Source of the DNA: Acidimicrobiales bacterium
GTDB lineage: Bacteria > Actinomycetota > Acidimicrobiia > Acidimicrobiales > Aldehydirespiratoraceae
Direction: 5' to 3'
DNA: 64,000 bases
Assembly: GCA_040219515.1 (NCBI GenBank)
Contig: JAVJSI010000005.1
Location: forward strand, 209,243-273,242
Both the position numbers and the translations under genes were made by a program. Position 1 is the stretch's first letter. The number at the start of each line of letters is the position of its first letter. Of this stretch, positions 1 to 64,000 are shown piece by piece. The notes under the pieces are model-generated. The model did no database searches, had not been told where the DNA came from, and saw nothing but the letters and a program-made list of their open reading frames with translations.

Positions 1-1253
1 ATGTCCCAACTGATGCCGGGCGCCCGCAGCACCACGAGGTCGTGCGCGTTCACGACCTCGAGTCCGCCGTCGCGAACCTCGAGCTGGGTGGAGAACCGGC
101 CGAAGTCGAGGCGGGGCGCGAACTCGATGATCGCCTGGCCGGAACCCTCGATCGTGCGGATCAGATCGGTACGACCGGAGAGGCGGTCGGGGCGCCCGTC
201 GGAACAGTCGAGATAGTCGGTGACGGTCATCGTGTCCCAGGTCGTCTGCAACACCAACGAGTCGTCGACATAGGCCTGGGTCGGGGTGTCGGCGACCTCC
301 GCCGGCCGCACCGAGAAGTGGCCGGCGGACGGACCGCCGAGCAACTCGGCGAAGATGGCGGCCGAGTCGATGCGGGGCACGCACAGCCAGGTGATGCGGG
401 CGTCGGGGGTGACCAGAGCGGCGGTGCGCTGATCGGAGAGGAGCGAATGGTCCTGGATGGCCGTCAGCCCGGCCCCGGCCAACCACTCGGACCGCCGGGT
501 GCACAGGGCGGCGAGCAACACCGCGACCTGGTCGGGTGACTCGACGCGGAACGGCGCGATCGTGTCACCGTCGCCGACCTTCACGCCGATGTCGGGCCCG
601 GCGAGGGTGGCGAACGCGTCCTCGTCGGTGATGTCGTCGCCCAGGAACAGCACGGCAGTGGCACCGACGGTGCCCCGCACGGTGGTGAGGGCCCTGCCCT
701 TGTCGGTCGGTACGAGGAGCAGTTCGCAGACCATCTTGCCGTGGCGCACCGTGAGGTCGCCGATACCGCCGGCGATGTCGGCGAGCGCGGCGAGGACGTT
801 GTCGACCGCGGCCGGGTCGACGTTGCGATAGTGCACGGCGACCGAGGCGGGCTTCTTCTCGATCGACATGCCCTCGTAGGCCGCCACGATGGGCTCGAGC
901 TGTTCGACCAGCGTCTTGCGGATGTGGCGCAGGTTCGGGTCGAGGTCGAGCGCGAAGTCGATGTCGAACTCGCTGCCGTGGGAACCGACGAGGTGGATCT
1001 CGGCCGGAAGCCGAGACAGGGCGGCGAGGTCACGCAGCGAACGCCCGGAGATCACCGCCACGTCGGTCTGCGGCAACGCCGCCAGGCTCCGCAGCGCCAC
1101 GCTGGTTTCGCGCAGCGGGAGAGCTTTCATCGGGTCGGACACGATGGGGGCGATCGTGCCGTCGTAGTCGCAGGCAACGAGCAGGTTGGGGGCCTGGGCC
1201 AACCGATCGAGTCGTTCGTCGAGTCTGGGGTTCGCCAGGAAGTCTGCGTTCAC
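1..1253 (-). CDS. otsB: Trehalose-phosphatase fused to GH15 (trehalase/glucoamylase-like) domain, 3' end cut off
   Basis: The first 417 codons of a gene that runs off the left edge. Residues 29-33 are DYDGT, the HAD-phosphatase nucleophile motif, and LGDDITDEDAF near 202-212 is the metal-binding motif of OtsB-type enzymes that turn trehalose-6-phosphate into trehalose. From about residue 264 the chain changes to a GH15 N-terminal domain (DHSLLSDQRTAAL, then WLCVPRIDSAAIFAELLGG). GH15 enzymes in actinobacteria include trehalases. The start is a GTG at 1253, chosen because TAGCGT lies 8 bases upstream at 1262-1267, the leaderless layout seen across this window. The divergent rhomboid gene starts 73 bases away. 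The GH15 catalytic acids would lie outside the window, so its activity cannot be judged. Confidence 0.85.
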   Translation of the reverse strand, partial: MNADFLANPRLDERLDRLAQAPNLLVACDYDGTIAPIVSDPMKALPLRETSVALRSLAALPQTDVAVISGRSLRDLAALSRLPAEIHLVGSHGSEFDIDFALDLDPNLRHIRKTLVEQLEPIVAAYEGMSIEKKPASVAVHYRNVDPAAVDNVLAALADIAGGIGDLTVRHGKMVCELLLVPTDKGRALTTVRGTVGATAVLFLGDDITDEDAFATLAGPDIGVKVGDGDTIAPFRVESPDQVAVLLAALCTRRSEWLAGAGLTAIQDHSLLSDQRTAALVTPDARITWLCVPRIDSAAIFAELLGGPSAGHFSVRPAEVADTPTQAYVDDSLVLQTTWDTMTVTDYLDCSDGRPDRLSGRTDLIRTIEGSGQAIIEFAPRLDFGRFSTQLEVRDGGLEVVNAHDLVVLRAPGISWD

Positions 1254-1326
1254 AGGGGTTGACGCTACTTCGCGGCTCGGCACCCGCGGTCAGTAGGCCC
1301 GGAAGGGACCGATACCGTGGACGAGA

Positions 1327-2193
1327 GTGAGCGAGACACCGAGCCAATCACCGAGCGAGCCCACGGTCACCACCTGCTATCGACACTCGGACCATCGCGC
1401 CGGTGTGGTCTGCCAGCGTTGCGACCGCCCGATCTGCTCGCAGTGCATGCACCAGGCGTCGGTGGGGTTCCACTGCCCAGAGTGCGTGAAGAGCGGGAAG
1501 CAGCAGGTCTTCAAGGGCCCGGCGACGTTCGATCCGCTGGTGACGAAGGCGCTCATCGCCATGAACGCGCTGGCCTTCCTCTGGTCGTCCGCGGAGTCCG
1601 GCTCGATCTCGCGTATCGGTGGCTCGGTCCTTCGTGACTTCGGGCTCTTCGGCGGCAACGGGTTCACCATCGGGGTGGCCGACGGTGAGGCCTACCGCAT
1701 CCTCACGTCGGGCTTTCTCCACAGCGGCCTCATCCACATCGGCTTCAACATGTACGCGCTGTGGATCCTCGGGCCACAACTCGAACGGGCGCTCGATCGA
1801 CACCGATTCATCGCGCTGTACCTGACAGCGCTGGTCGGTGGTGCCGCCGGTGTCATGTTGTTGGATCCCGACGCTTTCACGGTGGGCGCATCGGGAGCGG
1901 TCTTCGGATTGTTCGGCGCGGTCGCCGTCATCCAGCGCGCGGCGGGCATCAACATCTGGGCGAGCGGGATCGGTCAGATCCTCGGGCTGAACCTGCTGCT
2001 GACGTTCGCCATCCCCCGGATCTCCGTCGGTGGCCATGTCGGCGGCCTCATCGCCGGCGCCGTCGTCGGTGCGATCTATGTCGGGCTGGCCCGGACGGGC
2101 AAATCCCCGTGGATCGGCACGGCCGCCGTCGTCGCCCTGGGCGTCGTGCTGTCCCTTGCCTCGGTCTACGTGGCGAGCAACCCGGTCTTCTAG
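1327..2193 (+). CDS. Rhomboid family intramembrane serine protease with N-terminal zinc-binding B-box
   Basis: A 288-residue integral membrane protease expected to cut transmembrane substrates inside the bilayer. Residues 17-53 hold paired cysteines and a histidine (C17, H20, C29, C32, C37, C40, C50, C53), a B-box-like zinc site often found at the N terminus of actinobacterial rhomboids. The rhomboid fold follows with GASGAVFG containing the nucleophile Ser189 and GGHVGG with catalytic His237, on separate membrane helices. HIGFNMYALW is the usual conserved helix around residues 138-147. GTG start; TACCGT lies 8 bases upstream. The cytosolic zinc domain may recruit partners, but no substrate is suggested by the neighbours. 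Confidence 0.93.
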   Translation: MSETPSQSPSEPTVTTCYRHSDHRAGVVCQRCDRPICSQCMHQASVGFHCPECVKSGKQQVFKGPATFDPLVTKALIAMNALAFLWSSAESGSISRIGGSVLRDFGLFGGNGFTIGVADGEAYRILTSGFLHSGLIHIGFNMYALWILGPQLERALDRHRFIALYLTALVGGAAGVMLLDPDAFTVGASGAVFGLFGAVAVIQRAAGINIWASGIGQILGLNLLLTFAIPRISVGGHVGGLIAGAVVGAIYVGLARTGKSPWIGTAAVVALGVVLSLASVYVASNPVF

Positions 2194-2212
2194 AACCCGG
2201 CCGTCCGACGGA

Positions 2213-2659
2213 TCAGAATCTGGCGGCCAGCAGCTTCAGGTTGCGGCGCCAGATCAGCTTGAGGATCTGTCCACCCACGAGACCGCCGATGGGGCCACCC
2301 ATCCACCACGGGAACGTCAGCTCCTCCTCCCACGAGAACCGTGTGCTGTCGCTGCCGACGGGCGTGAGAGTGAATCGGCCGCGGCCCTCGACGAGCCCGA
2401 CGTGGCGAACACCCATGACCGACTCGGGTTCCCACTCGGTGATCTCCATGCGGTCGGTGAGTCGCAGCGGGCCGACCTTGGTCGCGCAGTCGAACGCGGC
2501 ACCGATCCCACTCGTTTCGTCGGTCGTGAAGGTGATCGATTCGGCGTCGTGCATCCATTGCACGTGTCTGTCGATGTGGCGGACGTCGTCCCACACCTCG
2601 GCTGGCGATGCCGCGATGTCGACGGCGACACGGATTCGAGCGGGGGGTAGGAGAGCCAC
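2213..2659 (-). CDS. SRPBCC (START-like) family protein
   Basis: A 148-residue protein with the polyketide-cyclase/START-like pattern: a first beta strand, SPAEVWDDVRHIDRHVQWM helix and loop near 18-36, then alternating strands ending in a C-terminal helix with WRRNLKLLAARF. Such proteins form a hydrophobic cavity that binds lipids or aromatic ligands; no substrate can be assigned. GTG start, with TAGCCT six bases upstream (2666-2671). It converges on the rhomboid gene with 19 bases between stop codons. Confidence 0.8.
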   Translation of the reverse strand: MALLPPARIRVAVDIAASPAEVWDDVRHIDRHVQWMHDAESITFTTDETSGIGAAFDCATKVGPLRLTDRMEITEWEPESVMGVRHVGLVEGRGRFTLTPVGSDSTRFSWEEELTFPWWMGGPIGGLVGGQILKLIWRRNLKLLAARF

Positions 2660-2682
2660 CCCCTGAGGCTAACGGCGTTGGG

Positions 2683-3417
2683 TCAGCGGAGGCGGTACAC
2701 GCTGACGTGGGTGTCGGCGTTCTCGTCGAAGGGCGCACCGGTCCAGTCGGCGTGGCGTCGTTCCCGCGCGAACCCGGCACCGAGAAAGAGGGCGTCGAGC
2801 TGGTCCGGGGATTGATAGTGCAGCATCCATGGACGCATCACGATTCCGGCCGCGGAGATGTCGATGTGCTGGCCGCGGATGTGCTGGGCGGCCGCATCGT
2901 GGGACGAGACGCTGAGCACGGCCCGATCGTTGGTGACCTCCCGTACCGACACGCCGCCGTCGGTGAGGCCGTTGTCGGGTGGCACGAATCCTTCGATGGC
3001 CACACAGCCGCCCGGACGCAGGACGGTGGCGAGCGCAGCGGCACAGCGCTGTTGAGCGGACGAGTCGGTGAGGTTGAAGAACGTGTTGAACGCAGCGAAC
3101 GCCACCGAGAAGTGTGCAGGGGCCACGGGCGGCGCCGCCATGTCGGCGAGCACGGCCTGAACCGAGCCGGCCCCCGGCTTGGCGGCCAGTCTCGCCAGCA
3201 TGGCCGGACTGGCGTCGACCCCGACGACCTCGAGACCGGCGGCCGCGATGGGGATGGCGAGACGGCCCGTGCCCACCCCCAACTCGAGGACCGGACCGCC
3301 GGCGGCGAGGGCGACGACACCGTTGACCGTGGCCTCGACGTCGCTCACGTCGCCGTACCACTCGTCGTAGACGTCGGCGAAGCTCTCGCCGTAGGTCTCG
3401 GGTCCGTAGCCGTCCAT
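2683..3417 (-). CDS. Class I SAM-dependent methyltransferase
   Basis: A 244-residue protein with a Rossmann SAM-binding core: motif I VLELGVGTGRLAIP near 43-56, then EVVGVDAS as the acidic ribose-binding loop, and a post-I LADMA segment. The N-terminal YGESFADVYDEWYGD is typical of the small-molecule methyltransferases of actinobacteria. ATG start at 3417 in the dense gap before the divergent cysteine desulfurase. Substrate unknown; its neighbours give no clue. Confidence 0.85.
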   Translation of the reverse strand: MDGYGPETYGESFADVYDEWYGDVSDVEATVNGVVALAAGGPVLELGVGTGRLAIPIAAAGLEVVGVDASPAMLARLAAKPGAGSVQAVLADMAAPPVAPAHFSVAFAAFNTFFNLTDSSAQQRCAAALATVLRPGGCVAIEGFVPPDNGLTDGGVSVREVTNDRAVLSVSSHDAAAQHIRGQHIDISAAGIVMRPWMLHYQSPDQLDALFLGAGFARERRHADWTGAPFDENADTHVSVYRLR

Positions 3418-3465
3418 TGCCGAGCAGTCTGCCCGGCTCGTGAGCGGGTCCCTAGGCTTGGAGTC

Positions 3466-4617
3466 ATGGAACGCGAGATCTATCTCGATCATGCGGCGAG
3501 CACGCCGCTGCGGCCCGAGGCCCGGGAGGCATGGCTCGACGCGATCGACGCCCATCACGCGAACCCGACCGGCTCCCACAAGGCCGCTCGTCACGCCCGG
3601 CGAGCCCTCGACGACGCCCGTGATGTCGTCGCCGCCGCACTCGATCGGCCGTCGGCCGAGGTGATCTTCACCAGTGGGGGAAGCGAGGCCGACAATCTCG
3701 CCATTCGGGGTGTGTTGTCCGCCCGCGGGGGAACGGCGGTGTGTTCGGCAGGGGAACACCACGCCGTACTCGAACCGGTGGAGCACGCCGGCGGGGTCAC
3801 GGTGCCGCTCGACGAGACCGGTCGAGTCGCACCCGAGGTCTTGGCCGCGATTCTCCGCGACCACGACGACGTCTCGATCGTGTCGCTCATCGCGGTCAAC
3901 AACGAGACCGGGGCGGTCAACGACCTCCCGGCCCTCGCGGCCGTCGTGCGCGAGACGGCGCCCCACGCGCTGATCCACACCGATGCCGTTCAAGCCGTCA
4001 GCTGGATCGATCTCGCCGCAGCGACGGCCGACGTCGATCTCGTGTCGATCACCGGCCACAAGTTGGGTGGCCCGGTCGGCACCGGGGCGCTCTTCGTGCG
4101 CAACGGGATCTCGCTCGAGGCGCAGATTCTGGGTGGCGGCCAGGAACGCGGCCGACGGGCGGGCACCCCCGACGTGGCCGGTGCGGCGGCCTTCGCCGCC
4201 GCGATCGCCGTCACCGTCGACGACCGCGTCGCCGAGGTCGCCCGGCTCGGTGCGCTTCGCGATCGTCTGCTCGCCGGGCTGCTCGACCAGCTGGGGGCCG
4301 TCGTCCGCCCCACCGTGGCGGTCGAGGGGGACTACGACCGGGTGGCGGCCGGCGCGGCCCACGTGATGCTGGCCGGCATCGAGGCCGAGGCCCTGCTGTT
4401 CATGCTCGACACCAAGGGCCTTCGAGCCTCGGCGGCGTCATCGTGTTCGAGCGGCGCCCAGGACCCTTCCCACGTCCTGGCGGCGATGGGCATCGACCGA
4501 GAGCTCGCCCAGGGGTCGCTTCGGTTGTCGCTCGGTCACACCACCACCGATGCCGACATCGATGCCGCTCTCGAGATCATCCCCCCCGCCGTCCGCCACC
4601 TCCAGGCCCACCCCTGA
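3466..4617 (+). CDS. Cysteine desulfurase (IscS/NifS family)
   Basis: A PLP enzyme of 383 residues that removes sulfur from cysteine as an enzyme-bound persulfide for tRNA thiolation or Fe-S assembly. YLDHAASTPL opens the fold; SITGHKLGGP carries the Schiff-base lysine K199; Cys327 in SSCSSG is the persulfide-carrying residue on the mobile loop. It sits one gene from mnmA, the usual arrangement in Gram-positive bacteria for supplying sulfur to 2-thiouridine synthesis, so that role is favoured (inference). ATG start; TAGGCT ends 7 bases upstream, indicating a leaderless transcript. Confidence 0.93.
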   Translation: MEREIYLDHAASTPLRPEAREAWLDAIDAHHANPTGSHKAARHARRALDDARDVVAAALDRPSAEVIFTSGGSEADNLAIRGVLSARGGTAVCSAGEHHAVLEPVEHAGGVTVPLDETGRVAPEVLAAILRDHDDVSIVSLIAVNNETGAVNDLPALAAVVRETAPHALIHTDAVQAVSWIDLAAATADVDLVSITGHKLGGPVGTGALFVRNGISLEAQILGGGQERGRRAGTPDVAGAAAFAAAIAVTVDDRVAEVARLGALRDRLLAGLLDQLGAVVRPTVAVEGDYDRVAAGAAHVMLAGIEAEALLFMLDTKGLRASAASSCSSGAQDPSHVLAAMGIDRELAQGSLRLSLGHTTTDADIDAALEIIPPAVRHLQAHP

Positions 4618-4620
4618 CCG

Positions 4621-4667
4621 TTCTGTGAGCTTGAAAGGCGCCCCGGTGGCCATTCGAGCTCACAGAA
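4621..4667. terminator. Bidirectional hairpin terminator between convergent genes
   Basis: A perfect 11-base inverted repeat, TTCTGTGAGCT at 4621-4631 and AGCTCACAGAA at 4657-4667. Pairing continues inward for about four more base pairs (one G.U), then a short GGC/GCC stem. It lies exactly between the stop codons of the desulfurase and the opposing FabH-like gene. There is no clear T tract on either side. Confidence 0.65.
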
Positions 4668-4681
4668 GCGGGACCGGGGTG

Positions 4682-5701
4682 CTACCAGCGGACGAGCGAG
4701 CTGGCCCAGGTGAAGCCGGCGCCGAAGGCGGCGATGCAGACGAGCATGCCGGGTTCGAGCTTGCCGGCCTTGAGGGCCTCGTCGAGCCCGATCGGGATGG
4801 TGGCTGCGGTGGTGTTGCCGAACCGCTGGATCGTGTTGAAGACCTTGTCGTCGTCCTCGATGCCGAGCTGCTTCGCGGCGAAGTAGTTGATGCGCATGTT
4901 GGCCTGGTGGAAGATCCACAGGTCGACGTCGTCGACGGTGAAACCGTTGGCGTCGAGCGCCTCGGTCGCCACTTCGGGCATACGAGTGACGGCGTGCTTG
5001 AACACGGTCTTGCCGTTCATCTTCGGCCACTGGGCACCCCGCTCCATCCAGTCGCCGCTGAAGCGATCGGGGAAGTAGGTCATCGACGGCCCCTCGATCC
5101 ACAGCTCCTTGGCGTAGGTGCCATCGGCGTGGAGGTGCGATGAATATATGTGGGCTTGCGTCGTCGGGTCGTCGACCTCGGTGGCCTGGAGCACCGCGGC
5201 GCCGGCGCCGTCACCGAACAGTACCGACACGTCGCGGCCGGCGTCGGAGATGTCCATGCCCTTGGAATGGATCTCGGCACCGACGAGCAGGACGGTCTCG
5301 GCCATGCCGCCACGGATGAACATGTCGGCCTGGGCCATGCCGTAGACGAAGCCGCTGCACTGCTGGCGCACTTCGATGGCGGGGATGCCCGGACATCCCA
5401 GCTTCTCCTGGAGGAAGCAGGCGGTGCCGGGGAACTCGTGATCGGGGCTCAGCGTGGCGAAGAGGATCATGTCGAGATCGCCGGGCGTGACACCGGCGGC
5501 GGCCATCGCCTTGTTGGCCGCCTCCAGTCCGAGGTCGGACGTCGTGGTGCTGTCGGCATCGACCCAGTGGCGTTCTTCGATGCCCGACCGGCTCTGGATC
5601 CACTCGTCGGAGGTGTCCATCCACTGCGTCAGGTCGTCGTTCTTCACGACGCGATCGGGAACGAACGAGCCAACTCCGAGGATGCGGGTGCGTCGAGTCA
5701 T
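4682..5701 (-). CDS. fabH: 3-oxoacyl-ACP synthase III family protein (FabH-like)
   Basis: A thiolase-fold condensing enzyme of 339 residues. The FabH triad is complete: Cys115 in QQCSGF, His265 in FHQANMRI and Asn296 in GNTTAAT. In fatty acid synthesis the family condenses acetyl- or branched acyl-CoA with malonyl-ACP. The segment around 185-245 is longer than in E. coli FabH, and no other fatty acid gene is nearby, so a role in a specialised or branched-chain product is possible. ATG start; TAAGTT lies 7 bases upstream and shares two bases with the -10 box of divergent mnmA. Confidence 0.9.
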   Translation of the reverse strand: MTRRTRILGVGSFVPDRVVKNDDLTQWMDTSDEWIQSRSGIEERHWVDADSTTTSDLGLEAANKAMAAAGVTPGDLDMILFATLSPDHEFPGTACFLQEKLGCPGIPAIEVRQQCSGFVYGMAQADMFIRGGMAETVLLVGAEIHSKGMDISDAGRDVSVLFGDGAGAAVLQATEVDDPTTQAHIYSSHLHADGTYAKELWIEGPSMTYFPDRFSGDWMERGAQWPKMNGKTVFKHAVTRMPEVATEALDANGFTVDDVDLWIFHQANMRINYFAAKQLGIEDDDKVFNTIQRFGNTTAATIPIGLDEALKAGKLEPGMLVCIAAFGAGFTWASSLVRW

Positions 5702-5708
5702 GCGGGAG

Positions 5709-5718
5709 AACTTACGCT
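5709..5718. promoter_or_regulatory. Back-to-back overlapping -10 boxes of fabH and mnmA
   Basis: TAAGTT on the minus strand (5709-5714) and TACGCT on the plus strand (5713-5718) overlap by two bases. They lie 7 and 6 bases before the start codons at 5701 and 5725. Both transcripts would be leaderless, and simultaneous RNA polymerase binding at the two boxes should be sterically exclusive (inference). Confidence 0.55.
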
Positions 5719-5724
5719 GAACAT

Positions 5725-6798
5725 GTGAGTTCCGACCGCATGGACGATTCCGGGGTTACGCCAGCCGGTCCGGTGATGGTGATGATGTCCGGTGGTGTCG
5801 ATTCCTCCGTCGCCGCGGCCCTGCTCCAACAGGCCGGCCACGAGGTCGTGGGGGTCACCATGAAGCTCTGGGGCGGGCCGAGCGACACCGGCTGCTGTGC
5901 GGTGAGCGACGTCGACGACGCCCGCCGCGTGGCGGACCGCCTGGGCATCGAACACCACGTCTTCAACTTCGGCGACGACTTCGAACGAGATGTCGTCGGG
6001 CCCTACGTGGCCGATCATGCTGCCGGCCGCACGCCGAATCCTTGCATCGAGTGCAATCGGCACCTGAAGTTCGACCGGCTGTTCCGCCGCGCCGACGCGT
6101 TGGGGTTCGCCACGGTCGCCACCGGGCACCACGCCCGCGTCGTCGCCACCCCTGACGGGCCGCGTCTCGGGAGGGGTGCCGACGCGGCGAAGGACCAGTC
6201 CTACGTGCTGCACGTGCTCGACCAGTCGGTGCTGTCGCGGCTGATCCTTCCGCTCGGTGGGATGACCAAGGCCGACGTGCGCCGGATCGCCGCCGACCTC
6301 GACCTCCGCACCGCCCACAAGCCCGAGAGCCAGGACGTCTGCTTCATCACCAACGAGCGCGGGCGCAAGGCATTCCTCGGCGACCGCATTCCGCTCAAGC
6401 CGGCGACGGTGGTCGACCGGGACGGTGCGACCGTCGGTGAAGTCGACTCGGTCGAGCTCGTCACCATCGGCCAGCGGAAGCGGCTCGGTCTGGCCGGCGG
6501 CACCGACCCGCGCTACGTGATCGACGTCGATGCGGCGGGCGGAACCGTCACCGTCGGCGAGAAGGCCGACCTCGACACGTCGGCCACACCGCTCGAGTCG
6601 TGGGCCTGGACGGGCGCACCGATCGACGGCGAGCTCGAACTCCAGTGCAGCGCGCACGGCGCGGTGGCGACCGGACTCGTGCACGCCGACCGGGTCGAGT
6701 GGGCTGCGCCCCATCGCCGCGTCGCACCCGGCCAGAGCGTGGTCGCCTACTGCGACGGGCTCGTGGTCGGCGGCGGCCTCGCCACCCGCGTGGCCTGA
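5725..6798 (+). CDS. mnmA: tRNA-specific 2-thiouridylase MnmA
   Basis: A 357-residue enzyme that thiolates U34 of Glu, Gln and Lys tRNAs. The ATP-pyrophosphatase PP-loop SGGVDSS is at 22-28. The catalytic pair is Cys107 (NPCIECN) and Cys206 (DVCFI); ATGHHAR and KDQSYVL are family signatures, and a beta-barrel C-terminal domain follows. The GTG at 5725 is preferred over the ATG at 5740 because TACGCT sits 6 bases before it. Sulfur probably comes from the cysteine desulfurase encoded two genes away. Confidence 0.96.
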   Translation: MSSDRMDDSGVTPAGPVMVMMSGGVDSSVAAALLQQAGHEVVGVTMKLWGGPSDTGCCAVSDVDDARRVADRLGIEHHVFNFGDDFERDVVGPYVADHAAGRTPNPCIECNRHLKFDRLFRRADALGFATVATGHHARVVATPDGPRLGRGADAAKDQSYVLHVLDQSVLSRLILPLGGMTKADVRRIAADLDLRTAHKPESQDVCFITNERGRKAFLGDRIPLKPATVVDRDGATVGEVDSVELVTIGQRKRLGLAGGTDPRYVIDVDAAGGTVTVGEKADLDTSATPLESWAWTGAPIDGELELQCSAHGAVATGLVHADRVEWAAPHRRVAPGQSVVAYCDGLVVGGGLATRVA

Positions 6799-6825
6799 CG
6801 TCGTTGGTGCGCCCTCGGGCGTCGG

Positions 6826-10120
<3,295 letters not shown>

Positions 10121-10124
<4 letters not shown>

Positions 10125-10765
10125 TCGAAGCCGTGTGTTGGGACGTGGGCGGGGTGTTCTCGGGTCGACCGGTCGACGCCATCGCCGACGTGGCCGCCGA
10201 GTACGACATCGACGCCGACGCGGTGTTCGCCGCGATCTTCGGGCCGTACCATCTCGACGGCGATCACTCATGGCACCGCCTCGAACGCGGTGAGATGGCG
10301 TTGTCCGATGCCTGGGGTGACGTCGAGGCGGCCATTGCCGAGTTCGGTGTCGAACTCAGCCTCGCCGACTTCTTCCGCCGTTTCGGCAACGACCCACACG
10401 ACCGCGCGGTGGTCACCGAGACCGTGCGTGACCTGCACGGACAGGGCATCGCCATGGGCATCATCACGAACAACGTCAAGGAGTTCTCCGACTCGGCGAC
10501 CGGTGGCTGGCGATCCATCGTGCCGATCGAGCTCATGTCCGTCGTGATCGACTCGTCCGCGGTGGGTCTGCGCAAGCCGGACCCCGCCATCTACCACCAC
10601 ACGCTGTCGGAACTCGGCGTCGCGCCGGGCAATGCCGTGTTCCTCGACGACATGGCGGCCAACGTGGACGCGGCGGTCGCCATCGGCATGCACGGCATCG
10701 TGGTCGAGGCCGATCCCGCCCCGGCGATGACGGAGTTGCGAGCGCTGGTCGAGCGTCTCAGCTGA
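10121..10765 (+). CDS. HAD-superfamily hydrolase
   Basis: A 214-residue haloacid-dehalogenase-fold protein. The nucleophile motif is WDVGGVF (Asp8); motif II Thr/Asn is in GIITNNV; motif III is Lys in LRKPDPAIY near 152; motif IV is FLDDMAANVDAA near 171-182. It resembles the epoxide-hydrolase-N-domain/phosphatase subgroup acting on small phosphorylated metabolites. Asp10 of the usual DxD pair is replaced by Gly, as in the dehalogenase-like GGV/GGT branch. Its ATG overlaps the stop of the preceding MazG remnant by four bases. Confidence 0.82.
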
Positions 10766-11183
10766 CGGTGAACGCCCACTCCACGTCGTAGAGTTCGCCG
10801 GGTTCCCGGATGTCCTCGATCACGACACGCACACAGTTGTCGTCCGGCGACAAGAATGCCACCGGCTTGCCCTCGTCGGGCTGGTACACGTAGAGGTTCA
10901 CGCCATCGGTCGGGCGGACGAAATCGACCAACTCGACCGGCGACGCGCAGCCGGCGTCGGGGGAGATCGCGAACGAGCGCACCACGAAGCCCGGCTCGAG
11001 ATCGATGGACACCTGCTGTTGCTGAAGTACCTCATCGCCCCGTTCGGGGGTCAGGGCCTCGACGCCGGGAATACGAAGCGCGGCATCGGGCGGGTCCGTC
11101 CGGCCGATGAGGCCCGCGCCGACGAACATGCCGATGCCCGCGATCATCAGTGCGAAGAAGATCAGGTATTGCCGACGACCCAT
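10758..11183 (-). CDS. Membrane-anchored protein of unknown function
   Basis: A 141-residue protein with one N-terminal membrane helix (YLIFFALMIAGIGMFVGAGLI, about residues 6-26) and an extracytoplasmic beta-rich domain holding two cysteines (near 79 and 117) that could form a disulfide. No family recognised. It converges on the HAD gene with an 8-base overlap of coding ends and is divergent from the PASTA kinase, so a link to cell-wall signalling is only suggested by position. Confidence 0.6.
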   Translation of the reverse strand: MGRRQYLIFFALMIAGIGMFVGAGLIGRTDPPDAALRIPGVEALTPERGDEVLQQQQVSIDLEPGFVVRSFAISPDAGCASPVELVDFVRPTDGVNLYVYQPDEGKPVAFLSPDDNCVRVVIEDIREPGELYDVEWAFTVS

Positions 11184-11268
11184 TCCCTGATCCTGCCAGA
11201 TCGCGGTGGCATATCACGGGCCGGGGGGAGACACCGTCGGCGCGCAGCGTGCTTGTACGTTGTCTGCG

Positions 11269-13125
11269 ATGCCCATCCACGACTCCGACGCCGAGATCGG
11301 TCGCGTACTCGGCGGCCGCTACCGCATCATCGCCCCGATCGGGGTGGGGGCGTCCGCGCGGGTGTTCCTGGCCGACGACATCACCCTTCGGCGACGGGTG
11401 GCCGTGAAGGTGTTGCACGAGGCGTTGGCCGGCGATGACGCCTTCCTGCGTCGGTTCCGCGCCGAGGCCCAGTCGGCCGCGTCGCTCAACCATCCCCACG
11501 TTCTCGGCGTCTATGACTGGGGCCATGACGAGGTGCCCTACCTCGTGAGCGAGTATCTGGGTGGCGGCAGCCTGCAGTCGATGCTCGACGCGGGCAAGGA
11601 ACTCACCATCTCGCAGGGTCTGCTCGTCGGGCTCGAAGCGGCCCGCGGCCTCGAGTACGCCCACGCCGAAGGTCTCGTGCATCGCGACATCAAGCCGGCC
11701 AACCTGCTCTTCGGCGAGGGCGGTCGGCTCCGTATCGCCGACTTCGGGTTGGCCCGGGCGCTGGCCGAGGCCGGCTGGACCGAACCCGACGGGTCGATGG
11801 TCGGCACCGCCCGCTACGCGGCACCCGAGCAGGCCCGGGGCGAACGGGTCGGGCCGCCGGCCGACGTCTATGCACTGGCTCTGCTGGTCAACGAGGCCGT
11901 GAGCGGCGAACTGCCGTTCACCGCCGACACCACCATCGGCACGCTCATGGCCCGGGCAGAGACCCCGTTCGAGCCGCATCCCGATCTCGGACCACTCGGT
12001 GCGACCCTACGCAGGGCCGGCGCTCTCGACCCTGCCGAGCGCCCCACGGCCGGTGAGTTCGTCCGCGGCTTCATGGCCGCGGCCGAGGACCTGCCGCGGC
12101 CAGGGGTGCTGCCGCTGGTCGGCCCGGTGGTCGACGACGACGGCGGTGGCGGCGACCGCACCCAACTGGTTCCCGAGCTGCCCGATCCGGGTGTGTCGGG
12201 CCCCGGTGTCGCGGCGCCGGCCGAAGAGGACGAGTCCGGGCTCCGTTGGCCGTGGCTCGCGCTCGCGGTGCTGGTCCTGCTCGCGGGCACCGTGGGCGCG
12301 GTGATCGCGTTCCAGAACAGCCGTGCGATCACCCACGAAGTGCCCGAACTCGTCGGTGGCACGGCGGAAGAGGCGGCCGCGATCGCGATCGAGAACGACT
12401 GGGTGCTCGTCCAGCAGGACATCCGCCTCGACGGGACCACCGCGGGTGAGGTGCTCGAAACCGATCCCGTCGCCGGCACCGATCTCGAGGAGGGCGAGTT
12501 CTTCGAGATCACCGTGTCGCTCGGCGAGGAGTTGATCTTCGTGCCCAACCTGGTCGGTCAGTCCGAGGACGACGCCGCGGCGCGGCTCGAAGCGGCGAAT
12601 CTGGTGGTCGGTGACGTCACCTACGAGGAGAGCGAGTCCATCCCGGCCGGCAACGTCATCCGGGTACTGCTCGAGCCGGGCCAGACCGAGGCCGAACCCG
12701 GCGAGGCGATCGATCTGGTCGTGTCGGAAGGGCCGATGTCGCGCTCGGTGCCCGAGGTCCCCGAATCCGGCCTGCTCGAGGATGCGCGCACCGCGTTGCT
12801 CAACCTGCGCCTGGTGCCGGCGGAACAGACCGAGTTCTCCGCCGACGTGCCCGAGGACCAGGTGATCCGGTTCGAACCGTCGTCGGGAGCCGTCGCCGAG
12901 GTCGATGAGGTCGTGACGATCTTCATCTCACTCGGCCCCGAACCGGTCGAGGTCCCGCTGCTGGCGGGCGCCGGCTTCGCCGAAGCCGAACAGGAGCTCC
13001 GAGCACTCGGATTCGAGGTCGAGGTCGAGGGCAACACCGCGTTGCCGGTGCTGTTCACGTCGCCGCGGGCGGGCGAGTCGCACCTGCCCGGCACGACGAT
13101 CACGGTCTACACCGAAGAGCCCTGA
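11269..13125 (+). CDS. Ser/Thr protein kinase with four PASTA repeats (PknB-like)
   Basis: A 618-residue transmembrane kinase. The cytosolic domain shows the ATP lysine K47 (VAVKVL), the catalytic loop HRDIKPANLL (Asp140), DFGLAR and the APE-type motif YAAPEQARG. One membrane helix (WPWLALAVLVLLAGTVGAVIA, about 328-348) is followed by four PASTA domains at roughly 357-420, 421-488, 490-556 and 558-618, which in this family bind peptidoglycan fragments. It is expected to couple wall state to growth and division. ATG at 11269 with TACGTT 7 bases upstream. Unlike the mycobacterial pknB operon, no pbpA/rodA or phosphatase gene adjoins it. Confidence 0.94.
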   Translation: MPIHDSDAEIGRVLGGRYRIIAPIGVGASARVFLADDITLRRRVAVKVLHEALAGDDAFLRRFRAEAQSAASLNHPHVLGVYDWGHDEVPYLVSEYLGGGSLQSMLDAGKELTISQGLLVGLEAARGLEYAHAEGLVHRDIKPANLLFGEGGRLRIADFGLARALAEAGWTEPDGSMVGTARYAAPEQARGERVGPPADVYALALLVNEAVSGELPFTADTTIGTLMARAETPFEPHPDLGPLGATLRRAGALDPAERPTAGEFVRGFMAAAEDLPRPGVLPLVGPVVDDDGGGGDRTQLVPELPDPGVSGPGVAAPAEEDESGLRWPWLALAVLVLLAGTVGAVIAFQNSRAITHEVPELVGGTAEEAAAIAIENDWVLVQQDIRLDGTTAGEVLETDPVAGTDLEEGEFFEITVSLGEELIFVPNLVGQSEDDAAARLEAANLVVGDVTYEESESIPAGNVIRVLLEPGQTEAEPGEAIDLVVSEGPMSRSVPEVPESGLLEDARTALLNLRLVPAEQTEFSADVPEDQVIRFEPSSGAVAEVDEVVTIFISLGPEPVEVPLLAGAGFAEAEQELRALGFEVEVEGNTALPVLFTSPRAGESHLPGTTITVYTEEP

Positions 13126-13138
13126 CCTTCCGGCGACG

Positions 13139-13588
13139 TCAGTTGCCGGCGGTGACCGCGTCGATCCGGGCGATGATCTCGCGGGCCAGGTCGAAGGTTT
13201 CGGAATCCTCGTCGGGCGGCGCGGCCATCCCGGCGAGGCCGAGGATCTTCGACGAATCGCCGGTGAGCTTCACCTGGCCTCCGAGCAGCGCGCCCAGCAC
13301 CGCCTGGGGGTCGCGTTCGACGAACATCTGGCGGGCCAGGGCATAGGGGAGTTCGAGGGCGAAGTCGCCGTCGGCGAGATGCCCCTCGTCGAGCGAGAGG
13401 GCGCCGCCGCTGGTGTCGATGTGGCCGAGGACCGTGGTCTCGGCGAACGGGGCGTCGGTGACCGTGACGTTGGCCCGCACGGTGACCGTGGTGGTGCTCA
13501 CCTGGTCGCGGTACTCGTCGCGAATCGCGGCGACCGCGGCGATCCACTCGGGACTGAGGAAGGGGTAGGCGCTCACGACCGGCACCAT
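13139..13588 (-). CDS. SCP2 sterol-carrier-like protein
   Basis: A 149-residue protein whose pattern fits the SCP2 lipid-binding fold: FLSPEWIAAVAAIRDEY at the start, strands with TVTVRANVTVTDAP, a LALELPYALARQMFVERDPQAVLGALLGGQVKLTGDSSKI-type core (only in part diagnostic) and a C-terminal helix. The GxVKxxGD-like segment GGQVKLTGD near 110-118 is the best family marker. Longer frames overlap gatC; the ATG at 13588 is preferred. Ligand unknown. Confidence 0.7.
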   Translation of the reverse strand: MVPVVSAYPFLSPEWIAAVAAIRDEYRDQVSTTTVTVRANVTVTDAPFAETTVLGHIDTSGGALSLDEGHLADGDFALELPYALARQMFVERDPQAVLGALLGGQVKLTGDSSKILGLAGMAAPPDEDSETFDLAREIIARIDAVTAGN

Positions 13589-13633
13589 AACCGGCCGCAG
13601 CGTCGGCGCTTCGGCTGCGTATCCTTCACGCCC

Positions 13634-13936
13634 ATGTCCGAACGCATCACTCGAGACGACGTCGAGCACGTCGCTCGACTGGCCCGACTCGACCTCAGTG
13701 CCGACGAGATCGAGCTCTTCACCGGCCAACTCGCCGACATCCTCGAACACGCGGCCGACATCGAGGCGCTCGACGTCGGCGACATTCCCGCGACGTCGCA
13801 TCCGCTGCCGATCGTCAACGTGTTCCGCGCCGACGTCGTCGTCCCCTCGGTCGACCGCGACGACGTGCTGGCCCAGGCCCCGGCCGCAGAGTCGGGCCAG
13901 TTCCGGGTGCCACCCGTGCTGGGGGAGGAGCCGTGA
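13634..13936 (+). CDS. gatC: Asp-tRNA(Asn)/Glu-tRNA(Gln) amidotransferase subunit GatC
   Basis: A 100-residue subunit that wraps around GatA and stabilises the amidotransferase. [18 protein letters not shown] is the family N terminus and the segment after residue 50 leads to the conserved LRxD-like region (here FRADVV). First gene of gatCAB: its stop overlaps the gatA GTG by four bases. TATCCT lies 8 bases before the ATG. Confidence 0.95.
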
Positions 13937-15372
13937 GCGCGCTCGAGATCGCCGCGGCCGTGCGCTCGGGCGAGCGCGCCGCCGTCGACGTGCTCGACGA
14001 ACACCTGGCCCGTATCGGCGCCGGCGAGGACGAGATCCACGCGTTCAACCTGGTCACGGCGGACGAGGCGAGGGCCCAGGCCGAGGCGGTCGACGCGGCA
14101 GTGGCGGCGGGCGACGACCCGGGCCCGCTGGCCGGCGTGCCGCTGGCGCTCAAGGACAACATGTGCACGAGGGGCATCCCCACGACATGTTCTTCGAAGA
14201 TCCTCGACGGGTGGCATCCGCCCTACGACGCCACCGTGGTCACCCGCCTGTGGGAGGCCGGTGCGGTCATGGTCGGCAAGACCAACCTCGACGAGTTCGC
14301 CATGGGATCATCGACCGAGAACTCGGCGTTCGGGCCGACCCGCAACCCGCTCGACCTGTCCAGGGTGCCCGGTGGTTCCAGCGGTGGTTCGGCCGCCTCG
14401 GTCGCGGCCGGCTTCGCCTCGGTCGCCATCGGCAGCGACACCGGCGGTTCGATTCGACAGCCCGCCGCCTTCTGCGGCGTGGTCGGCATGAAGCCCACCT
14501 ATGGCGCGGTCAGTCGCTACGGCCTGATCGCCTTCGCCTCGTCGCTCGACCAGATCGGTCCCTTCGCGGCCGATGTCGCCGATGCCGCGGCGATGTTCGA
14601 CGTGATCGCCGGACACGACCCGCTCGACTCCACGTCGATCGCCGAGTACCGGCCGGCGGCGACGGCGTCACTCGGTCGCGGTGTCTCCGGGTTGCGGGTC
14701 GGCGTCGTCCGGGAGCTCTGCGGCGGCGCGGGTTCGATGCCGGGGTTGTCCGCCGACGTCGTCGCCCGTACCGACGAAGCCGTCGACGTGCTCCGAGGCG
14801 CCGGGGCGATCATCGAGGAGGTCTCGGTGCCATCGTGCACCCTCGGCCTCAGCGCCTACTACCTGGTCGCGCCGGCCGAGGCGTCGAGCAATCTCGCTCG
14901 CTACGACGGTGTCCGCTACGGCCTGCGGGTCGACGCCCCGACCACCGGCGAGATGAACACGGCCAGCCGCACGGCCGGCTTCGGTCCCGAGGTGAAGCGG
15001 CGCATCATGCTCGGCACCTACGCCCTGTCGGCCGGCTACTACGACGCGTTCTACGGCAAGGCCCTGAAGGTCCGCACGATGATGATGCGCGAGTTCGCCG
15101 CCGCCTACGACGAGGTCGACGTGTTGATCACGCCCACTGCGCCCACCACGGCGTTTCCCCTCGGGGAGCGCACCGCCGACCCGATGGCGATGTACGTCAA
15201 CGACGTCTGCACGATTCCGTCGAATCTCATCGGGCAACCCGCCATCTCGGTGCCCTTCGGCGTGGGCGACGACGGTCTGCCCGTCGGTGTGCAGGTGATG
15301 GCGCCGGCGCTCGGTGATGCGCTCACCTTCCAGGTCGGGGCCGTGCTCGAGGCCGCCGGAGGTGCCCGATGA
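13933..15372 (+). CDS. gatA: Glutamyl-tRNA(Gln)/aspartyl-tRNA(Asn) amidotransferase subunit GatA
   Basis: A 479-residue amidase-signature enzyme releasing ammonia from glutamine for transamidation. The Ser-cisSer-Lys triad is visible: K74 in LALKDN, the GGSSGGS motif near 147-153, and the nucleophile S173 in [14 protein letters not shown] start overlapping gatC; its own stop overlaps the gatB ATG, so the three subunits are translationally coupled. Presence of the complex implies that Gln-tRNA or Asn-tRNA is made indirectly in this organism. Confidence 0.96.
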
Positions 15373-16844
15373 CCGACTTCTTCGCCGCCGCAGCCGAGGC
15401 CGACACCCCGATCGAGCCGGCGCTGCCCGACGGCTGGGAGCTGATCGTGGGCCTCGAGGTCCACGTGGAGCTCGACACCGCCACCAAGCTGTTCTGCGGA
15501 TGTGCCAATCAGTTCGGATCCGAGCCCAACACCAACGTCTGCCCGACCTGCCTCGGGCTTCCCGGATCGCTGCCGGTGATGAACGGTCGGGCCGTCGAAC
15601 TGGCGATGATCCTCGGCCGGGCCCTCGGCTGCGACGTCAACCGGTCGGTCATGGCCCGGAAGAACTACTTCTATCCGGACATGCCCAAGGACTTCCAGAC
15701 CACCCAGTACGACCAGCCGACGAACTCCGACGGCCGCATCGTGCTCGGCGACGGATTCGTCGTCGGCATCGAGCGGGCCCACATCGAGGAGGACACCGGC
15801 AAGTCGACCCACATCGGCGGTGGCGGACGCATCAGTGACGCCGTCTACTCGCTCGTCGACTACAACCGCGCCGGCGTGCCGTTGGTCGAGATCGTCAGCC
15901 GCCCGGACATCCGCACCATCGAGCATGCCAAGTCCTGTGTCGAGGAACTGCGGGGGATCCTGCTCGCCACCGGCGTGTCCGACGCGCGGATGGAAGAGGG
16001 CTCGATGCGGGTCGACGCCAACGTGTCGGTGCGACCCCACGGTTCGGACGAACTGCGGACCCGCTGCGAGATCAAGAACATCAACTCGGTGCGGTCGCTC
16101 GGCCGGGCGATCGAGTTCGAGGCGGCCCGCCACGTCGACCTGTGGACCAATGGCGACGCGCCCGCCCAGGAGACCCGCCACTGGGACGAGGAGGGCGGCC
16201 GCACTCGGTCCGGCCGCTCGAAGGAGGACGCCGACGACTATCGCTACTTCCAGGAGCCCGACCTGGTGCCGCTCGAACCGACGGCGGCCACCATCGCCGC
16301 GATCGACGCAGCGATGCCGCCTCTGCCGTCGGCCCGTCGAGCGGCACTCACCGAGGCGACCGGCGCCGACGCGGCCACCGTCGGGCTGCTCGTCGAGCGG
16401 GGCCAGGACGCGTTGGCCCGGGATGCCATCGCCGCCGGCGCCGATGCCGACAAGGTCGTCACCCGCCTGGTCAACGATCTCGCCGTCGACGACTGGTCGC
16501 GCGTCACCGCCGACTCGCTCACCGCGTTGATCGCCATGGAGTCCTCCGGCGACCTGACCGCCACCCAGGCGAAGCAGGTGCTCGGCGATCTCGCCGACAA
16601 GGGTGGCGACCCGGCCGCCCATGCAGCCGCCCGCGGCTTCGAGGCGATGGACACCGGCGAGTTGGAGACCCTCGTCGACCAGCTCATCGCCGACCACCCC
16701 GACGAATGGTCACGTTTCGCGGGCGGTGACGACGGCGAACGCAAGAAGATGCAGGGCTTCTTCACCGGTCAGATCATGAAGGCCACACAGGGCCAGGCCG
16801 ACGGCAAGGCCGTGGTCCAGCTCCTCGCCCGCAAGCGCGCCTGA
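15369..16844 (+). CDS. gatB: Asp/Glu-tRNA amidotransferase subunit GatB
   Basis: A 491-residue subunit that activates the misacylated tRNA by phosphorylation. Signature GLEVHVEL near 26-33, the zinc-binding CGC and CPTCLGLPG region, and [13 protein letters not shown]-type motif near 98-110. The C-terminal YqeY-like tRNA-binding tail ends with QLLARKRA. It lacks its own upstream signal and depends on coupling with gatA through the ATGA overlap. Confidence 0.96.
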
Positions 16845-16862
16845 CCCACCGGCGTTGGTCAG
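16841..16862. terminator. Small hairpin between gatB and the MATE gene
   Basis: CTGACC at 16841-16846 pairs with GGTCAG at 16857-16862 and includes both stop codons of these convergent genes, which are only 14 bases apart. No T tract; a weak candidate. Confidence 0.3.
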
Positions 16863-18190
16863 CGGCGGGTCGCGCCGGTCACCATCCAGGCGTCACCCCT
16901 GAAGCGGGCGAGCAGGGTGACGGCGCGTGTGATGATCCAGGCGTGGAGGGCCAACCACAGCCAGCCGATGCCGGCATCGAGACGCAGCACCAGCAGCGCA
17001 CCGCTGATCAGGACCAGCGCCGCGGCACCCATCGCCCAGGCGAGATAGCGCAGGTCGCCGGCCCCGATGAGCACGCCGTCGAGGGCGAAGACCACGCCCG
17101 CGATCGGCTGGGAGATGGCGACGTGGATGAGTAGGAAGGTCGCGAGCCCCACGACGACGTCGTCGTCGGAGAACACGTGGGGAAGGATCGGCGAGGTCGC
17201 CAGGACCACTGCGCCGAGGCCGACGCCGGCCGCGACGCCCGACTGCGTCATCCGTCGACCAAGGTCTCGGGCCCGCCCGCGGCGGCCGGCGCCGAGTTCG
17301 CGGCCGATCATGGCTTGGGCGGCGATCGCGATGGCATCGAGGGTGAGGGCCATGAGATTCCAGATCTCGAATGCGATCTGGTGCGCGGCGAGGTCGTCGG
17401 TGCCGATCCGAGCGGCCGCCGCGAGGGTGACGGTCAGGCTCCCGCGCAGCGCCGCCGTCCGGAGGAACAGGTCGAATCCGTCGCCCGCCAGGGCACGGAT
17501 CATGGCCGGGTCCGGACGAAGGTTCACGTCGTGATCCGCCACCGCGTTGCGGATCCAGCCCACGAACACGGCCGCTGCCACCCACTGGGCGATGACCGTG
17601 GTGAGTGCCGACGCGCCGATGCCCTGGTCGAACCCGTAGATCAGCACGAGTTCGAGCACCAGGTTCAGCAGGGCGGTGCCGAGGGCGACATAGAACGGTC
17701 GCGACGTGTCCTGGAGACCGCGAAGGTAACCGACGCCGGCGAGGCTGATGAGCATGGCGGGCACGCCGAACATCGAGATACGCAGGTAGATCTCGGCGTT
17801 GGTGGCGACCTCGCCCTTGCCGCCGAGTAGTCCGATCAGGGCCGGACCGAAGGTGAGGCCGGCCGCGAGGAGGGCCACGCCGACCAGACCGGCCAGCCAC
17901 AACGACTGCACGGCCTGGTGGGCGGCCCGCCGGTGTTCGCCCGCCCCCAACAGGCGGGCCACCGCCGACGTGGTGCCGTAGGCAAGGAAGATGAAAACGG
18001 CGTGACCGATGAGCAGCAGGGAGGACGCGATGGCCAGCCCACCGAGTTGGGGGGTGCCGAGATGTCCGACCACCGCCGTGTCGGCGAGGATGTAGAGCGG
18101 CTCGGCGATCAGCGCACCCAGTGCCGGGAACGCGAGGCGTAGTATCTCCCGGTCGTCGCCGGTCCACTGGAGACGGCGGGGGGAGTCCAT
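16859..18190 (-). CDS. MATE family efflux transporter (DinF-like)
   Basis: A 443-residue antiporter with twelve predicted membrane helices in two pseudo-symmetric halves. Family marks are the N-terminal LAFPALGALIAEPLYILADTAVVGHLG-type segment (about 18-44) and GYLRGLQDT near 151-159. Such proteins export cationic drugs or metabolites with H+ or Na+. ATG start; TAGCCT lies 8 bases upstream. Substrate not inferable. Confidence 0.92.
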   Translation of the reverse strand: MDSPRRLQWTGDDREILRLAFPALGALIAEPLYILADTAVVGHLGTPQLGGLAIASSLLLIGHAVFIFLAYGTTSAVARLLGAGEHRRAAHQAVQSLWLAGLVGVALLAAGLTFGPALIGLLGGKGEVATNAEIYLRISMFGVPAMLISLAGVGYLRGLQDTSRPFYVALGTALLNLVLELVLIYGFDQGIGASALTTVIAQWVAAAVFVGWIRNAVADHDVNLRPDPAMIRALAGDGFDLFLRTAALRGSLTVTLAAAARIGTDDLAAHQIAFEIWNLMALTLDAIAIAAQAMIGRELGAGRRGRARDLGRRMTQSGVAAGVGLGAVVLATSPILPHVFSDDDVVVGLATFLLIHVAISQPIAGVVFALDGVLIGAGDLRYLAWAMGAAALVLISGALLVLRLDAGIGWLWLALHAWIITRAVTLLARFRGDAWMVTGATRR

Positions 18191-18306
18191 GGGGTCGCAG
18201 GCTATTGCTTCGTCGCATCACGCCGTCTGGTCGATAGCGACGCGGCGGCCACTAGCGTCCTGTCGACCCTCGTGAACCCAATCGACTTCCCGAAATCGCC
18301 GATCCC

Positions 18307-19269
18307 GTGACCGATTCGACAGCTGTGACCGCGAACCCGCACGGCCCTCGTCGGCGCCGTCTACTCACCGGACTCCTGGTCGCGTCGCTCGTGCTCAACA
18401 TCGGGTTGGGACTGCTGTGGTCGATCGATCGCGACAGCGATGGGGCCGACGATGTGGTGACCGCCGACCAGGCGACGAGTACGACCATGGCGTCGACCAC
18501 GACAACCCTCAGTGCGACGACCACGACCACGACGACCTCCACTACGACCCTGCCGCCCGAGGTCGGACCGGTCCGGATCCTGGTCGTCGGCGATTCGGTG
18601 GCATCACAGATCGGGTGGGCGCTCCAGGGCTGGAGCGAGGAGCATCCCGGCGAGGTGGTCGTGTTCAACGAGGCCCACATCGGCTGCGGTGTGGTCCGCT
18701 ACGGGTTCAAGCGGGTGGACGGCCTGGACGGACCCGTGGGCGACATCTGCTCGAACTGGAACGACCCGGTGGCGCTGCATCTCGCCGCCGAGACCGAGAT
18801 CGTGTCGTGGCCGAGCGCCATCGAGCTGTTCGAACCCGACATCGTGCTGGCCACCGTTTCCTCGTGGGATGCGACCGATCGGATCGTGCCCGACGTGGTC
18901 GATGACTGGTCGGCGATCGGCGATCCGCGCTACGACGCGTACGTACTCAACGAGTACACGGAGGCGGCGTCGGTCCTGGCTGCGAGCGGCGCCGATGTCT
19001 ACTGGCTCCCGTCGCCCTATCTCGCCAAGGATCTGCTGCCCATCGACCACGTCGAGCGCATCGATGGGCTCAACGCGCTGGCCACCACGGCCATGCGGCT
19101 GGTCGACGCGTCGTCCGATGCCGACATCGAACAAGTCGACTATCCCGGCTGGCTCGGTGAGGTCGGCGCGGCGCGCGACCGGGAGCTCCGGGACGACGGC
19201 GTGCACCTGTCGATCCGGGGACAGGCCGAGATCGCGCCATGGTTGATCGAGGAGATCGGTCTGTCATGA
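18307..19269 (+). CDS. Membrane-anchored SGNH hydrolase-like protein
   Basis: A 320-residue protein: positive N terminus, one membrane helix (about 19-39), a Thr/Ser-rich linker with runs of Thr (about 55-80), then an SGNH-hydrolase domain. GDSV near 96-99 holds the block I serine and DDGVHLS near the C terminus the Asp/His pair. The domain is clearly paralogous to the C-terminal part of the acyltransferase encoded next, sharing VVFNEAHIGCG and EGPVGDICS-type strings. The acyltransferase ATG overlaps its stop, so they are co-translated. Likely acts on an extracytoplasmic sugar or polymer ester (inference). Confidence 0.82.
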   Translation: MTDSTAVTANPHGPRRRRLLTGLLVASLVLNIGLGLLWSIDRDSDGADDVVTADQATSTTMASTTTTLSATTTTTTTSTTTLPPEVGPVRILVVGDSVASQIGWALQGWSEEHPGEVVVFNEAHIGCGVVRYGFKRVDGLDGPVGDICSNWNDPVALHLAAETEIVSWPSAIELFEPDIVLATVSSWDATDRIVPDVVDDWSAIGDPRYDAYVLNEYTEAASVLAASGADVYWLPSPYLAKDLLPIDHVERIDGLNALATTAMRLVDASSDADIEQVDYPGWLGEVGAARDRELRDDGVHLSIRGQAEIAPWLIEEIGLS

Positions 19270-21317
19270 CCGCGGTCACCCGGCCCAGGTTCGGCTACAT
19301 CCCGACCTTCGATGGCATGCGGGGCTTCTGGGTGCTCATGGGCCCGCTCCTCTACCACGCCCGCCCACAGTCGATTCCGGGCGGCCCCGAGATCGTCCCG
19401 GGCGGCATCCTCAGCCTGGATCTCTTCTTCGTGTTGTCCAGCTATCTGATCGTGAGCATCGCGCTGCGGGAATGGGACGGCACCGGCCAGATAGATCTGG
19501 TGGCCTACGGTGGGCGTCGGGTCCGGCGGCTCTTCCCGGCGCTGTTTCTCGCCCTCGGCTTCCTCAGCATCTATCTCGCGATCGTCGACGATCCCGAAAT
19601 CATCGACCGCTGGACCGGCGCCATCGTGTCGGCGCTCACCTACAGCGCCAACTGGCACGAGATCGCCGCCGACGTCTCCTACTTCGAGCAGTTCGGCTCG
19701 CCGTCACCGCTCAAGCACGTGTGGTCGTTCGCGATCGAGGAGCAGTTCTACCTCTTCGCACCGCTGTTCCTGATCGCCGGGCTGCGATGGGGCGGGCGGC
19801 GCGGGCGGGAGATCCTCCTCGGGCTGTCGGTCGTCGGTGCGCTCGCCTCGGCCTGGTGGATGTCGCGGGTCCACGTCGAGGGCGAGGACCCGTCGCGCGC
19901 CTACTACGGCACCGACACCCGCGCCCAGGCGCTCTTCGTCGGCATCGCGATCGCCTTGGCCGTCCACCTCTACGGCTCCCCTCGCACCAAATGGGGTACG
20001 AGGATCGCCGCACTGACGGCATACCCGGCGACGGCCTGGCACCTGTGGGCGGTGCTGAACATCAGCGAACGCGATGCATGGCTGTTCGAAGACGGCGGAT
20101 TCCTGCTCGTTGCCGTCGTCGCCGGCGTGTCGATGTTCGGCCTGTCGCAGGACGCGCCGTGGAGTCCGCTGCATCGGCTCTTCGCCTCGTCGCCGTTCCG
20201 CTATTCAGGGAAGATCTCCTACGGCCTGTACCTCTACCACTGGCCGATCTATCTCCTGCTCACCCCGGAGCGGGCCGGGACGTTGTTCGGCACCGATCGC
20301 GTCAGTGGCTGGCCGCTGTTGGGTGTTCACCTCACCATCACGGTGATCGTGTCGGCGCTGTCGTTCCACTTCATCGAGCAACCGTTCGTGAAACGGAAGT
20401 GGCCGTTCTCGCTGCGTCCGCTGTCGCCCGCGACCGGCTGGTTCGCCGGTGCCGTTGCCGTCGTCGTGATTCTCGGCGGACTGCTCGTCGCCCACACCCG
20501 ACGGCCGCCGCTCGAGGTGGAACGGGTGGTGTTCGTCGAGACCGCCGACGGGTTGGGGGCGGCACCGGCCACGTCGGACCTCGACGGCGATGCTCCCGAT
20601 CCCGGCGAGGCAGGGGAGGACGCGCTGCGCATCCTGACCGTGGGCGATTCGGTGATGGACCAGATCGGGGTTGCGCTCAGCGACTGGTCCATCGAGAACC
20701 CCGATGCCGGCATCGTCGTTTTCAACGAGGCCCACATCGGCTGCGGCACCGTCCGCGAGGGGCAGAAGCGGGTGCCCGAAGGACTCGAAGGCCCAGTGGG
20801 GGACATCTGTTCGGACTGGGCCGATCCCGTGGATCCCGCCGTGGTGACGGAGTACGACATCGTGTCGTGGCCCACGATCCTCGACGTGTTCCGGCCCGAC
20901 GTGGTCGTCACCCATGTGAGTCCGTGGGACGTCACCGATCGGCTCGTGCCCGGACTCAACGCCGACGACTGGACGCACATCGGCGAGCCCGTGTTCGATG
21001 CCTATGCGAGGAGTGAGTACGGCGAGGCGATCGAGCTGTTGACATCGACCGGCGCCGAACTCTTCGTGCTCGAGGGCGCTCCGCTGAACCGGGAGATCAC
21101 ACCGCAGAACGACCCGGCCCGGATCGAGGCGCTCAACGCGCTGGTCTCGTCGCTGGCCGCCGAGACGGATGATGCCGTGACGATGGTCGACTATCCCGGC
21201 TTCGTCGGCCCGGTCGGCAGTGATCAGGAACGCAGCCGCCGCGACGACGGGGTCCACCTCAGCGACCCCGGCCTCGACGAACTCATCCCCTGGCTCCTCG
21301 CCCAGATCACCCCCTAG
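19266..21317 (+). CDS. Acyltransferase 3 (OafA/YrhL type) with C-terminal SGNH domain
   Basis: A 683-residue membrane acyltransferase. The N-terminal 380 residues carry about ten helices with the family motifs FDGMRGFWVLMGPLLYH (catalytic-type His) and RRVRRLFPAL, plus FSIEEQFY-like AIEEQFYLF. After a last membrane helix near 395-415 an SGNH domain follows (GDSVMDQ, DDGVHLS). OafA-type proteins O-acylate lipopolysaccharide, teichoic or peptidoglycan sugars: the membrane part moves the acyl group across and the SGNH domain completes transfer. ATG at 19266 overlaps the upstream SGNH gene. Confidence 0.92.
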   Translation: MTAVTRPRFGYIPTFDGMRGFWVLMGPLLYHARPQSIPGGPEIVPGGILSLDLFFVLSSYLIVSIALREWDGTGQIDLVAYGGRRVRRLFPALFLALGFLSIYLAIVDDPEIIDRWTGAIVSALTYSANWHEIAADVSYFEQFGSPSPLKHVWSFAIEEQFYLFAPLFLIAGLRWGGRRGREILLGLSVVGALASAWWMSRVHVEGEDPSRAYYGTDTRAQALFVGIAIALAVHLYGSPRTKWGTRIAALTAYPATAWHLWAVLNISERDAWLFEDGGFLLVAVVAGVSMFGLSQDAPWSPLHRLFASSPFRYSGKISYGLYLYHWPIYLLLTPERAGTLFGTDRVSGWPLLGVHLTITVIVSALSFHFIEQPFVKRKWPFSLRPLSPATGWFAGAVAVVVILGGLLVAHTRRPPLEVERVVFVETADGLGAAPATSDLDGDAPDPGEAGEDALRILTVGDSVMDQIGVALSDWSIENPDAGIVVFNEAHIGCGTVREGQKRVPEGLEGPVGDICSDWADPVDPAVVTEYDIVSWPTILDVFRPDVVVTHVSPWDVTDRLVPGLNADDWTHIGEPVFDAYARSEYGEAIELLTSTGAELFVLEGAPLNREITPQNDPARIEALNALVSSLAAETDDAVTMVDYPGFVGPVGSDQERSRRDDGVHLSDPGLDELIPWLLAQITP

Positions 21318-21334
21318 TTGCAGCGCTGAGGTCA

Positions 21335-21384
21335 GACCCCCGTCCTATCTGGGACAGGTGTCTGACACCTTTGGGACGGGGGTC
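21335..21384. repeat. Nested palindromic repeat (REP-like), copy 1
   Basis: An outer 11-base inverted repeat (GACCCCCGTCC at 21335-21345, GGACGGGGGTC at 21374-21384) encloses an inner one (AGGTGTC at 21356-21362, GACACCT at 21364-21370). The 19-base string GGGACAGGTGTCTGACACC at 21351-21369 recurs exactly twice at 49654-49703. It lies between convergent genes and may also end transcription. Confidence 0.8.
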
Positions 21385-21952
21385 AGGGGGTCCAGGCCTG
21401 GGTGCGGGCGTTGAACTCGCGGGCCGCGGGGGTCATCCACTCGACGCGGCCGGCGCGGGCGGCGCTGGACGACACCTCCAGGAGATCGTCGTCGACCGGC
21501 AGCCGGTGCTCGGAAGGGATCGTGTGGGGCGGCCGGGGGGCCAGCGCGAGCCGTGGGAGTCGTGCGAGTACGGCGTCTCGCTCGGCGGCGTCGTCGCCGT
21601 ACCAGGAGGGATCGTTGACCTGGACCCACTTGTCGGCGCCCATCACCACCACGTCGTAGTCGTCGGCGATGTCAACGATCAATTGGGCGTGGGTGACGAC
21701 GAGCCCGAGCCCGTCGACGTCGGCGATGGAGGCCTGAATGACCGCGACTCGCTGGTCGAAGCTCGGCACGTCGACCCGGTCCTTGCCGAGCGGCACCGCC
21801 GACACGGCCAGGTCGACCCGGGCCAGGTCGTGGACCCGCAAGGCGGCGAGAGCGATCTCGATGTGCGCGAGCGTGGGCGGATTGAACGATCCGGGATACA
21901 CACCGAGGCCTTTCACGACATCCACGTTGTCATGTGGGTGAGAAGTGGTCAT
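21383..21952 (-). CDS. NadD-like nucleotidyltransferase
   Basis: A 189-residue protein of the nucleotidylyl-transferase superfamily. YPGSFNPPTLAH near 18-29 is the family variant of the GxFDPxHxGH ATP-binding motif, and VSSSAARAG near 166-174 corresponds to the C-terminal ISSTxIR motif. NadD adenylates nicotinate mononucleotide in NAD synthesis; the divergence of both motifs means another nucleotide substrate is possible. The start is uncertain: the ATG at 21952 overlaps the ilv leader, while the GTG at 21916 (VKGLGVYPGSFN) gives the more usual N terminus. Confidence 0.75.
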   Translation of the reverse strand: MTTSHPHDNVDVVKGLGVYPGSFNPPTLAHIEIALAALRVHDLARVDLAVSAVPLGKDRVDVPSFDQRVAVIQASIADVDGLGLVVTHAQLIVDIADDYDVVVMGADKWVQVNDPSWYGDDAAERDAVLARLPRLALAPRPPHTIPSEHRLPVDDDLLEVSSSAARAGRVEWMTPAAREFNARTQAWTP

Positions 21953-21956
21953 ACTC

Positions 21957-22007
21957 GTGCTCGTGAACACCGCGATCGCCCTCGACCTCGTAGTAGGCAT
22001 CGGCTAG
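21957..22007 (+). CDS. Branched-chain amino acid leader peptide of the ilv operon
   Basis: A 16-residue frame beginning GTG CTC GTG and reading MLVNTAIALDLVVGIG then TAG. About half the residues are Leu, Ile or Val, and the two consecutive GTA valine codons are rare in such GC-rich DNA, fitting ribosome-stalling control codons. The frame stays open upstream to a GTG at 21945, which would add VIL-type residues. It stops one base into the first hairpin arm of the leader and lies 130 bases before ilvB. GAGAAG (21940-21945) could serve as ribosome site. Confidence 0.7.
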   Translation: MLVNTAIALDLVVGIG

Positions 22008-22082
22008 CGCACGTTCGCGAACGGAATTCTTTCCACAAACGTGCGCCTCGACCTCCCAGAAAGGGAGGTCGTTTCGTTTTTT
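22007..22082 (+). promoter_or_regulatory. ilv transcription attenuator
   Basis: Directly after the leader peptide stop, GCGCACGTT (22007-22015) pairs with AACGTGCGC (22038-22046), with the palindrome CGTTCGCGAACG inside (22012-22023). Next comes an intrinsic terminator: GACCTCCC (22050-22057), loop AGAAA, GGGAGGTC (22063-22070), then GTTTCGTTTTTT. The string CTCGACCTC occurs both in the leader codons (21981-21989) and in the terminator 5' arm (22047-22055), so alternative pairings with GAGGTCG are possible. This is the layout of ribosome-mediated attenuation. Confidence 0.8.
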
Positions 22083-22137
22083 CGGCCCATACTTCTCTGT
22101 CCGTTTCCGGGCACCGCAATCCACTGAGACACACACC

Positions 22138-25504
<3,367 letters not shown>

Positions 25505-25532
25505 GCCCGGGCCTTTACGACTTCCGCAACTC

Positions 25533-25582
25533 GAGGCGAGTTGACCACCGTCGAGGTGGTCAACTCGCCTCAGTTTCGTTTT
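25533..25582 (+). terminator. Strong intrinsic terminator of ilvBNC
   Basis: A perfect 17-base-pair stem: GAGGCGAGTTGACCACC at 25533-25549, loop GTCGA, and its complement at 25555-25571. AGTTTCGTTTT follows. A separate palindrome AGGCCCGGGCCT (25503-25514) overlaps the ilvC stop codon. Confidence 0.92.
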
Positions 25583-25605
25583 GGGACGGATCTAGGGAAA
25601 CGGGT

Positions 25606-25998
25606 CTAAGGGAAGAGCGCTCGGAGGATCCAGATGAGGAGGATGGTGGCGGTGATGGCGACGGGGCCGATGACGGCGATGCCCACGGCCCAGGTGGTGC
25701 GGCGGATCCAGGGCGGACGGTCGACGAATCGCCGTTGAAAGAACGCAGCGTCGAGCGAGTCGGCCTCGGCGTCGGGCGGGAGGTCGTCGGTGAGGACTCT
25801 GCGGGCATGATCGGCGATCTCGTCGAGGACGACCAGGTGGAACGTCGGCTCGGTCACGAGATGCGGGGCGACCGAATGGGCCGGATCGCCGATCACCACC
25901 GACTCGAGTCCGGCATCGGCGAGGCGGGCGTGACCGACATCGGCGTCGAATCGTGAGCCGTATTCGGCAACGACGGATCTCCCCGGCAACGGACGCAT
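25606..25998 (-). CDS. DUF2007-like signalling-domain protein with C-terminal membrane helix
   Basis: A 130-residue protein. VVAEYGSRFDADVGHARLADAG near 9-30 is the DUF2007/putative signal-transducing-protein pattern (a small ferredoxin-like fold). A linker then leads to one membrane helix (TTWAVGIAVIGPVAITATILLIWIL, about 101-125) and a very short tail. Function unknown; likely cytosolic domain tethered to the membrane. Confidence 0.65.
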   Translation of the reverse strand: MRPLPGRSVVAEYGSRFDADVGHARLADAGLESVVIGDPAHSVAPHLVTEPTFHLVVLDEIADHARRVLTDDLPPDAEADSLDAAFFQRRFVDRPPWIRRTTWAVGIAVIGPVAITATILLIWILRALFP

Positions 25999-26061
25999 GT
26001 CACAGAGTGTCCCACCGTCCGGCTCGGAACCGACACGCACCCCTTGGCTAGGCTGGCGAGC

Positions 26062-26673
26062 ATGGAATTGACCGTGGACGGCATCACCGACGGCGAGCGG
26101 ATTCCGGTCCGCCTGGCCTTTTGCGCAGGTGACGAGATGGGCGACAACGTGAGCCCTGCGTTGCAGTGGACGGGGGTGCCGGCCGGTACCCGTTCGATCG
26201 CGATCACCTGTGTCGATCCCGATGCGCCGAGCGACGCCACCGACGTCAACCAGGAGGGGCGCACGGTGCCCGCCGATCTCCCCCGGGCCGACTTCGCCCA
26301 CTGGCTGCTGGTCGACCTCCCGGCCGCCACCACCGAGCTGGCCGAGGCCGCCGAGGGCACCGGCATCGTCCCCCACGGCAAGCCCGTCGCCGGCGGAGCG
26401 CTCGGTGGCGTTCGCGGGGCCAACGACTTCACCTCGTGGTTCGAGGGCGACGCCGAGATGGAGGGCGTCTACGGCGGCTACGACGGCCCCTGCCCACCAT
26501 GGAACGACTCGATCGTGCATCACTATACGTACACGGTCCATGCGCTCGACGTGCCCTCGCTGGGCCTCGCTCCCGGGTTCCGTCTGGCCGACTTCGAGGC
26601 TGCGATCGACGGTCACGTGGTCGCCTCGGCCGCGGTCACCGGCCTGTACTCCCTGAATCCCGCGGTCGGCTGA
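26062..26673 (+). CDS. YbhB/YbcL family PEBP-like protein
   Basis: A 203-residue phosphatidylethanolamine-binding-protein fold. CVDPDAPS near 50-57 and FAHWLLVDLP near 79-88 are the central PEBP motifs, and GGYDGPCPPWND near 142-153 is the bacterial form of the ligand-site loop, followed by HHYTYTVHALD. Physiological role of the bacterial family is unclear. TAGGCT lies 7 bases before the ATG. Only three bases separate it from the ABC transporter gene, so they are probably co-transcribed. Confidence 0.9.
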   Translation: MELTVDGITDGERIPVRLAFCAGDEMGDNVSPALQWTGVPAGTRSIAITCVDPDAPSDATDVNQEGRTVPADLPRADFAHWLLVDLPAATTELAEAAEGTGIVPHGKPVAGGALGGVRGANDFTSWFEGDAEMEGVYGGYDGPCPPWNDSIVHHYTYTVHALDVPSLGLAPGFRLADFEAAIDGHVVASAAVTGLYSLNPAVG

Positions 26674-26676
26674 GCG

Positions 26677-27588
26677 GTGCCGGCCGTGATCGAGGTCCGT
26701 GACCTCGTCAAGACCTACGGCACCACGCGCGCCGTCGACGGGCTGAGTTTCACCGTCGACGAGGGTGAGGTGTTCGCCATCCTCGGGCCCAACGGCGCGG
26801 GCAAGTCGACGACCGTGGAGATTCTCGAAGGTCATCGCCCCCGCACCTCGGGGTCCGTGTCGGTCCTGGGGGTCGACCCGGCCACGGCGGGTGCGGGCTT
26901 TCGTGACCGGCTCGGGGTGGTGCTCCAGAGCGCCGGAGTGGATCGGGAGCTGACCGTGCGGGAGGTACTGCGGTTCTACCGTGAGGCCTACTCGCGGCCT
27001 CGCGACATCGACGACGTCATCGCGCTGGTCGAACTCGAGGAGAAGGCCGACGAACGCGTCGGTTCGCTGTCCGGTGGCCAACAGCGGCGGGTCGATCTCG
27101 CCCTCGGTCTCATCGGCGATCCGGATCTCATCTTCCTCGACGAACCCACCACCGGGTTCGACCCGGCGGCGAGGCGCCGCAGCTGGGACCTGATCACCAA
27201 TCTGACGTCGCTGGGCCGGACGATCGTGCTCACCACCCACTATCTCGACGAGGCCGAACACCTGGCCGACCGCGTGGCCGTGCTGGCCGGCGGAAAGATC
27301 GTCGCCACCGGCACCCCCACCGAGCTGCGCGAGAGTCTCGGAGAAGGCACCCGCATCAGCTTTCTCCTGCCGGCCGTCGACGAGCCGCTCAACAGCCTGC
27401 TCGACCCGTTGTCGGGAACGAGTCGTGGGCGCGATCGCCGTATCGAGATCACCACCACCGCCCCGACCGCCGATCTGGCGCACATCACCGCCTGGGCCCG
27501 GGACCGCGGTCTCGAACTCGCCGGGCTCCAAGTGAACTCCACCGAACTCGAGGACGTCTACCTGCGACTCGTGGGCGAGGACGCATGA
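26677..27588 (+). CDS. ABC transporter ATP-binding protein (DrrA/CcmA type)
   Basis: A 303-residue ATPase. Walker A GPNGAGKST at 37-45, signature LSGGQQRR at 131-138, Walker B LIFLDEPT at 151-158, and H-loop TTHYLDEA. The C-terminal 80 residues resemble the accessory domain of multidrug exporters. Its stop overlaps the permease ATG by four bases. Substrate unknown. Confidence 0.93.
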   Translation: MPAVIEVRDLVKTYGTTRAVDGLSFTVDEGEVFAILGPNGAGKSTTVEILEGHRPRTSGSVSVLGVDPATAGAGFRDRLGVVLQSAGVDRELTVREVLRFYREAYSRPRDIDDVIALVELEEKADERVGSLSGGQQRRVDLALGLIGDPDLIFLDEPTTGFDPAARRRSWDLITNLTSLGRTIVLTTHYLDEAEHLADRVAVLAGGKIVATGTPTELRESLGEGTRISFLLPAVDEPLNSLLDPLSGTSRGRDRRIEITTTAPTADLAHITAWARDRGLELAGLQVNSTELEDVYLRLVGEDA

Positions 27589-28409
27589 CCCGCAATCTCC
27601 GCCTGCTCTGGTTCCAGATCCGTGCGCAGAATCGGTTCTTCTGGCGCGTGCCGATCGGCGCCTTCTTCACCCTTGCGCTGCCGATCATCATGCTGCTGTT
27701 GTTCGTGGCGTTGTTCGGCAACGACATCGACGATGCACGAGAGACCGGCGACATCACTGCGGCCCAGTTCTACACGCCGGCGCTCGCAGTGTTCGCGGTG
27801 GGCTCGGCGACCTACACGAACATCGCCATCAACCTCTCGACGCGCCGCGAGGACGGCATCCTCCGCCGGGTTCGCAGCACACCGCTGTCGCCGGCGATCT
27901 ATCTCGCCGGCGCCATCGGCTCGGCGGTCTGGATCGCCCTCGTGTCGATGACGATCATGGTCGGGATCGGCGTGCTGGCCTTCTCGGTGAACCTCGAGCT
28001 GGCCAAACTGCCGGCCATGCTGTTGGCCTTCGTGGTCGGCTCGGCGACATTCGCCACGCTCGGGGTGGCCCTCGCCGGCTTCGCCAAGTCGGCATCGTCG
28101 GCGTCGGCGCTGGCCAACGCCACGATCCTGCCCATGGCGTTCATCTCGAACATCTTCATCGACCTCGGGTCGGACCCGCCGAGGTACCTGCGTGTCGCGG
28201 CCGACATCTTCCCGCTCAAGCACTTCGGCTCGACCTTCTCCGAGGCGATGAACCCCTGGTCCGAGGTGCCCGCCATCGAATGGGACCGGCTCGGCGTACT
28301 GCTGCTCTGGTTGGTCCTGGGCGGGATCGTCGCCCGTGCGAAGTTCGGTTGGGAACCCTCGGTCGGCGGCTCGACCAGCCGCACCCGTCGACGCCGCAAC
28401 CCCGCCTGA
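27585..28409 (+). CDS. ABC-2 type transporter permease
   Basis: A 274-residue membrane protein with about six helices, the ABC-2 pattern: a first helix (IGAFFTLALPIIMLLLFVALFG), a RREDGILRRVRSTPLSP coupling region near 86-102, and later helices ending in an Arg-rich tail. Works with the preceding ATPase as an exporter, probably of a lipid, drug or polymer. Confidence 0.9.
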   Translation: MTRNLRLLWFQIRAQNRFFWRVPIGAFFTLALPIIMLLLFVALFGNDIDDARETGDITAAQFYTPALAVFAVGSATYTNIAINLSTRREDGILRRVRSTPLSPAIYLAGAIGSAVWIALVSMTIMVGIGVLAFSVNLELAKLPAMLLAFVVGSATFATLGVALAGFAKSASSASALANATILPMAFISNIFIDLGSDPPRYLRVAADIFPLKHFGSTFSEAMNPWSEVPAIEWDRLGVLLLWLVLGGIVARAKFGWEPSVGGSTSRTRRRRNPA

Positions 28410-28451
28410 GTCGGTTGGCGCCGATGCGGCGGAGCTGAGAACCTGCGGGGC

Positions 28452-29594
28452 ATGCTCACCAAGTTCGACGACTACCCGATCCATCAGACGCCCGACCCGA
28501 TCGCGCATCCGGCGAGCAGCGACAAGGACGTCTACGAGCGCTACTGGTTCAACGGGTACTCCACCGCCGGCGACATGTACCTCGGCATCGGCACCGCGTA
28601 CTACCCCCATCTCGGCATCCAGGATTGCGGCATCTCGGTCGTGCACGAAGGCCACCAGTACGCGTTCCACGCCTCGGCCCGGGCCACGCCTGAGCCGAGC
28701 GAGCTGCGGGTCGGCCCGTTCAACGTCGACATCCTCGAGCCGATGCGCACCCTTCGGGTCACGCTCGACGCCAACGAAACCGACTTCGCGTGCGACCTGC
28801 TCTGGGAGGGTCGCACCGGCAACGTCGAGGAGCCTCGGCACAGCTTCGGGGGCGGCGGCATCCGCAAGGGCATGGACACCACCCGCTTCACGCAGCTCGG
28901 CCACTGGAGCGGCTGGATCGAATTCGGCGGCAAGCGGCTCGACCTGAAGAGGGAGGACACCTGGGGCACCAAGGATCGCTCCTGGGGGATTCGTCCGCTG
29001 ATCGGCGGCGACACCCGTGGCGCGCCGCAGCCGCCTCGTGCCGGAGGGGGACTGTTCTTCCTCTGGGCGCCGATCAATTTCGACGACATGTGCCTGCACT
29101 ACCAGCTCTTCGAGGACTGGAAGGGCCGCCCGCTCTTCAACGTGGGCGCGGCGCTGCCGGTCTACGACTCGCCCGACCAGATCCCCGGTGTCGAGGACGA
29201 GGCGGCCGATCACATGCGCAACCTCGAGCATCAGCTGACGTTCAAGGACGGCAGCCGGATGGTGAAGGCGGCAACGATATCGATGACATCGATCGACTCG
29301 GGCGAACTGCACGAGGTGCGGCTGGAGCCGATCTTCACCTATCGGATGAAGGGCATCGGCTACATGCACCCCAAGTGGGTCCACGGCCAGTGGCACGGCG
29401 AACTCGCGATGGAGAGCGAATCATGGGCGCTCGCCGACGTCGACGAGACGGTCTACGAGAATCAGCACGTCCAGCACCTCGTCCGGGCGTACTACGGCGA
29501 CCGTGTCGGTATCGGCGTGCTCGAACAGGTGATGCTCGGCCCGTACAAGCCCTACAACCTCGAGGGCGCGTTCGATGCGCCCCGCTACGACTAG
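28452..29594 (+). CDS. Lipocalin-like (AttH/CrtC-type) protein, function unknown
   Basis: A 380-residue soluble protein without signal peptide or membrane helix. Repeated Trp-rich strands (HWSGWIEFGGKRLDL, DTWGTKDRSWGIRP, GLFFLWAPINFDDMCLHYQLFEDWKG) suggest two beta-barrel halves, as in the AttH/hydroxyneurosporene-dehydratase-like superfamily. DRSWG near 176-180 is the kind of conserved motif seen there. No catalytic assignment possible; a lipid or isoprenoid ligand is plausible. It begins 42 bases after the ABC permease and may share that transcript. Confidence 0.62.
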   Translation: MLTKFDDYPIHQTPDPIAHPASSDKDVYERYWFNGYSTAGDMYLGIGTAYYPHLGIQDCGISVVHEGHQYAFHASARATPEPSELRVGPFNVDILEPMRTLRVTLDANETDFACDLLWEGRTGNVEEPRHSFGGGGIRKGMDTTRFTQLGHWSGWIEFGGKRLDLKREDTWGTKDRSWGIRPLIGGDTRGAPQPPRAGGGLFFLWAPINFDDMCLHYQLFEDWKGRPLFNVGAALPVYDSPDQIPGVEDEAADHMRNLEHQLTFKDGSRMVKAATISMTSIDSGELHEVRLEPIFTYRMKGIGYMHPKWVHGQWHGELAMESESWALADVDETVYENQHVQHLVRAYYGDRVGIGVLEQVMLGPYKPYNLEGAFDAPRYD

Positions 29595-29846
29595 ATCCCG
29601 TCGGGCAGCGGTTCGCTGACGATCCAGCGGGCGAACGGGCCTGAAGCGAACTCGATCACGCAGCCCGGGCCCTTGCCGCGCACGGCGACCATCGACGTGC
29701 CCTCGCGGGTGCGCCAGGTGCCGAGCTTGATCACACCGGGCCATGCGGTGCCGGGGGCGCGCAGTCCGTGAACCTCGGTGATGGCGTGGTCGACGGCCCG
29801 GGACGCGGTGACCGAGGACAGTGGCGCGCGGACGTCGCCGGCTTCA
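29591..29846 (-). pseudogene. 5'-truncated gene of a conserved actinobacterial small-protein family
   Basis: The minus frame ending at 29591 reads GDVRAPLSSVTASRAV, HGLRAPGTAWPGVIKLGTWR and MVAVRGKGPGCVIEF, the pattern of a widespread actinobacterial family of unknown function (beta-rich, about 110 residues). No ATG, GTG or TTG precedes this part before an in-frame stop; the first usable GTG (29734) would leave only 47 residues and drop conserved sequence. The start of the gene appears lost at the junction with the lipoprotein gene, whose stop lies at 29844. Its end overlaps the stop of the convergent lipocalin-like gene. Confidence 0.55.
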
Positions 29847-30563
29847 GTTCGTCGGGTAATCGGGACTGGTCGTGGTGGGCGGGGTGGTCACGACCGGGTA
29901 GGTGGGGCCGGCCCGCAGGAAGTCGCGGATCGGCGCCGAGCCCTCGATCTGGGTACCGCTGACGGCGTCGAGATCGATGACCGGGGGAATCGTCGAAACG
30001 TCGACGACATAGGCGAACAACTGCACCTCGGTGGGTCCTTCGAGGATGTCGATGGGCGTCTGGGTGCCGTCGCCGTGTTCGATCGTGAGGCTGATCACGT
30101 CGGGCGCCACTCGTCCCCAGAGGAAACCGATGGTCTTCTCGCCGTCGACGGTGCCGACATCGACGCTCAGCCCCGTCTCCATGTCGTCGAGGCCACCGTC
30201 GGGCTCGAGGCAGTCGGCGATGCCCGAACCGGCGCTCGCCGCGACATCGGGGTCGTCGTGGGTGAGGGTCGCCTCGAAGCACAGCGATGTGTCGGTGGCG
30301 GTGAGTGTCCACTCCGACGTGAGGCCCTCGGTCGTGGTGACCGTGCCTTCGGCGATGACACCACCGACGGGCTCGGTCGGTTCGGAGGTGGTGGTGGCTG
30401 AGGTGGTGGTCGGCGCGGTCGTGGTGGCGTCGTCGACCGCAGCCGAGGTGGTGGTCGTGTCGTCGGTGGTCTCGTCGTCGGTGTCGCCATCGGAGCCGCA
30501 GGCGGCAACGATCAACGCGCACGCGAGCATGAGGGCGAGTCGGCGGTGGAGGGTTGTCAGCAC
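29844..30563 (-). CDS. Putative lipoprotein with Thr-rich linker
   Basis: A 239-residue protein with a signal peptide ending in the lipobox LIVAAC, then a low-complexity Asp/Thr linker of about 50 residues and a beta-rich domain with two cysteines (in SLCFEATL and IADCLEPD). Sec export and lipid anchoring are expected. The GTG at 30563 is chosen over an upstream GTG at 30587 because TATCGT (30570-30575) ends 6 bases before it. No family recognised. A C-terminal Pro/Thr tail ends beside the truncated gene, so its 3' end may be altered. Confidence 0.72.
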   Translation of the reverse strand: MLTTLHRRLALMLACALIVAACGSDGDTDDETTDDTTTTSAAVDDATTTAPTTTSATTTSEPTEPVGGVIAEGTVTTTEGLTSEWTLTATDTSLCFEATLTHDDPDVAASAGSGIADCLEPDGGLDDMETGLSVDVGTVDGEKTIGFLWGRVAPDVISLTIEHGDGTQTPIDILEGPTEVQLFAYVVDVSTIPPVIDLDAVSGTQIEGSAPIRDFLRAGPTYPVVTTPPTTTSPDYPTN

Positions 30564-30615
30564 CCGAACACGATACGCGTCCGGCACCGAATCGCGGGTA
30601 CACCGAACGCGGTTG

Positions 30616-31347
30616 TCACGAATCCTGGCGGGTGATGCCGATGACGCTCTCGAGCAGTGATGAGTAGGGGACGAGCACCCGGCGGCCCTCCACGGTCTCG
30701 ACCTCGGCCTTCACCCCGTGAAGACCGACGATCGTGCCGGTGACGACCTCGCTGTCGATTGCATCGCCCACGTGGAGCACTCGGCGCAACGCACGGCTCG
30801 CCGCGACCTCGGACGCGACCGGACCCGATCCCGAGTGGGCCACGAGCGCCGCGGTGAGGGCCAGCCCGAAGAACACCGCGGCTGCAGCCAGCGTGAGGAT
30901 CTGGGTCTCGATGCCGAGCTGGTTGGCGGCGATCAGGCCACCCATGAACAGCAGGGCGCCTCGCACGATCGGCGGGACCCGGTGGCGAACACCGGCCGAG
31001 ACGTGACCGAGCGAGCGCTCGAGGGCAGCGACGACGATCGTCGCCGCGATGTTGGCGACGATGAGCACGATGGCGGCGGAGAGCGCACGCGGCACGTAGT
31101 CGATGAAGTCGTTGGGCAGGTCGTCCACCGCGGTGTCGTCGAGGAAACCGAGCGCGGTGATCAGGCCGGCGATCACGGCGACTGCGAAGAAGAGGCTGGC
31201 GATCGCGCCGGCGGCGCCACGGAGCGCGTCCGGTCGTCTCTCGCGGTTCAGGAGCAACCGGACGAGACGGGCGAGGAGACTGCCGACGACCAGGCCGGCG
31301 GCCACGGCGATCGCGGCTGCGATCCAGTTCGGGTCGGTCTCGTTCAT
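30616..31347 (-). CDS. MscS-like mechanosensitive channel family protein
   Basis: A 243-residue membrane protein with about four helices. The pore-type helix region (GIETQILTLAAAAVFFGLALTAALVAHSGSGP, about 150-180) is followed by a beta domain: HVGDAIDSEVVTGTIVGLHGVKAEVETVEGRRVLVPYSSLLES, close to the MscS beta domain (GDxI, GxV, VPNS). It lacks the large alpha/beta cage, so it is a short form. Its start overlaps the stop of the anti-sigma gene, making a three-gene operon with a sigma factor: envelope-stress or osmotic control is suggested. Confidence 0.83.
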   Translation of the reverse strand: MNETDPNWIAAAIAVAAGLVVGSLLARLVRLLLNRERRPDALRGAAGAIASLFFAVAVIAGLITALGFLDDTAVDDLPNDFIDYVPRALSAAIVLIVANIAATIVVAALERSLGHVSAGVRHRVPPIVRGALLFMGGLIAANQLGIETQILTLAAAAVFFGLALTAALVAHSGSGPVASEVAASRALRRVLHVGDAIDSEVVTGTIVGLHGVKAEVETVEGRRVLVPYSSLLESVIGITRQDS

Positions 31348-31652
31348 CGGTCGTCCTCCATCAGCAGATTGCGCACCGTAGCCAACGGCACTCCCATCAG
31401 TTCCAGGAGGATCTGGAGATCCTCGCGGGCCTGCATGCGATTGGTCATGCGGGCCCCCAACCGTTGGACGAGATCGTCGGGCGCCTGGAGTGATTGCGAC
31501 AGCGCTCGGGAGAGTTCCGGCACGGGCGCGGCCAACTCCTCGAGGCGGTTCGCACATCGTGCGCACTCGACGACATGCGCGTCGACGCGCTCGGATCCGC
31601 CGCCGTCGAGCCAGGTCTTCAGGCGACGGCCCGAGGGGTGGCGGAGCTTCAC
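31344..31652 (-). CDS. Zinc-finger anti-sigma factor
   Basis: A 102-residue protein with HVVECARC (H26, C30, C33), the HxxxCxxC zinc motif of ZAS-type anti-sigma factors. No membrane helix is seen, so it is probably cytosolic and redox- or ligand-sensitive. Starts with GTG overlapping the ECF sigma stop (31649-31652) and overlaps the MscS-like gene downstream. It presumably binds and restrains the sigma factor made from the same message. Confidence 0.82.
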   Translation of the reverse strand: MKLRHPSGRRLKTWLDGGGSERVDAHVVECARCANRLEELAAPVPELSRALSQSLQAPDDLVQRLGARMTNRMQAREDLQILLELMGVPLATVRNLLMEDDR

Positions 31653-32305
31653 GGCTGCCACTCCTCGAGGGCGACAGCCAGGAGCCGTCGGGCTCGCAGC
31701 AACCGGGTCTTCACGGTGGGCAGCGCCACATCGAGGACTTCGGCGATCTCCTGGTAGGAGAGCCCCTCGACCTCGCGCAGCACCACGACCGATCGGCCGA
31801 GATCGTCGAGCTGGTCCAGGGCGTCGGTGAACGCGTCGAGCGCGACGGCGGATTCGACGCGGAGCTCGACCGCAGCGTCCGGCGACGTCGGCACCTCGGG
31901 CATCTCGGCCGGGTCGACGGTGACATCTCTTTGACGCCGCAAGGCCGAGATCGCGGTGTTGTGCGTGATGCGGAGCAGCCAGTTCTTGAGCGGCGCGTCG
32001 CTGCGGAACGACGGCAGGGCCTGCCACGCCTTCAGGAGCGCCTCCTGGGCGACGTCCTCGGCTTGGTCGTGATTGCGGGTGACCGAGAGGGCCACGCGAT
32101 AGACGGCGTCGGCGTGCCGTCGAGTCAGCGCAGCCAGCGCCTCGGCCGGTGGCATCTCGAGCAGGTCGGCGTCGGGCCGCGACGACGAGTCGGGGGCGGC
32201 CGGCGGCCCAGCCGACCCGGATGACGAGGTCGACGACGGGAGCGAGCTCGCGAGAGCGAGCAAATCCTCCCACCAGGGAGTCCGCGGATGTAGCGCCGTG
32301 GTCAC
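31649..32305 (-). CDS. ECF (sigma-70 family) RNA polymerase sigma factor
   Basis: A 218-residue extracytoplasmic-function sigma factor. Region 2 runs ALTRRHADAVYRVALSVTRN then DQAEDVAQEALLKAW near 68-110; region 4 has YQEIAEVLDVALPTVKTRLLRARR near 187-210. The N-terminal 50 residues are an unusual Ser/Pro-rich extension; GTG at 32305 is assumed, though a start at MPPAEALAAL would give a more typical protein. Upstream on the same strand, GGAAC (32418-32422) and CGTT about 19 bases on could be an autoregulated ECF promoter (weak). Confidence 0.85.
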   Translation of the reverse strand: MTTALHPRTPWWEDLLALASSLPSSTSSSGSAGPPAAPDSSSRPDADLLEMPPAEALAALTRRHADAVYRVALSVTRNHDQAEDVAQEALLKAWQALPSFRSDAPLKNWLLRITHNTAISALRRQRDVTVDPAEMPEVPTSPDAAVELRVESAVALDAFTDALDQLDDLGRSVVVLREVEGLSYQEIAEVLDVALPTVKTRLLRARRLLAVALEEWQP

Positions 32306-32469
32306 GACGTTCCCGACGCACGGGACGAGTGAAATGTCGCGCGAAACCGGTCGAGGGAAGCCTCGCGACCGATCCCGCGAGCCAAGAGTCACGAACGTGA
32401 AGGACAAGGAACCCATGTTCCCAGAGAACGTCGGCAGCGGCACCACCCAACCCGCCACGGTGCCGGCCA

Positions 32470-32506
32470 GCCGGGGGGCGCATTCTTCGGGATGTGTCCC
32501 CCCGGC
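32470..32506 (-). terminator. Hairpin downstream of the fbiD/PIG-L pair
   Basis: GCCGGGGGG at 32470-32478 and CCCCCCGGC at 32498-32506 form a 9-base-pair GC stem extended by an inner GCAT/ATGT pairing. It lies 41 bases after the PIG-L stop on the minus strand. No T tract follows. Confidence 0.5.
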
Positions 32507-32546
32507 GATTTCTTGCGCCTCCCGCTTCGGCCTGCTTCGACCCGGT

Positions 32547-33290
32547 TCAGCTCGCCGGATCGAGCAGCCGGAACGCCTCTGCCAGGCCCACACCGGCGCG
32601 CCGCCCGTGCACGGATGCTGCGGCCCGGGTGCGGGCGCGGAAATCGCCAGCCTGCGTGCCGTCGTCGTTGGCGTCGATGACCATCGTGGTCTCGAACTGA
32701 CTCTCGTGGGCCAGCAGCGCCTGGACCTTGGCTTCGAGGTGACCATCGGCGATGGTCTCGACGAGATTCGGTTCCTCGGATTCGAACAGCAGCAGGTGCG
32801 CCGGTCGGTGGTGGGCGATGCCGTGCTCGCGGTGATAGTGCGGGTCGCGGGCGGCGACCACGGCATCGACGGTGAGGAAGCCGGCGGCCCGGTGATCGGG
32901 GTGCATCCGCCAACGTCGCCAGGGGTCGTGGCCGAGCACGACCTCGGGCGTCAGCTCGCGGACGATTCGGGCGACCGCGCTGCGCAGATCGACGCCACGA
33001 TCGACCGCGGGGCCGAGCTCGCCGTCCTCCACGCCGAGGAAGCGCACCTCGCCGGTGAGCCCGAGCCGCTGGGCGGCTGCGCGTTGTTCGTGTTGACGGC
33101 GGATGATCAGAGCATCGGTGTCGGCCTCGACGTCCCAGGTGCCCTTGCGGCCGTCGGTGCACACGAGCAGGTGGCATCGAGCACCCGCTGCCGTCCACTT
33201 GGCGAGGGTGGCGCCGCACCCGAACTCGATGTCGTCGGGGTGGGCGGCGATGGCCAGCGCACTGGCCGGTGTGGGCAGATCGACTCTCAT
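32547..33290 (-). CDS. PIG-L family deacetylase
   Basis: A 247-residue zinc-dependent N-acetylglucosamine-type deacetylase. AHPDDIEFG near 15-23 carries the metal-binding His, Asp and Asp; HPDHRAAG near 127-134 supplies the third ligand. In actinobacteria such enzymes include MshB (mycothiol synthesis) and the Mca amidase. Length and the C-terminal LLAHESQFE resemble the general LmbE branch, so MshB/Mca is not assigned. Its ATG lies 1 base after the fbiD stop. Confidence 0.88.
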   Translation of the reverse strand: MRVDLPTPASALAIAAHPDDIEFGCGATLAKWTAAGARCHLLVCTDGRKGTWDVEADTDALIIRRQHEQRAAAQRLGLTGEVRFLGVEDGELGPAVDRGVDLRSAVARIVRELTPEVVLGHDPWRRWRMHPDHRAAGFLTVDAVVAARDPHYHREHGIAHHRPAHLLLFESEEPNLVETIADGHLEAKVQALLAHESQFETTMVIDANDDGTQAGDFRARTRAAASVHGRRAGVGLAEAFRLLDPAS

Positions 33291-33291
33291 C

Positions 33292-33864
33292 TCAGTCGCT
33301 CCAGTCGGCGGGAAGGTCGTCGGGATCGTCGATGTCCCAGGCCAGGGATTCGTCGTCGACGACGTGAAGCGGAAGTCCGAGGCGTTCGGCCTCGGCACAG
33401 TGCAGGGCGAACGATCCAGGACCGTAGGCGAACACGAAACCGGCCTCGGTGGGGACACACATCACGTTCGATCCGTCGCGAGCGCGATCGGGGGCGATGC
33501 ACACCCCGGGCTGGTCGACCACGGTGAGATCGCGGGCCGCGGGAAGGTCGGCGTGGGCGATGAGGGCGCGTGTGAACCCGACGCGGGCGGCATGGGCGAC
33601 CGCAGCGGTGACCGACGGGTTCAACCCTTTCTCGCCGACGGTCAGCACCCCGACCCGCAGTTCGTGGGCCCAGTCGACGACGCCGGTGTCGTCGGTCACG
33701 ATGCGCACGGGCAGCTCGCCGGCCGCCTCGGCCACCCGGGCGGCCATCCGCATGGTCAACGCCCGACGTTCCTCGGGTGACAGCACCCCGGCGAGGCGCG
33801 ACTTGCCGTCGTCGAACGACCTGATGGGGATCAGGACGACGGTGTCGGTCGTCGGTGCAGGCAT
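33292..33864 (-). CDS. fbiD: 2-phospho-L-lactate/phosphoenolpyruvate guanylyltransferase
   Basis: A 190-residue GTP transferase of the CofC/FbiD family, which makes the activated phospho-lactate or enolpyruvyl group for coenzyme F420. VLIPIRSFDDGKSRLAGVLSP near 10-30 is the GTP-binding N terminus, LIAHADLPAA near 101-110 the metal-binding loop, and ARDGSNVMCVP near 126-136 the substrate loop. Implies F420 synthesis in the organism; fbiA/B are not in view. ATG start; TAGAGT lies 8 bases upstream. Confidence 0.88.
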   Translation of the reverse strand: MPAPTTDTVVLIPIRSFDDGKSRLAGVLSPEERRALTMRMAARVAEAAGELPVRIVTDDTGVVDWAHELRVGVLTVGEKGLNPSVTAAVAHAARVGFTRALIAHADLPAARDLTVVDQPGVCIAPDRARDGSNVMCVPTEAGFVFAYGPGSFALHCAEAERLGLPLHVVDDESLAWDIDDPDDLPADWSD

Positions 33865-33920
33865 GCCGCTCGACTCTACGGCCCGGCGGCTGCGCCGACG
33901 TCAGGTCTAGGGTGACGGCC

Positions 33921-34922
33921 ATGGACATGAACGTTGCGGTGGTCGGGGCCGGATCCTGGGGTACGACGGTGGCGCACCTCTGCGCCCACAACGAGCCGAC
34001 GATGCTGCACAGCCGCCGCGACGACGTCGCCGCGGCGATCAACGAACACCACGAGAACCCCCGCTACCTCGAGGGATTCCGCCTCCATCCCGACCTACGG
34101 GCCTCGACCGATCTCGCCGAGGTCGTCCGCCGGGCCGACGTGCTGGTGATGGGCGTGCCCTCGGCCGGATTTCGCGAGACGGTGATCGAGCTGCGGCCGT
34201 ACCTCCGCCCGTGGGTGCCGGTCGTGTCCCTCTCGAAGGGGCTCGAGCTGTCCACCCGCAAGCGCATGACCGAGGTGGCCGCCGAGGAGCTGCCCGGGCA
34301 TCCGGTGGGGGTGCTCACCGGTCCGAACCTCGCCAAGGAGATCCTGGCCGGCAACGCGGCGGCGGCGGTGGTGGCATTCACCGATCTGGCGATCGCCCAG
34401 AAGCTGCAGGGCGTCTTCTCGTCCTCGCTGTTTCGCGTCTACACGAACACCGACGTCGTGGGCAGCGAGATCGCCGGTGCGCTCAAGAACGTGATCGCGC
34501 TGGCTGCAGGCATGGCCGACGGACTCGGTACCGGCGACAACACGCGGGCGGCGGTGATGACGCGTGGCCTTGCGGAGCTCACCCGCCTCGGGGTGGCGAT
34601 GGGCGGCGATCCGGCGACGTTCGCCGGGCTCGCGGGTATGGGCGATCTGCTCGCCACCTGCATGAGTCCGCAGAGTCGCAACCGCTATGTGGGCGAACAA
34701 CTTGGCCGTGGCCGTTCCCTCGATGAGATCATCGAGGAGATGAACCAGGTCGCCGAGGGTGTGAAGTCCGCCGGAATCGTGCTCGAACTCGCGGCCGAGT
34801 ACGGCGTCGAGATGCCGATTGCCACCGAGATGAAGGCGTGCGTCACCGAGGGCCGCAGTGCCACCGACGCCTATCGCGGGCTGGTTGCTCGTCAGGCCGC
34901 CCAAGAGACCGACCCCGACTGA
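33921..34922 (+). CDS. gpsA: NAD(P)+-dependent glycerol-3-phosphate dehydrogenase
   Basis: A 333-residue enzyme reducing dihydroxyacetone phosphate to sn-glycerol-3-phosphate for phospholipid synthesis. Nucleotide loop VVGAGSWGTT at 7-16, SLSKGLE and GPNLAKEI in the middle, and catalytic K189 in GALKNVIALAAGMADGLGTGDNTRA-type region. TAGGGT ends 7 bases before the ATG. Its TGA shares one base with the next ATG (TGATG), so the next gene is translationally coupled. Confidence 0.95.
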   Translation: MDMNVAVVGAGSWGTTVAHLCAHNEPTMLHSRRDDVAAAINEHHENPRYLEGFRLHPDLRASTDLAEVVRRADVLVMGVPSAGFRETVIELRPYLRPWVPVVSLSKGLELSTRKRMTEVAAEELPGHPVGVLTGPNLAKEILAGNAAAAVVAFTDLAIAQKLQGVFSSSLFRVYTNTDVVGSEIAGALKNVIALAAGMADGLGTGDNTRAAVMTRGLAELTRLGVAMGGDPATFAGLAGMGDLLATCMSPQSRNRYVGEQLGRGRSLDEIIEEMNQVAEGVKSAGIVLELAAEYGVEMPIATEMKACVTEGRSATDAYRGLVARQAAQETDPD

Positions 34923-36337
34923 TGAAGCGCTGGTTGCAGGACCGGCTCGGCCGGTCCGACGGGAGAGCCGTTCACGCGCTCGTCGGCGCGGTCATCGGAG
35001 ACCTCGAGGGCCCGACGGCCGTCGTCGACGACCACGGACGAGTCGGGTCCGTCGACGGTTCCTGGTGGGTCGAGTGGGGCGTCGGTTCCGGTGACCGTTG
35101 GCGGATCGCCCATGACGAGGTCGCAGTGCGACAGAGCCGAGTGGCCGACGCGCCGGTGTACGAAACGTGGATGCGGGTTCCTTCGGGCGACGTCGTCCTG
35201 CGGGTGGCTTCGGCCAACGACGGGCTCGGCCGGGTGATCCTGCTCGACTTCGAGAACAGTTCGGCCGACGCGGTGGCCATCGCGGTTGCCGGCCGCGTGG
35301 CCGGCCCGGCCACGCTGGTCGCCGATGCCGATGGTGTCTCGATCGACGGCATCGAGTGGATCAGGGCCGAGCGTCCGGCCGGTGGTGTGCTGACGACCCA
35401 GGGCGACCCGTGGCCGGCGATCGTCGCGGAGCCCGATGCGGCCAGAAGCGAGGTGATCGGACCGGACACGGCCGGGGCCGTGGTGTTGGCGTTGCCACAC
35501 CGCCAACGCGCGCAGGTGCAGGTGCTCGTCGACGGCGACTTCCCGACCCGGGCCGTCACCCCCGACGAGATCGCGTCGGGGTGGCGGACCCTCACCGCCA
35601 ATGCGCTCGCCATCACCGTGCCCGACGCCGATCTCGGCGAGGCGTGGGACCGCATCCTGCCCGACCTGGTGGTGCAGGCCGGTTCGGCCGACCCCCGAGC
35701 CGCCGCCGAGGTCGCCGTCGCGCTCGACGTCGCCGGTCTCCACGACGAGGCCGACCGAGCCCGCGCCACGGTGGTCGATGCGGCCGAACAGGGAGCGATG
35801 AAGGGAACCGACGCCGTTGCCGCGCTGCGGGCGTTGGCCTCCCGAGATCTGCTGGCCGGCAAGGAGTCCGGCCTCGCCACCCTCGCCGGTCCGCTGGCCG
35901 CACTCGCCGCCGACTCGATCGACCCGGCCACCCTCGACCTGGTCGCACGGGCCCTCGACGGCGTGGCCCCCGACGCGGCGGACGATGCCCGTGCGGCGGT
36001 CTCGCGAGCTGCGGGCTCGTACACGACCGTCAACCCCGCCGCGAGCGCGGCGGGGAAGGTCCTCGGCATGGTCGTCGACGCGGGTCAGGCCTCGACGGTC
36101 GACGTGCTGCCGATGGTTCCGGAGTCCTGGATGGGGCAATCGATCGACGTGCGGTCGTGCGGGACGGCCAACGGACGTGTGTCGTTCAGTGTGCGCTGGC
36201 ACGGCGCCCGCCCGGCCCTGTTGTGGGAACGCCTGGGTGGCAGCGATGCCGTGGAGCTGCGATGTTCCGGCCTCGACCCGACCTGGTCGACGCTGGAGCG
36301 TTCGGGCGAGGCGCTGTTGGCCGAACCGCCGACGTAG
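34922..36337 (+). CDS. Conserved-looking protein of unknown function coupled to gpsA
   Basis: A 471-residue soluble protein without signal peptide. The first 180 residues look beta-rich (GSWWVEWGVGSGDRWRI, YETWMRVPSGDVVLRVASANDG), resembling a carbohydrate-binding sandwich; the middle is an alpha-helical Ala-rich repeat-like region; the last 70 residues return to strands (VLPMVPESWMGQSIDVRSCGTANGRVSF and RWHGARPALLWER). The overall plan recalls glycoside-hydrolase-like (alpha/alpha)6 proteins with flanking sandwiches, but no catalytic motif is recognised. The TGATG junction with gpsA implies a linked role. Confidence 0.65.
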   Translation: MKRWLQDRLGRSDGRAVHALVGAVIGDLEGPTAVVDDHGRVGSVDGSWWVEWGVGSGDRWRIAHDEVAVRQSRVADAPVYETWMRVPSGDVVLRVASANDGLGRVILLDFENSSADAVAIAVAGRVAGPATLVADADGVSIDGIEWIRAERPAGGVLTTQGDPWPAIVAEPDAARSEVIGPDTAGAVVLALPHRQRAQVQVLVDGDFPTRAVTPDEIASGWRTLTANALAITVPDADLGEAWDRILPDLVVQAGSADPRAAAEVAVALDVAGLHDEADRARATVVDAAEQGAMKGTDAVAALRALASRDLLAGKESGLATLAGPLAALAADSIDPATLDLVARALDGVAPDAADDARAAVSRAAGSYTTVNPAASAAGKVLGMVVDAGQASTVDVLPMVPESWMGQSIDVRSCGTANGRVSFSVRWHGARPALLWERLGGSDAVELRCSGLDPTWSTLERSGEALLAEPPT

Positions 36338-36347
36338 CGCGTTCGCG

Positions 36348-36671
36348 TCAGCGGTCGGTCCAGGCCATGACGAGGGCCATCAGCGCGACCACCCGACCGG
36401 CCTTGTCGCCGCCGATCGCCTGACGGCCGCCCAGCGCGCCGATCGAGCCCGACGAGCCGATCGACAGGATCGAACCGCTGGAGCCCACCGACAGGATCGA
36501 GCCGGCCGAGCCGATCGACAGCACCGAACCGACCGACCCGAGAGACCCCGCGGAGAACGCCGACATCGCCGACCACGCCGAGGCCACAGATCCGGCGCTA
36601 CGGAACGAGAACACCGAGGCAGAGGACTTCTTCGAGCGGTGGCTGACGATCATGGCGGCACCGTAGTCCAT
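36348..36671 (-). CDS. Small protein with tandem Gly/Ser/Ile nonapeptide repeats
   Basis: A 107-residue protein. After a basic start (MIVSHRSKKSSAS) come Ser/Ala-rich residues and then four consecutive nine-residue units of the form G-S-x-G-S-I/V-L-S-I/V, ending in GSSGSIGAL. The regular hydrophobic spacing suggests a narrow beta-solenoid, perhaps self-associating. The opposite strand is also open here as a result of the repeat; this strand is preferred because related actinobacterial proteins with a SIGSxGSIL pattern exist (from memory). ATG at 36671, divergent from rnhB 26 bases away. No signal peptide. Confidence 0.6.
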   Translation of the reverse strand: MDYGAAMIVSHRSKKSSASVFSFRSAGSVASAWSAMSAFSAGSLGSVGSVLSIGSAGSILSVGSSGSILSIGSSGSIGALGGRQAIGGDKAGRVVALMALVMAWTDR

Positions 36672-36697
36672 CGGCCCGATCGGCTACCGTCCGACCG

Positions 36698-37399
36698 ATG
36701 GTCTCCACCGCGCCACAGCTGCGCAAGTCGATCAGGGGCAAGGCGCCAGGGGTACGACTCGAGCGCGAGCTCTGGGCCGACGGCTGCGAGTTCGTCGCCG
36801 GGATCGACGAGGTGGGCCGCGGTTCGTGGGCCGGGCCGCTGACCCTCGCCGCAGTGGTGGTGCCTCGTGAGAAGAAGCTCTACAAGGTGCGCGACTCGAA
36901 GATGCTCACCGAGAACGAACGCGAGCTGATGCACGACCGCATCGTCGACTGGGCCGATCATGTCGCAGTCGCCCACGCCACCCAGCAGGAGTGCGACGAA
37001 CTCGGCATGTCGGCCGCCCAGAAGCTCGCCGCGCAGCGAGCGCTGGGCTCGATCGGCGCGCCGATCGGTCATGTGCTGGTCGATGGCAACTGGGATTTCG
37101 TGGAGACCCATCCGACCACCACGATCGTGAAGGGCGATGCCATCAGCATCTCGATCGCGGCGGCCTCGATCGTTGCGAAGGTGACGCGCGACCGGATGAT
37201 GCGCGAATGGCACGACGACCACCCGGCCTACGGGTTCGCCGACAACAAGGGCTACCCGTGTCCGCGACACAAGGCGGCGCTGGCGGCCTACGGGCCGAGC
37301 GCCATCCACCGTCGTCGGTGGGCGTTCATGGACGACCTCCGGTGGACGGCACTGCCGCGGATCGTCGACGACGAGGAAGCCCAGCTCGGCCTGTTCTGA
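36698..37399 (+). CDS. rnhB: Ribonuclease HII
   Basis: A 233-residue endonuclease removing ribonucleotides and RNA from RNA-DNA hybrids. GIDEVGRGSWAGP holds the first two metal ligands D37 and E38; LVDGNWD carries another Asp, and the AASIVAKVTRDRMM helix near 155-168 is a strong family mark, with the final DNKGYPCPRHKAAL loop. TACCGT lies 7 bases before the ATG. Confidence 0.95.
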   Translation: MVSTAPQLRKSIRGKAPGVRLERELWADGCEFVAGIDEVGRGSWAGPLTLAAVVVPREKKLYKVRDSKMLTENERELMHDRIVDWADHVAVAHATQQECDELGMSAAQKLAAQRALGSIGAPIGHVLVDGNWDFVETHPTTTIVKGDAISISIAAASIVAKVTRDRMMREWHDDHPAYGFADNKGYPCPRHKAALAAYGPSAIHRRRWAFMDDLRWTALPRIVDDEEAQLGLF

Positions 37400-37422
37400 C
37401 ACGCGGTCGTAGCCTCGCCGTC

Positions 37423-37785
37423 ATGCGCATTCGGATCCCGATTCTCGGCTTTCTGGTGTGGACCGTTTTCGTCTGGGTCGGCCGTATCCGCAACATCGTG
37501 TCCGATGACGATCTCTCCGGCGGAGCGATGGCGTGGCGACTCGGCGCCGCAGTCCTGTTCGTCATGCTGGCTCTGGCCGTATTCGTCGTCGGCCGTCAGG
37601 GGGAGCGGATCTCGGTGGCCCTCCTGGGCGTGCTCGTGGTGTGGACGATCGGCTGGTGGTCGATCCGCGGCGTCGGCATCCTGCTCGACGGCAATCACGA
37701 GATCGGATTCAAGGTCGTGCACACGGTGCTCATGATTGTGTCGATCGGCCTGGCGATGTGGGCCTGGGCGCGCCGCGACGGGTAA
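37423..37785 (+). CDS. Small integral membrane protein
   Basis: A 120-residue protein with four hydrophobic segments (PILGFLVWTVFVWVG, AVLFVMLALAVFVVG, ISVALLGVLVVWTIGWW, VVHTVLMIVSIGLAMWAWA). No family recognised. ATG with TAGCCT 7 bases upstream, so it probably has its own leaderless promoter despite following rnhB by 23 bases. Confidence 0.7.
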   Translation: MRIRIPILGFLVWTVFVWVGRIRNIVSDDDLSGGAMAWRLGAAVLFVMLALAVFVVGRQGERISVALLGVLVVWTIGWWSIRGVGILLDGNHEIGFKVVHTVLMIVSIGLAMWAWARRDG

Positions 37786-37798
37786 CGTGCTCCTCGTT

Positions 37799-38128
37799 AT
37801 GGGTCAGCCGGTCACGTTCCTCTCCACAACCTCCCCGAAGCCGGGCATCCTGCGCTTCGAACTCAACCGCAGCCTCACCGGCATGGGTCACGAGCGCTAC
37901 AAGGACGGTGACGAGATCCTCGGGGACCGTCCGCCCGACGTGCTCGCCCGTCGCATCTTCGAGAGCGGCGACGTGGCCGCGGTCCACATCTACGGTTCGA
38001 TGGTGACCGTCACCCTCGCGTCGACCGAGAGCGGCGACCTCGAGACCATCCTGAGCGGGCTCTACACCTACTACGTCCCCGGCGTCGAGATCCCCAGCGA
38101 TGAAGAACTCATCGCCATGGTCGAGTAA
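37799..38128 (+). CDS. NifU N-terminal (Nfu-N) domain protein
   Basis: A 109-residue single-domain protein. TSPKPGILRFELNRSL near 11-26 corresponds to the SPNPNALKF start of the Nfu N domain; PPDVLARRIFESGDVAAVHIYGSMVTVTL near 45-73 to SPLAxxLFxxxGVxxVFxxxxFITVTK. The C-terminal CxxC NifU domain that carries an Fe-S cluster is absent. It may assist Fe-S transfer, but this is inference. Confidence 0.72.
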   Translation: MGQPVTFLSTTSPKPGILRFELNRSLTGMGHERYKDGDEILGDRPPDVLARRIFESGDVAAVHIYGSMVTVTLASTESGDLETILSGLYTYYVPGVEIPSDEELIAMVE

Positions 38129-38140
38129 GCGGCCTGGAAA

Positions 38141-38158
38141 ACGTCCCCGCGGGGACGT
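38141..38158. terminator. Perfect 18-base palindrome after the NifU-N gene
   Basis: ACGTCCCCGCGGGGACGT is fully self-complementary and begins 12 bases after the NifU-N stop. It could be a terminator stem (no T tract) or a binding site for the adjacent MarR-type protein. A close relative of its core forms the terminator at 38621-38637. Confidence 0.45.
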
Positions 38159-38221
38159 CTGGACTTTGGTTTCAGCGGCGCAGCGCACGGCGCAAGGACC
38201 GACAGCTCCGACCTGTCGTTC

Positions 38222-38650
38222 GTGCAGTTCGAGATCCTCGGCAGGTTGATGCGGGCTCCGCAGAACCGTCTCCGCATGACCGACCTGGCCGACGGCATCG
38301 TGCTGAGTCGGAGCGGACTGACCTACCAGGTCGGAAAGCTCGAGAGCTCGGGGCGCGTCACCCGCTCGGCGTCGCAAAGTGATGATCGCAGCACGGTGGT
38401 CGATCTCACCACGGCCGGCGAGCAGTTGTTTCTCCGGCTACTGCCAGGCCATGTCGAGATCGTCCGCACCCTCTTGTTCGATGCGATTCCCGAGCCGGAC
38501 ATCGAAGCCCTCGGCCGAGGGGTGGGCCAGGTACGTGACCACACCCGCGACCGTCCTCCTCGATCCGCCATCGCCGAACGCGACAGCGGTCCGCCGAGAG
38601 CCGTCATCACCTCGAGGTCGGCGTCCCCGCGGGACGCTTTCTGCTTTTGA
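38222..38650 (+). pseudogene. MarR-family regulator, apparently truncated at both ends
   Basis: The frame encodes the MarR winged helix: FEILGRLMRAPQNRLRMTDLADGIVLSRSGLTYQVGKLESSGRV, the wing with SDDRSTVVDLTTAG, and LLPGHVEIVRTLLFDAI. The usual 30-40 residues of the first dimerisation helix are missing: only a GTG precedes the HTH, and the open frame upstream has no start and no MarR similarity. At the 3' end the frame runs through the terminator hairpin and stops in its T tract, an unlikely natural ending. A decayed gene is the best reading; a short active form with the GTG start cannot be excluded. Confidence 0.55.
38621..38648 (+). terminator. Intrinsic terminator of the MarR-like gene
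   Basis: GCGTCCC at 38621-38627, loop CGC, GGGACGC at 38631-38637, then TTTCTGCTTTT. The coding frame of the MarR-like gene overlaps it. Confidence 0.75.
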
Positions 38651-38674
38651 TGGTTCGTCGGTCCTCGTGCCCGA

Positions 38675-39091
38675 TCACCGGGCCCGCATGCGGTTGTTGC
38701 GGGCGTTGTGTTCGATCTCGGCGAGACCGAGGTGTTCGAGGACGGGCGGCACGTAGTTGCCGAAGCGGCCGCGGTACCCCTTGCGAAGTCCGTACCAGCC
38801 CTTCACCGGATTGTCGGCGGCACGGGCCCACGCCTCGACGGTGTCGGGCTTCGCTTCCTTCTGCTCGTCGGCGTTGCCGAGCAACATCCAGTCGCCGTGG
38901 TCGACGAGCATCGCGTGGAGGTCGTCGATGCATCGGAGCTGGTAGCTCAGCGTGGTGGACCCGACGCGAATCATCAGCGCCGGTGGATCGGCGGTTTCGT
39001 CTCGCCAAGCGTCGAACTCGGACTTGCCGGGCGGCGTGGTGAGGATCCAAGGATCCTCGGGAGTTCCGTTTCCCTCGATGTGCTCAGTCAT
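38675..39091 (-). CDS. Conserved actinobacterial protein of unknown function (DUF6855-like)
   Basis: A 138-residue soluble protein. EDPWILTTPPGKSEFDAWRDE at the start, VGSTTLSYQLRCIDDLHAMLVDHGDWMLLG in the middle and VKGWYGLRKGYRGRFGNYVPPVLEHLGLAE near the end are highly distinctive and resemble a conserved family often sitting beside WYL-type regulators; the DUF number is from memory. ATG at 39091 after GGGAG. It is divergent from the WYL regulator, with a palindromic operator between them, so it is probably that regulator's target. Confidence 0.72.
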   Translation of the reverse strand: MTEHIEGNGTPEDPWILTTPPGKSEFDAWRDETADPPALMIRVGSTTLSYQLRCIDDLHAMLVDHGDWMLLGNADEQKEAKPDTVEAWARAADNPVKGWYGLRKGYRGRFGNYVPPVLEHLGLAEIEHNARNNRMRAR

Positions 39092-39158
39092 CTGCTTCGC
39101 TCCCTCGTCGTGGGCGACGGTCACTCATCGACCGCCGTGACTGCAGCATGACCGTGGC

Positions 39159-39181
39159 TTCATGACACCATATGTCATGAA
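39159..39181. promoter_or_regulatory. Perfect palindromic operator between divergent genes
   Basis: TTCATGACA (39159-39167) and its exact complement TGTCATGAA (39173-39181) around CCATA. It lies 68 and 49 bases from the divergent start codons of the DUF6855-like gene and the WYL-type regulator. AT-rich in a GC-rich background. Likely bound by that regulator. Confidence 0.7.
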
Positions 39182-39229
39182 TTCGCGGCGAGATCGAGAA
39201 ACCCCGCAGGCGGAGTCGGGAGAGCGATC

Positions 39230-39748
39230 ATGCGCGCCGGACGCCTCCTGAACCTGTTGCTGCTGTTGCAGAACGGGAAGCGGTACACGGCGGCCGAGCT
39301 GGCCGACCGGCTGGGGGTCGCCGAGCGGACGGTGCTGCGCGATGTCGAGGCCCTGTCGCAGGCGGGCGTGCCGGTCTACGGCACCCGAGGCCCCGGTGGA
39401 GGCTTCGAGCTGCTGGAAACGTTCGAGCAGACCGTGCCGCCCCTGCCGCCGGGATTGACACCGGGAACCGGGCGCATTCGCCGGGTGCGGGTTCGGATCG
39501 CCCCGCCGGCGCTGCAGCTCGCGCTGATGGCCGGCCGCCCCGAAGGATGGCGTCGCCGCCCCGCCACGAAGGCGCCCGCCGATCGCCCCGATTGGATCGA
39601 AGGCTCGTTCCGCTTCGATTCCCACGAGGCCGCCGTCAGGGAGCTCGTCGCGCTCGGCCCCGACGTCGAAGTGCTGCTCCCGAACGAACTCCGGGAGTCG
39701 ATGGCCACCATCGGCCGTCGCATCGCCGACCTCCATCGGCGTCGCTGA
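39230..39748 (+). CDS. Short YafY/WYL-type HTH transcriptional regulator
   Basis: A 172-residue protein. Residues 1-60 form an HTH_11 winged helix: MRAGRLLNLLLLLQNG, AAELADRLGVAERTVLRDVEALS and the GPGGGFELL wing. The remaining part has the RRVRVRIAPPALQLALMAGRPEGW and FRFDSHEAAVRELVALGPDVEVLLPNELR segments of short relatives of WYL proteins; the classic W-Y-L core is absent. GGGAGAG serves as ribosome site. Ligand unknown. Probably controls itself and the divergent gene through the palindrome at 39159-39181. Confidence 0.82.
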   Translation: MRAGRLLNLLLLLQNGKRYTAAELADRLGVAERTVLRDVEALSQAGVPVYGTRGPGGGFELLETFEQTVPPLPPGLTPGTGRIRRVRVRIAPPALQLALMAGRPEGWRRRPATKAPADRPDWIEGSFRFDSHEAAVRELVALGPDVEVLLPNELRESMATIGRRIADLHRRR

Positions 39749-39783
39749 ACCGTGTGGCGAGCGCACGGGGTTAGCGTCGTGTG

Positions 39784-40407
39784 GTGCTCGAGAGGACCCG
39801 TCAGCTCTGGGAGAAACAGCGGCAGAGTGTCGGCGACCGGCAGGGCCTGTTCGGTGTCGTCGCTGATGCCATCGACGCGTCGACCGTTCTCTATGCGGGT
39901 TCCTACGTCGACCTCACGCCATCACTTCTCTGGCCGTCGGTCACCTCTGTCGATACCGATCGTCGGGCCGCCCGATTCTTCGCCGACACCGAGGGAATCA
40001 CGGAGCTCCTCGACGAGATGCGCCCCGGCGCCGGTCGACACAGCGTGCGCTTCATCCACGACGATTACTCCAACGACCTGGACCTCGGCGAGAACTCCGT
40101 CGACCTTCTGATCTCGCTCTACGCCGGCTTCGTCTCCGAACACTGCACCCGCTATCTGCGGCCCGGTGGATTCCTGCTCGTGAACCCCAGTCACGGTGAC
40201 GCGGCAATGGCCTCGATCGATGACCGGTACCAGATCCACGGCGCGGTTCTCGAGAATCGAGGTGACTTCACGCTGCAGACCCGTGATCTCGACGAACACC
40301 TCGTCCCGAGGAAGGACGTCGAGATCACCGTCGAGTCGCTCCACGGACTCGGTCGGGGGGTCCCGTACACGACACCCGCATTCGCCTACCTCTTCCGCCG
40401 GGTCTGA
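39784..40407 (+). CDS. Methyltransferase-like protein
   Basis: About 207 residues. The pattern ASTVLYAGSYVDLTPSL near 27-43 resembles a divergent SAM motif I, SVDTDRRAARFF the following acidic loop, and NSVDLLISLYAGFVSEHCTRYLRPGGFLLVNPSHGD (in part) the motif IV-V region with a GG turn. No substrate. TAGCGT (39772-39777) ends 6 bases before the GTG at 39784; an adjacent GTG at 39781 is the alternative start. Confidence 0.68.
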   Translation: MLERTRQLWEKQRQSVGDRQGLFGVVADAIDASTVLYAGSYVDLTPSLLWPSVTSVDTDRRAARFFADTEGITELLDEMRPGAGRHSVRFIHDDYSNDLDLGENSVDLLISLYAGFVSEHCTRYLRPGGFLLVNPSHGDAAMASIDDRYQIHGAVLENRGDFTLQTRDLDEHLVPRKDVEITVESLHGLGRGVPYTTPAFAYLFRRV

Positions 40408-40434
40408 GCTCGGCGTTGGTGGGCACGAGCGGCG

Positions 40435-40962
40435 TCACCAGCCTTGTTCATCGGCGTAGTCGGCGCTCGTGCGCTTGGGGAGGGCGAAGCTGAAGAGGCG
40501 CATCGCCCCGTAGGTCAAGCGGGTCTTGAGTGGAATCGTGCCGCTCTCCACTTCGGACTTCACGAGACCGAGGATCTCGGTCCAGGTCTTGACCGTCTTC
40601 TCGGCGGTGCGGTGCTCGTCGGTCCAGCCGCTGTGGGTCAGCGTGACACGGCAGCCGCTGCCTTCCTCGGCCAGATCCCAAGCGACGGTGGTCTCGGGGT
40701 CGGGGTCGATCGTCATGATGTAGGTGTGCACGAATCGTGTCGGCGGTGTCACCTCGATCACTTCGCCGACGACGAACACCCGCTTGTGGTCGGGGCTCGC
40801 GTAGCGCAGCCGGCTCCCCGGCGTGAGATCGCCCGACAGCACCGTGTTGTACAGCGGTCGCTGCACCCCGGCGGTCTTGGTGATTTCGTCCCAGACCTGC
40901 TGGATCGGCGCGTCGATGAAGATCGAGACGACCCTTTCGTTCTCAACCGGTGTCTCGCTCAT
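40435..40962 (-). CDS. SRPBCC (AHSA1-type) domain protein
   Basis: A 175-residue START-like protein: VVSIFIDAPIQQVWDEIT at the start, then strands with RYASPDHKRVFVVGEVIEV and VTLTHSGWTDE, ending in a helix with TWTEILGLVKSEVESG. It follows the ArsR gene with a 20-base overlap. ArsR-AHSA1 pairs are common in actinobacteria, usually as small regulated modules of unknown ligand. Confidence 0.85.
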   Translation of the reverse strand: MSETPVENERVVSIFIDAPIQQVWDEITKTAGVQRPLYNTVLSGDLTPGSRLRYASPDHKRVFVVGEVIEVTPPTRFVHTYIMTIDPDPETTVAWDLAEEGSGCRVTLTHSGWTDEHRTAEKTVKTWTEILGLVKSEVESGTIPLKTRLTYGAMRLFSFALPKRTSADYADEQGW

Positions 40963-41329
40963 GCAGCTCTCCCGTTTCCTCTTGGTGGTCGTCACGGGCG
41001 TCGGCCAACGATTCGAGGGTGGTCTTCAAGTCGATCATCGCCGTGGCCAGGGTTCGGTGGTGGCGGCTGATCCAACGGTCGCTGATCTGTTGGATCGGGA
41101 CCGTGTTCAGATGGTTGAATCGCTGTCGCCCCTGTTTGCGCGCGACGACGAGGTCGCACTTCTCGAGCACGCCGAGATGCTGCATGATCGCGAAACGGGA
41201 GAGATCGGAGAACTCGTCGGCGAGCTCGCCGGTCGTGACGGGGCCGTCGACGAGCAGGTCGAGGATCCGGCGACGTGTCGGGTTGGCGAGCGCCTTCCAC
41301 ACTGCGTCGAGGTCCTCACCGCCACTCAT
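40943..41329 (-). CDS. ArsR family transcriptional regulator
   Basis: A 128-residue winged-helix repressor. LDAVWKALANPTRRRILDLL near 7-26 and TTGELADEFSDLSRFAIMQHLGVLEKCDLVV near 32-62 are diagnostic, then the wing RKQGRQRFNHLN. No cysteine metal site of the ELCVCDL type is present, so it is not a metal sensor. Its start codon lies inside a large palindrome (41320-41355), suggesting autoregulation. Operon with the SRPBCC gene. Confidence 0.9.
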   Translation of the reverse strand: MSGGEDLDAVWKALANPTRRRILDLLVDGPVTTGELADEFSDLSRFAIMQHLGVLEKCDLVVARKQGRQRFNHLNTVPIQQISDRWISRHHRTLATAMIDLKTTLESLADARDDHQEETGELHERDTG

Positions 41330-41355
41330 GTGACATTCATATCACATGAGTGGCG
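41320..41355. promoter_or_regulatory. ArsR autoregulatory palindrome covering the start codon
   Basis: A perfect 14-base inverted repeat: CGCCACTCATGTGA at 41320-41333 and TCACATGAGTGGCG at 41342-41355, spacer CATTCATA. On the minus strand the ArsR ATG (41329-41327) is inside one arm, and TATGAA sits 6 bases before it. Bound repressor would block initiation; in RNA the arms could also hide the start. Confidence 0.72.
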
Positions 41356-41364
41356 AGAGATCGG

Positions 41365-41793
41365 CTACCGAGCGGCCGGAATGCGGTCGAGAGCGGTGCG
41401 CCAGACCTGGGCATTGAGGGCCGGGCAGGCGGCGAGGAGCGTGGCGAGCTCACGCCGGTTCATCGCGTAGACCGACGTGCCGGATTCCGCCACGACCGTG
41501 GCATTGCACGGACGGCCGGTGAGAATCCCCACCTCGCCGGCCAGGTCACCGGCGCCGAGATCGGCGACATGTGCGCCATCGCGTTCGACGCGCATCGTGC
41601 CGTCGATGACGACGAGGCACTGGCGGCCCAGGCCGGATTGCTGAATGACGCTCCTGGTCTCCTTGAGGGTCACCATCGTGCCGACCTGGTCGAGTCGGCG
41701 GAGTTCGTCGGCGGGCACGGTGTCCGACAACGGGGTTCCTTGGAGCGGACCGGGGCTTCGCTTCTTCCTGGCGAACGGGTGCGTGGTCGTCAT
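41365..41793 (-). CDS. Cyclic nucleotide-binding domain protein
   Basis: A 142-residue protein with one Crp-type sensor domain: LRRLDQVGTMVTLKETRSVIQQSGLGRQCLVVIDGTMRVERDG and the phosphate-binding-cassette region GAGDLAGEVGILTGRPCNATVVAE near 92-115. No HTH follows, so it is not a DNA-binding Crp/Fnr protein by itself. GE in the cassette is kept but the usual RxA is RPC-NA, so nucleotide binding is uncertain. Strong ribosome site AGGAGG before the ATG. Confidence 0.85.
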   Translation of the reverse strand: MTTTHPFARKKRSPGPLQGTPLSDTVPADELRRLDQVGTMVTLKETRSVIQQSGLGRQCLVVIDGTMRVERDGAHVADLGAGDLAGEVGILTGRPCNATVVAESGTSVYAMNRRELATLLAACPALNAQVWRTALDRIPAAR

Positions 41794-41923
41794 GTCGGGC
41801 CTCCTGGCTCGATACCTCTCCTGCGATTCTCGCCAACCCGTGTTTCCGGAGGAGGTCGCGGCGACGGCGACAATGAGAACGACAGCTGAACCGTTGACGC
41901 CGTGGCTGACTAGTGTCCGGCTC

Positions 41924-42346
41924 ATGCCCTCGATCGATCCCACGCCCGACCAACTCGAGGACTTCGCGTCCCGTGTCGACACCGTGGAGGGGCCGATCCG
42001 GATGATCAACCTCCTCCGGTTCCGTGAGGTCGCCGACTATGGCGACCTGCCGGATCCCGGCGAGAACGGGCCGAGCACCGGGGCCGAGGCCTACGGGCGC
42101 TACGGCGCCATCGCCATCGCCGAGGTCGCCGCCGTGGGTGGACACCAGTTCGAGGCCGGCACCGCGCACATGACCCTGATCGGTCCCGACGACGAGCAGT
42201 GGGACCTCGTGGCGATCATCGAGTATCCGAGCCCGGCCGCGTTCCTCGAGATGATCGCCAAGCCCAGCTACCAGGCCGGCATCCACCACCGGACGGCCGG
42301 CCTGGCCGACACCCGGCTCATCATGACGACATCCCTGATGCGTTGA
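41924..42346 (+). CDS. DUF1330 family protein
   Basis: A 140-residue ferredoxin-like (dimeric alpha/beta barrel) protein: GPIRMINLLRFREVADY near 23-39, GAEAYGRYGAIAIAEVAAVGG and the WDLVAIIEYPSPAAFLEMIAKPSYQ segment near 92-116 typical of DUF1330/EthD-like folds. TAGTGT lies 7 bases before the ATG. The 3' end overlaps the convergent TetR gene by 26 bases. Role unknown. Confidence 0.82.
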   Translation: MPSIDPTPDQLEDFASRVDTVEGPIRMINLLRFREVADYGDLPDPGENGPSTGAEAYGRYGAIAIAEVAAVGGHQFEAGTAHMTLIGPDDEQWDLVAIIEYPSPAAFLEMIAKPSYQAGIHHRTAGLADTRLIMTTSLMR

Positions 42347-42977
42347 GGCGCACCAGGCCGTCCAGGATGAGGTCGAGCACGAGTTCGAAACTGCTCTCGG
42401 CGTGGCCGTCGAGGTGCACGTTGACGTGGTCGATGGTGTGGGGGAACGCCTCGGGGTTGAGCGACCCGACGAAGTCGCGGGCCGCGGCCTCGGGGTCGTC
42501 GCCGTACTGTTGATCGAGTGTCATCGCCTGCTCTTGTAGCGTGTAGCCGAGGACGTGGTTGTTGACGGCATGGAAGCCGTGGTGCGCCAGGTCGGGGGCG
42601 AGGGCACTCGCGGCCAGCAAACGCAGCAGCGTTTCCATCTGGGTGGTACGGGCCGGTCCCGGCATGTGGCGGTTCCAGAGCCCGGGGGCCCAGGGGTGAC
42701 GCACCAGGGCGACCCGGAACTCGAGTGCGAGTTCTCGCACGGCCGTCATCGGGGCGGTCTCGGGGTCCGTGTCGGCGATCTCGCCGGCGACGGCATCCAC
42801 CATCAGGCCGAGCAACTCGTCCTTGCTGGCCACGTGATTGTAGAGCGACATGACCTTGAAGCCCAGGGATTCGGCCAGCCGTCGCATCGTGATCGCCCCG
42901 ATGCCGTCCGCGTCGGCGAGCCGCACCGCTTCCGTCACGATGGTCGACCGATCGAGCGGAGTTCTTCGAGTCCTCAC
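42321..42977 (-). CDS. TetR/AcrR family transcriptional regulator
   Basis: A 218-residue repressor. HTH: RSTIVTEAVRLADADGIGAITMRRLAESLGFKVMSLYNHVASKDELLGLMVD (about 10-61, quoted in part only as family evidence). The ligand domain has FRVALVRHPWAPGLW as in the TetR_C group. GTG at 42977 with TACAGT 7 bases upstream. Divergent from an MDR oxidoreductase with two matching palindromes between, so it most likely represses that gene and itself. Confidence 0.9.
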   Translation of the reverse strand: MRTRRTPLDRSTIVTEAVRLADADGIGAITMRRLAESLGFKVMSLYNHVASKDELLGLMVDAVAGEIADTDPETAPMTAVRELALEFRVALVRHPWAPGLWNRHMPGPARTTQMETLLRLLAASALAPDLAHHGFHAVNNHVLGYTLQEQAMTLDQQYGDDPEAAARDFVGSLNPEAFPHTIDHVNVHLDGHAESSFELVLDLILDGLVRLNASGMSS

Positions 42978-42992
42978 CCTTGACACTGTAGG

Positions 42993-43029
42993 ACGTACGC
43001 CGTACGTTGCCGAAACGTACGCTGTACGT
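42993..43029. promoter_or_regulatory. Tandem TetR operator with embedded promoter
   Basis: ACGTACGCCGTACGT (42993-43007) and ACGTACGCTGTACGT (43015-43029) are two near-identical palindromes 22 bases apart, i.e. two helical turns. On the plus strand TTGACA (42980-42985) and TACGTT (43003-43008) at 17-base spacing form a promoter for the oxidoreductase, with its -10 inside the first palindrome. Repressor binding would exclude polymerase. Confidence 0.75.
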
Positions 43030-43055
43030 CCCACCCGAACGAACCGAGTTCCACC

Positions 43056-44060
43056 ATGCCCGAACCCGCGCGTCCCTCGACCATGCGAGCCGTCGTCGCT
43101 CGCCGCTACGGCACCGCCGAGGTGGTCGAGATCGACGACATCGCAGTGCCGACGCCCGGGCCGACCGACGTGCTCATCGAGGTGGCGGCCTCGTCGCTCA
43201 ACGCCCTCGACTGGCACTTCCTCACCGGTACGCCGTATCTCATCCGACCGACGTCGGGCCTACGTCGTCCCACCGGACGAGTCACCCCCGGGGCCGATGT
43301 GTGCGGCACGGTCGTCGCGATCGGTGAGAAGGTCGACAAGTACGCGGTTGGCGATGTCGTGTTCGGCGAGTGCGAGGGCGGCGGCTGCGCTCCCTATCTC
43401 GTCACCGGGGAGGACAACGTGGTGCTCGTGCCGGACGGCGTTTCGACGAAGGCGGTCGCGGCCACGCCGGTGGCCGGGCTGACCGCGCTGCAGGGTCTGC
43501 GGACCGAAGCGGACCTCCGGCCGGGCGAGGAGGTGCTGATCAACGGCGCCGCCGGCGGCGTCGGCACGTTCGCCGTGCAGATCGCGAAGGCGATGGACGC
43601 ACGCGTCACGGCGGTGTGCAGCGCCCGCAACGTCGACATGGTCCGCTCCCTCGGCGCCGACACCGTGGTCGCCTACGACGAGGAGGATTTCGTTCCCGGT
43701 GGGCCACGGTTCGACGTGATGCTCGACAACGTGGGCAACCGGAGCCCGATCGAGTGTCGGTCGGTGCTGAAGGCCGACGGGCGCTATGTGGCCATCAGCG
43801 GCCCGAAGGAGAACCGTTGGTTCGGACCCGTCGGTCACATCGCTCGTGCGTGGTTCACCTTTCGCCGTTCGAGTCAGTCGTTCCATCAGTTCACCGCCTC
43901 ACCGAACCACGACGACCTCACGTTCCTCGGTGAGCTCCTGGCCGACGGCCGCCTCGAGCCCGAGATCGACCGGGTGATCGGACTGGACGATGTGGCGGCC
44001 GGCCTCGCCGAGATCGGCACCGGCCACACCCGGGCGAAGATCGTCGTGACCCTGACCTGA
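43056..44060 (+). CDS. NAD(P)-dependent MDR oxidoreductase (quinone reductase-like)
   Basis: A 334-residue medium-chain dehydrogenase/reductase. GADVCGTVVAIGEKVDKYAVGDVVFG near 79-104 is the GroES-like part and INGAAGGVGTFAVQIAKAM near 165-183 the NADPH Rossmann loop. The catalytic zinc ligands of alcohol dehydrogenases are absent, placing it with the zinc-less QOR/enoyl reductase group. It is divergent from a TetR regulator with a double operator, so it is probably induced by an electrophile or quinone. Confidence 0.9.
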   Translation: MPEPARPSTMRAVVARRYGTAEVVEIDDIAVPTPGPTDVLIEVAASSLNALDWHFLTGTPYLIRPTSGLRRPTGRVTPGADVCGTVVAIGEKVDKYAVGDVVFGECEGGGCAPYLVTGEDNVVLVPDGVSTKAVAATPVAGLTALQGLRTEADLRPGEEVLINGAAGGVGTFAVQIAKAMDARVTAVCSARNVDMVRSLGADTVVAYDEEDFVPGGPRFDVMLDNVGNRSPIECRSVLKADGRYVAISGPKENRWFGPVGHIARAWFTFRRSSQSFHQFTASPNHDDLTFLGELLADGRLEPEIDRVIGLDDVAAGLAEIGTGHTRAKIVVTLT

Positions 44061-44063
44061 CAC

Positions 44064-44702
44064 TCAGGCGGGCGCGGCCCAGCGACGGATCCAGGCGTGC
44101 ATGGCGATGCCGGCGGCGACACCGGCGTTCATCGAGCGGGTGGACCCGAATTGGGCGATCGAGCAGACCGTCGACGACGCGGCGTGGGCGGCGGGGGAGA
44201 GGCCCGGGCCCTCCTGGCCGAAGAGCAGCACGCAGCGCTCGGGGAGCTCCGTCGCCTCGATCGGCACCGAGCCGGGAAGGTTGTCGATGCCGACCACTGG
44301 AAGTCCGGCCCCCCGGGCCCACGATGCGAACTCCTCGACCGTGTGGTGATGGCGTACGTGTTGGTAGACGTCGGTCATCATCGCGCCGCGCTTGTTCCAT
44401 TTCCGGCGGCCCACGATGTGGACCTCGGCGGCCAGGAACGCATTGGCGGTGCGCACCACCGTGCCGATGTTGCGATCGTGCTCCCAGTTCTCGATGGCCA
44501 CGTGGAAACCGTGGCGGCGCGAGTCCAGATCGGCGACGATCGCTTCGACGGTCCAGTAGCGGTACTCGTCGCCGACGTTGCGGCGGTCGCCCTCGGCCAA
44601 CAGTTGCGGGTCGAACCTCGGGTCGTCGGGCCAGGGCTCGGGATGGGGGCCGACGCCAACGGTGGGCTCGGCGGACTCGCCGGCCACGCCGCGATCGCCC
44701 AT
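44064..44702 (-). CDS. SpoU/TrmH family RNA 2'-O-methyltransferase
   Basis: A 212-residue SPOUT-knot enzyme. The three family motifs are visible: NWEHDRNIGTVVRTANAF near 71-88 (motif 1, with the Asn/Arg pair), LLFGQEGPGLS near 159-169 (motif 2) and IAQFGSTRSMNAGVAAGIAMHAW near 181-203 (motif 3). Target tRNA or rRNA nucleotide not known. Its start overlaps the htpX stop by one base. Confidence 0.92.
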   Translation of the reverse strand: MGDRGVAGESAEPTVGVGPHPEPWPDDPRFDPQLLAEGDRRNVGDEYRYWTVEAIVADLDSRRHGFHVAIENWEHDRNIGTVVRTANAFLAAEVHIVGRRKWNKRGAMMTDVYQHVRHHHTVEEFASWARGAGLPVVGIDNLPGSVPIEATELPERCVLLFGQEGPGLSPAAHAASSTVCSIAQFGSTRSMNAGVAAGIAMHAWIRRWAAPA

Positions 44703-46021
44703 CAGGGCTTGTGGCGCCGCGGGGGACGGGCGAGGCGACTACGCCGGGCGCCCGTCGGCGTGACCTTGTTGTGATCGGGAATGTGGTGGCGGTGTTCGGT
44801 CCACTGACGGCCGTCCCAGTAGCGGAGCGCCCCGTCATCGACCTCGGGGTCGTGGTACCACCCGGCCCGGGCGTTGTCGGGGTGTTCGTCGTCGGGAGCC
44901 ACTTCGCCCATACCGGGGAACAGCGCTGCCAGGTCGACGGTGTCGAGCGCGCTTCCTCCCGAGGACAGTCCGGCGGTGATGCCCGCGGCGGCAGCCTGGG
45001 GATGCGAGCGGTCGTCCTGCATGGTCCGTAGCGACTCGGCGATGGCGGGATCGGGACCCTCGTATTCGGGCAGCCCCTCCATGCCGCGCAGGATGTTGAT
45101 GCGGTCGCTGAGCGGCGGGTGGGTGCTGAACATGTCGTTGAACCGGCGGCCCCGGGCGTTGGTCTCGTGGTCGTCGGGCGACTCGATCCAGAGGTGTGAC
45201 GTGGCGTGTGACGTGCGAGCGACGACCGTGATGTCGGCGTCGAGCTTCTCGAGCGCCCGGCGCAGTCCCGCCGGGTAACGGGTGATCTCCACGGCAGTGG
45301 CGTCGGCCAACGACTCCCGGGAACGGCTCACGGCAGCGCGGAGCAGCGCAGCGGCCAACGGCGCGAGGACGGCGACCGCGACCATCCCGATGATGATCAG
45401 CGGGTTGGCACCGCCCTGGTTGTCGTTGCTGCGGCGGCGATGCGAGGCCCCACCGCCGGTGAGCGCGCCGAAGTAGAGCATGCGCCAGAAGATGTCGGCG
45501 ATCAGCGCGATCGCCCCGGCGGTGGCCACGGCCACGGTCATCACCAGGATGTCGCCGTTGCGGATGTGGGCGATCTCGTGGGCGATCACACCTTCGAGTT
45601 CCTGACGATTCATCTTGTCCATCAGGCCCGTGGTGACGGCGACGACGGCATTGTCGACGTTGCGGCCGGTGGCGAAGGCGTTGGGCGAGGGATCGTGGAC
45701 GACGAAGACCCTGGGCTGCGGGATGCCGGCGGCGAGCGACACCTCGGCAACCAGGTTGTTGAGTTGGGAGAACTCCGACGGGTCGGCCTCGACGGCCCGA
45801 GTCGAGCGCAGTGCCAGCGTGTCGCTCTTGAAATAGGAGGCGAACGTGAAGCCGAACGACACCACCACACCGAGGATCACCCCGACGATGCCGCCGCCCA
45901 GGGCCAGCGAGATCACGGCGCCGACGACGGCGAGCAGGACGAAGAAGGCGAACATCAGCAACCAGGTACGGCGCCGATTGCTCGCGATCAGGTCGTAGAA
46001 GTCGGGACGTTCGCCAGCCAT
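44702..46021 (-). CDS. htpX: M48 membrane metalloprotease HtpX-like with C-terminal DUF2510
   Basis: A 439-residue protease for membrane-protein quality control. Two N-terminal helices, zinc site HEIAH at 148-152 with third ligand E236 in SRESLADA, and two more helices near 158-180 and 205-230. Beyond the normal HtpX end (about 330) it carries an acidic linker and a DUF2510 motif, AGWYHDPEVDDGALRYWDG, a small WW-like module of actinobacterial membrane proteins. TACCGT lies 7 bases before the ATG. The SpoU gene follows directly. Confidence 0.92.
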   Translation of the reverse strand: MAGERPDFYDLIASNRRRTWLLMFAFFVLLAVVGAVISLALGGGIVGVILGVVVSFGFTFASYFKSDTLALRSTRAVEADPSEFSQLNNLVAEVSLAAGIPQPRVFVVHDPSPNAFATGRNVDNAVVAVTTGLMDKMNRQELEGVIAHEIAHIRNGDILVMTVAVATAGAIALIADIFWRMLYFGALTGGGASHRRRSNDNQGGANPLIIIGMVAVAVLAPLAAALLRAAVSRSRESLADATAVEITRYPAGLRRALEKLDADITVVARTSHATSHLWIESPDDHETNARGRRFNDMFSTHPPLSDRINILRGMEGLPEYEGPDPAIAESLRTMQDDRSHPQAAAAGITAGLSSGGSALDTVDLAALFPGMGEVAPDDEHPDNARAGWYHDPEVDDGALRYWDGRQWTEHRHHIPDHNKVTPTGARRSRLARPPRRHKP

Positions 46022-46114
46022 GGGGGCAACGGTACCGTCGCCCGCCGGAGCGACGGCGCCGGGAGGGCGCCCGGTCCGACGCGACCCGTCACCCTCGCGT
46101 TACGTTCAACCCCG

Positions 46115-46660
46115 ATGGACGTCCTCGTCGCACTGCATGCCGCTGCCGCGTTGTTGCTGCTCGTGGCCGGGCTCGCGAAGATCGTTCGTCCTGCGCCGAC
46201 GACCGAGTTGTTGTCCACCCTGGGTCTGCCCGACATCGCGGCGCTCGCCGTTGCGATCGGCGTGGCCGAGTCGGTGATCGGCATCGCCGCCCTTGTGATC
46301 GGGGGACCGGTCACCGCCGCCGCCACCGGTGTGCTCTACGCCGGCTTCGTCGTCGTCGTGTGGCGAGCACTGGCCGCCGGCGCCACCTCGTGCGGGTGCT
46401 TCGGGCGAGTCGATGCCCCTCCCTCGTGGATCCATGTCGTCGGCAACGTCGGCCTTGCCGCCGTGTCGTTCGTCGCGATGGGCGGCGACACACCGATCGA
46501 ATTGATGGACGGCCAACCGGCCGGTGGCGCCGGATTCGTGCTCCTCGTCGGGGTGCTCGCCGGTCTCGCCCTCGTCATGTTCACGGCCCTTCCCGAGGCG
46601 ATCGGCGCCCGTCGAGGCGCCGCCGCGGCCGCCCAGTTCCACATCGAGGACGGCGCGTGA
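46115..46660 (+). CDS. MauE-like (DoxX-type) membrane protein
   Basis: A 181-residue protein with about four or five helices. LLLLVAGLAKIVRP near 15-28 and TSCGCFGRVDAPPS near 91-104 (C93, C95) match the MauE family of methylamine-utilisation proteins, which is needed to form the many disulfides of methylamine dehydrogenase light chain. First gene of a six-gene operon with 4-base overlaps. TACGTT ends 8 bases before the ATG. Confidence 0.82.
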   Translation: MDVLVALHAAAALLLLVAGLAKIVRPAPTTELLSTLGLPDIAALAVAIGVAESVIGIAALVIGGPVTAAATGVLYAGFVVVVWRALAAGATSCGCFGRVDAPPSWIHVVGNVGLAAVSFVAMGGDTPIELMDGQPAGGAGFVLLVGVLAGLALVMFTALPEAIGARRGAAAAAQFHIEDGA

Positions 46661-47826
46661 GCCGCCGCGTCGTCCAGACGCTCAGCCGCGTCATCGAGCA
46701 GCGCTCGTCGCGACGCGGGTTCCTGTCGCGCTCGGCCATGGGGGCGACGGCGCTGGCGGTGGCTCCCGCCGCGTACGCACTCCGACCGACCACTGCGCAT
46801 GCGGCCATCTGCTCGTGCTCCGGTTCGTCGTGCGAATGCGGGTCCTCGTGCTGCGACGGCTACACCGACTTCTGCTGCCAGTCGACCGGCGAGAACCTGT
46901 GCCCACCGGGCACGATCGTCGCCGGATGGTGGAAGGCCCATGGCAGCGGCTTCTGCGACGTCGACGGCAAGGCGCGGCCGCGCTACTACCTCGATTGCAA
47001 TCTTCCGTGTGATCCCGGCTGTGGGTGCGGCGGCGCCGGGGTCTGCGCGTCCTCCTGTACGTCGGCGAACTGTCGTTGCCTCGAAGGCTGCGGCAGTCGT
47101 TCCGTCGAGTGCACCCGCTTCCGCTACGGGCAGTGCAACCAGGACGTGGCCTGCGTCGGCCCGATCGCGTGCCGCATCGTGACGTGCGTGGTCCCGTGGC
47201 AATGGGACCCGAGTTGCGACGACACGCCGGCCACCGACAACTCGACCCGTTTCCACGACCGCGCCTGTCTTCACGACGGGTTCACCGACATCGCGCCGAA
47301 GGCGTACTACACCGAAGCCGTCGAGTGGGCCATCGAGAACGGCATCGCCACCGGCTACAGCAGCGACATCTTCGGGCCCGGCGAACTCGCGCCCCGCTCG
47401 CACATGGCCACGTTCCTGTGGCGCTACGTCGGCAAGCCCGCGGTCGAGTCGTCCGGGCCGTTCTCCGACGTCGCCGACGGCACCTTCTACACCGACGCAG
47501 TGGCGTGGATGGCTGCCGAGGGCATCACCACCGGCGCCGCACCGGGTCGGTTCGTACCCGATCAGTTCGTCACCCGAGGCGAAGCCATCACCTTCCTCTG
47601 GCGCTTCGCCGGCCAACCGGAGGCAGGTTTCGAGATCCCGTTCGCCGATGTCCCCGCCAACGCCTTCTATCGTCCGGCGGTGGCGTGGGCGGTCGAGAAC
47701 GAGTTGACCACCGGCCTCACCCCGACCCTGTTCGGCGGGGCGTTCTGGATCGGCCGGGCCCAGGTGCTCACCTTCCTTCACCGCTACGACCAACGCATCG
47801 GCCTGCCGGTCGAAGAGCCGGCATGA
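46657..47826 (+). CDS. Tat-exported cysteine-rich MauA-like protein with SLH domains
   Basis: A 389-residue surface protein. A twin-arginine signal (SSRRGFLSRSAMG, Arg19-Arg20) leads to cleavage near residue 48. About 170 residues with 26 cysteines follow, including LCPPGTIVAGWWKA and a RYYLDCN stretch, which recalls the quinoprotein methylamine-dehydrogenase light chain. From about residue 208 three S-layer-homology units follow (FTDIAPKAYYTEAVEWAIENGI; FSDVADGTFYTDAVAWMAAEGI; FADVPANAFYRPAVAWAVENEL), which bind wall polymers. The two tryptophans that would become the TTQ cofactor are not confidently identified. GTG start overlapping mauE. Confidence 0.85.
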   Translation: MSRRVVQTLSRVIEQRSSRRGFLSRSAMGATALAVAPAAYALRPTTAHAAICSCSGSSCECGSSCCDGYTDFCCQSTGENLCPPGTIVAGWWKAHGSGFCDVDGKARPRYYLDCNLPCDPGCGCGGAGVCASSCTSANCRCLEGCGSRSVECTRFRYGQCNQDVACVGPIACRIVTCVVPWQWDPSCDDTPATDNSTRFHDRACLHDGFTDIAPKAYYTEAVEWAIENGIATGYSSDIFGPGELAPRSHMATFLWRYVGKPAVESSGPFSDVADGTFYTDAVAWMAAEGITTGAAPGRFVPDQFVTRGEAITFLWRFAGQPEAGFEIPFADVPANAFYRPAVAWAVENELTTGLTPTLFGGAFWIGRAQVLTFLHRYDQRIGLPVEEPA

Positions 47827-48530
47827 TCGTCCTCGTCATCGTGCAGACCGTCGCCATTGCGATGCTCGCCGTCATCGTGTTCGGGCTCCTGCGCACCCAC
47901 GCCGAGATCCTGCGGGCCCTCGACCGGGCCGGCGTGCCGCTCGAGGACGCAGCGGGGGCGTCGCCGGTCGGCCCCGTGGCCGTCGCCTCCCCCACCACCC
48001 GAGGTGACGCGGTCGACATCGTCGGCACGGTGCCCGGTGGCGGTCCGGTGAAGGTGGCGATCGCCGGCGAGCATCACACGCTCCTGGCCTTCCTCTCGTC
48101 GGGATGTCGAACCTGTCAGGCGTTCTGGACCGAGTTCGCCTCGCCCACGATCGATCTCCCCGGCACGGCCACCCGGCTCGTCATCGTGGGGCAGGACCCT
48201 GCCCACGACTCCGAGAGCAAGCTGGCCGAACTCGCCCCGACGGGGGTGCGCACCGTGTGCTCGTCGGATGCCTGGACCGCCTACGGCGTGCCGGGTTCCC
48301 CCTACTTCGCTCTGGTCGACGGCCGTAGCGCGAGGGTCGTCGGCTCGGGAACCGCAACCGGGTGGGAGCAGGTCCGTGGCCTGCTCCAGCAGGCGCTGGG
48401 CGACGACGCTCTGGGCGAGACCGCCGCCGGCTCGGTCGATGCGGCGCTGAACGCGTCGGGGATCGGCCCGGGTCATCCCAGCCTCTACCCCGACGCCGCC
48501 GGGCCCGAGACGCCGGACCCGCCACAGTGA
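47823..48530 (+). CDS. MauD-like thiol-disulfide oxidoreductase
   Basis: A 235-residue protein with one N-terminal membrane helix (IVLVIVQTVAIAMLAVIVFGLL) and an outward thioredoxin-like domain. SSGCRTCQAFW places the active CxxC at C95 and C98, and YGVPGSPYFALVDG supplies the cis-Pro loop. MauD is required to fold the Cys-rich subunit of methylamine dehydrogenase; here the neighbouring Cys-rich protein is the obvious client. ATGA overlap with the previous gene; its stop overlaps the next GTG. Confidence 0.85.
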   Translation: MIVLVIVQTVAIAMLAVIVFGLLRTHAEILRALDRAGVPLEDAAGASPVGPVAVASPTTRGDAVDIVGTVPGGGPVKVAIAGEHHTLLAFLSSGCRTCQAFWTEFASPTIDLPGTATRLVIVGQDPAHDSESKLAELAPTGVRTVCSSDAWTAYGVPGSPYFALVDGRSARVVGSGTATGWEQVRGLLQQALGDDALGETAAGSVDAALNASGIGPGHPSLYPDAAGPETPDPPQ

Positions 48531-49186
48531 GTCCCTTCGCGCTCGCGTTCGTGGTCGCCGTGGCGGCTGCTGTGCGCGCTGCGTGGTCGCCTTGAGGCAC
48601 GTCGATGCTCACGAGCATCACCCCGCTCGGCGAGCGGGGCAGAGGCAATCGATTCTGGTTGACGAGGACGTGGCTGCTCATCGGGCATGTCGTCGGCGGC
48701 CTCGCGCTCGGCCTCGTGATGTCGGCCGGCCGCGCCGTCGTCGCCTGGGTCGGTCGCCCCTCCGACGGCACCGCCCTCGTCATCATCGCGGTCGCCGCTG
48801 CTGTCGCCGTGTCGGGTGACGTCATCGGTCTCACGGTCCCCGGTCGTCGACAGGTCGACGAGCGATGGCTCACCGCCTACCGCGGTTGGGTCTACGGCCT
48901 CGGGTTCGGCGTACAACTGGGGTTCGGCCTCGTCACGGTGGTGAACACGCTGCTGCTCGGTGTCGTCCTCGTGGCCGGAGTTCTGCTCGGCCCGGTGCAG
49001 GCGATCGGCCTGGGGGTCGTCTACGGGACGACTCGCGGGATCGGCGCCACGGTCAACGGCGGGGTTCGCAGCGTCGAGGACCTCCGTCGCCTCCACCGCG
49101 GACTCGACCAGCGCGAGCGGGCCGTCCGCCTGACGGTGCTCGCCTCGGTCGTCCTCGTGACCCTCGGTGCGGTGGCGACATCGTGA
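48527..49186 (+). CDS. Membrane protein with in-frame TGA at codon 23 (candidate selenocysteine or nonsense)
   Basis: A GTG at 48527 overlaps the mauD-like stop, and the frame reads MSPFALAFVVAVAAAVRAAWSP, then TGA (48593-48595), then GTSMLTSITPLGERGRG and about five membrane helices to 49186. Related actinobacterial proteins (from memory) read WSPCGxSML here, so the TGA stands where a cysteine is expected. Two hairpins follow: GATGCT/AGCATC (48604-48619) and CCCCGCTC/GAGCGGGG (48621-48639). Alternatives: a nonsense mutation, or a 22-residue peptide with restart at the ATG 48605, which has a good GAGG site 7 bases upstream (193 residues). The downstream gene overlaps its stop. Confidence 0.6.
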
Positions 49187-49638
49187 GCGATCATCGACTC
49201 TCGACCAACGGCATCGACGTGCTCGTGCGCGAAGGCTGGGAAGTGGAGTTCAGCGAACTCCAGGCCCGGCCCGGCGCACCGGCCCGCTCGCTCGTGCACC
49301 TCGCCAACTTCGCACTGCCGGCCGCGCGGGGCGACTACGGGTCCGGCGCCGTCGAGATGATGGACGGGGGTGCCGTGCTCGTCATCGTCATGGAGTTCGA
49401 CTCCGACTCGGCGGGCACGGCCATGTTCTCGGGGACCCGGGTGCCGAGCGACCTTCGTGTCGACGACTTCTCGGCGGCGGCCTTGCAGCGCCGACTCAGC
49501 GGTCAGGCCGGCGCCCAGCGGTTCTTCCGCGTCGGCGGTCGCGCCTTCGGGTTGTACGTCGTGCTCGGTTCCGGTCGCCAGGCCGGCCTGCTCGTGCGCG
49601 AGGTCAACAAGAGCCTCGCCGGCATCACCATCAGCTGA
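49183..49638 (+). CDS. Protein of unknown function, last gene of the Mau-like operon
   Basis: A 151-residue soluble protein without signal peptide or cysteine. GWEVEFSELQARPGAPARSLVHLANFALP and GDYGSGAVEMMDGGAVLVIVMEFDSDSAGTAMF (in part) suggest a beta-rich fold; RRLSGQAGAQRFFRVGGRAFGLYVVLGS closes it. GTG start overlapping the preceding stop, so it is translationally coupled to the TGA-containing gene: any ribosome arriving here by coupling must pass or restart after that TGA. Confidence 0.7.
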   Translation: MSDHRLSTNGIDVLVREGWEVEFSELQARPGAPARSLVHLANFALPAARGDYGSGAVEMMDGGAVLVIVMEFDSDSAGTAMFSGTRVPSDLRVDDFSAAALQRRLSGQAGAQRFFRVGGRAFGLYVVLGSGRQAGLLVREVNKSLAGITIS

Positions 49639-49653
49639 GCGTGCTCGGGCGGA

Positions 49654-49714
49654 GGGACAGGTGTCTGACACCGTCGGGACAGGCGGGACAGGTGTCTGAC
49701 ACCGTTGGGACGGG
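49654..49714. repeat. REP-like palindrome, copies 2 and 3 in tandem
   Basis: GGGACAGGTGTCTGACACC occurs at 49654-49672 and again at 49685-49703, identical to 21351-21369, each followed by GTYGGGACRGG. The core GGTGTC-T-GACACC is a palindrome. As with copy 1, the site lies between convergent genes. Confidence 0.85.
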
Positions 49715-49719
49715 CAGCT

Positions 49720-50544
49720 CTATTTCGACTGGCACTGGGGACACCAGGTGGTGGTTCGGGCATCGAGCTCTCGCTTGCGCAACACGGTGCCGCAGCGTTC
49801 GCAGGGCTCGCCGCTGCGTCCGTAGCAGTGAAGTGTGTGCTGGTTGGACCCCTGGGCGCCGGCGGAGTCGACATAGTCGCGCAGCGTCGTCCCTCCGTGA
49901 TCGAGCCCCGATTGCAGTGCGGCTCGCACGGCCTCGACCAGGCGATCGGCCCGCGCCCTGCTCAATCGACGGGTGGCCGGGTTGATCCCGGCCGTCCAGA
50001 GCGCCTCGTCGGCGTAGATGTTGCCCACACCGGCCACCGCCCGCTGGCCGAGCAACAGCGTCTTGAGGTGGCGGTTGCTGCGCTTCACGAACGCCGCGAG
50101 ATCTCGACCGTTGAACGCCTCGTCGAACGGCTCGGGACCGAGCGCGGCCAGGGTGGGGATGGCGGTGTGGTCGCCGCGGGCGACGACATGGACACGGCCG
50201 AAGCGGCGGGCGTCGTGGAACGTCAGGGTGCGGCCGTCGTCGAGTCGCCACCAGGCCCGGAGGTGCGGGTGGTCGAGGTCGGGATCGGGTTCGACGGCCA
50301 GACGCCCGGTCATCCCGAGATGGATGATCAGCTCACGCGGCGCGTCGGCCGCATCGACGAGGTCGACGAGGTCGAGGATGAGGTACTTCCCGCGACGGCG
50401 GGTACCGCCCACCTCGTGGCCGAGTGCCTCGAGGGCCGGGGTGAACTTGGCCGACCAGTGGCTGCCGCCGTCGACGAGCTCGGCCCCCGTCACGAGCGGC
50501 GCCAGCTGCCGTCGAATGGTCTCGACCTCGGGTAGCTCGGGCAC
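49720..50544 (-). CDS. mutM: Formamidopyrimidine-DNA glycosylase (Fpg/MutM)
   Basis: A 274-residue base-excision enzyme removing 8-oxoguanine. PELPEVE directly after the start provides the catalytic N-terminal Pro and Glu. LGMTGRL near 76-82, the helix-two-turn-helix GVGNIYADEALW near 172-183, and the C-terminal zinc finger (HCYGRSGEPCERCG ... CPQCQ). GTG start; TAGAGT lies 6 bases upstream, overlapping the -10 box of the divergent gene. Confidence 0.95.
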   Translation of the reverse strand: MPELPEVETIRRQLAPLVTGAELVDGGSHWSAKFTPALEALGHEVGGTRRRGKYLILDLVDLVDAADAPRELIIHLGMTGRLAVEPDPDLDHPHLRAWWRLDDGRTLTFHDARRFGRVHVVARGDHTAIPTLAALGPEPFDEAFNGRDLAAFVKRSNRHLKTLLLGQRAVAGVGNIYADEALWTAGINPATRRLSRARADRLVEAVRAALQSGLDHGGTTLRDYVDSAGAQGSNQHTLHCYGRSGEPCERCGTVLRKRELDARTTTWCPQCQSK

Positions 50545-50550
50545 CGACGG

Positions 50551-50560
50551 ACTCTAGACT
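50551..50560. promoter_or_regulatory. Overlapping divergent -10 boxes of mutM and the neighbouring gene
   Basis: TAGAGT on the minus strand (50551-50556) and TAGACT on the plus strand (50555-50560) share two bases, 6 and 9 bases from the start codons at 50544 and 50570. Same design as at 5709-5718. Confidence 0.5.
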
Positions 50561-50569
50561 CGCGGCGCC

Positions 50570-51718
50570 GTGACCGACCTCCCCGCCTCACCGTTCGACG
50601 ATCTGACCGCGTCCGCCACCGTGCTCGACGGGCTGGTCGAGGTCGTCCGGGAACAGGCTGAAGAGATCGCGGCACTCGACGCAGGCCGGGCCGAGGCCTG
50701 GGCGAGTGACGTGTTGGCCCTTGCGGCCGAGACCGATCATCAGCAGGCCCTGGTGGCGGCCCTTGCCTCGGCCGACGACGAACAGGCGGCGACGACGTTG
50801 ACAGCCCTACGCGGCCTGCTCGACGACGTGCCGTCGCCGAGGTGGACGGGTGAGCCGCCCGCATGGGCCGACGCGATAGGAACGAGCCGGTGCGAAGGTG
50901 CGTGGGCCCTCACCATCGGTGGCGCCTCGTCGATCGCGTTCCGCTTCGTGGACGCCGACGACGAACGCCACGTGATCACCGTCGACGTCGTGCCCGGCCC
51001 GCCGGAGACCATCGGGGAAGTGATGGTCGGCCCGGGCGACCTGCTCACCGTGCTGCACGAGGACGACGCCGGAATCGACAGCGAGGTGGGCGGACCGACC
51101 CAGCTGGCGGCGCGGGTCATCGCCGCATTGACGGCGACCGAACGACCCCCCGAGTCAGCGGTCGTCAACGGGCGCCTGCTCCTTCGGCGCATGGGCCTGC
51201 TGGTGGACGTCGGCGACATCGCACCACCGGTGTTCGTGGCCGAGGATCTCCCGGAGAAACCCGAACGCGACCCGCAGGACGATGCCTATGCCCTCGGGGT
51301 GCTCGTTCGTGCCCTCGGGCCGGCCCAGGCCCAGGCCCAGGCCGAGGCCGAGGCCGGGGCCGCAGCCGATGCCGTCATCGAAGTGGCGGCGATGGCGGCG
51401 CCGACCGACCTCGGTCCCCTGAGTCCGGCCGAACGAGATGCGGTGCTGACGCTGGAGTGGGCCGACTGGCTCGGTGCCGTGATCGGACTGGTGCGTCGCG
51501 GTCCCGGCGCAACGGTGGACGGTGCGGCGTTGGTGGACTGCATCAATCGCTGTCCCGAGGTCGACACGACCATCCCCAAGGGCGATCGAGCCCGGATCGA
51601 GTGGGCCTTCGACGTGGTCATCGCGCCATGGGACGAACTCGGGATCACCGAGGACGGGACCCTCACGCCGCTCGGAATCGAGGCATTGCCGGCCGCCCTG
51701 CATCGGGCCTGGGGCTGA
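50570..51718 (+). CDS. Protein of unknown function with Ala/Gln/Glu tract
   Basis: A 382-residue acidic soluble protein. It has an N-terminal helical region, a beta-rich middle (WALTIGGASSIAFRFVDADDERHVITVDVV), then VFVAEDLPEKPERDPQDDAYALGVLVRALG, which faintly recalls the end of a kinase fold, and an alternating AQAQAQAEAEAGAA tract near 250-263 made by a near-repeat of gcccag/gccgag. No catalytic residues seen. GTG start with TAGACT 9 bases upstream. Confidence 0.62.
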   Translation: MTDLPASPFDDLTASATVLDGLVEVVREQAEEIAALDAGRAEAWASDVLALAAETDHQQALVAALASADDEQAATTLTALRGLLDDVPSPRWTGEPPAWADAIGTSRCEGAWALTIGGASSIAFRFVDADDERHVITVDVVPGPPETIGEVMVGPGDLLTVLHEDDAGIDSEVGGPTQLAARVIAALTATERPPESAVVNGRLLLRRMGLLVDVGDIAPPVFVAEDLPEKPERDPQDDAYALGVLVRALGPAQAQAQAEAEAGAAADAVIEVAAMAAPTDLGPLSPAERDAVLTLEWADWLGAVIGLVRRGPGATVDGAALVDCINRCPEVDTTIPKGDRARIEWAFDVVIAPWDELGITEDGTLTPLGIEALPAALHRAWG

Positions 51719-51730
51719 TCCTGCCGAGTC

Positions 51731-52981
51731 CTACCCGGCCAACAGCTCTCCGACGGCATGGATCGTGATGCCGGCCAAGCCGCCGACGATGGTGCCGTTG
51801 ATCCGGATGAACTGGAGGTCGCGTCCGACCTGGAGCTCCACCTTGCGGGCCGTGGTCTCACCGTCCCAGCGCTCGGTCGTGGCGGCGATCACGTCGCTCA
51901 CCTCGCGGCGGTAGTTGTCCACGAGATAGCCCACTGCCCGTGCGAGCCAATCGTCCACCTTGCGCTGGAGCGCCGGTTCCTCGACCAGCCGCGCACCGAA
52001 CCGCTGGAGTCCCTCGGCGGTCTGCGAGCGAAGCGGGCTGTCGGGATCGTCGGCCGCTGCGACCAGGCTCGCCTTGGCGCCGACCCACAGCGAGTCCACC
52101 CACGCCCTGAATTCGGGATGGTCGAGCAGTTCCTGCTTGAGCCGTTCGCCGTTGGCGATCATGGCCGGGTCGTCCTCGAGGCGGTCGGCGAACTCGCCCA
52201 ACCGGTTGGCAACCGTGCGGCGAAGCGCGTGGTCAGGGTCGGCACGGACGTCGCTGAGGAAGCGGCGCAGGACCTCGTGGATCTTGTCGTAGACCCGGTC
52301 GTCCAGCGACTCGGGAACCCACCACGGCGACTCCTCGTAGATCCGTCGTCGGAACGTCTCCTCGTTGTCGCCCAGGAGGTTGTGCAGACCATCGATGACG
52401 GCGTCGAGAAGCTCGGTGTGGTGACCCCCTTGCACCGAGGCCTCGATGGCCTTGCTCAACAGCGAGGATGCGGGTGCTGCGGCGATCCGACCCTGCACGA
52501 TCGACTCGAGGCCCCGTTGCACCTCGTCGTCGTCGAGGATTTCCAGCGCCCCCTCGATCACCTCGCCCAGGGCTCGACTCGCCCGCTCGGAGTTGGCCGG
52601 ATCCGAGAGCCAGGAGCCGATCCGGTGCCCGGCCCGGGCCTGGGCGAGCCGCTCGGCCAGGACCTCTTCGGTCAGGAAGTTCGTCTCGACGAAGTCGCCG
52701 AGGCTGCGACCGAGCGCGTCCTTGCGATTCGGGATGATGGCCGTGTGGGGGATGGGCAGCCGGAGCGGGTGCCGGAACAGCGCGGTCACGGCGAACCAGT
52801 CGGCCAGAGCGCCGACCATCGCGGCCTCGGCGAACGCCCGGACGTAGCCGACGACGCCATCGCCCCCGTCGATCGTGGTGATCACGTAGACCACCGCGGC
52901 GGCGGCCAGCAGTCCGAGGGCCACTCCCTTCATCCGACGCAGCTCGAGCCGGCGCGTCTGATCGGTCTCGGCCGGGTCCAT
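51731..52981 (-). CDS. DUF445 (YjiN-like) membrane protein
   Basis: A 416-residue protein with an N-terminal helix (GVALGLLAAAAVVYVIT), AMVGALADWFAVTALFRHPLRLPIPHTAIIPNRKDALGRSLGDFVETNFL near 54-103 (the DUF445 hallmark, abridged) and a long helical middle, closing with INGTIVGGLAGITIHAVG. Function of the family is unknown; membrane stalk proteins. ATG with TAGCGT 6 bases upstream. Confidence 0.88.
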   Translation of the reverse strand: MDPAETDQTRRLELRRMKGVALGLLAAAAVVYVITTIDGGDGVVGYVRAFAEAAMVGALADWFAVTALFRHPLRLPIPHTAIIPNRKDALGRSLGDFVETNFLTEEVLAERLAQARAGHRIGSWLSDPANSERASRALGEVIEGALEILDDDEVQRGLESIVQGRIAAAPASSLLSKAIEASVQGGHHTELLDAVIDGLHNLLGDNEETFRRRIYEESPWWVPESLDDRVYDKIHEVLRRFLSDVRADPDHALRRTVANRLGEFADRLEDDPAMIANGERLKQELLDHPEFRAWVDSLWVGAKASLVAAADDPDSPLRSQTAEGLQRFGARLVEEPALQRKVDDWLARAVGYLVDNYRREVSDVIAATTERWDGETTARKVELQVGRDLQFIRINGTIVGGLAGITIHAVGELLAG

Positions 52982-53019
52982 TCGGCGACGCTAGCGGGCG
53001 CTCTCGCCGGGTCACCGGG

Positions 53020-53874
53020 TCACCCGAGCAGCGAGGCGTAGCCCTCCCGGTAGGTCGGATACTCGGGTTGCCAGCCCAGGCTGCGGAGGGCGGAGTTGCG
53101 GCAGCGTTTGCCGGTCACCGCAGCGACGTCGACGGTCGACGGCTCGGGGGCGCCGAGGCGCTCGACCAGGAAGCGGATCACGTCGTCTCGGGGTGCGGGT
53201 TCGTCGTCGACGGCGATGAGCGTGTCGGGCGGGGCGGCGTGGGTGGCGGCGACGAGCAGGGCGGCGACCACGTCGTCTCGATGGACACGATTGGTCCATC
53301 GCACCGTGCCATCTCGGGCGATCGGCGCGTCGCCGGCCCGCACCCGATCCTGGAGCCCGTTGCGGCCGGGCCCGTAGATCCCGGCGGGGCGCAGCACGAC
53401 CGTGGGCACTGCCGCTCGCAGCGCCCGCTCGCCCGCCAGCACCACGGCGGCGGTGTCACGGGTCGGTTCGGTGGGGGACTGCTCGTCGACCCACGAGCCG
53501 TCGTCGGTGCCGTGGACCCCGGTGGTGGACGTGAGCACCGCCCGGCCCGGTGCCGCCGGAAGCGCCTCGAGAATGCGGCGAGGCCCGTCGAGATAGGCCA
53601 GCCGGTAGGCCGCCTCGTCGCGCCCGGGAGGCGCCGTCGTGAACACCACGAGATCGGCGGGCGGAAGGCCCTCGAGCGAAGGAGGCTCGGCCAGGTCCCC
53701 CACCCACGAGTCGGCCCCGGACACTCCCTTGCCCGAGCGGTTCAGGGTGGTCACCGACGCGCCGGCATCGACGAGACGGGTGGCGAGCGCGAGCCCGAGA
53801 TCACCGGCGCCGACGATGAGGGTTCGCTCGGGAGCGTCCGGCAGGGAAGGGGCGGGCAGCGGGGAGGAGGACAC
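53020..53874 (-). CDS. NAD(P)-dependent epimerase/dehydratase family protein
   Basis: A 284-residue extended-SDR-like Rossmann protein. TLIVGAGDLGLALATRLVDAG near 18-38 is the dinucleotide-binding loop (GxGxxG), STTGVHGTDDG near 115-125 resembles the active-site Ser/Tyr region of YeeZ-type proteins, and LRPAGIYGPGRNGL near 160-173 is typical. The Tyr of the YxxxK pair is not obvious, so it may be an atypical SDR with a sensing role. GTG start; TACGGT 6 bases upstream. Confidence 0.83.
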   Translation of the reverse strand: MSSSPLPAPSLPDAPERTLIVGAGDLGLALATRLVDAGASVTTLNRSGKGVSGADSWVGDLAEPPSLEGLPPADLVVFTTAPPGRDEAAYRLAYLDGPRRILEALPAAPGRAVLTSTTGVHGTDDGSWVDEQSPTEPTRDTAAVVLAGERALRAAVPTVVLRPAGIYGPGRNGLQDRVRAGDAPIARDGTVRWTNRVHRDDVVAALLVAATHAAPPDTLIAVDDEPAPRDDVIRFLVERLGAPEPSTVDVAAVTGKRCRNSALRSLGWQPEYPTYREGYASLLG

Positions 53875-53962
53875 GACAAGACCGTAGCGAGTGGCCCCGC
53901 GGTGTCACTCCCCGCCACTACGGTCGGGAGCCACTCGCCGAACCTGGACCCCCGGAGTCAAC

Positions 53963-56383
<2,421 letters not shown>

Positions 56384-56409
56384 GCGCCGGGAATTCCCTC
56401 GGGCGAGAG

Positions 56410-56425
56410 TCGGGAACTGTCCCGA
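56410..56425. terminator. Short hairpin between convergent topoisomerase and aminotransferase genes
   Basis: TCGGGA (56410-56415), loop ACTG, TCCCGA (56420-56425). No T tract. A palindrome GGGAATTCCC also lies at about 56389-56398. Confidence 0.35.
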
Positions 56426-56434
56426 TGTCCGCGC

Positions 56435-57646
56435 TCAGCCGGCGGCGGTGGCGAGGGCGTCGATGCAGCGGTCGATGTCCGCGTCGTCGATCACTAGCGG
56501 TGGGCAGTAGATGATCGAGTCGACGACACCGCGAACGATCACCCCGGCCTCGACCATGGCATCACGGACGGGCAGCGCATCGGCCTCGTCGGGCAGGCGG
56601 GCCGCCCACACTCCGGCGGTGCCGCGATAGTCGTGGAGCACGCCATCGCTCACCAGTGCGTCGAAGCCGGCGGAGAAACGGTCGCCGATGTGGCGCGCCC
56701 GGGCGACCAACCCTTCCCGCTCGATGATGTCGATGTTGGCGAGGGCCGCCGCGCACGCCGCCGGGTGACCGGAGTAGGTGTAGCCGTGGCGCAGGATGAA
56801 GGCCGGGTCCGACTCGAGCACGGCGCAGACCCGGCGAGAACAGATCACCCCACCGATGGGTTGGTAGCCGCTGCTGACGCCCTTGGCGAAGGTGATCAGA
56901 TCCGGGGTGACGCCGTAGGTCTGACTTGCGAACCACTCGCCGGTGCGCCCGAATCCGGTGATCACCTCGTCGAAAACCAGCAGTGCGCCGTGGTCGTCGC
57001 ACAGCTTCCGTAGGCCCTGGAGGTAGCCGTCGGTGGGTGGATACACGCCGCCGGCACCCTGGAGCGGCTCACAGATGACCGCAGCGATGTGATCACCGTG
57101 ATCGGCGAAGAGGCGGGCGGCCGACTCGATGTCATCGCCGTCCATCTGTTCGAAGTGCGGGACGAGGTCGCCCCAGCCGGCCCGGTTCGGAGCGATGCCC
57201 TGGGCGGTGGTGCCGCCGAAGTTCACGCCGTGGTACCCGCGCTCCCGGCGCACGATGATCTGGCGATCGGTCGATTCCTGGAGCTGAGCAGTGGCACGCG
57301 AGATCTTCAGAGCGGTGTCGACCGCTTCGGATCCTGAGCAGCAGAGGAACACCCGCCCGTCGATGAGCGGCGAGAGCGACCGGATCCGGTCGGCGACCGC
57401 CTCGGCCGGTCCGTTGGTCCACGGGTCGAACGTGTTGTAGGCCGACATCTCGCGCATCTGGTTGGAGATGGCGTCGATGATCTCGGCCCGGCCGTGGCCG
57501 ACCTGGCAGTACCAGAGCGACGCCATCGCATCGATGTACTCCTTGCCTGCGTCGTCCCAGACGCGCACCCCGTCGGCCCGAACGAGCTTTCGGAAGGATT
57601 CGGCCGCCGGTTTGGCGAACGAATGGAGTAGGGCAGGGGTGGTCAT
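56435..57646 (-). CDS. Class III aminotransferase (omega-amino/diamine type)
   Basis: A 403-residue PLP enzyme. CSGSEAVDTALKISRA near 108-123 binds the cofactor phosphate, LLVFDEVITGFGRTG near 221-235 carries the ring-stacking Asp, and K255 in FAKGVSSGYQPIGG forms the Schiff base. The family moves amino groups from omega-amines such as putrescine, beta-alanine or GABA to pyruvate or 2-oxoglutarate. Beside a polyamine transporter, agmatinase and amine oxidase, a putrescine or aminobutyrate substrate is favoured. ATGA overlap with the GNAT gene upstream. Confidence 0.9.
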   Translation of the reverse strand: MTTPALLHSFAKPAAESFRKLVRADGVRVWDDAGKEYIDAMASLWYCQVGHGRAEIIDAISNQMREMSAYNTFDPWTNGPAEAVADRIRSLSPLIDGRVFLCCSGSEAVDTALKISRATAQLQESTDRQIIVRRERGYHGVNFGGTTAQGIAPNRAGWGDLVPHFEQMDGDDIESAARLFADHGDHIAAVICEPLQGAGGVYPPTDGYLQGLRKLCDDHGALLVFDEVITGFGRTGEWFASQTYGVTPDLITFAKGVSSGYQPIGGVICSRRVCAVLESDPAFILRHGYTYSGHPAACAAALANIDIIEREGLVARARHIGDRFSAGFDALVSDGVLHDYRGTAGVWAARLPDEADALPVRDAMVEAGVIVRGVVDSIIYCPPLVIDDADIDRCIDALATAAG

Positions 57647-58293
57647 TGGCGCTCCTCGGATCCACTGAAGTCGGGATTGTGCCAGACGATGAACGACGCC
57701 CAGCCGTCGACGGCCGGGTCGTCGAGATAGTTCTCGAGCACCCCGGGTGCCTCGAACCCGTTGCCGAGCTGGAAGCTGAGGGTGCGGTCGTAGAGCTCGC
57801 CGGCCACGACCTTCTCGACATAGGTCGCCGCGCTCATCTCGTGCTTGTGGTCGGCGTAGCCCGGGATGACACCACCGGCGATGATGCCGCGCAGGCCGAG
57901 ATCGCGGCAGACCTGCTTGCGCAGGTCGTAGAGGCGGGCGCCGATGCCGCGACGGCGATGATCGGGATCGACCGTGATGGTCGTGCCGTAGTACCACTCG
58001 CCCTCGGGGTCGTGGCCGGAGCCCTGGTCGTGGGGGAGCAGCTCCTCGAACGTGTGCTGATAGTGGTCGAGATCGAACTGGACCCGCACGCCGTAGCCGG
58101 CGCCGACCGGCGTGTCGCCATCGAGCACGACGAAGCAGCCTTCGGGGAAGTCCGCCGCCAGCTCGCGGATCGACGGTGCGTCGTAGAGGTCGGCGGGATC
58201 GATCGTGGGGAAGCACCGCAGCTCGATCGCCTCGAGTTCGTCGGCCCATTTCGCATCGAGCGGTACGTAGGCCAACTCACCGTTGTCGTTCAC
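57643..58293 (-). CDS. GNAT family N-acetyltransferase
   Basis: A 216-residue acyl-CoA transferase. TITVDPDHRRRGIGARLYDLRKQVCRDLGL near 105-134 is the acetyl-CoA pyrophosphate loop (RxxGIG) and helix. The N-terminal part (ELEAIELRCFPTIDPADLY) and a C-terminal extension HNPDF are family-specific. Possible substrate an amine or diamine given the locus. GTG at 58293 lies only 11 bases from the divergent ATG; TACGAT ends 6 bases upstream, so the transcript must be leaderless. Confidence 0.85.
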   Translation of the reverse strand: MNDNGELAYVPLDAKWADELEAIELRCFPTIDPADLYDAPSIRELAADFPEGCFVVLDGDTPVGAGYGVRVQFDLDHYQHTFEELLPHDQGSGHDPEGEWYYGTTITVDPDHRRRGIGARLYDLRKQVCRDLGLRGIIAGGVIPGYADHKHEMSAATYVEKVVAGELYDRTLSFQLGNGFEAPGVLENYLDDPAVDGWASFIVWHNPDFSGSEERQ

Positions 58294-58304
58294 GCACAGA
58301 TCGT

Positions 58305-59696
58305 ATGATGACTTCGACCATGGTGCCCGAATACTCCGACCTGTCGCTCTGGCTCTCCGATCCGGAACTCGACCTCACCCCTCGGGCCGCGCTCGACGGT
58401 GACACCGAGGTCGACGTGGCCATCGTCGGCGGCGGGTTCACCGGCCTGTGGACGGCCTACTACCTGACCGAACGCGACCCCACGCTGCGGGTGCTGGTGG
58501 TCGAGCGCGAGGTGTGCGGGTTCGGTGCCTCCGGCCGCAACGGCGGTTGGTGCGTGGGTGACCTCCCGGCCGGTGTCCACACCTATGCCGCCCGGACGAG
58601 CCACGACGAGGCCATGCGCCAGGCTCGTGCCCTGTTCGCCACCGTCGACGAGGTCGGCCGGGTCGCGGCGGCCGAGAGCATCGACTGCGGCTACGCGAAG
58701 GGCGGTGTGATCCGCTGGGCTCGCAACACCCCCCAGGCCACGCGCCAGGCGGACGAGATCCGAGCGGCGCGGGAGGAAGGCTTCACCGAGGACGAGATCC
58801 GCCTGCTGACGGCCGACGAAGCCCGTGAGTACGGTGCGGCGAGCGATGTGCGCTCGGGCATCTTCTTCGACGCCTGTGCGGCCCTCGATCCGGCCCGCCT
58901 GGTGCGGGGCCTGGCGACGGTGGTCGAGGCGCGCGGCGTGCGCATCGTCGAGCACACCGCGGCCACGGCGGTCGGTCCCGGTGCGGTCACCACCGACCGG
59001 GGCACGGTGAAGGCGGCCACCGTCATCCGAGCCACCGAGGCCTACACCCGCGATCTCGAGGGCGAGCGGCGCACGCTCGTCCCCATCTACTCGCTCATGA
59101 TCGCCACCGAGCCGCTCGACGAGCACACCCTCGACGAGATCGGACTCGCCGGCCGCCCCACCTTCGCCGACGATCGCTACATGGTCGTCTACGGTCAGCG
59201 CACCGCCGATGGGCGTGTCGCCTTCGGCGGGCGGGGTGTGCCCTACGCGTTCGGCTCGGGTATCGACCCGGAGATCGAGAAGGACAAGGCTGCCCACGAC
59301 CTGATCCACCGCACCCTCGTGGAGATCTTCCCCCAGCTGCGCGACGCGGCGATCACCCACGAGTGGGGCGGCGTCCTGGCCGCCCCCCGCAACTGGACCC
59401 CGTCGCTCTGGCTCGACCGGGCCAGCGGGTTCGGCACCGCCGGCGGCTATGTAGGCGAGGGTGTTGCCGCGGCCAACCTGGCCGGACGCACGATGGCCGA
59501 CCTGATCACCGACACCGAATCGGATCTCGTCTCCATGCCGTGGGTCGGTATCCGGTCCCGCAAGTGGGAGCCGGAGCCGTTGCGCTGGCTCGGTATCCGC
59601 GGCACCCGTGCGGTCATGGACCGGGCCGATGCCCACGAGTACGCGAAGGAAACCGAGTCCAAGGCCGGACGAATCGCCCACCAGCTCCTGCGCTGA
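58305..59696 (+). CDS. FAD-dependent amine oxidoreductase (PuuB/DadA-type)
   Basis: A 463-residue flavoenzyme. VDVAIVGGGFTGLWTAYYLTER near 35-56 is the FAD-binding loop, followed by a DAO-family layout: VVEREVCGFGASGRNGGWC near 64-82 and the C-terminal GFGTAGGYVGEGVAAANLAGRTMADLI. GASGRNGG matches gamma-glutamylputrescine oxidases and related glycine oxidase-like enzymes. Probably oxidises a diamine or its derivative in the polyamine pathway here. Several ATGs (58305, 58308, 58320) compete as start. Confidence 0.88.
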   Translation: MMTSTMVPEYSDLSLWLSDPELDLTPRAALDGDTEVDVAIVGGGFTGLWTAYYLTERDPTLRVLVVEREVCGFGASGRNGGWCVGDLPAGVHTYAARTSHDEAMRQARALFATVDEVGRVAAAESIDCGYAKGGVIRWARNTPQATRQADEIRAAREEGFTEDEIRLLTADEAREYGAASDVRSGIFFDACAALDPARLVRGLATVVEARGVRIVEHTAATAVGPGAVTTDRGTVKAATVIRATEAYTRDLEGERRTLVPIYSLMIATEPLDEHTLDEIGLAGRPTFADDRYMVVYGQRTADGRVAFGGRGVPYAFGSGIDPEIEKDKAAHDLIHRTLVEIFPQLRDAAITHEWGGVLAAPRNWTPSLWLDRASGFGTAGGYVGEGVAAANLAGRTMADLITDTESDLVSMPWVGIRSRKWEPEPLRWLGIRGTRAVMDRADAHEYAKETESKAGRIAHQLLR

Positions 59697-59714
59697 CGAC
59701 GACCCGGCCTGGTG

Positions 59715-60665
59715 TCAGCGCCGGGCTTCGGCCAGCAGACAGAGCATGTCGTGACCGATCGTGGCGGCGGCCAGCGCGGTGATCTCGGCGTGGTCGTAGG
59801 CAGGAGCGACCTCGACGACATCGAAGCCGCGAAGCTCCAGTCCTCCGAGCGATCGAAGGATCTGGAGGGCCTCGGCGGTGGACAGCCCACCGGGAACGGG
59901 CGTGCCGGTGCCGGGCGCGAACGCCGGATCGAGGCAGTCGATGTCGAAGGTGAGATACGCGGGATGGTCGCCCACGACCCGCCGGATCTCGGCCACCGTC
60001 GCCGCGGGTCCGTGCTGGTGGATCCACGGCGCATCGAGGATCGTGAAGCCGTGGGTGTGGTCGTTGTGGGTGCGAATGCCGATCTGTACCGATCGGGATG
60101 GGTCGATGAGTCCCTCGTTCGCGGCGCGCAGGAACATCGAACCGTGATCGAGGCGCTCGCCGTCGTCGTCCCAGGTGTCGCTGTGGGCATCGAAGTGGAC
60201 GAGGGCGAGCGGCCCGTGCACCTTGGCGTGAGCCCGCAGCAGGGGATAGGTGACGAAGTGATCGCCGCCGATGGTGAGCATCGTCGTACCCGTTGCGAGG
60301 ATCGCGTCGGCGTGGGCTTCGATCACCTCGACGGCGTGGTGTTGATAGCCGAAGTCGAACTGGCAGTCGCCGTAGTCGACAACCTCGAGCAGGCTGAACG
60401 GATCGAACCCCCACGGAAACGCGTCGAGCTCGGCGACCATCGAGGAGGCGGCCCGGACCGCTCTGGGCCCGAGCCGCGCTCCTGATCGATTGCTGGTCGC
60501 CGAGTCGAACGGAATTCCCGACACCGCCACGTCGACCCCGGTGAGGTCGCGTGAATAGCGGCGTCGGAGAAAGGACAGCGCACCGCCGTAGACCATCTCT
60601 GGCCACTTGGCGTCGCCAGGATCGCCCCGGAAGGCGAAGTCACCCTCGGGCGGTGTGCCGTCCAT
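59715..60665 (-). CDS. speB: Agmatinase / ureohydrolase
   Basis: A 316-residue Mn-dependent enzyme splitting agmatine into putrescine and urea. All three ureohydrolase signatures are present: GGDHF (D135, H136), DAHSD (D159, H161, D163) and DIDCLDP (D241, D243). Last gene of the pot operon, 12 bases after potD on the same strand, which argues that the transporter brings in agmatine or a related polyamine. The preceding GAGG serves as ribosome site. Confidence 0.92.
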   Translation of the reverse strand: MDGTPPEGDFAFRGDPGDAKWPEMVYGGALSFLRRRYSRDLTGVDVAVSGIPFDSATSNRSGARLGPRAVRAASSMVAELDAFPWGFDPFSLLEVVDYGDCQFDFGYQHHAVEVIEAHADAILATGTTMLTIGGDHFVTYPLLRAHAKVHGPLALVHFDAHSDTWDDDGERLDHGSMFLRAANEGLIDPSRSVQIGIRTHNDHTHGFTILDAPWIHQHGPAATVAEIRRVVGDHPAYLTFDIDCLDPAFAPGTGTPVPGGLSTAEALQILRSLGGLELRGFDVVEVAPAYDHAEITALAAATIGHDMLCLLAEARR

Positions 60666-60677
60666 CCTCGACTCCGC

Positions 60678-61799
60678 TCAGCCGACCGCCTCGATGAAGG
60701 CATCCGAGAAGTTGATCTCGAAGTCGCCGGTGTCGGAGATGAACTCGAGCTGGCTCGTGTCTTCCGGGTAGACGATCGGATCCTCGAGCACCTCGGCGTC
60801 GATGAACGGTTGGGCGGCCTCGTTCGGGCTGGCGTAGTAGTTCCAGTTCGTGAGGGCGGCACCGTTCTCGGCGTCGAGGAGGAAGTTCATGAAGGCGTGC
60901 GCGGTGCACGGGTGGGGTGCATCGACGACGACGGCCATGTTGTCGACCCAGCGGGTGCCACCTTCTTCGGGCACGAAGTAGGTGTACTGGTCAGGATTGT
61001 CGGCCCCGCCGAACTGCGTGAGGAAGTTGCCCGAGAAGCCGTGGGCGAGTGCGGAATTGCCGCTCACGAGGAGTTCGTCGTACTGGTCGGAGTCGAAGGC
61101 AGCGATGCTGCCGGCGGCCTCGGACACCAGTGCCTTGGCCTCGGCGAGTTCCTCGTCGCTCGTGGTGTTGAGCGAGTAGCCGAGGTACTTCAGCGCGGCA
61201 CCGAGCGTCTCCCGGGGGTCGTTGAGGAGGGTGAACGCACCGTTCAGGCCGTATTGCTCACGAAGGGCCGGATCGAACACGAGCCCCCATGTCTGGGGGA
61301 CGTCGTCGCCGGTGACCGCGAGATCGACGCCGAAGCCGGTGGTGCCCCACTGGTAGGGCGCCGAGTAGGTCGCGTCAGGGTCGAACGGCAGGCCGGAAGC
61401 GAACTCGGGCAGGAGGTTGGCGAGATTCGGGACGGCGTCCTTCTGGATCGCCATCAGGTCGCCCGATTCGATCAGGATCGAGACCATGTAGTCGGACGGC
61501 ACGATGAGGTCGTAGCCGCTGTTGCCGGCCGAGATGATCGGCTGCATCGCTTCGTTGGAGTCGTAGGTGTCCTCGACGACGCTCACGCCGAACTCCTCCT
61601 CGAAGGCGGTGACGAGGTCAGGGTCGAGGTACTCGGCCCAGTTGTAGAGGGCGAGGTCGCCGTCGACCTCGCCCACCTCGCAGGTCGTGCCGCCGCCGTC
61701 ACCGCCGTCGGCGCCGTCGGAGTCGTCGCCGCATGCGGCGGCGACGAGGGTCAGACTCACGAGTCCGGCGAGGAGCCGAAGCAGAGTTCTCGGGTTCAT
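60678..61799 (-). CDS. potD: Spermidine/putrescine ABC transporter substrate-binding lipoprotein
   Basis: A 373-residue lipoprotein. Signal peptide with lipobox LVAAAC (Cys23), then a Gly/Asp linker and a PotD-type bilobed domain: LALYNWAEYLDPDLVTAFEEEFGVSV near 48-73, YDLIVPSDYMVSILI and YQWGTTGFGVD, with Trp and acidic residues expected to grip polyamine ammonium groups. Strong ribosome site AAAGGAG, 6 bases before the ATG, in contrast to the leaderless genes around it. Confidence 0.94.
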   Translation of the reverse strand: MNPRTLLRLLAGLVSLTLVAAACGDDSDGADGGDGGGTTCEVGEVDGDLALYNWAEYLDPDLVTAFEEEFGVSVVEDTYDSNEAMQPIISAGNSGYDLIVPSDYMVSILIESGDLMAIQKDAVPNLANLLPEFASGLPFDPDATYSAPYQWGTTGFGVDLAVTGDDVPQTWGLVFDPALREQYGLNGAFTLLNDPRETLGAALKYLGYSLNTTSDEELAEAKALVSEAAGSIAAFDSDQYDELLVSGNSALAHGFSGNFLTQFGGADNPDQYTYFVPEEGGTRWVDNMAVVVDAPHPCTAHAFMNFLLDAENGAALTNWNYYASPNEAAQPFIDAEVLEDPIVYPEDTSQLEFISDTGDFEINFSDAFIEAVG

Positions 61800-61846
61800 T
61801 TTGTTCTCCTTTGTCCGGCGGGGGAGCCGTTGTGGTTGGGTCGAGA

Positions 61847-62683
61847 TCAGCTCCCGCTGGTGCGCACGCGGTCGGCGAGCAGCGAGAGGAGGACGAGGAT
61901 GATGGAGGCCACCAGCATCACGACCGAAACGGCGTTGATGAGGGGGGTGACGCCCTTGCGGATCAGACTGAAGACATAGACGGGCAGCGTGGTCGATCCC
62001 GGGCCGGCGACGAACTGGGTGATGACGACGTCGTCGAGCGAGAGGGTGAGGGCCAGCAGCGCGCCGCCGACGATGCCCGGCATGATCTGCGGGAGGGTGA
62101 TGTGGCGGAACGTCTTCCACCGTGACGCGTAGAGGTCGAGGGCGGCCTCCTCGAGCACCTGACTCATCCCCGCGAGTCGCGCTCGCACCACCACCGACAC
62201 GAAGCTGATGTTGAAGGCGATGTGGCTGAGTGTCACCGTGCCCACGCCCTTGCGGAAACTCGTACCGAACATGTCGTTCACGAGATCGATCCCCTGGGCG
62301 AAGAAGAGCAGCATCATCACGGCCATGGTGACATCGGGGATGATGATCGGCAGGTAGAGCACCGCGTCGAATACGCGCTGGCCGCGGAATCGAAAGCGCT
62401 CGAGCGCCAGAGCCGCGAGTGTTCCGAGGACCACCGAGACGATCGTCGACACGATCGCGACCCTGACCGATACCCAGAGTGCGTCCTGCACTTCGTCGTT
62501 GGCGGCGAAGTCCCGGTACCACCCGAGTGTGAACCCGCCCCAACGTCCGACGAGTCGGTCGTCGCTGAACGAGAAGAGGGTGAGGATCGCGATCGGTGCG
62601 TAGAAGAAAACGAAGACGAGAACTGCGTTGATCGTCAGCGCGAATCGGGTGACCCCACGCGGGCGGGCGGTGGTCGCGGTCAC
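61847..62683 (-). CDS. potC: Polyamine ABC transporter permease PotC
   Basis: A 278-residue inner permease with six helices. The EAA loop that contacts the ATPase is EEAALDLYASRWKTFRHITLPQIMPGI near 173-199 (quoted as family evidence). GGFTLGWYRDF near 48-58 is the PotC-typical loop. Its ATG overlaps the potB stop by four bases. Confidence 0.93.
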   Translation of the reverse strand: MTATTARPRGVTRFALTINAVLVFVFFYAPIAILTLFSFSDDRLVGRWGGFTLGWYRDFAANDEVQDALWVSVRVAIVSTIVSVVLGTLAALALERFRFRGQRVFDAVLYLPIIIPDVTMAVMMLLFFAQGIDLVNDMFGTSFRKGVGTVTLSHIAFNISFVSVVVRARLAGMSQVLEEAALDLYASRWKTFRHITLPQIMPGIVGGALLALTLSLDDVVITQFVAGPGSTTLPVYVFSLIRKGVTPLINAVSVVMLVASIILVLLSLLADRVRTSGS

Positions 62684-63609
62684 AGGTTCTTCCCGCCGCT
62701 ACGGAAGTACACGAGCGTCGCGCTGAGCATCACCATCATCGACACGACCGAGAGTGCCGCACCCAACGGCCAGTTCCGGGCGGTGAGGAACTGCACGACG
62801 ATGTAGGAACCGAGGAGGACCGACTTGCCGCCGCCGAGGATGGCCGGGGTGACGTAGGCCCCCAGCGACGGCACGAACACGAGGATCGAGCCGGCGATGA
62901 TGCCCGGCATCGAGAGCGGGATGAGCACCTTGCGCAGGGTCTGGAACCCGGATGCGTACAGATCCCGGCTCGCCTCCACGAGACTCAGGTCGATGCGCTC
63001 GATCGATGCGTAGAGCGGGAGGATCATGAATGGAAGGAAGCCGTAGACCAGGCCGACGACCACCGCCCGCTGGGTGAAGAGCAGGTCGATCTCGCCGAGA
63101 CCGATCGCCGAGGTCGTGTCGGTGAGCACCCCGTCGTTCTCGAAGATGAGCCGCCAGGCGTAGTTGCGGACCAGGAAGTTGGTCCAGAACGGGATCATCA
63201 CGAAGACGAGCATGAGGTTGCGCACCCGGGGCGACCGGGTGGCCAGGAAGTAGGCGAAGGGGTACGCGACGACGAGGCAGATGACGGTCGTGATCACGGC
63301 GAGCGCGACACTGCGATAGAGGATCGTCCGGACGATCGGGTCGGTCAGTCGCTCGTAGGAATCGAAATTCCAGCCGCTGAGGTCGGTGCCGCCGGTGCGG
63401 TTCCTGGTGGCGAACGAGTAGACGACGACGATGCCGAACGGCACGACGAAGAACAGGAACAGATAGAGGAAGGCAGGTGCCGCGAGCAGCGCACCCCGAC
63501 GAGAATCGGCGCGCGCCGCGGCCCGCTCGAATGCCGGCGTCGCCTCGGGCGCGGTCGGGATGTCGTCGAGAGCCGGGCCCGGCGGCGGGGGCTCGTCGAC
63601 GAGTGTCAT
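62680..63609 (-). CDS. potB: Polyamine ABC transporter permease PotB
   Basis: A 309-residue permease with a Pro-rich cytosolic N-terminal extension of about 40 residues, then six helices. EASRDLYASGFQTLRKVLIPLSMPGI is the ATPase-contact loop near 220-245 and VMIPFWTNFLVRNYAWRLIF near 133-152 is a PotB signature. ATG at 63609, one base after the potA stop. Confidence 0.93.
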   Translation of the reverse strand: MTLVDEPPPPGPALDDIPTAPEATPAFERAAARADSRRGALLAAPAFLYLFLFFVVPFGIVVVYSFATRNRTGGTDLSGWNFDSYERLTDPIVRTILYRSVALAVITTVICLVVAYPFAYFLATRSPRVRNLMLVFVMIPFWTNFLVRNYAWRLIFENDGVLTDTTSAIGLGEIDLLFTQRAVVVGLVYGFLPFMILPLYASIERIDLSLVEASRDLYASGFQTLRKVLIPLSMPGIIAGSILVFVPSLGAYVTPAILGGGKSVLLGSYIVVQFLTARNWPLGAALSVVSMMVMLSATLVYFRSGGKNL

Positions 63610-63610
63610 G

Positions 63611-64000
63611 TCAGTCGCGCACCACGGAGATCGAGCCGGGTTCCCACGAGACACTCACCGGGGTGCCGATCCGGGGGACCTCGACACTCCCCCGGTTCTC
63701 GCTGCGGACCTCGAGCGACATCCAGTCGAGGGTGACGGTCGAGACGAGCGCGTTGCCCAGGTAGGTGACCTGCTCGAGGAGCCCATCGAGGCTCGGCTGC
63801 CCGACCGGGGCGTCGCCGGCATTGTGCAGAGTGGCCCGTTCCGGGCGGAGACTGACGGCCACCGCGTCGCCCACCGCGAGGTGGGAGACATCGATCGGCA
63901 CGCGGGCGCCGTTGGCGAGACACACGAGATCCCGACCTTCGACGGTGCCGTCGAGCAGGTTGGTCTGACCGATGAAGTCGGCCACGAATCGGCTGGTCGG
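63611..64000 (-). CDS. potA: Polyamine ABC transporter ATP-binding protein PotA, C-terminal part
   Basis: The 3' end (about 129 codons) of a gene entering from the right edge. PTSRFVADFIGQTNLLDG at the visible start and VAVSLRPERATLH followed by VTYLGNALVSTVTL are the regulatory TOBE/OB domain of PotA-type ATPases that couple polyamine import to ATP hydrolysis. Nucleotide-binding motifs lie outside the window. It would be the first of potABCD-speB in transcription order here. Confidence 0.9.
   Translation of the reverse strand, partial: PTSRFVADFIGQTNLLDGTVEGRDLVCLANGARVPIDVSHLAVGDAVAVSLRPERATLHNAGDAPVGQPSLDGLLEQVTYLGNALVSTVTLDWMSLEVRSENRGSVEVPRIGTPVSVSWEPGSISVVRD

Follow-up and report, generated by a model that had tools for sequence, protein, structure and literature searches.

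A predicted selenoprotein encoded beside MauE and MauD-like genes in an Acidimicrobiales bacterium

Introduction

Among the described selenoproteins, TsoB is a rhodanese/DsbD fusion-like protein (NF045694) with a DsbD-like part and two selenocysteines (Sec) in a UxxxxU motif (PMC13188914). The table of the same 2026 review covers 119 selenoprotein families or subfamilies and lists UxxK as the motif of selenophosphate synthetase, and several predicted Sec-containing transporters are noted in the review (PMC13188914). In the bacterial SECIS (bSECIS) model, the loop has 3–9 nt with a G in its first two positions, the stem has 4–16 pairs, and the hairpin lies 16–37 nt from the UGA with an energy of at most -7.5 kcal/mol (PMC13188914). 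MauD and MauE, the proteins of methylamine utilisation, aid the maturation of methylamine dehydrogenase.

The locus described here lies in a window of 64,000 nucleotides, the whole stretch of DNA that was analysed, from an Acidimicrobiales bacterium (GCA_040219515.1). A frame with one internal TGA is found there between a MauD-like gene and a conserved gene of no known function.

Results

An internal TGA in a conserved reading frame

The features of the locus are as follows.

46115–46660, + strand: MauE, with CGCFG (PF07291, 54.7 bits against a cut-off of 27)
46657–47826, + strand: Cys-rich protein with a Tat-type signal and three SLH repeats (PF00395); start inferred
47823–48530, + strand: MauD-like protein with a CxxC (GCRTC); overlaps the selenoprotein start
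48527–49186, + strand: predicted selenoprotein gene (frame and translation, homologues, structure model)
48593–48595, + strand: UGA, very likely read as Sec (aligned TGA/TGC in 93 distinct loci; Sec machinery)
48604–48619, + strand: first hairpin after the UGA, 6 pairs; conserved, co-varying at one pair, not kept in Cys homologues
48621–48639, + strand: SECIS-type hairpin, 8 pairs, loop GGC at 48629–48631, 33 nt after the UGA
49183–49638, + strand: conserved protein of 151 residues and no known function; start overlaps the selenoprotein stop

The first-pass annotation, made without database searches, had claimed a frame from 48527 to 49186 that is open except for one TGA, at codon 23 in the context WSP-TGA-GTSML. 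Translation confirmed this claim. The frame starts at GTG 48527, which overlaps the stop of the MauD-like gene (TGA 48528–48530), its sole interruption is TGA 48593–48595, and the terminal stop is at 49184–49186. With Sec at codon 23 the product has 219 residues. The stretch before the TGA evolves as coding sequence. When its 18 codons were compared with those of seven relatives, 24, 19 and 73 differences were counted at codon positions 1, 2 and 3 respectively, and 51 codon changes were synonymous versus 34 non-synonymous.

Codon 23 alternates between TGA and TGC

In the window's own family a homologue was found in 27 of 51 genomes, and each of the 27 has exactly one internal TGA, at the aligned codon in every case. 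A scan of one genome per species yielded 16 loci, at least five of them genes identical to family loci. Of the 43 loci in the combined set, 42 have TGA at the aligned codon; the exception, with TGC, is locus L063 from a Jatrophihabitans MAG. In a sample of the Actinomycetota, 66 of 396 genomes have a homologue (67 matches); codon 23 is TGA in 54 of the matches, TGC in 10, and is not covered in three (G229, G226 and G090). Neither TAA nor TAG was found at codon 23 in this phylum sample, where all stops were masked alike, so that either could have shown.

A total of 110 loci bear the codon, and 93 distinct ones, 82 with TGA and 11 with TGC, were left after repeats and short or N-containing stretches had been dropped. 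A conserved in-frame UGA with Cys in homologues is a criterion for a selenoprotein, and it is met by these loci. It is this conservation, seen already in the 27 family genomes, rather than the folding energy of the region, that excludes a chance origin of the internal TGA. The expectation of the first-pass annotation that homologues have Cys at this position also held, TGC being present in 11 distinct homologues.

A very divergent second copy was observed in genome G148 (L134:4508-5206, - strand), with its TGA in STG-TGA-GTSM and a hairpin of loop GGTC at 32 nt from the TGA. The same genome has a Cys copy elsewhere.

The genome encodes the Sec machinery

The presence of sel genes had been named beforehand as a check on the selenoprotein reading. 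When the genome (4.02 Mb, 19 contigs) was searched, selA (393.4 bits against a cut-off of 267.9), selB (276.4 against 242.25), tRNA-Sec (64 against 47) and selD (362.2 against 125) were all found, each over its cut-off. The tRNA was also called by ARAGORN as tRNA-SeC with anticodon tca. selA lies directly before selB, and their frames adjoin at 156653.

The selD gene (L020, G000:C16:95480-96403) has one in-frame TGA, in GAGUGCK, and is thus itself a predicted selenoprotein; the motif fits the UxxK given for selenophosphate synthetase in the review table (PMC13188914).

Since 49 of the 51 family genomes have selA over the cut-off, a contrast within the family is uninformative and was made on the phylum sample instead, where selA was detected in 232 of 396 genomes (E 1e-20). 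It is present in 52 of the 53 genomes with only TGA copies, compared with two of the nine with only Cys copies (Fisher p 5.7e-7); G148, with one TGC and one TGA copy, was excluded from the test. In the single TGA-only exception, G237, a selA fragment is seen near a contig end. The two Cys-only genomes that do carry selA count against a decoding link, and the Fisher test treats related genomes as independent, which they are not. In the species scan, 15 of 16 genomes have selA over the cut-off, the one without it being the genome of the TGC locus L063.

In a tree of 81 Sec and 11 Cys rows (92 in total; L048, L065, L112 and identical proteins omitted), three changes of the Sec/Cys label are needed, two of which are forced by well-supported branches. 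The Cys rows G182, G375, G380 and L063 group together on one branch (support 100/99) that is nested among Sec rows, with support of 98/75 and 92/83 for the forks enclosing it. No selA was found in these four genomes. This nesting, together with the lack of selA, suggests that Sec was probably exchanged for Cys on this branch, and such an exchange where the Sec machinery is missing is the likely history.

Two conserved hairpins follow the TGA

Hairpins at 48604–48619 and at 48621–48639, the latter with loop GGC, had been proposed as the SECIS region. Both are present and conserved, so the proposal held, with the refinement that it is the second hairpin that fits the published model (loop GGC, 8 pairs, 33 nt, -14.8 kcal/mol). 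The stretch 48593–48645 folds at -23.1 kcal/mol with a z of -2.38 against dinucleotide shuffles, 6 of 200 being at least as good. Under SECIS rules, 4.6% of synonymous-codon shuffles match the hairpin of the window.

TGA and Cys loci could not be told apart by the folding energy of the whole stretch (54 nt; mean z -1.10 versus -0.93, p 0.36), and for this reason model-specific hairpins and pair counts were used. In a scan limited to uninterrupted stems and loops of 3–6 nt, a SECIS-model hairpin was found at 73 of the 82 TGA loci and at none of the 11 Cys loci; shuffles qualified in 26% and 6% of cases, respectively. By minimum-energy folding with no energy limit, a SECIS-type hairpin was seen at 78 of 82 TGA and 4 of 11 Cys loci. 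Taken singly, only 32 of the 82 TGA loci beat 95% of their synonymous shuffles.

The alignment used for pair counts (A2) comprises 55 of 58 group-A rows, all but L131, L132 and L133. Also omitted were L134 and the 22 group-B rows, in which the hairpin lies at a different distance. The two hairpins are paired in 96.9% of cells in the 55 TGA homologues versus 45.5% in the 11 Cys homologues, the latter value being no better than shuffles. The co-variation score in the TGA homologues is 0.315, compared with 0.092 for shuffles and at most 0.132 for slid versions. As the structure was taken from one of the 55 TGA sequences, these values are biased in favour, and the Cys homologues are the better control. 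Six pairs are changed on both sides, which is not above shuffles (172 of 500 reach six). The clearest case of compensatory change comes from comparing the PLGE group (CCCCGCTC/GAGCGGGG) with the VVHG group (CCCCCGTG/CACGGGGG): their protein sequences are different, but in both the loop stays 33 nt from the UGA. In the PVGE group the hairpin is at 29 nt.

A covariance model of the element scored 72.8 bits at the gene, and the next best place in the genome reached 18.2. The absence of a second place shows that the element belongs to the selenoprotein gene. In seven other TGA genomes the gene scored 62.7–72.6, and four Cys genomes gave at most 30.2; for genes that went into building the model, a match is given by construction.

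Together, the Cys homologues, the Sec machinery and the SECIS-type hairpin are computed checks that support the selenoprotein reading of the first-pass annotation, although the product is untested. Decoding of UGA 48593–48595 as Sec is thus very likely on strong comparative evidence; incorporation of Sec and the product itself have not been shown.

The predicted product and its weak link to DsbD/CcdA domains

An AlphaFold2 model of the product is all-helical (mean pLDDT 92.6, pTM 0.88), with a break at residues 19–21 and a helix from residue 22. Sec23 would thereby be placed at the helix start after the break in the N-terminal helix pair, as seen in the model and not by experiment. Among 32 homologues, an invariant Cys/Sec is seen at column 23 alone, and the conserved Cys pair of the DsbD/CcdA membrane domain was not met with in this set. 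The window protein contains no Cys.

No Pfam family matches the window protein. Of the 32 homologues, six match DsbD_2 and two DsbD_TM at E up to 1; L054 passes the DsbD_2 cut-off (30.4 bits versus 24.9), and nine other scanned members do not. With the model of the window protein, Foldseek found nothing at E 0.001. The top VIA-align matches (best Z 7.0) are general membrane proteins with no DsbD/CcdA chain among them, an absence that excludes nothing. A profile search against PDB sequences found no match, and profile comparison with CcdA gave a probability of 2.1%, with the qualification that the motif filter returned frames for only 6 of 17 loci and that of L141 is likely a wrong frame. From the few DsbD_2 and DsbD_TM matches and the lack of a clear fold or profile match, the selenoprotein, a multi-helix membrane protein of about 220 residues, is taken as a distant relative of the DsbD/CcdA transmembrane domains and not as a member. 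The link is weak.

Neither the window protein nor the scanned homologues matched any selenoprotein model in Pfam or NCBIfam 20.0. With curated NCBIfam cut-offs, the window protein and 10 homologues gave only matches far below them, and these same proteins do not match NF045694 (TsoB).

Thiol-disulfide genes lie beside the predicted selenoprotein gene

The first-pass annotation had described the neighbours as thiol-disulfide proteins, which held: a MauD-like CxxC protein and a MauE with CGCFG are encoded in the operon. The MauD-like protein is a weak match to TIGR02661 (16.4 bits versus a cut-off of 188.6). The Cys-rich protein is just below the cut-off of TIGR01409 (15.8 versus 16.7) and is conserved beside the selenoprotein gene. 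Searches of solved structures gave no meaningful match for either of these two proteins, and the 151-residue protein has no Pfam or NCBIfam match.

Conservation of the operon was counted at those TGA loci of the WSPU group for which 4 kb of DNA or more was available (n = 20, five being from the same family as the window); shorter loci were excluded, and some missing neighbours fall beyond the available DNA. The MauD-like gene precedes the selenoprotein gene in 20 of 20, the 151-residue protein follows it in 19, the Cys-rich protein lies before or after it in 19, and MauE is near it in 14. All 32 aligned loci keep the CxxC of the MauD-like protein, and 17 of 19 MauE matches have CGCFG. G380, in which no selA was found, keeps the operon with the Cys form. 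MauD-like genes are matched only weakly or not at all in the second group. At 7 of the 11 Cys loci tested, and at most Cys loci of the distant group, none of these neighbours is seen. In seven TGA loci (L114, L116, L118, L122, L124, L126 and L129) the selenoprotein frame runs on into a MauE domain that exceeds the PF07291 cut-off, and this fusion favours a partnership with MauE.

Two further observations were made here. The Cys-rich protein (46657–47826) has a conserved GWWK stretch beside CPPGT and is kept in the operon across classes. Just after the operon (about 49654–49711), GGGACAGGTGTCTGACACCGT occurs twice in direct orientation; it has a palindromic core, and the copies resemble a repetitive element.

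Discussion

Proposed function

In the proposed mechanism, SelB with Sec-tRNA(Sec) would read UGA 48593–48595 as Sec under direction of the hairpins just downstream, the second carrying the apical G of a bacterial SECIS and the first being a conserved addition. The CxxC and CGCFG proteins of the operon and the MauE fusions are the basis for inferring a selenol/disulfide relay in the membrane, formed by the selenoprotein with its operon partners. This function is untested and inferred from neighbours only, and it may as easily prove wrong as right. Electrons would move by way of Sec23 between the membrane and two operon partners, MauE and the MauD-like CxxC protein, and the relay may serve disulfide maturation of the Cys-rich Tat-type protein, which is reminiscent of methylamine dehydrogenase light chains although no database match backs the resemblance. 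A selenenylsulfide would have to be formed with a partner protein, since no conserved Cys is available to Sec23 within its own polypeptide. The direction of electron flow and the substrate are guesses, no more than possible ones.

A bolder reading can be given, for which the balance is just as even: a single selenol in a DsbD/CcdA-like domain, decoded through a two-hairpin SECIS region, would work in trans with MauE and the CxxC protein. The whole would then be a transmembrane relay for a disulfide-rich exported protein, with MauE on the same chain in some relatives.

Alternative explanations

It remains possible that Sec23 serves transport, as a binding site for a metal or a small sulfur compound, without any redox relay. 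In favour of this explanation, fold comparison yields only general transporter-like helical matches, several predicted Sec-containing transporters are noted in the review (PMC13188914), and one invariant chalcogen without a conserved partner would suit a ligand. Against it, the neighbours are CxxC and CGC proteins, and MauE is fused in seven loci.

A regulated pair, in which Sec is inserted and a shorter product arises under selenium shortage by restart at 48605, is unlikely. A start codon and a GAGG-like site do occur soon after the UGA in many TGA loci; however, the protein motif accounts for both (the Gly that comes after Sec and the Met of SML), and a start codon at this position is not universal.

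Least able to survive is the competing reading already raised in the first-pass annotation, a TGA that is a real stop, either nonsense or conserved, with restart at ATG 48605. A 193-residue frame begins at this ATG with GAGG preceding it, and the ATG is kept at the restart position in many TGA homologues. However, the TGA is common to dozens of species and alternates only with TGC, and the TGC genes are read straight through. In the TGA loci L047, L090, L131 and L132, the ATG (Met of the SML motif) is replaced by GTG, CTG, ATC and GTC, respectively. The GAGG is present because the UGA precedes an invariant Gly codon, which Cys homologues share. Neither the WSP motif nor the N-terminal helix would be part of the restart product, and the association with selA is left unexplained. 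On the two points of the missing ATG and the origin of the GAGG this reading is weakened, and we consider it very unlikely.

A nonsense mutation was rejected, since the TGA is common to many species, and general reassignment of UGA is unsupported, as the selenoprotein and MauD-like genes both terminate in TGA.

Significance

Sec decoding at this locus, the reading preferred here, means a further selenoprotein family, and a frequent one in Actinomycetota (a homologue in 66 of 396 sampled genomes). Under the standard code such genes appear truncated or with a start that is too late. The family is a conserved client for the Sec machinery of many uncultured lineages, and the Sec/Cys switch at codon 23 goes with selA. 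It would link selenium to MauE/MauD-type disulfide chemistry, which can be tested directly in a cultured relative, Phycicoccus sp. Soil802, whose genome carries both selA and a TGA form of the gene (L055).

The family is absent, by name or motif, from the 119-entry table of the review (PMC13188914). No description of it was found in the literature searched, including the relevant sections of PMC13188914, PMC12013277 and PMC5029168; supplements and RefSeq annotation were outside the scope. Within these sources, neither the membrane family nor its partnership is listed; the Sec decoding itself is likely of the ordinary kind.

Comparison with known systems

Of the Mau proteins, MauE is matched well, the protein encoded at 46115–46660 passing the Pfam cut-off, and a MauD-like CxxC protein adjoins the selenoprotein gene. 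In contrast to MauD itself, this protein falls far below the MauD cut-off, and the Cys-rich protein is without a solved-structure match. The second hairpin shares with the bSECIS consensus a 3-nt loop with G first, an 8-pair stem, the distance of 33 nt and an energy of -14.8 kcal/mol, and differs by the extra conserved hairpin between it and the UGA. The nearest entries in the review table are TsoB and a few predicted transporters (PMC13188914). TsoB is listed there as a selenoprotein with a DsbD-like part; the window protein is a predicted selenoprotein distantly related to the DsbD/CcdA domains and has one Sec, against two in TsoB. With the DsbD/CcdA proteins (PF13386 DsbD_2, PF02683 DsbD_TM), the family shares a multi-helix membrane protein and an SPC-like motif near the N-terminus. 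CcdA relatives carry two S/T-P-C motifs (4 of 6 frames returned), whereas in the predicted selenoprotein family Sec would replace Cys, and a single chalcogen residue is invariant.
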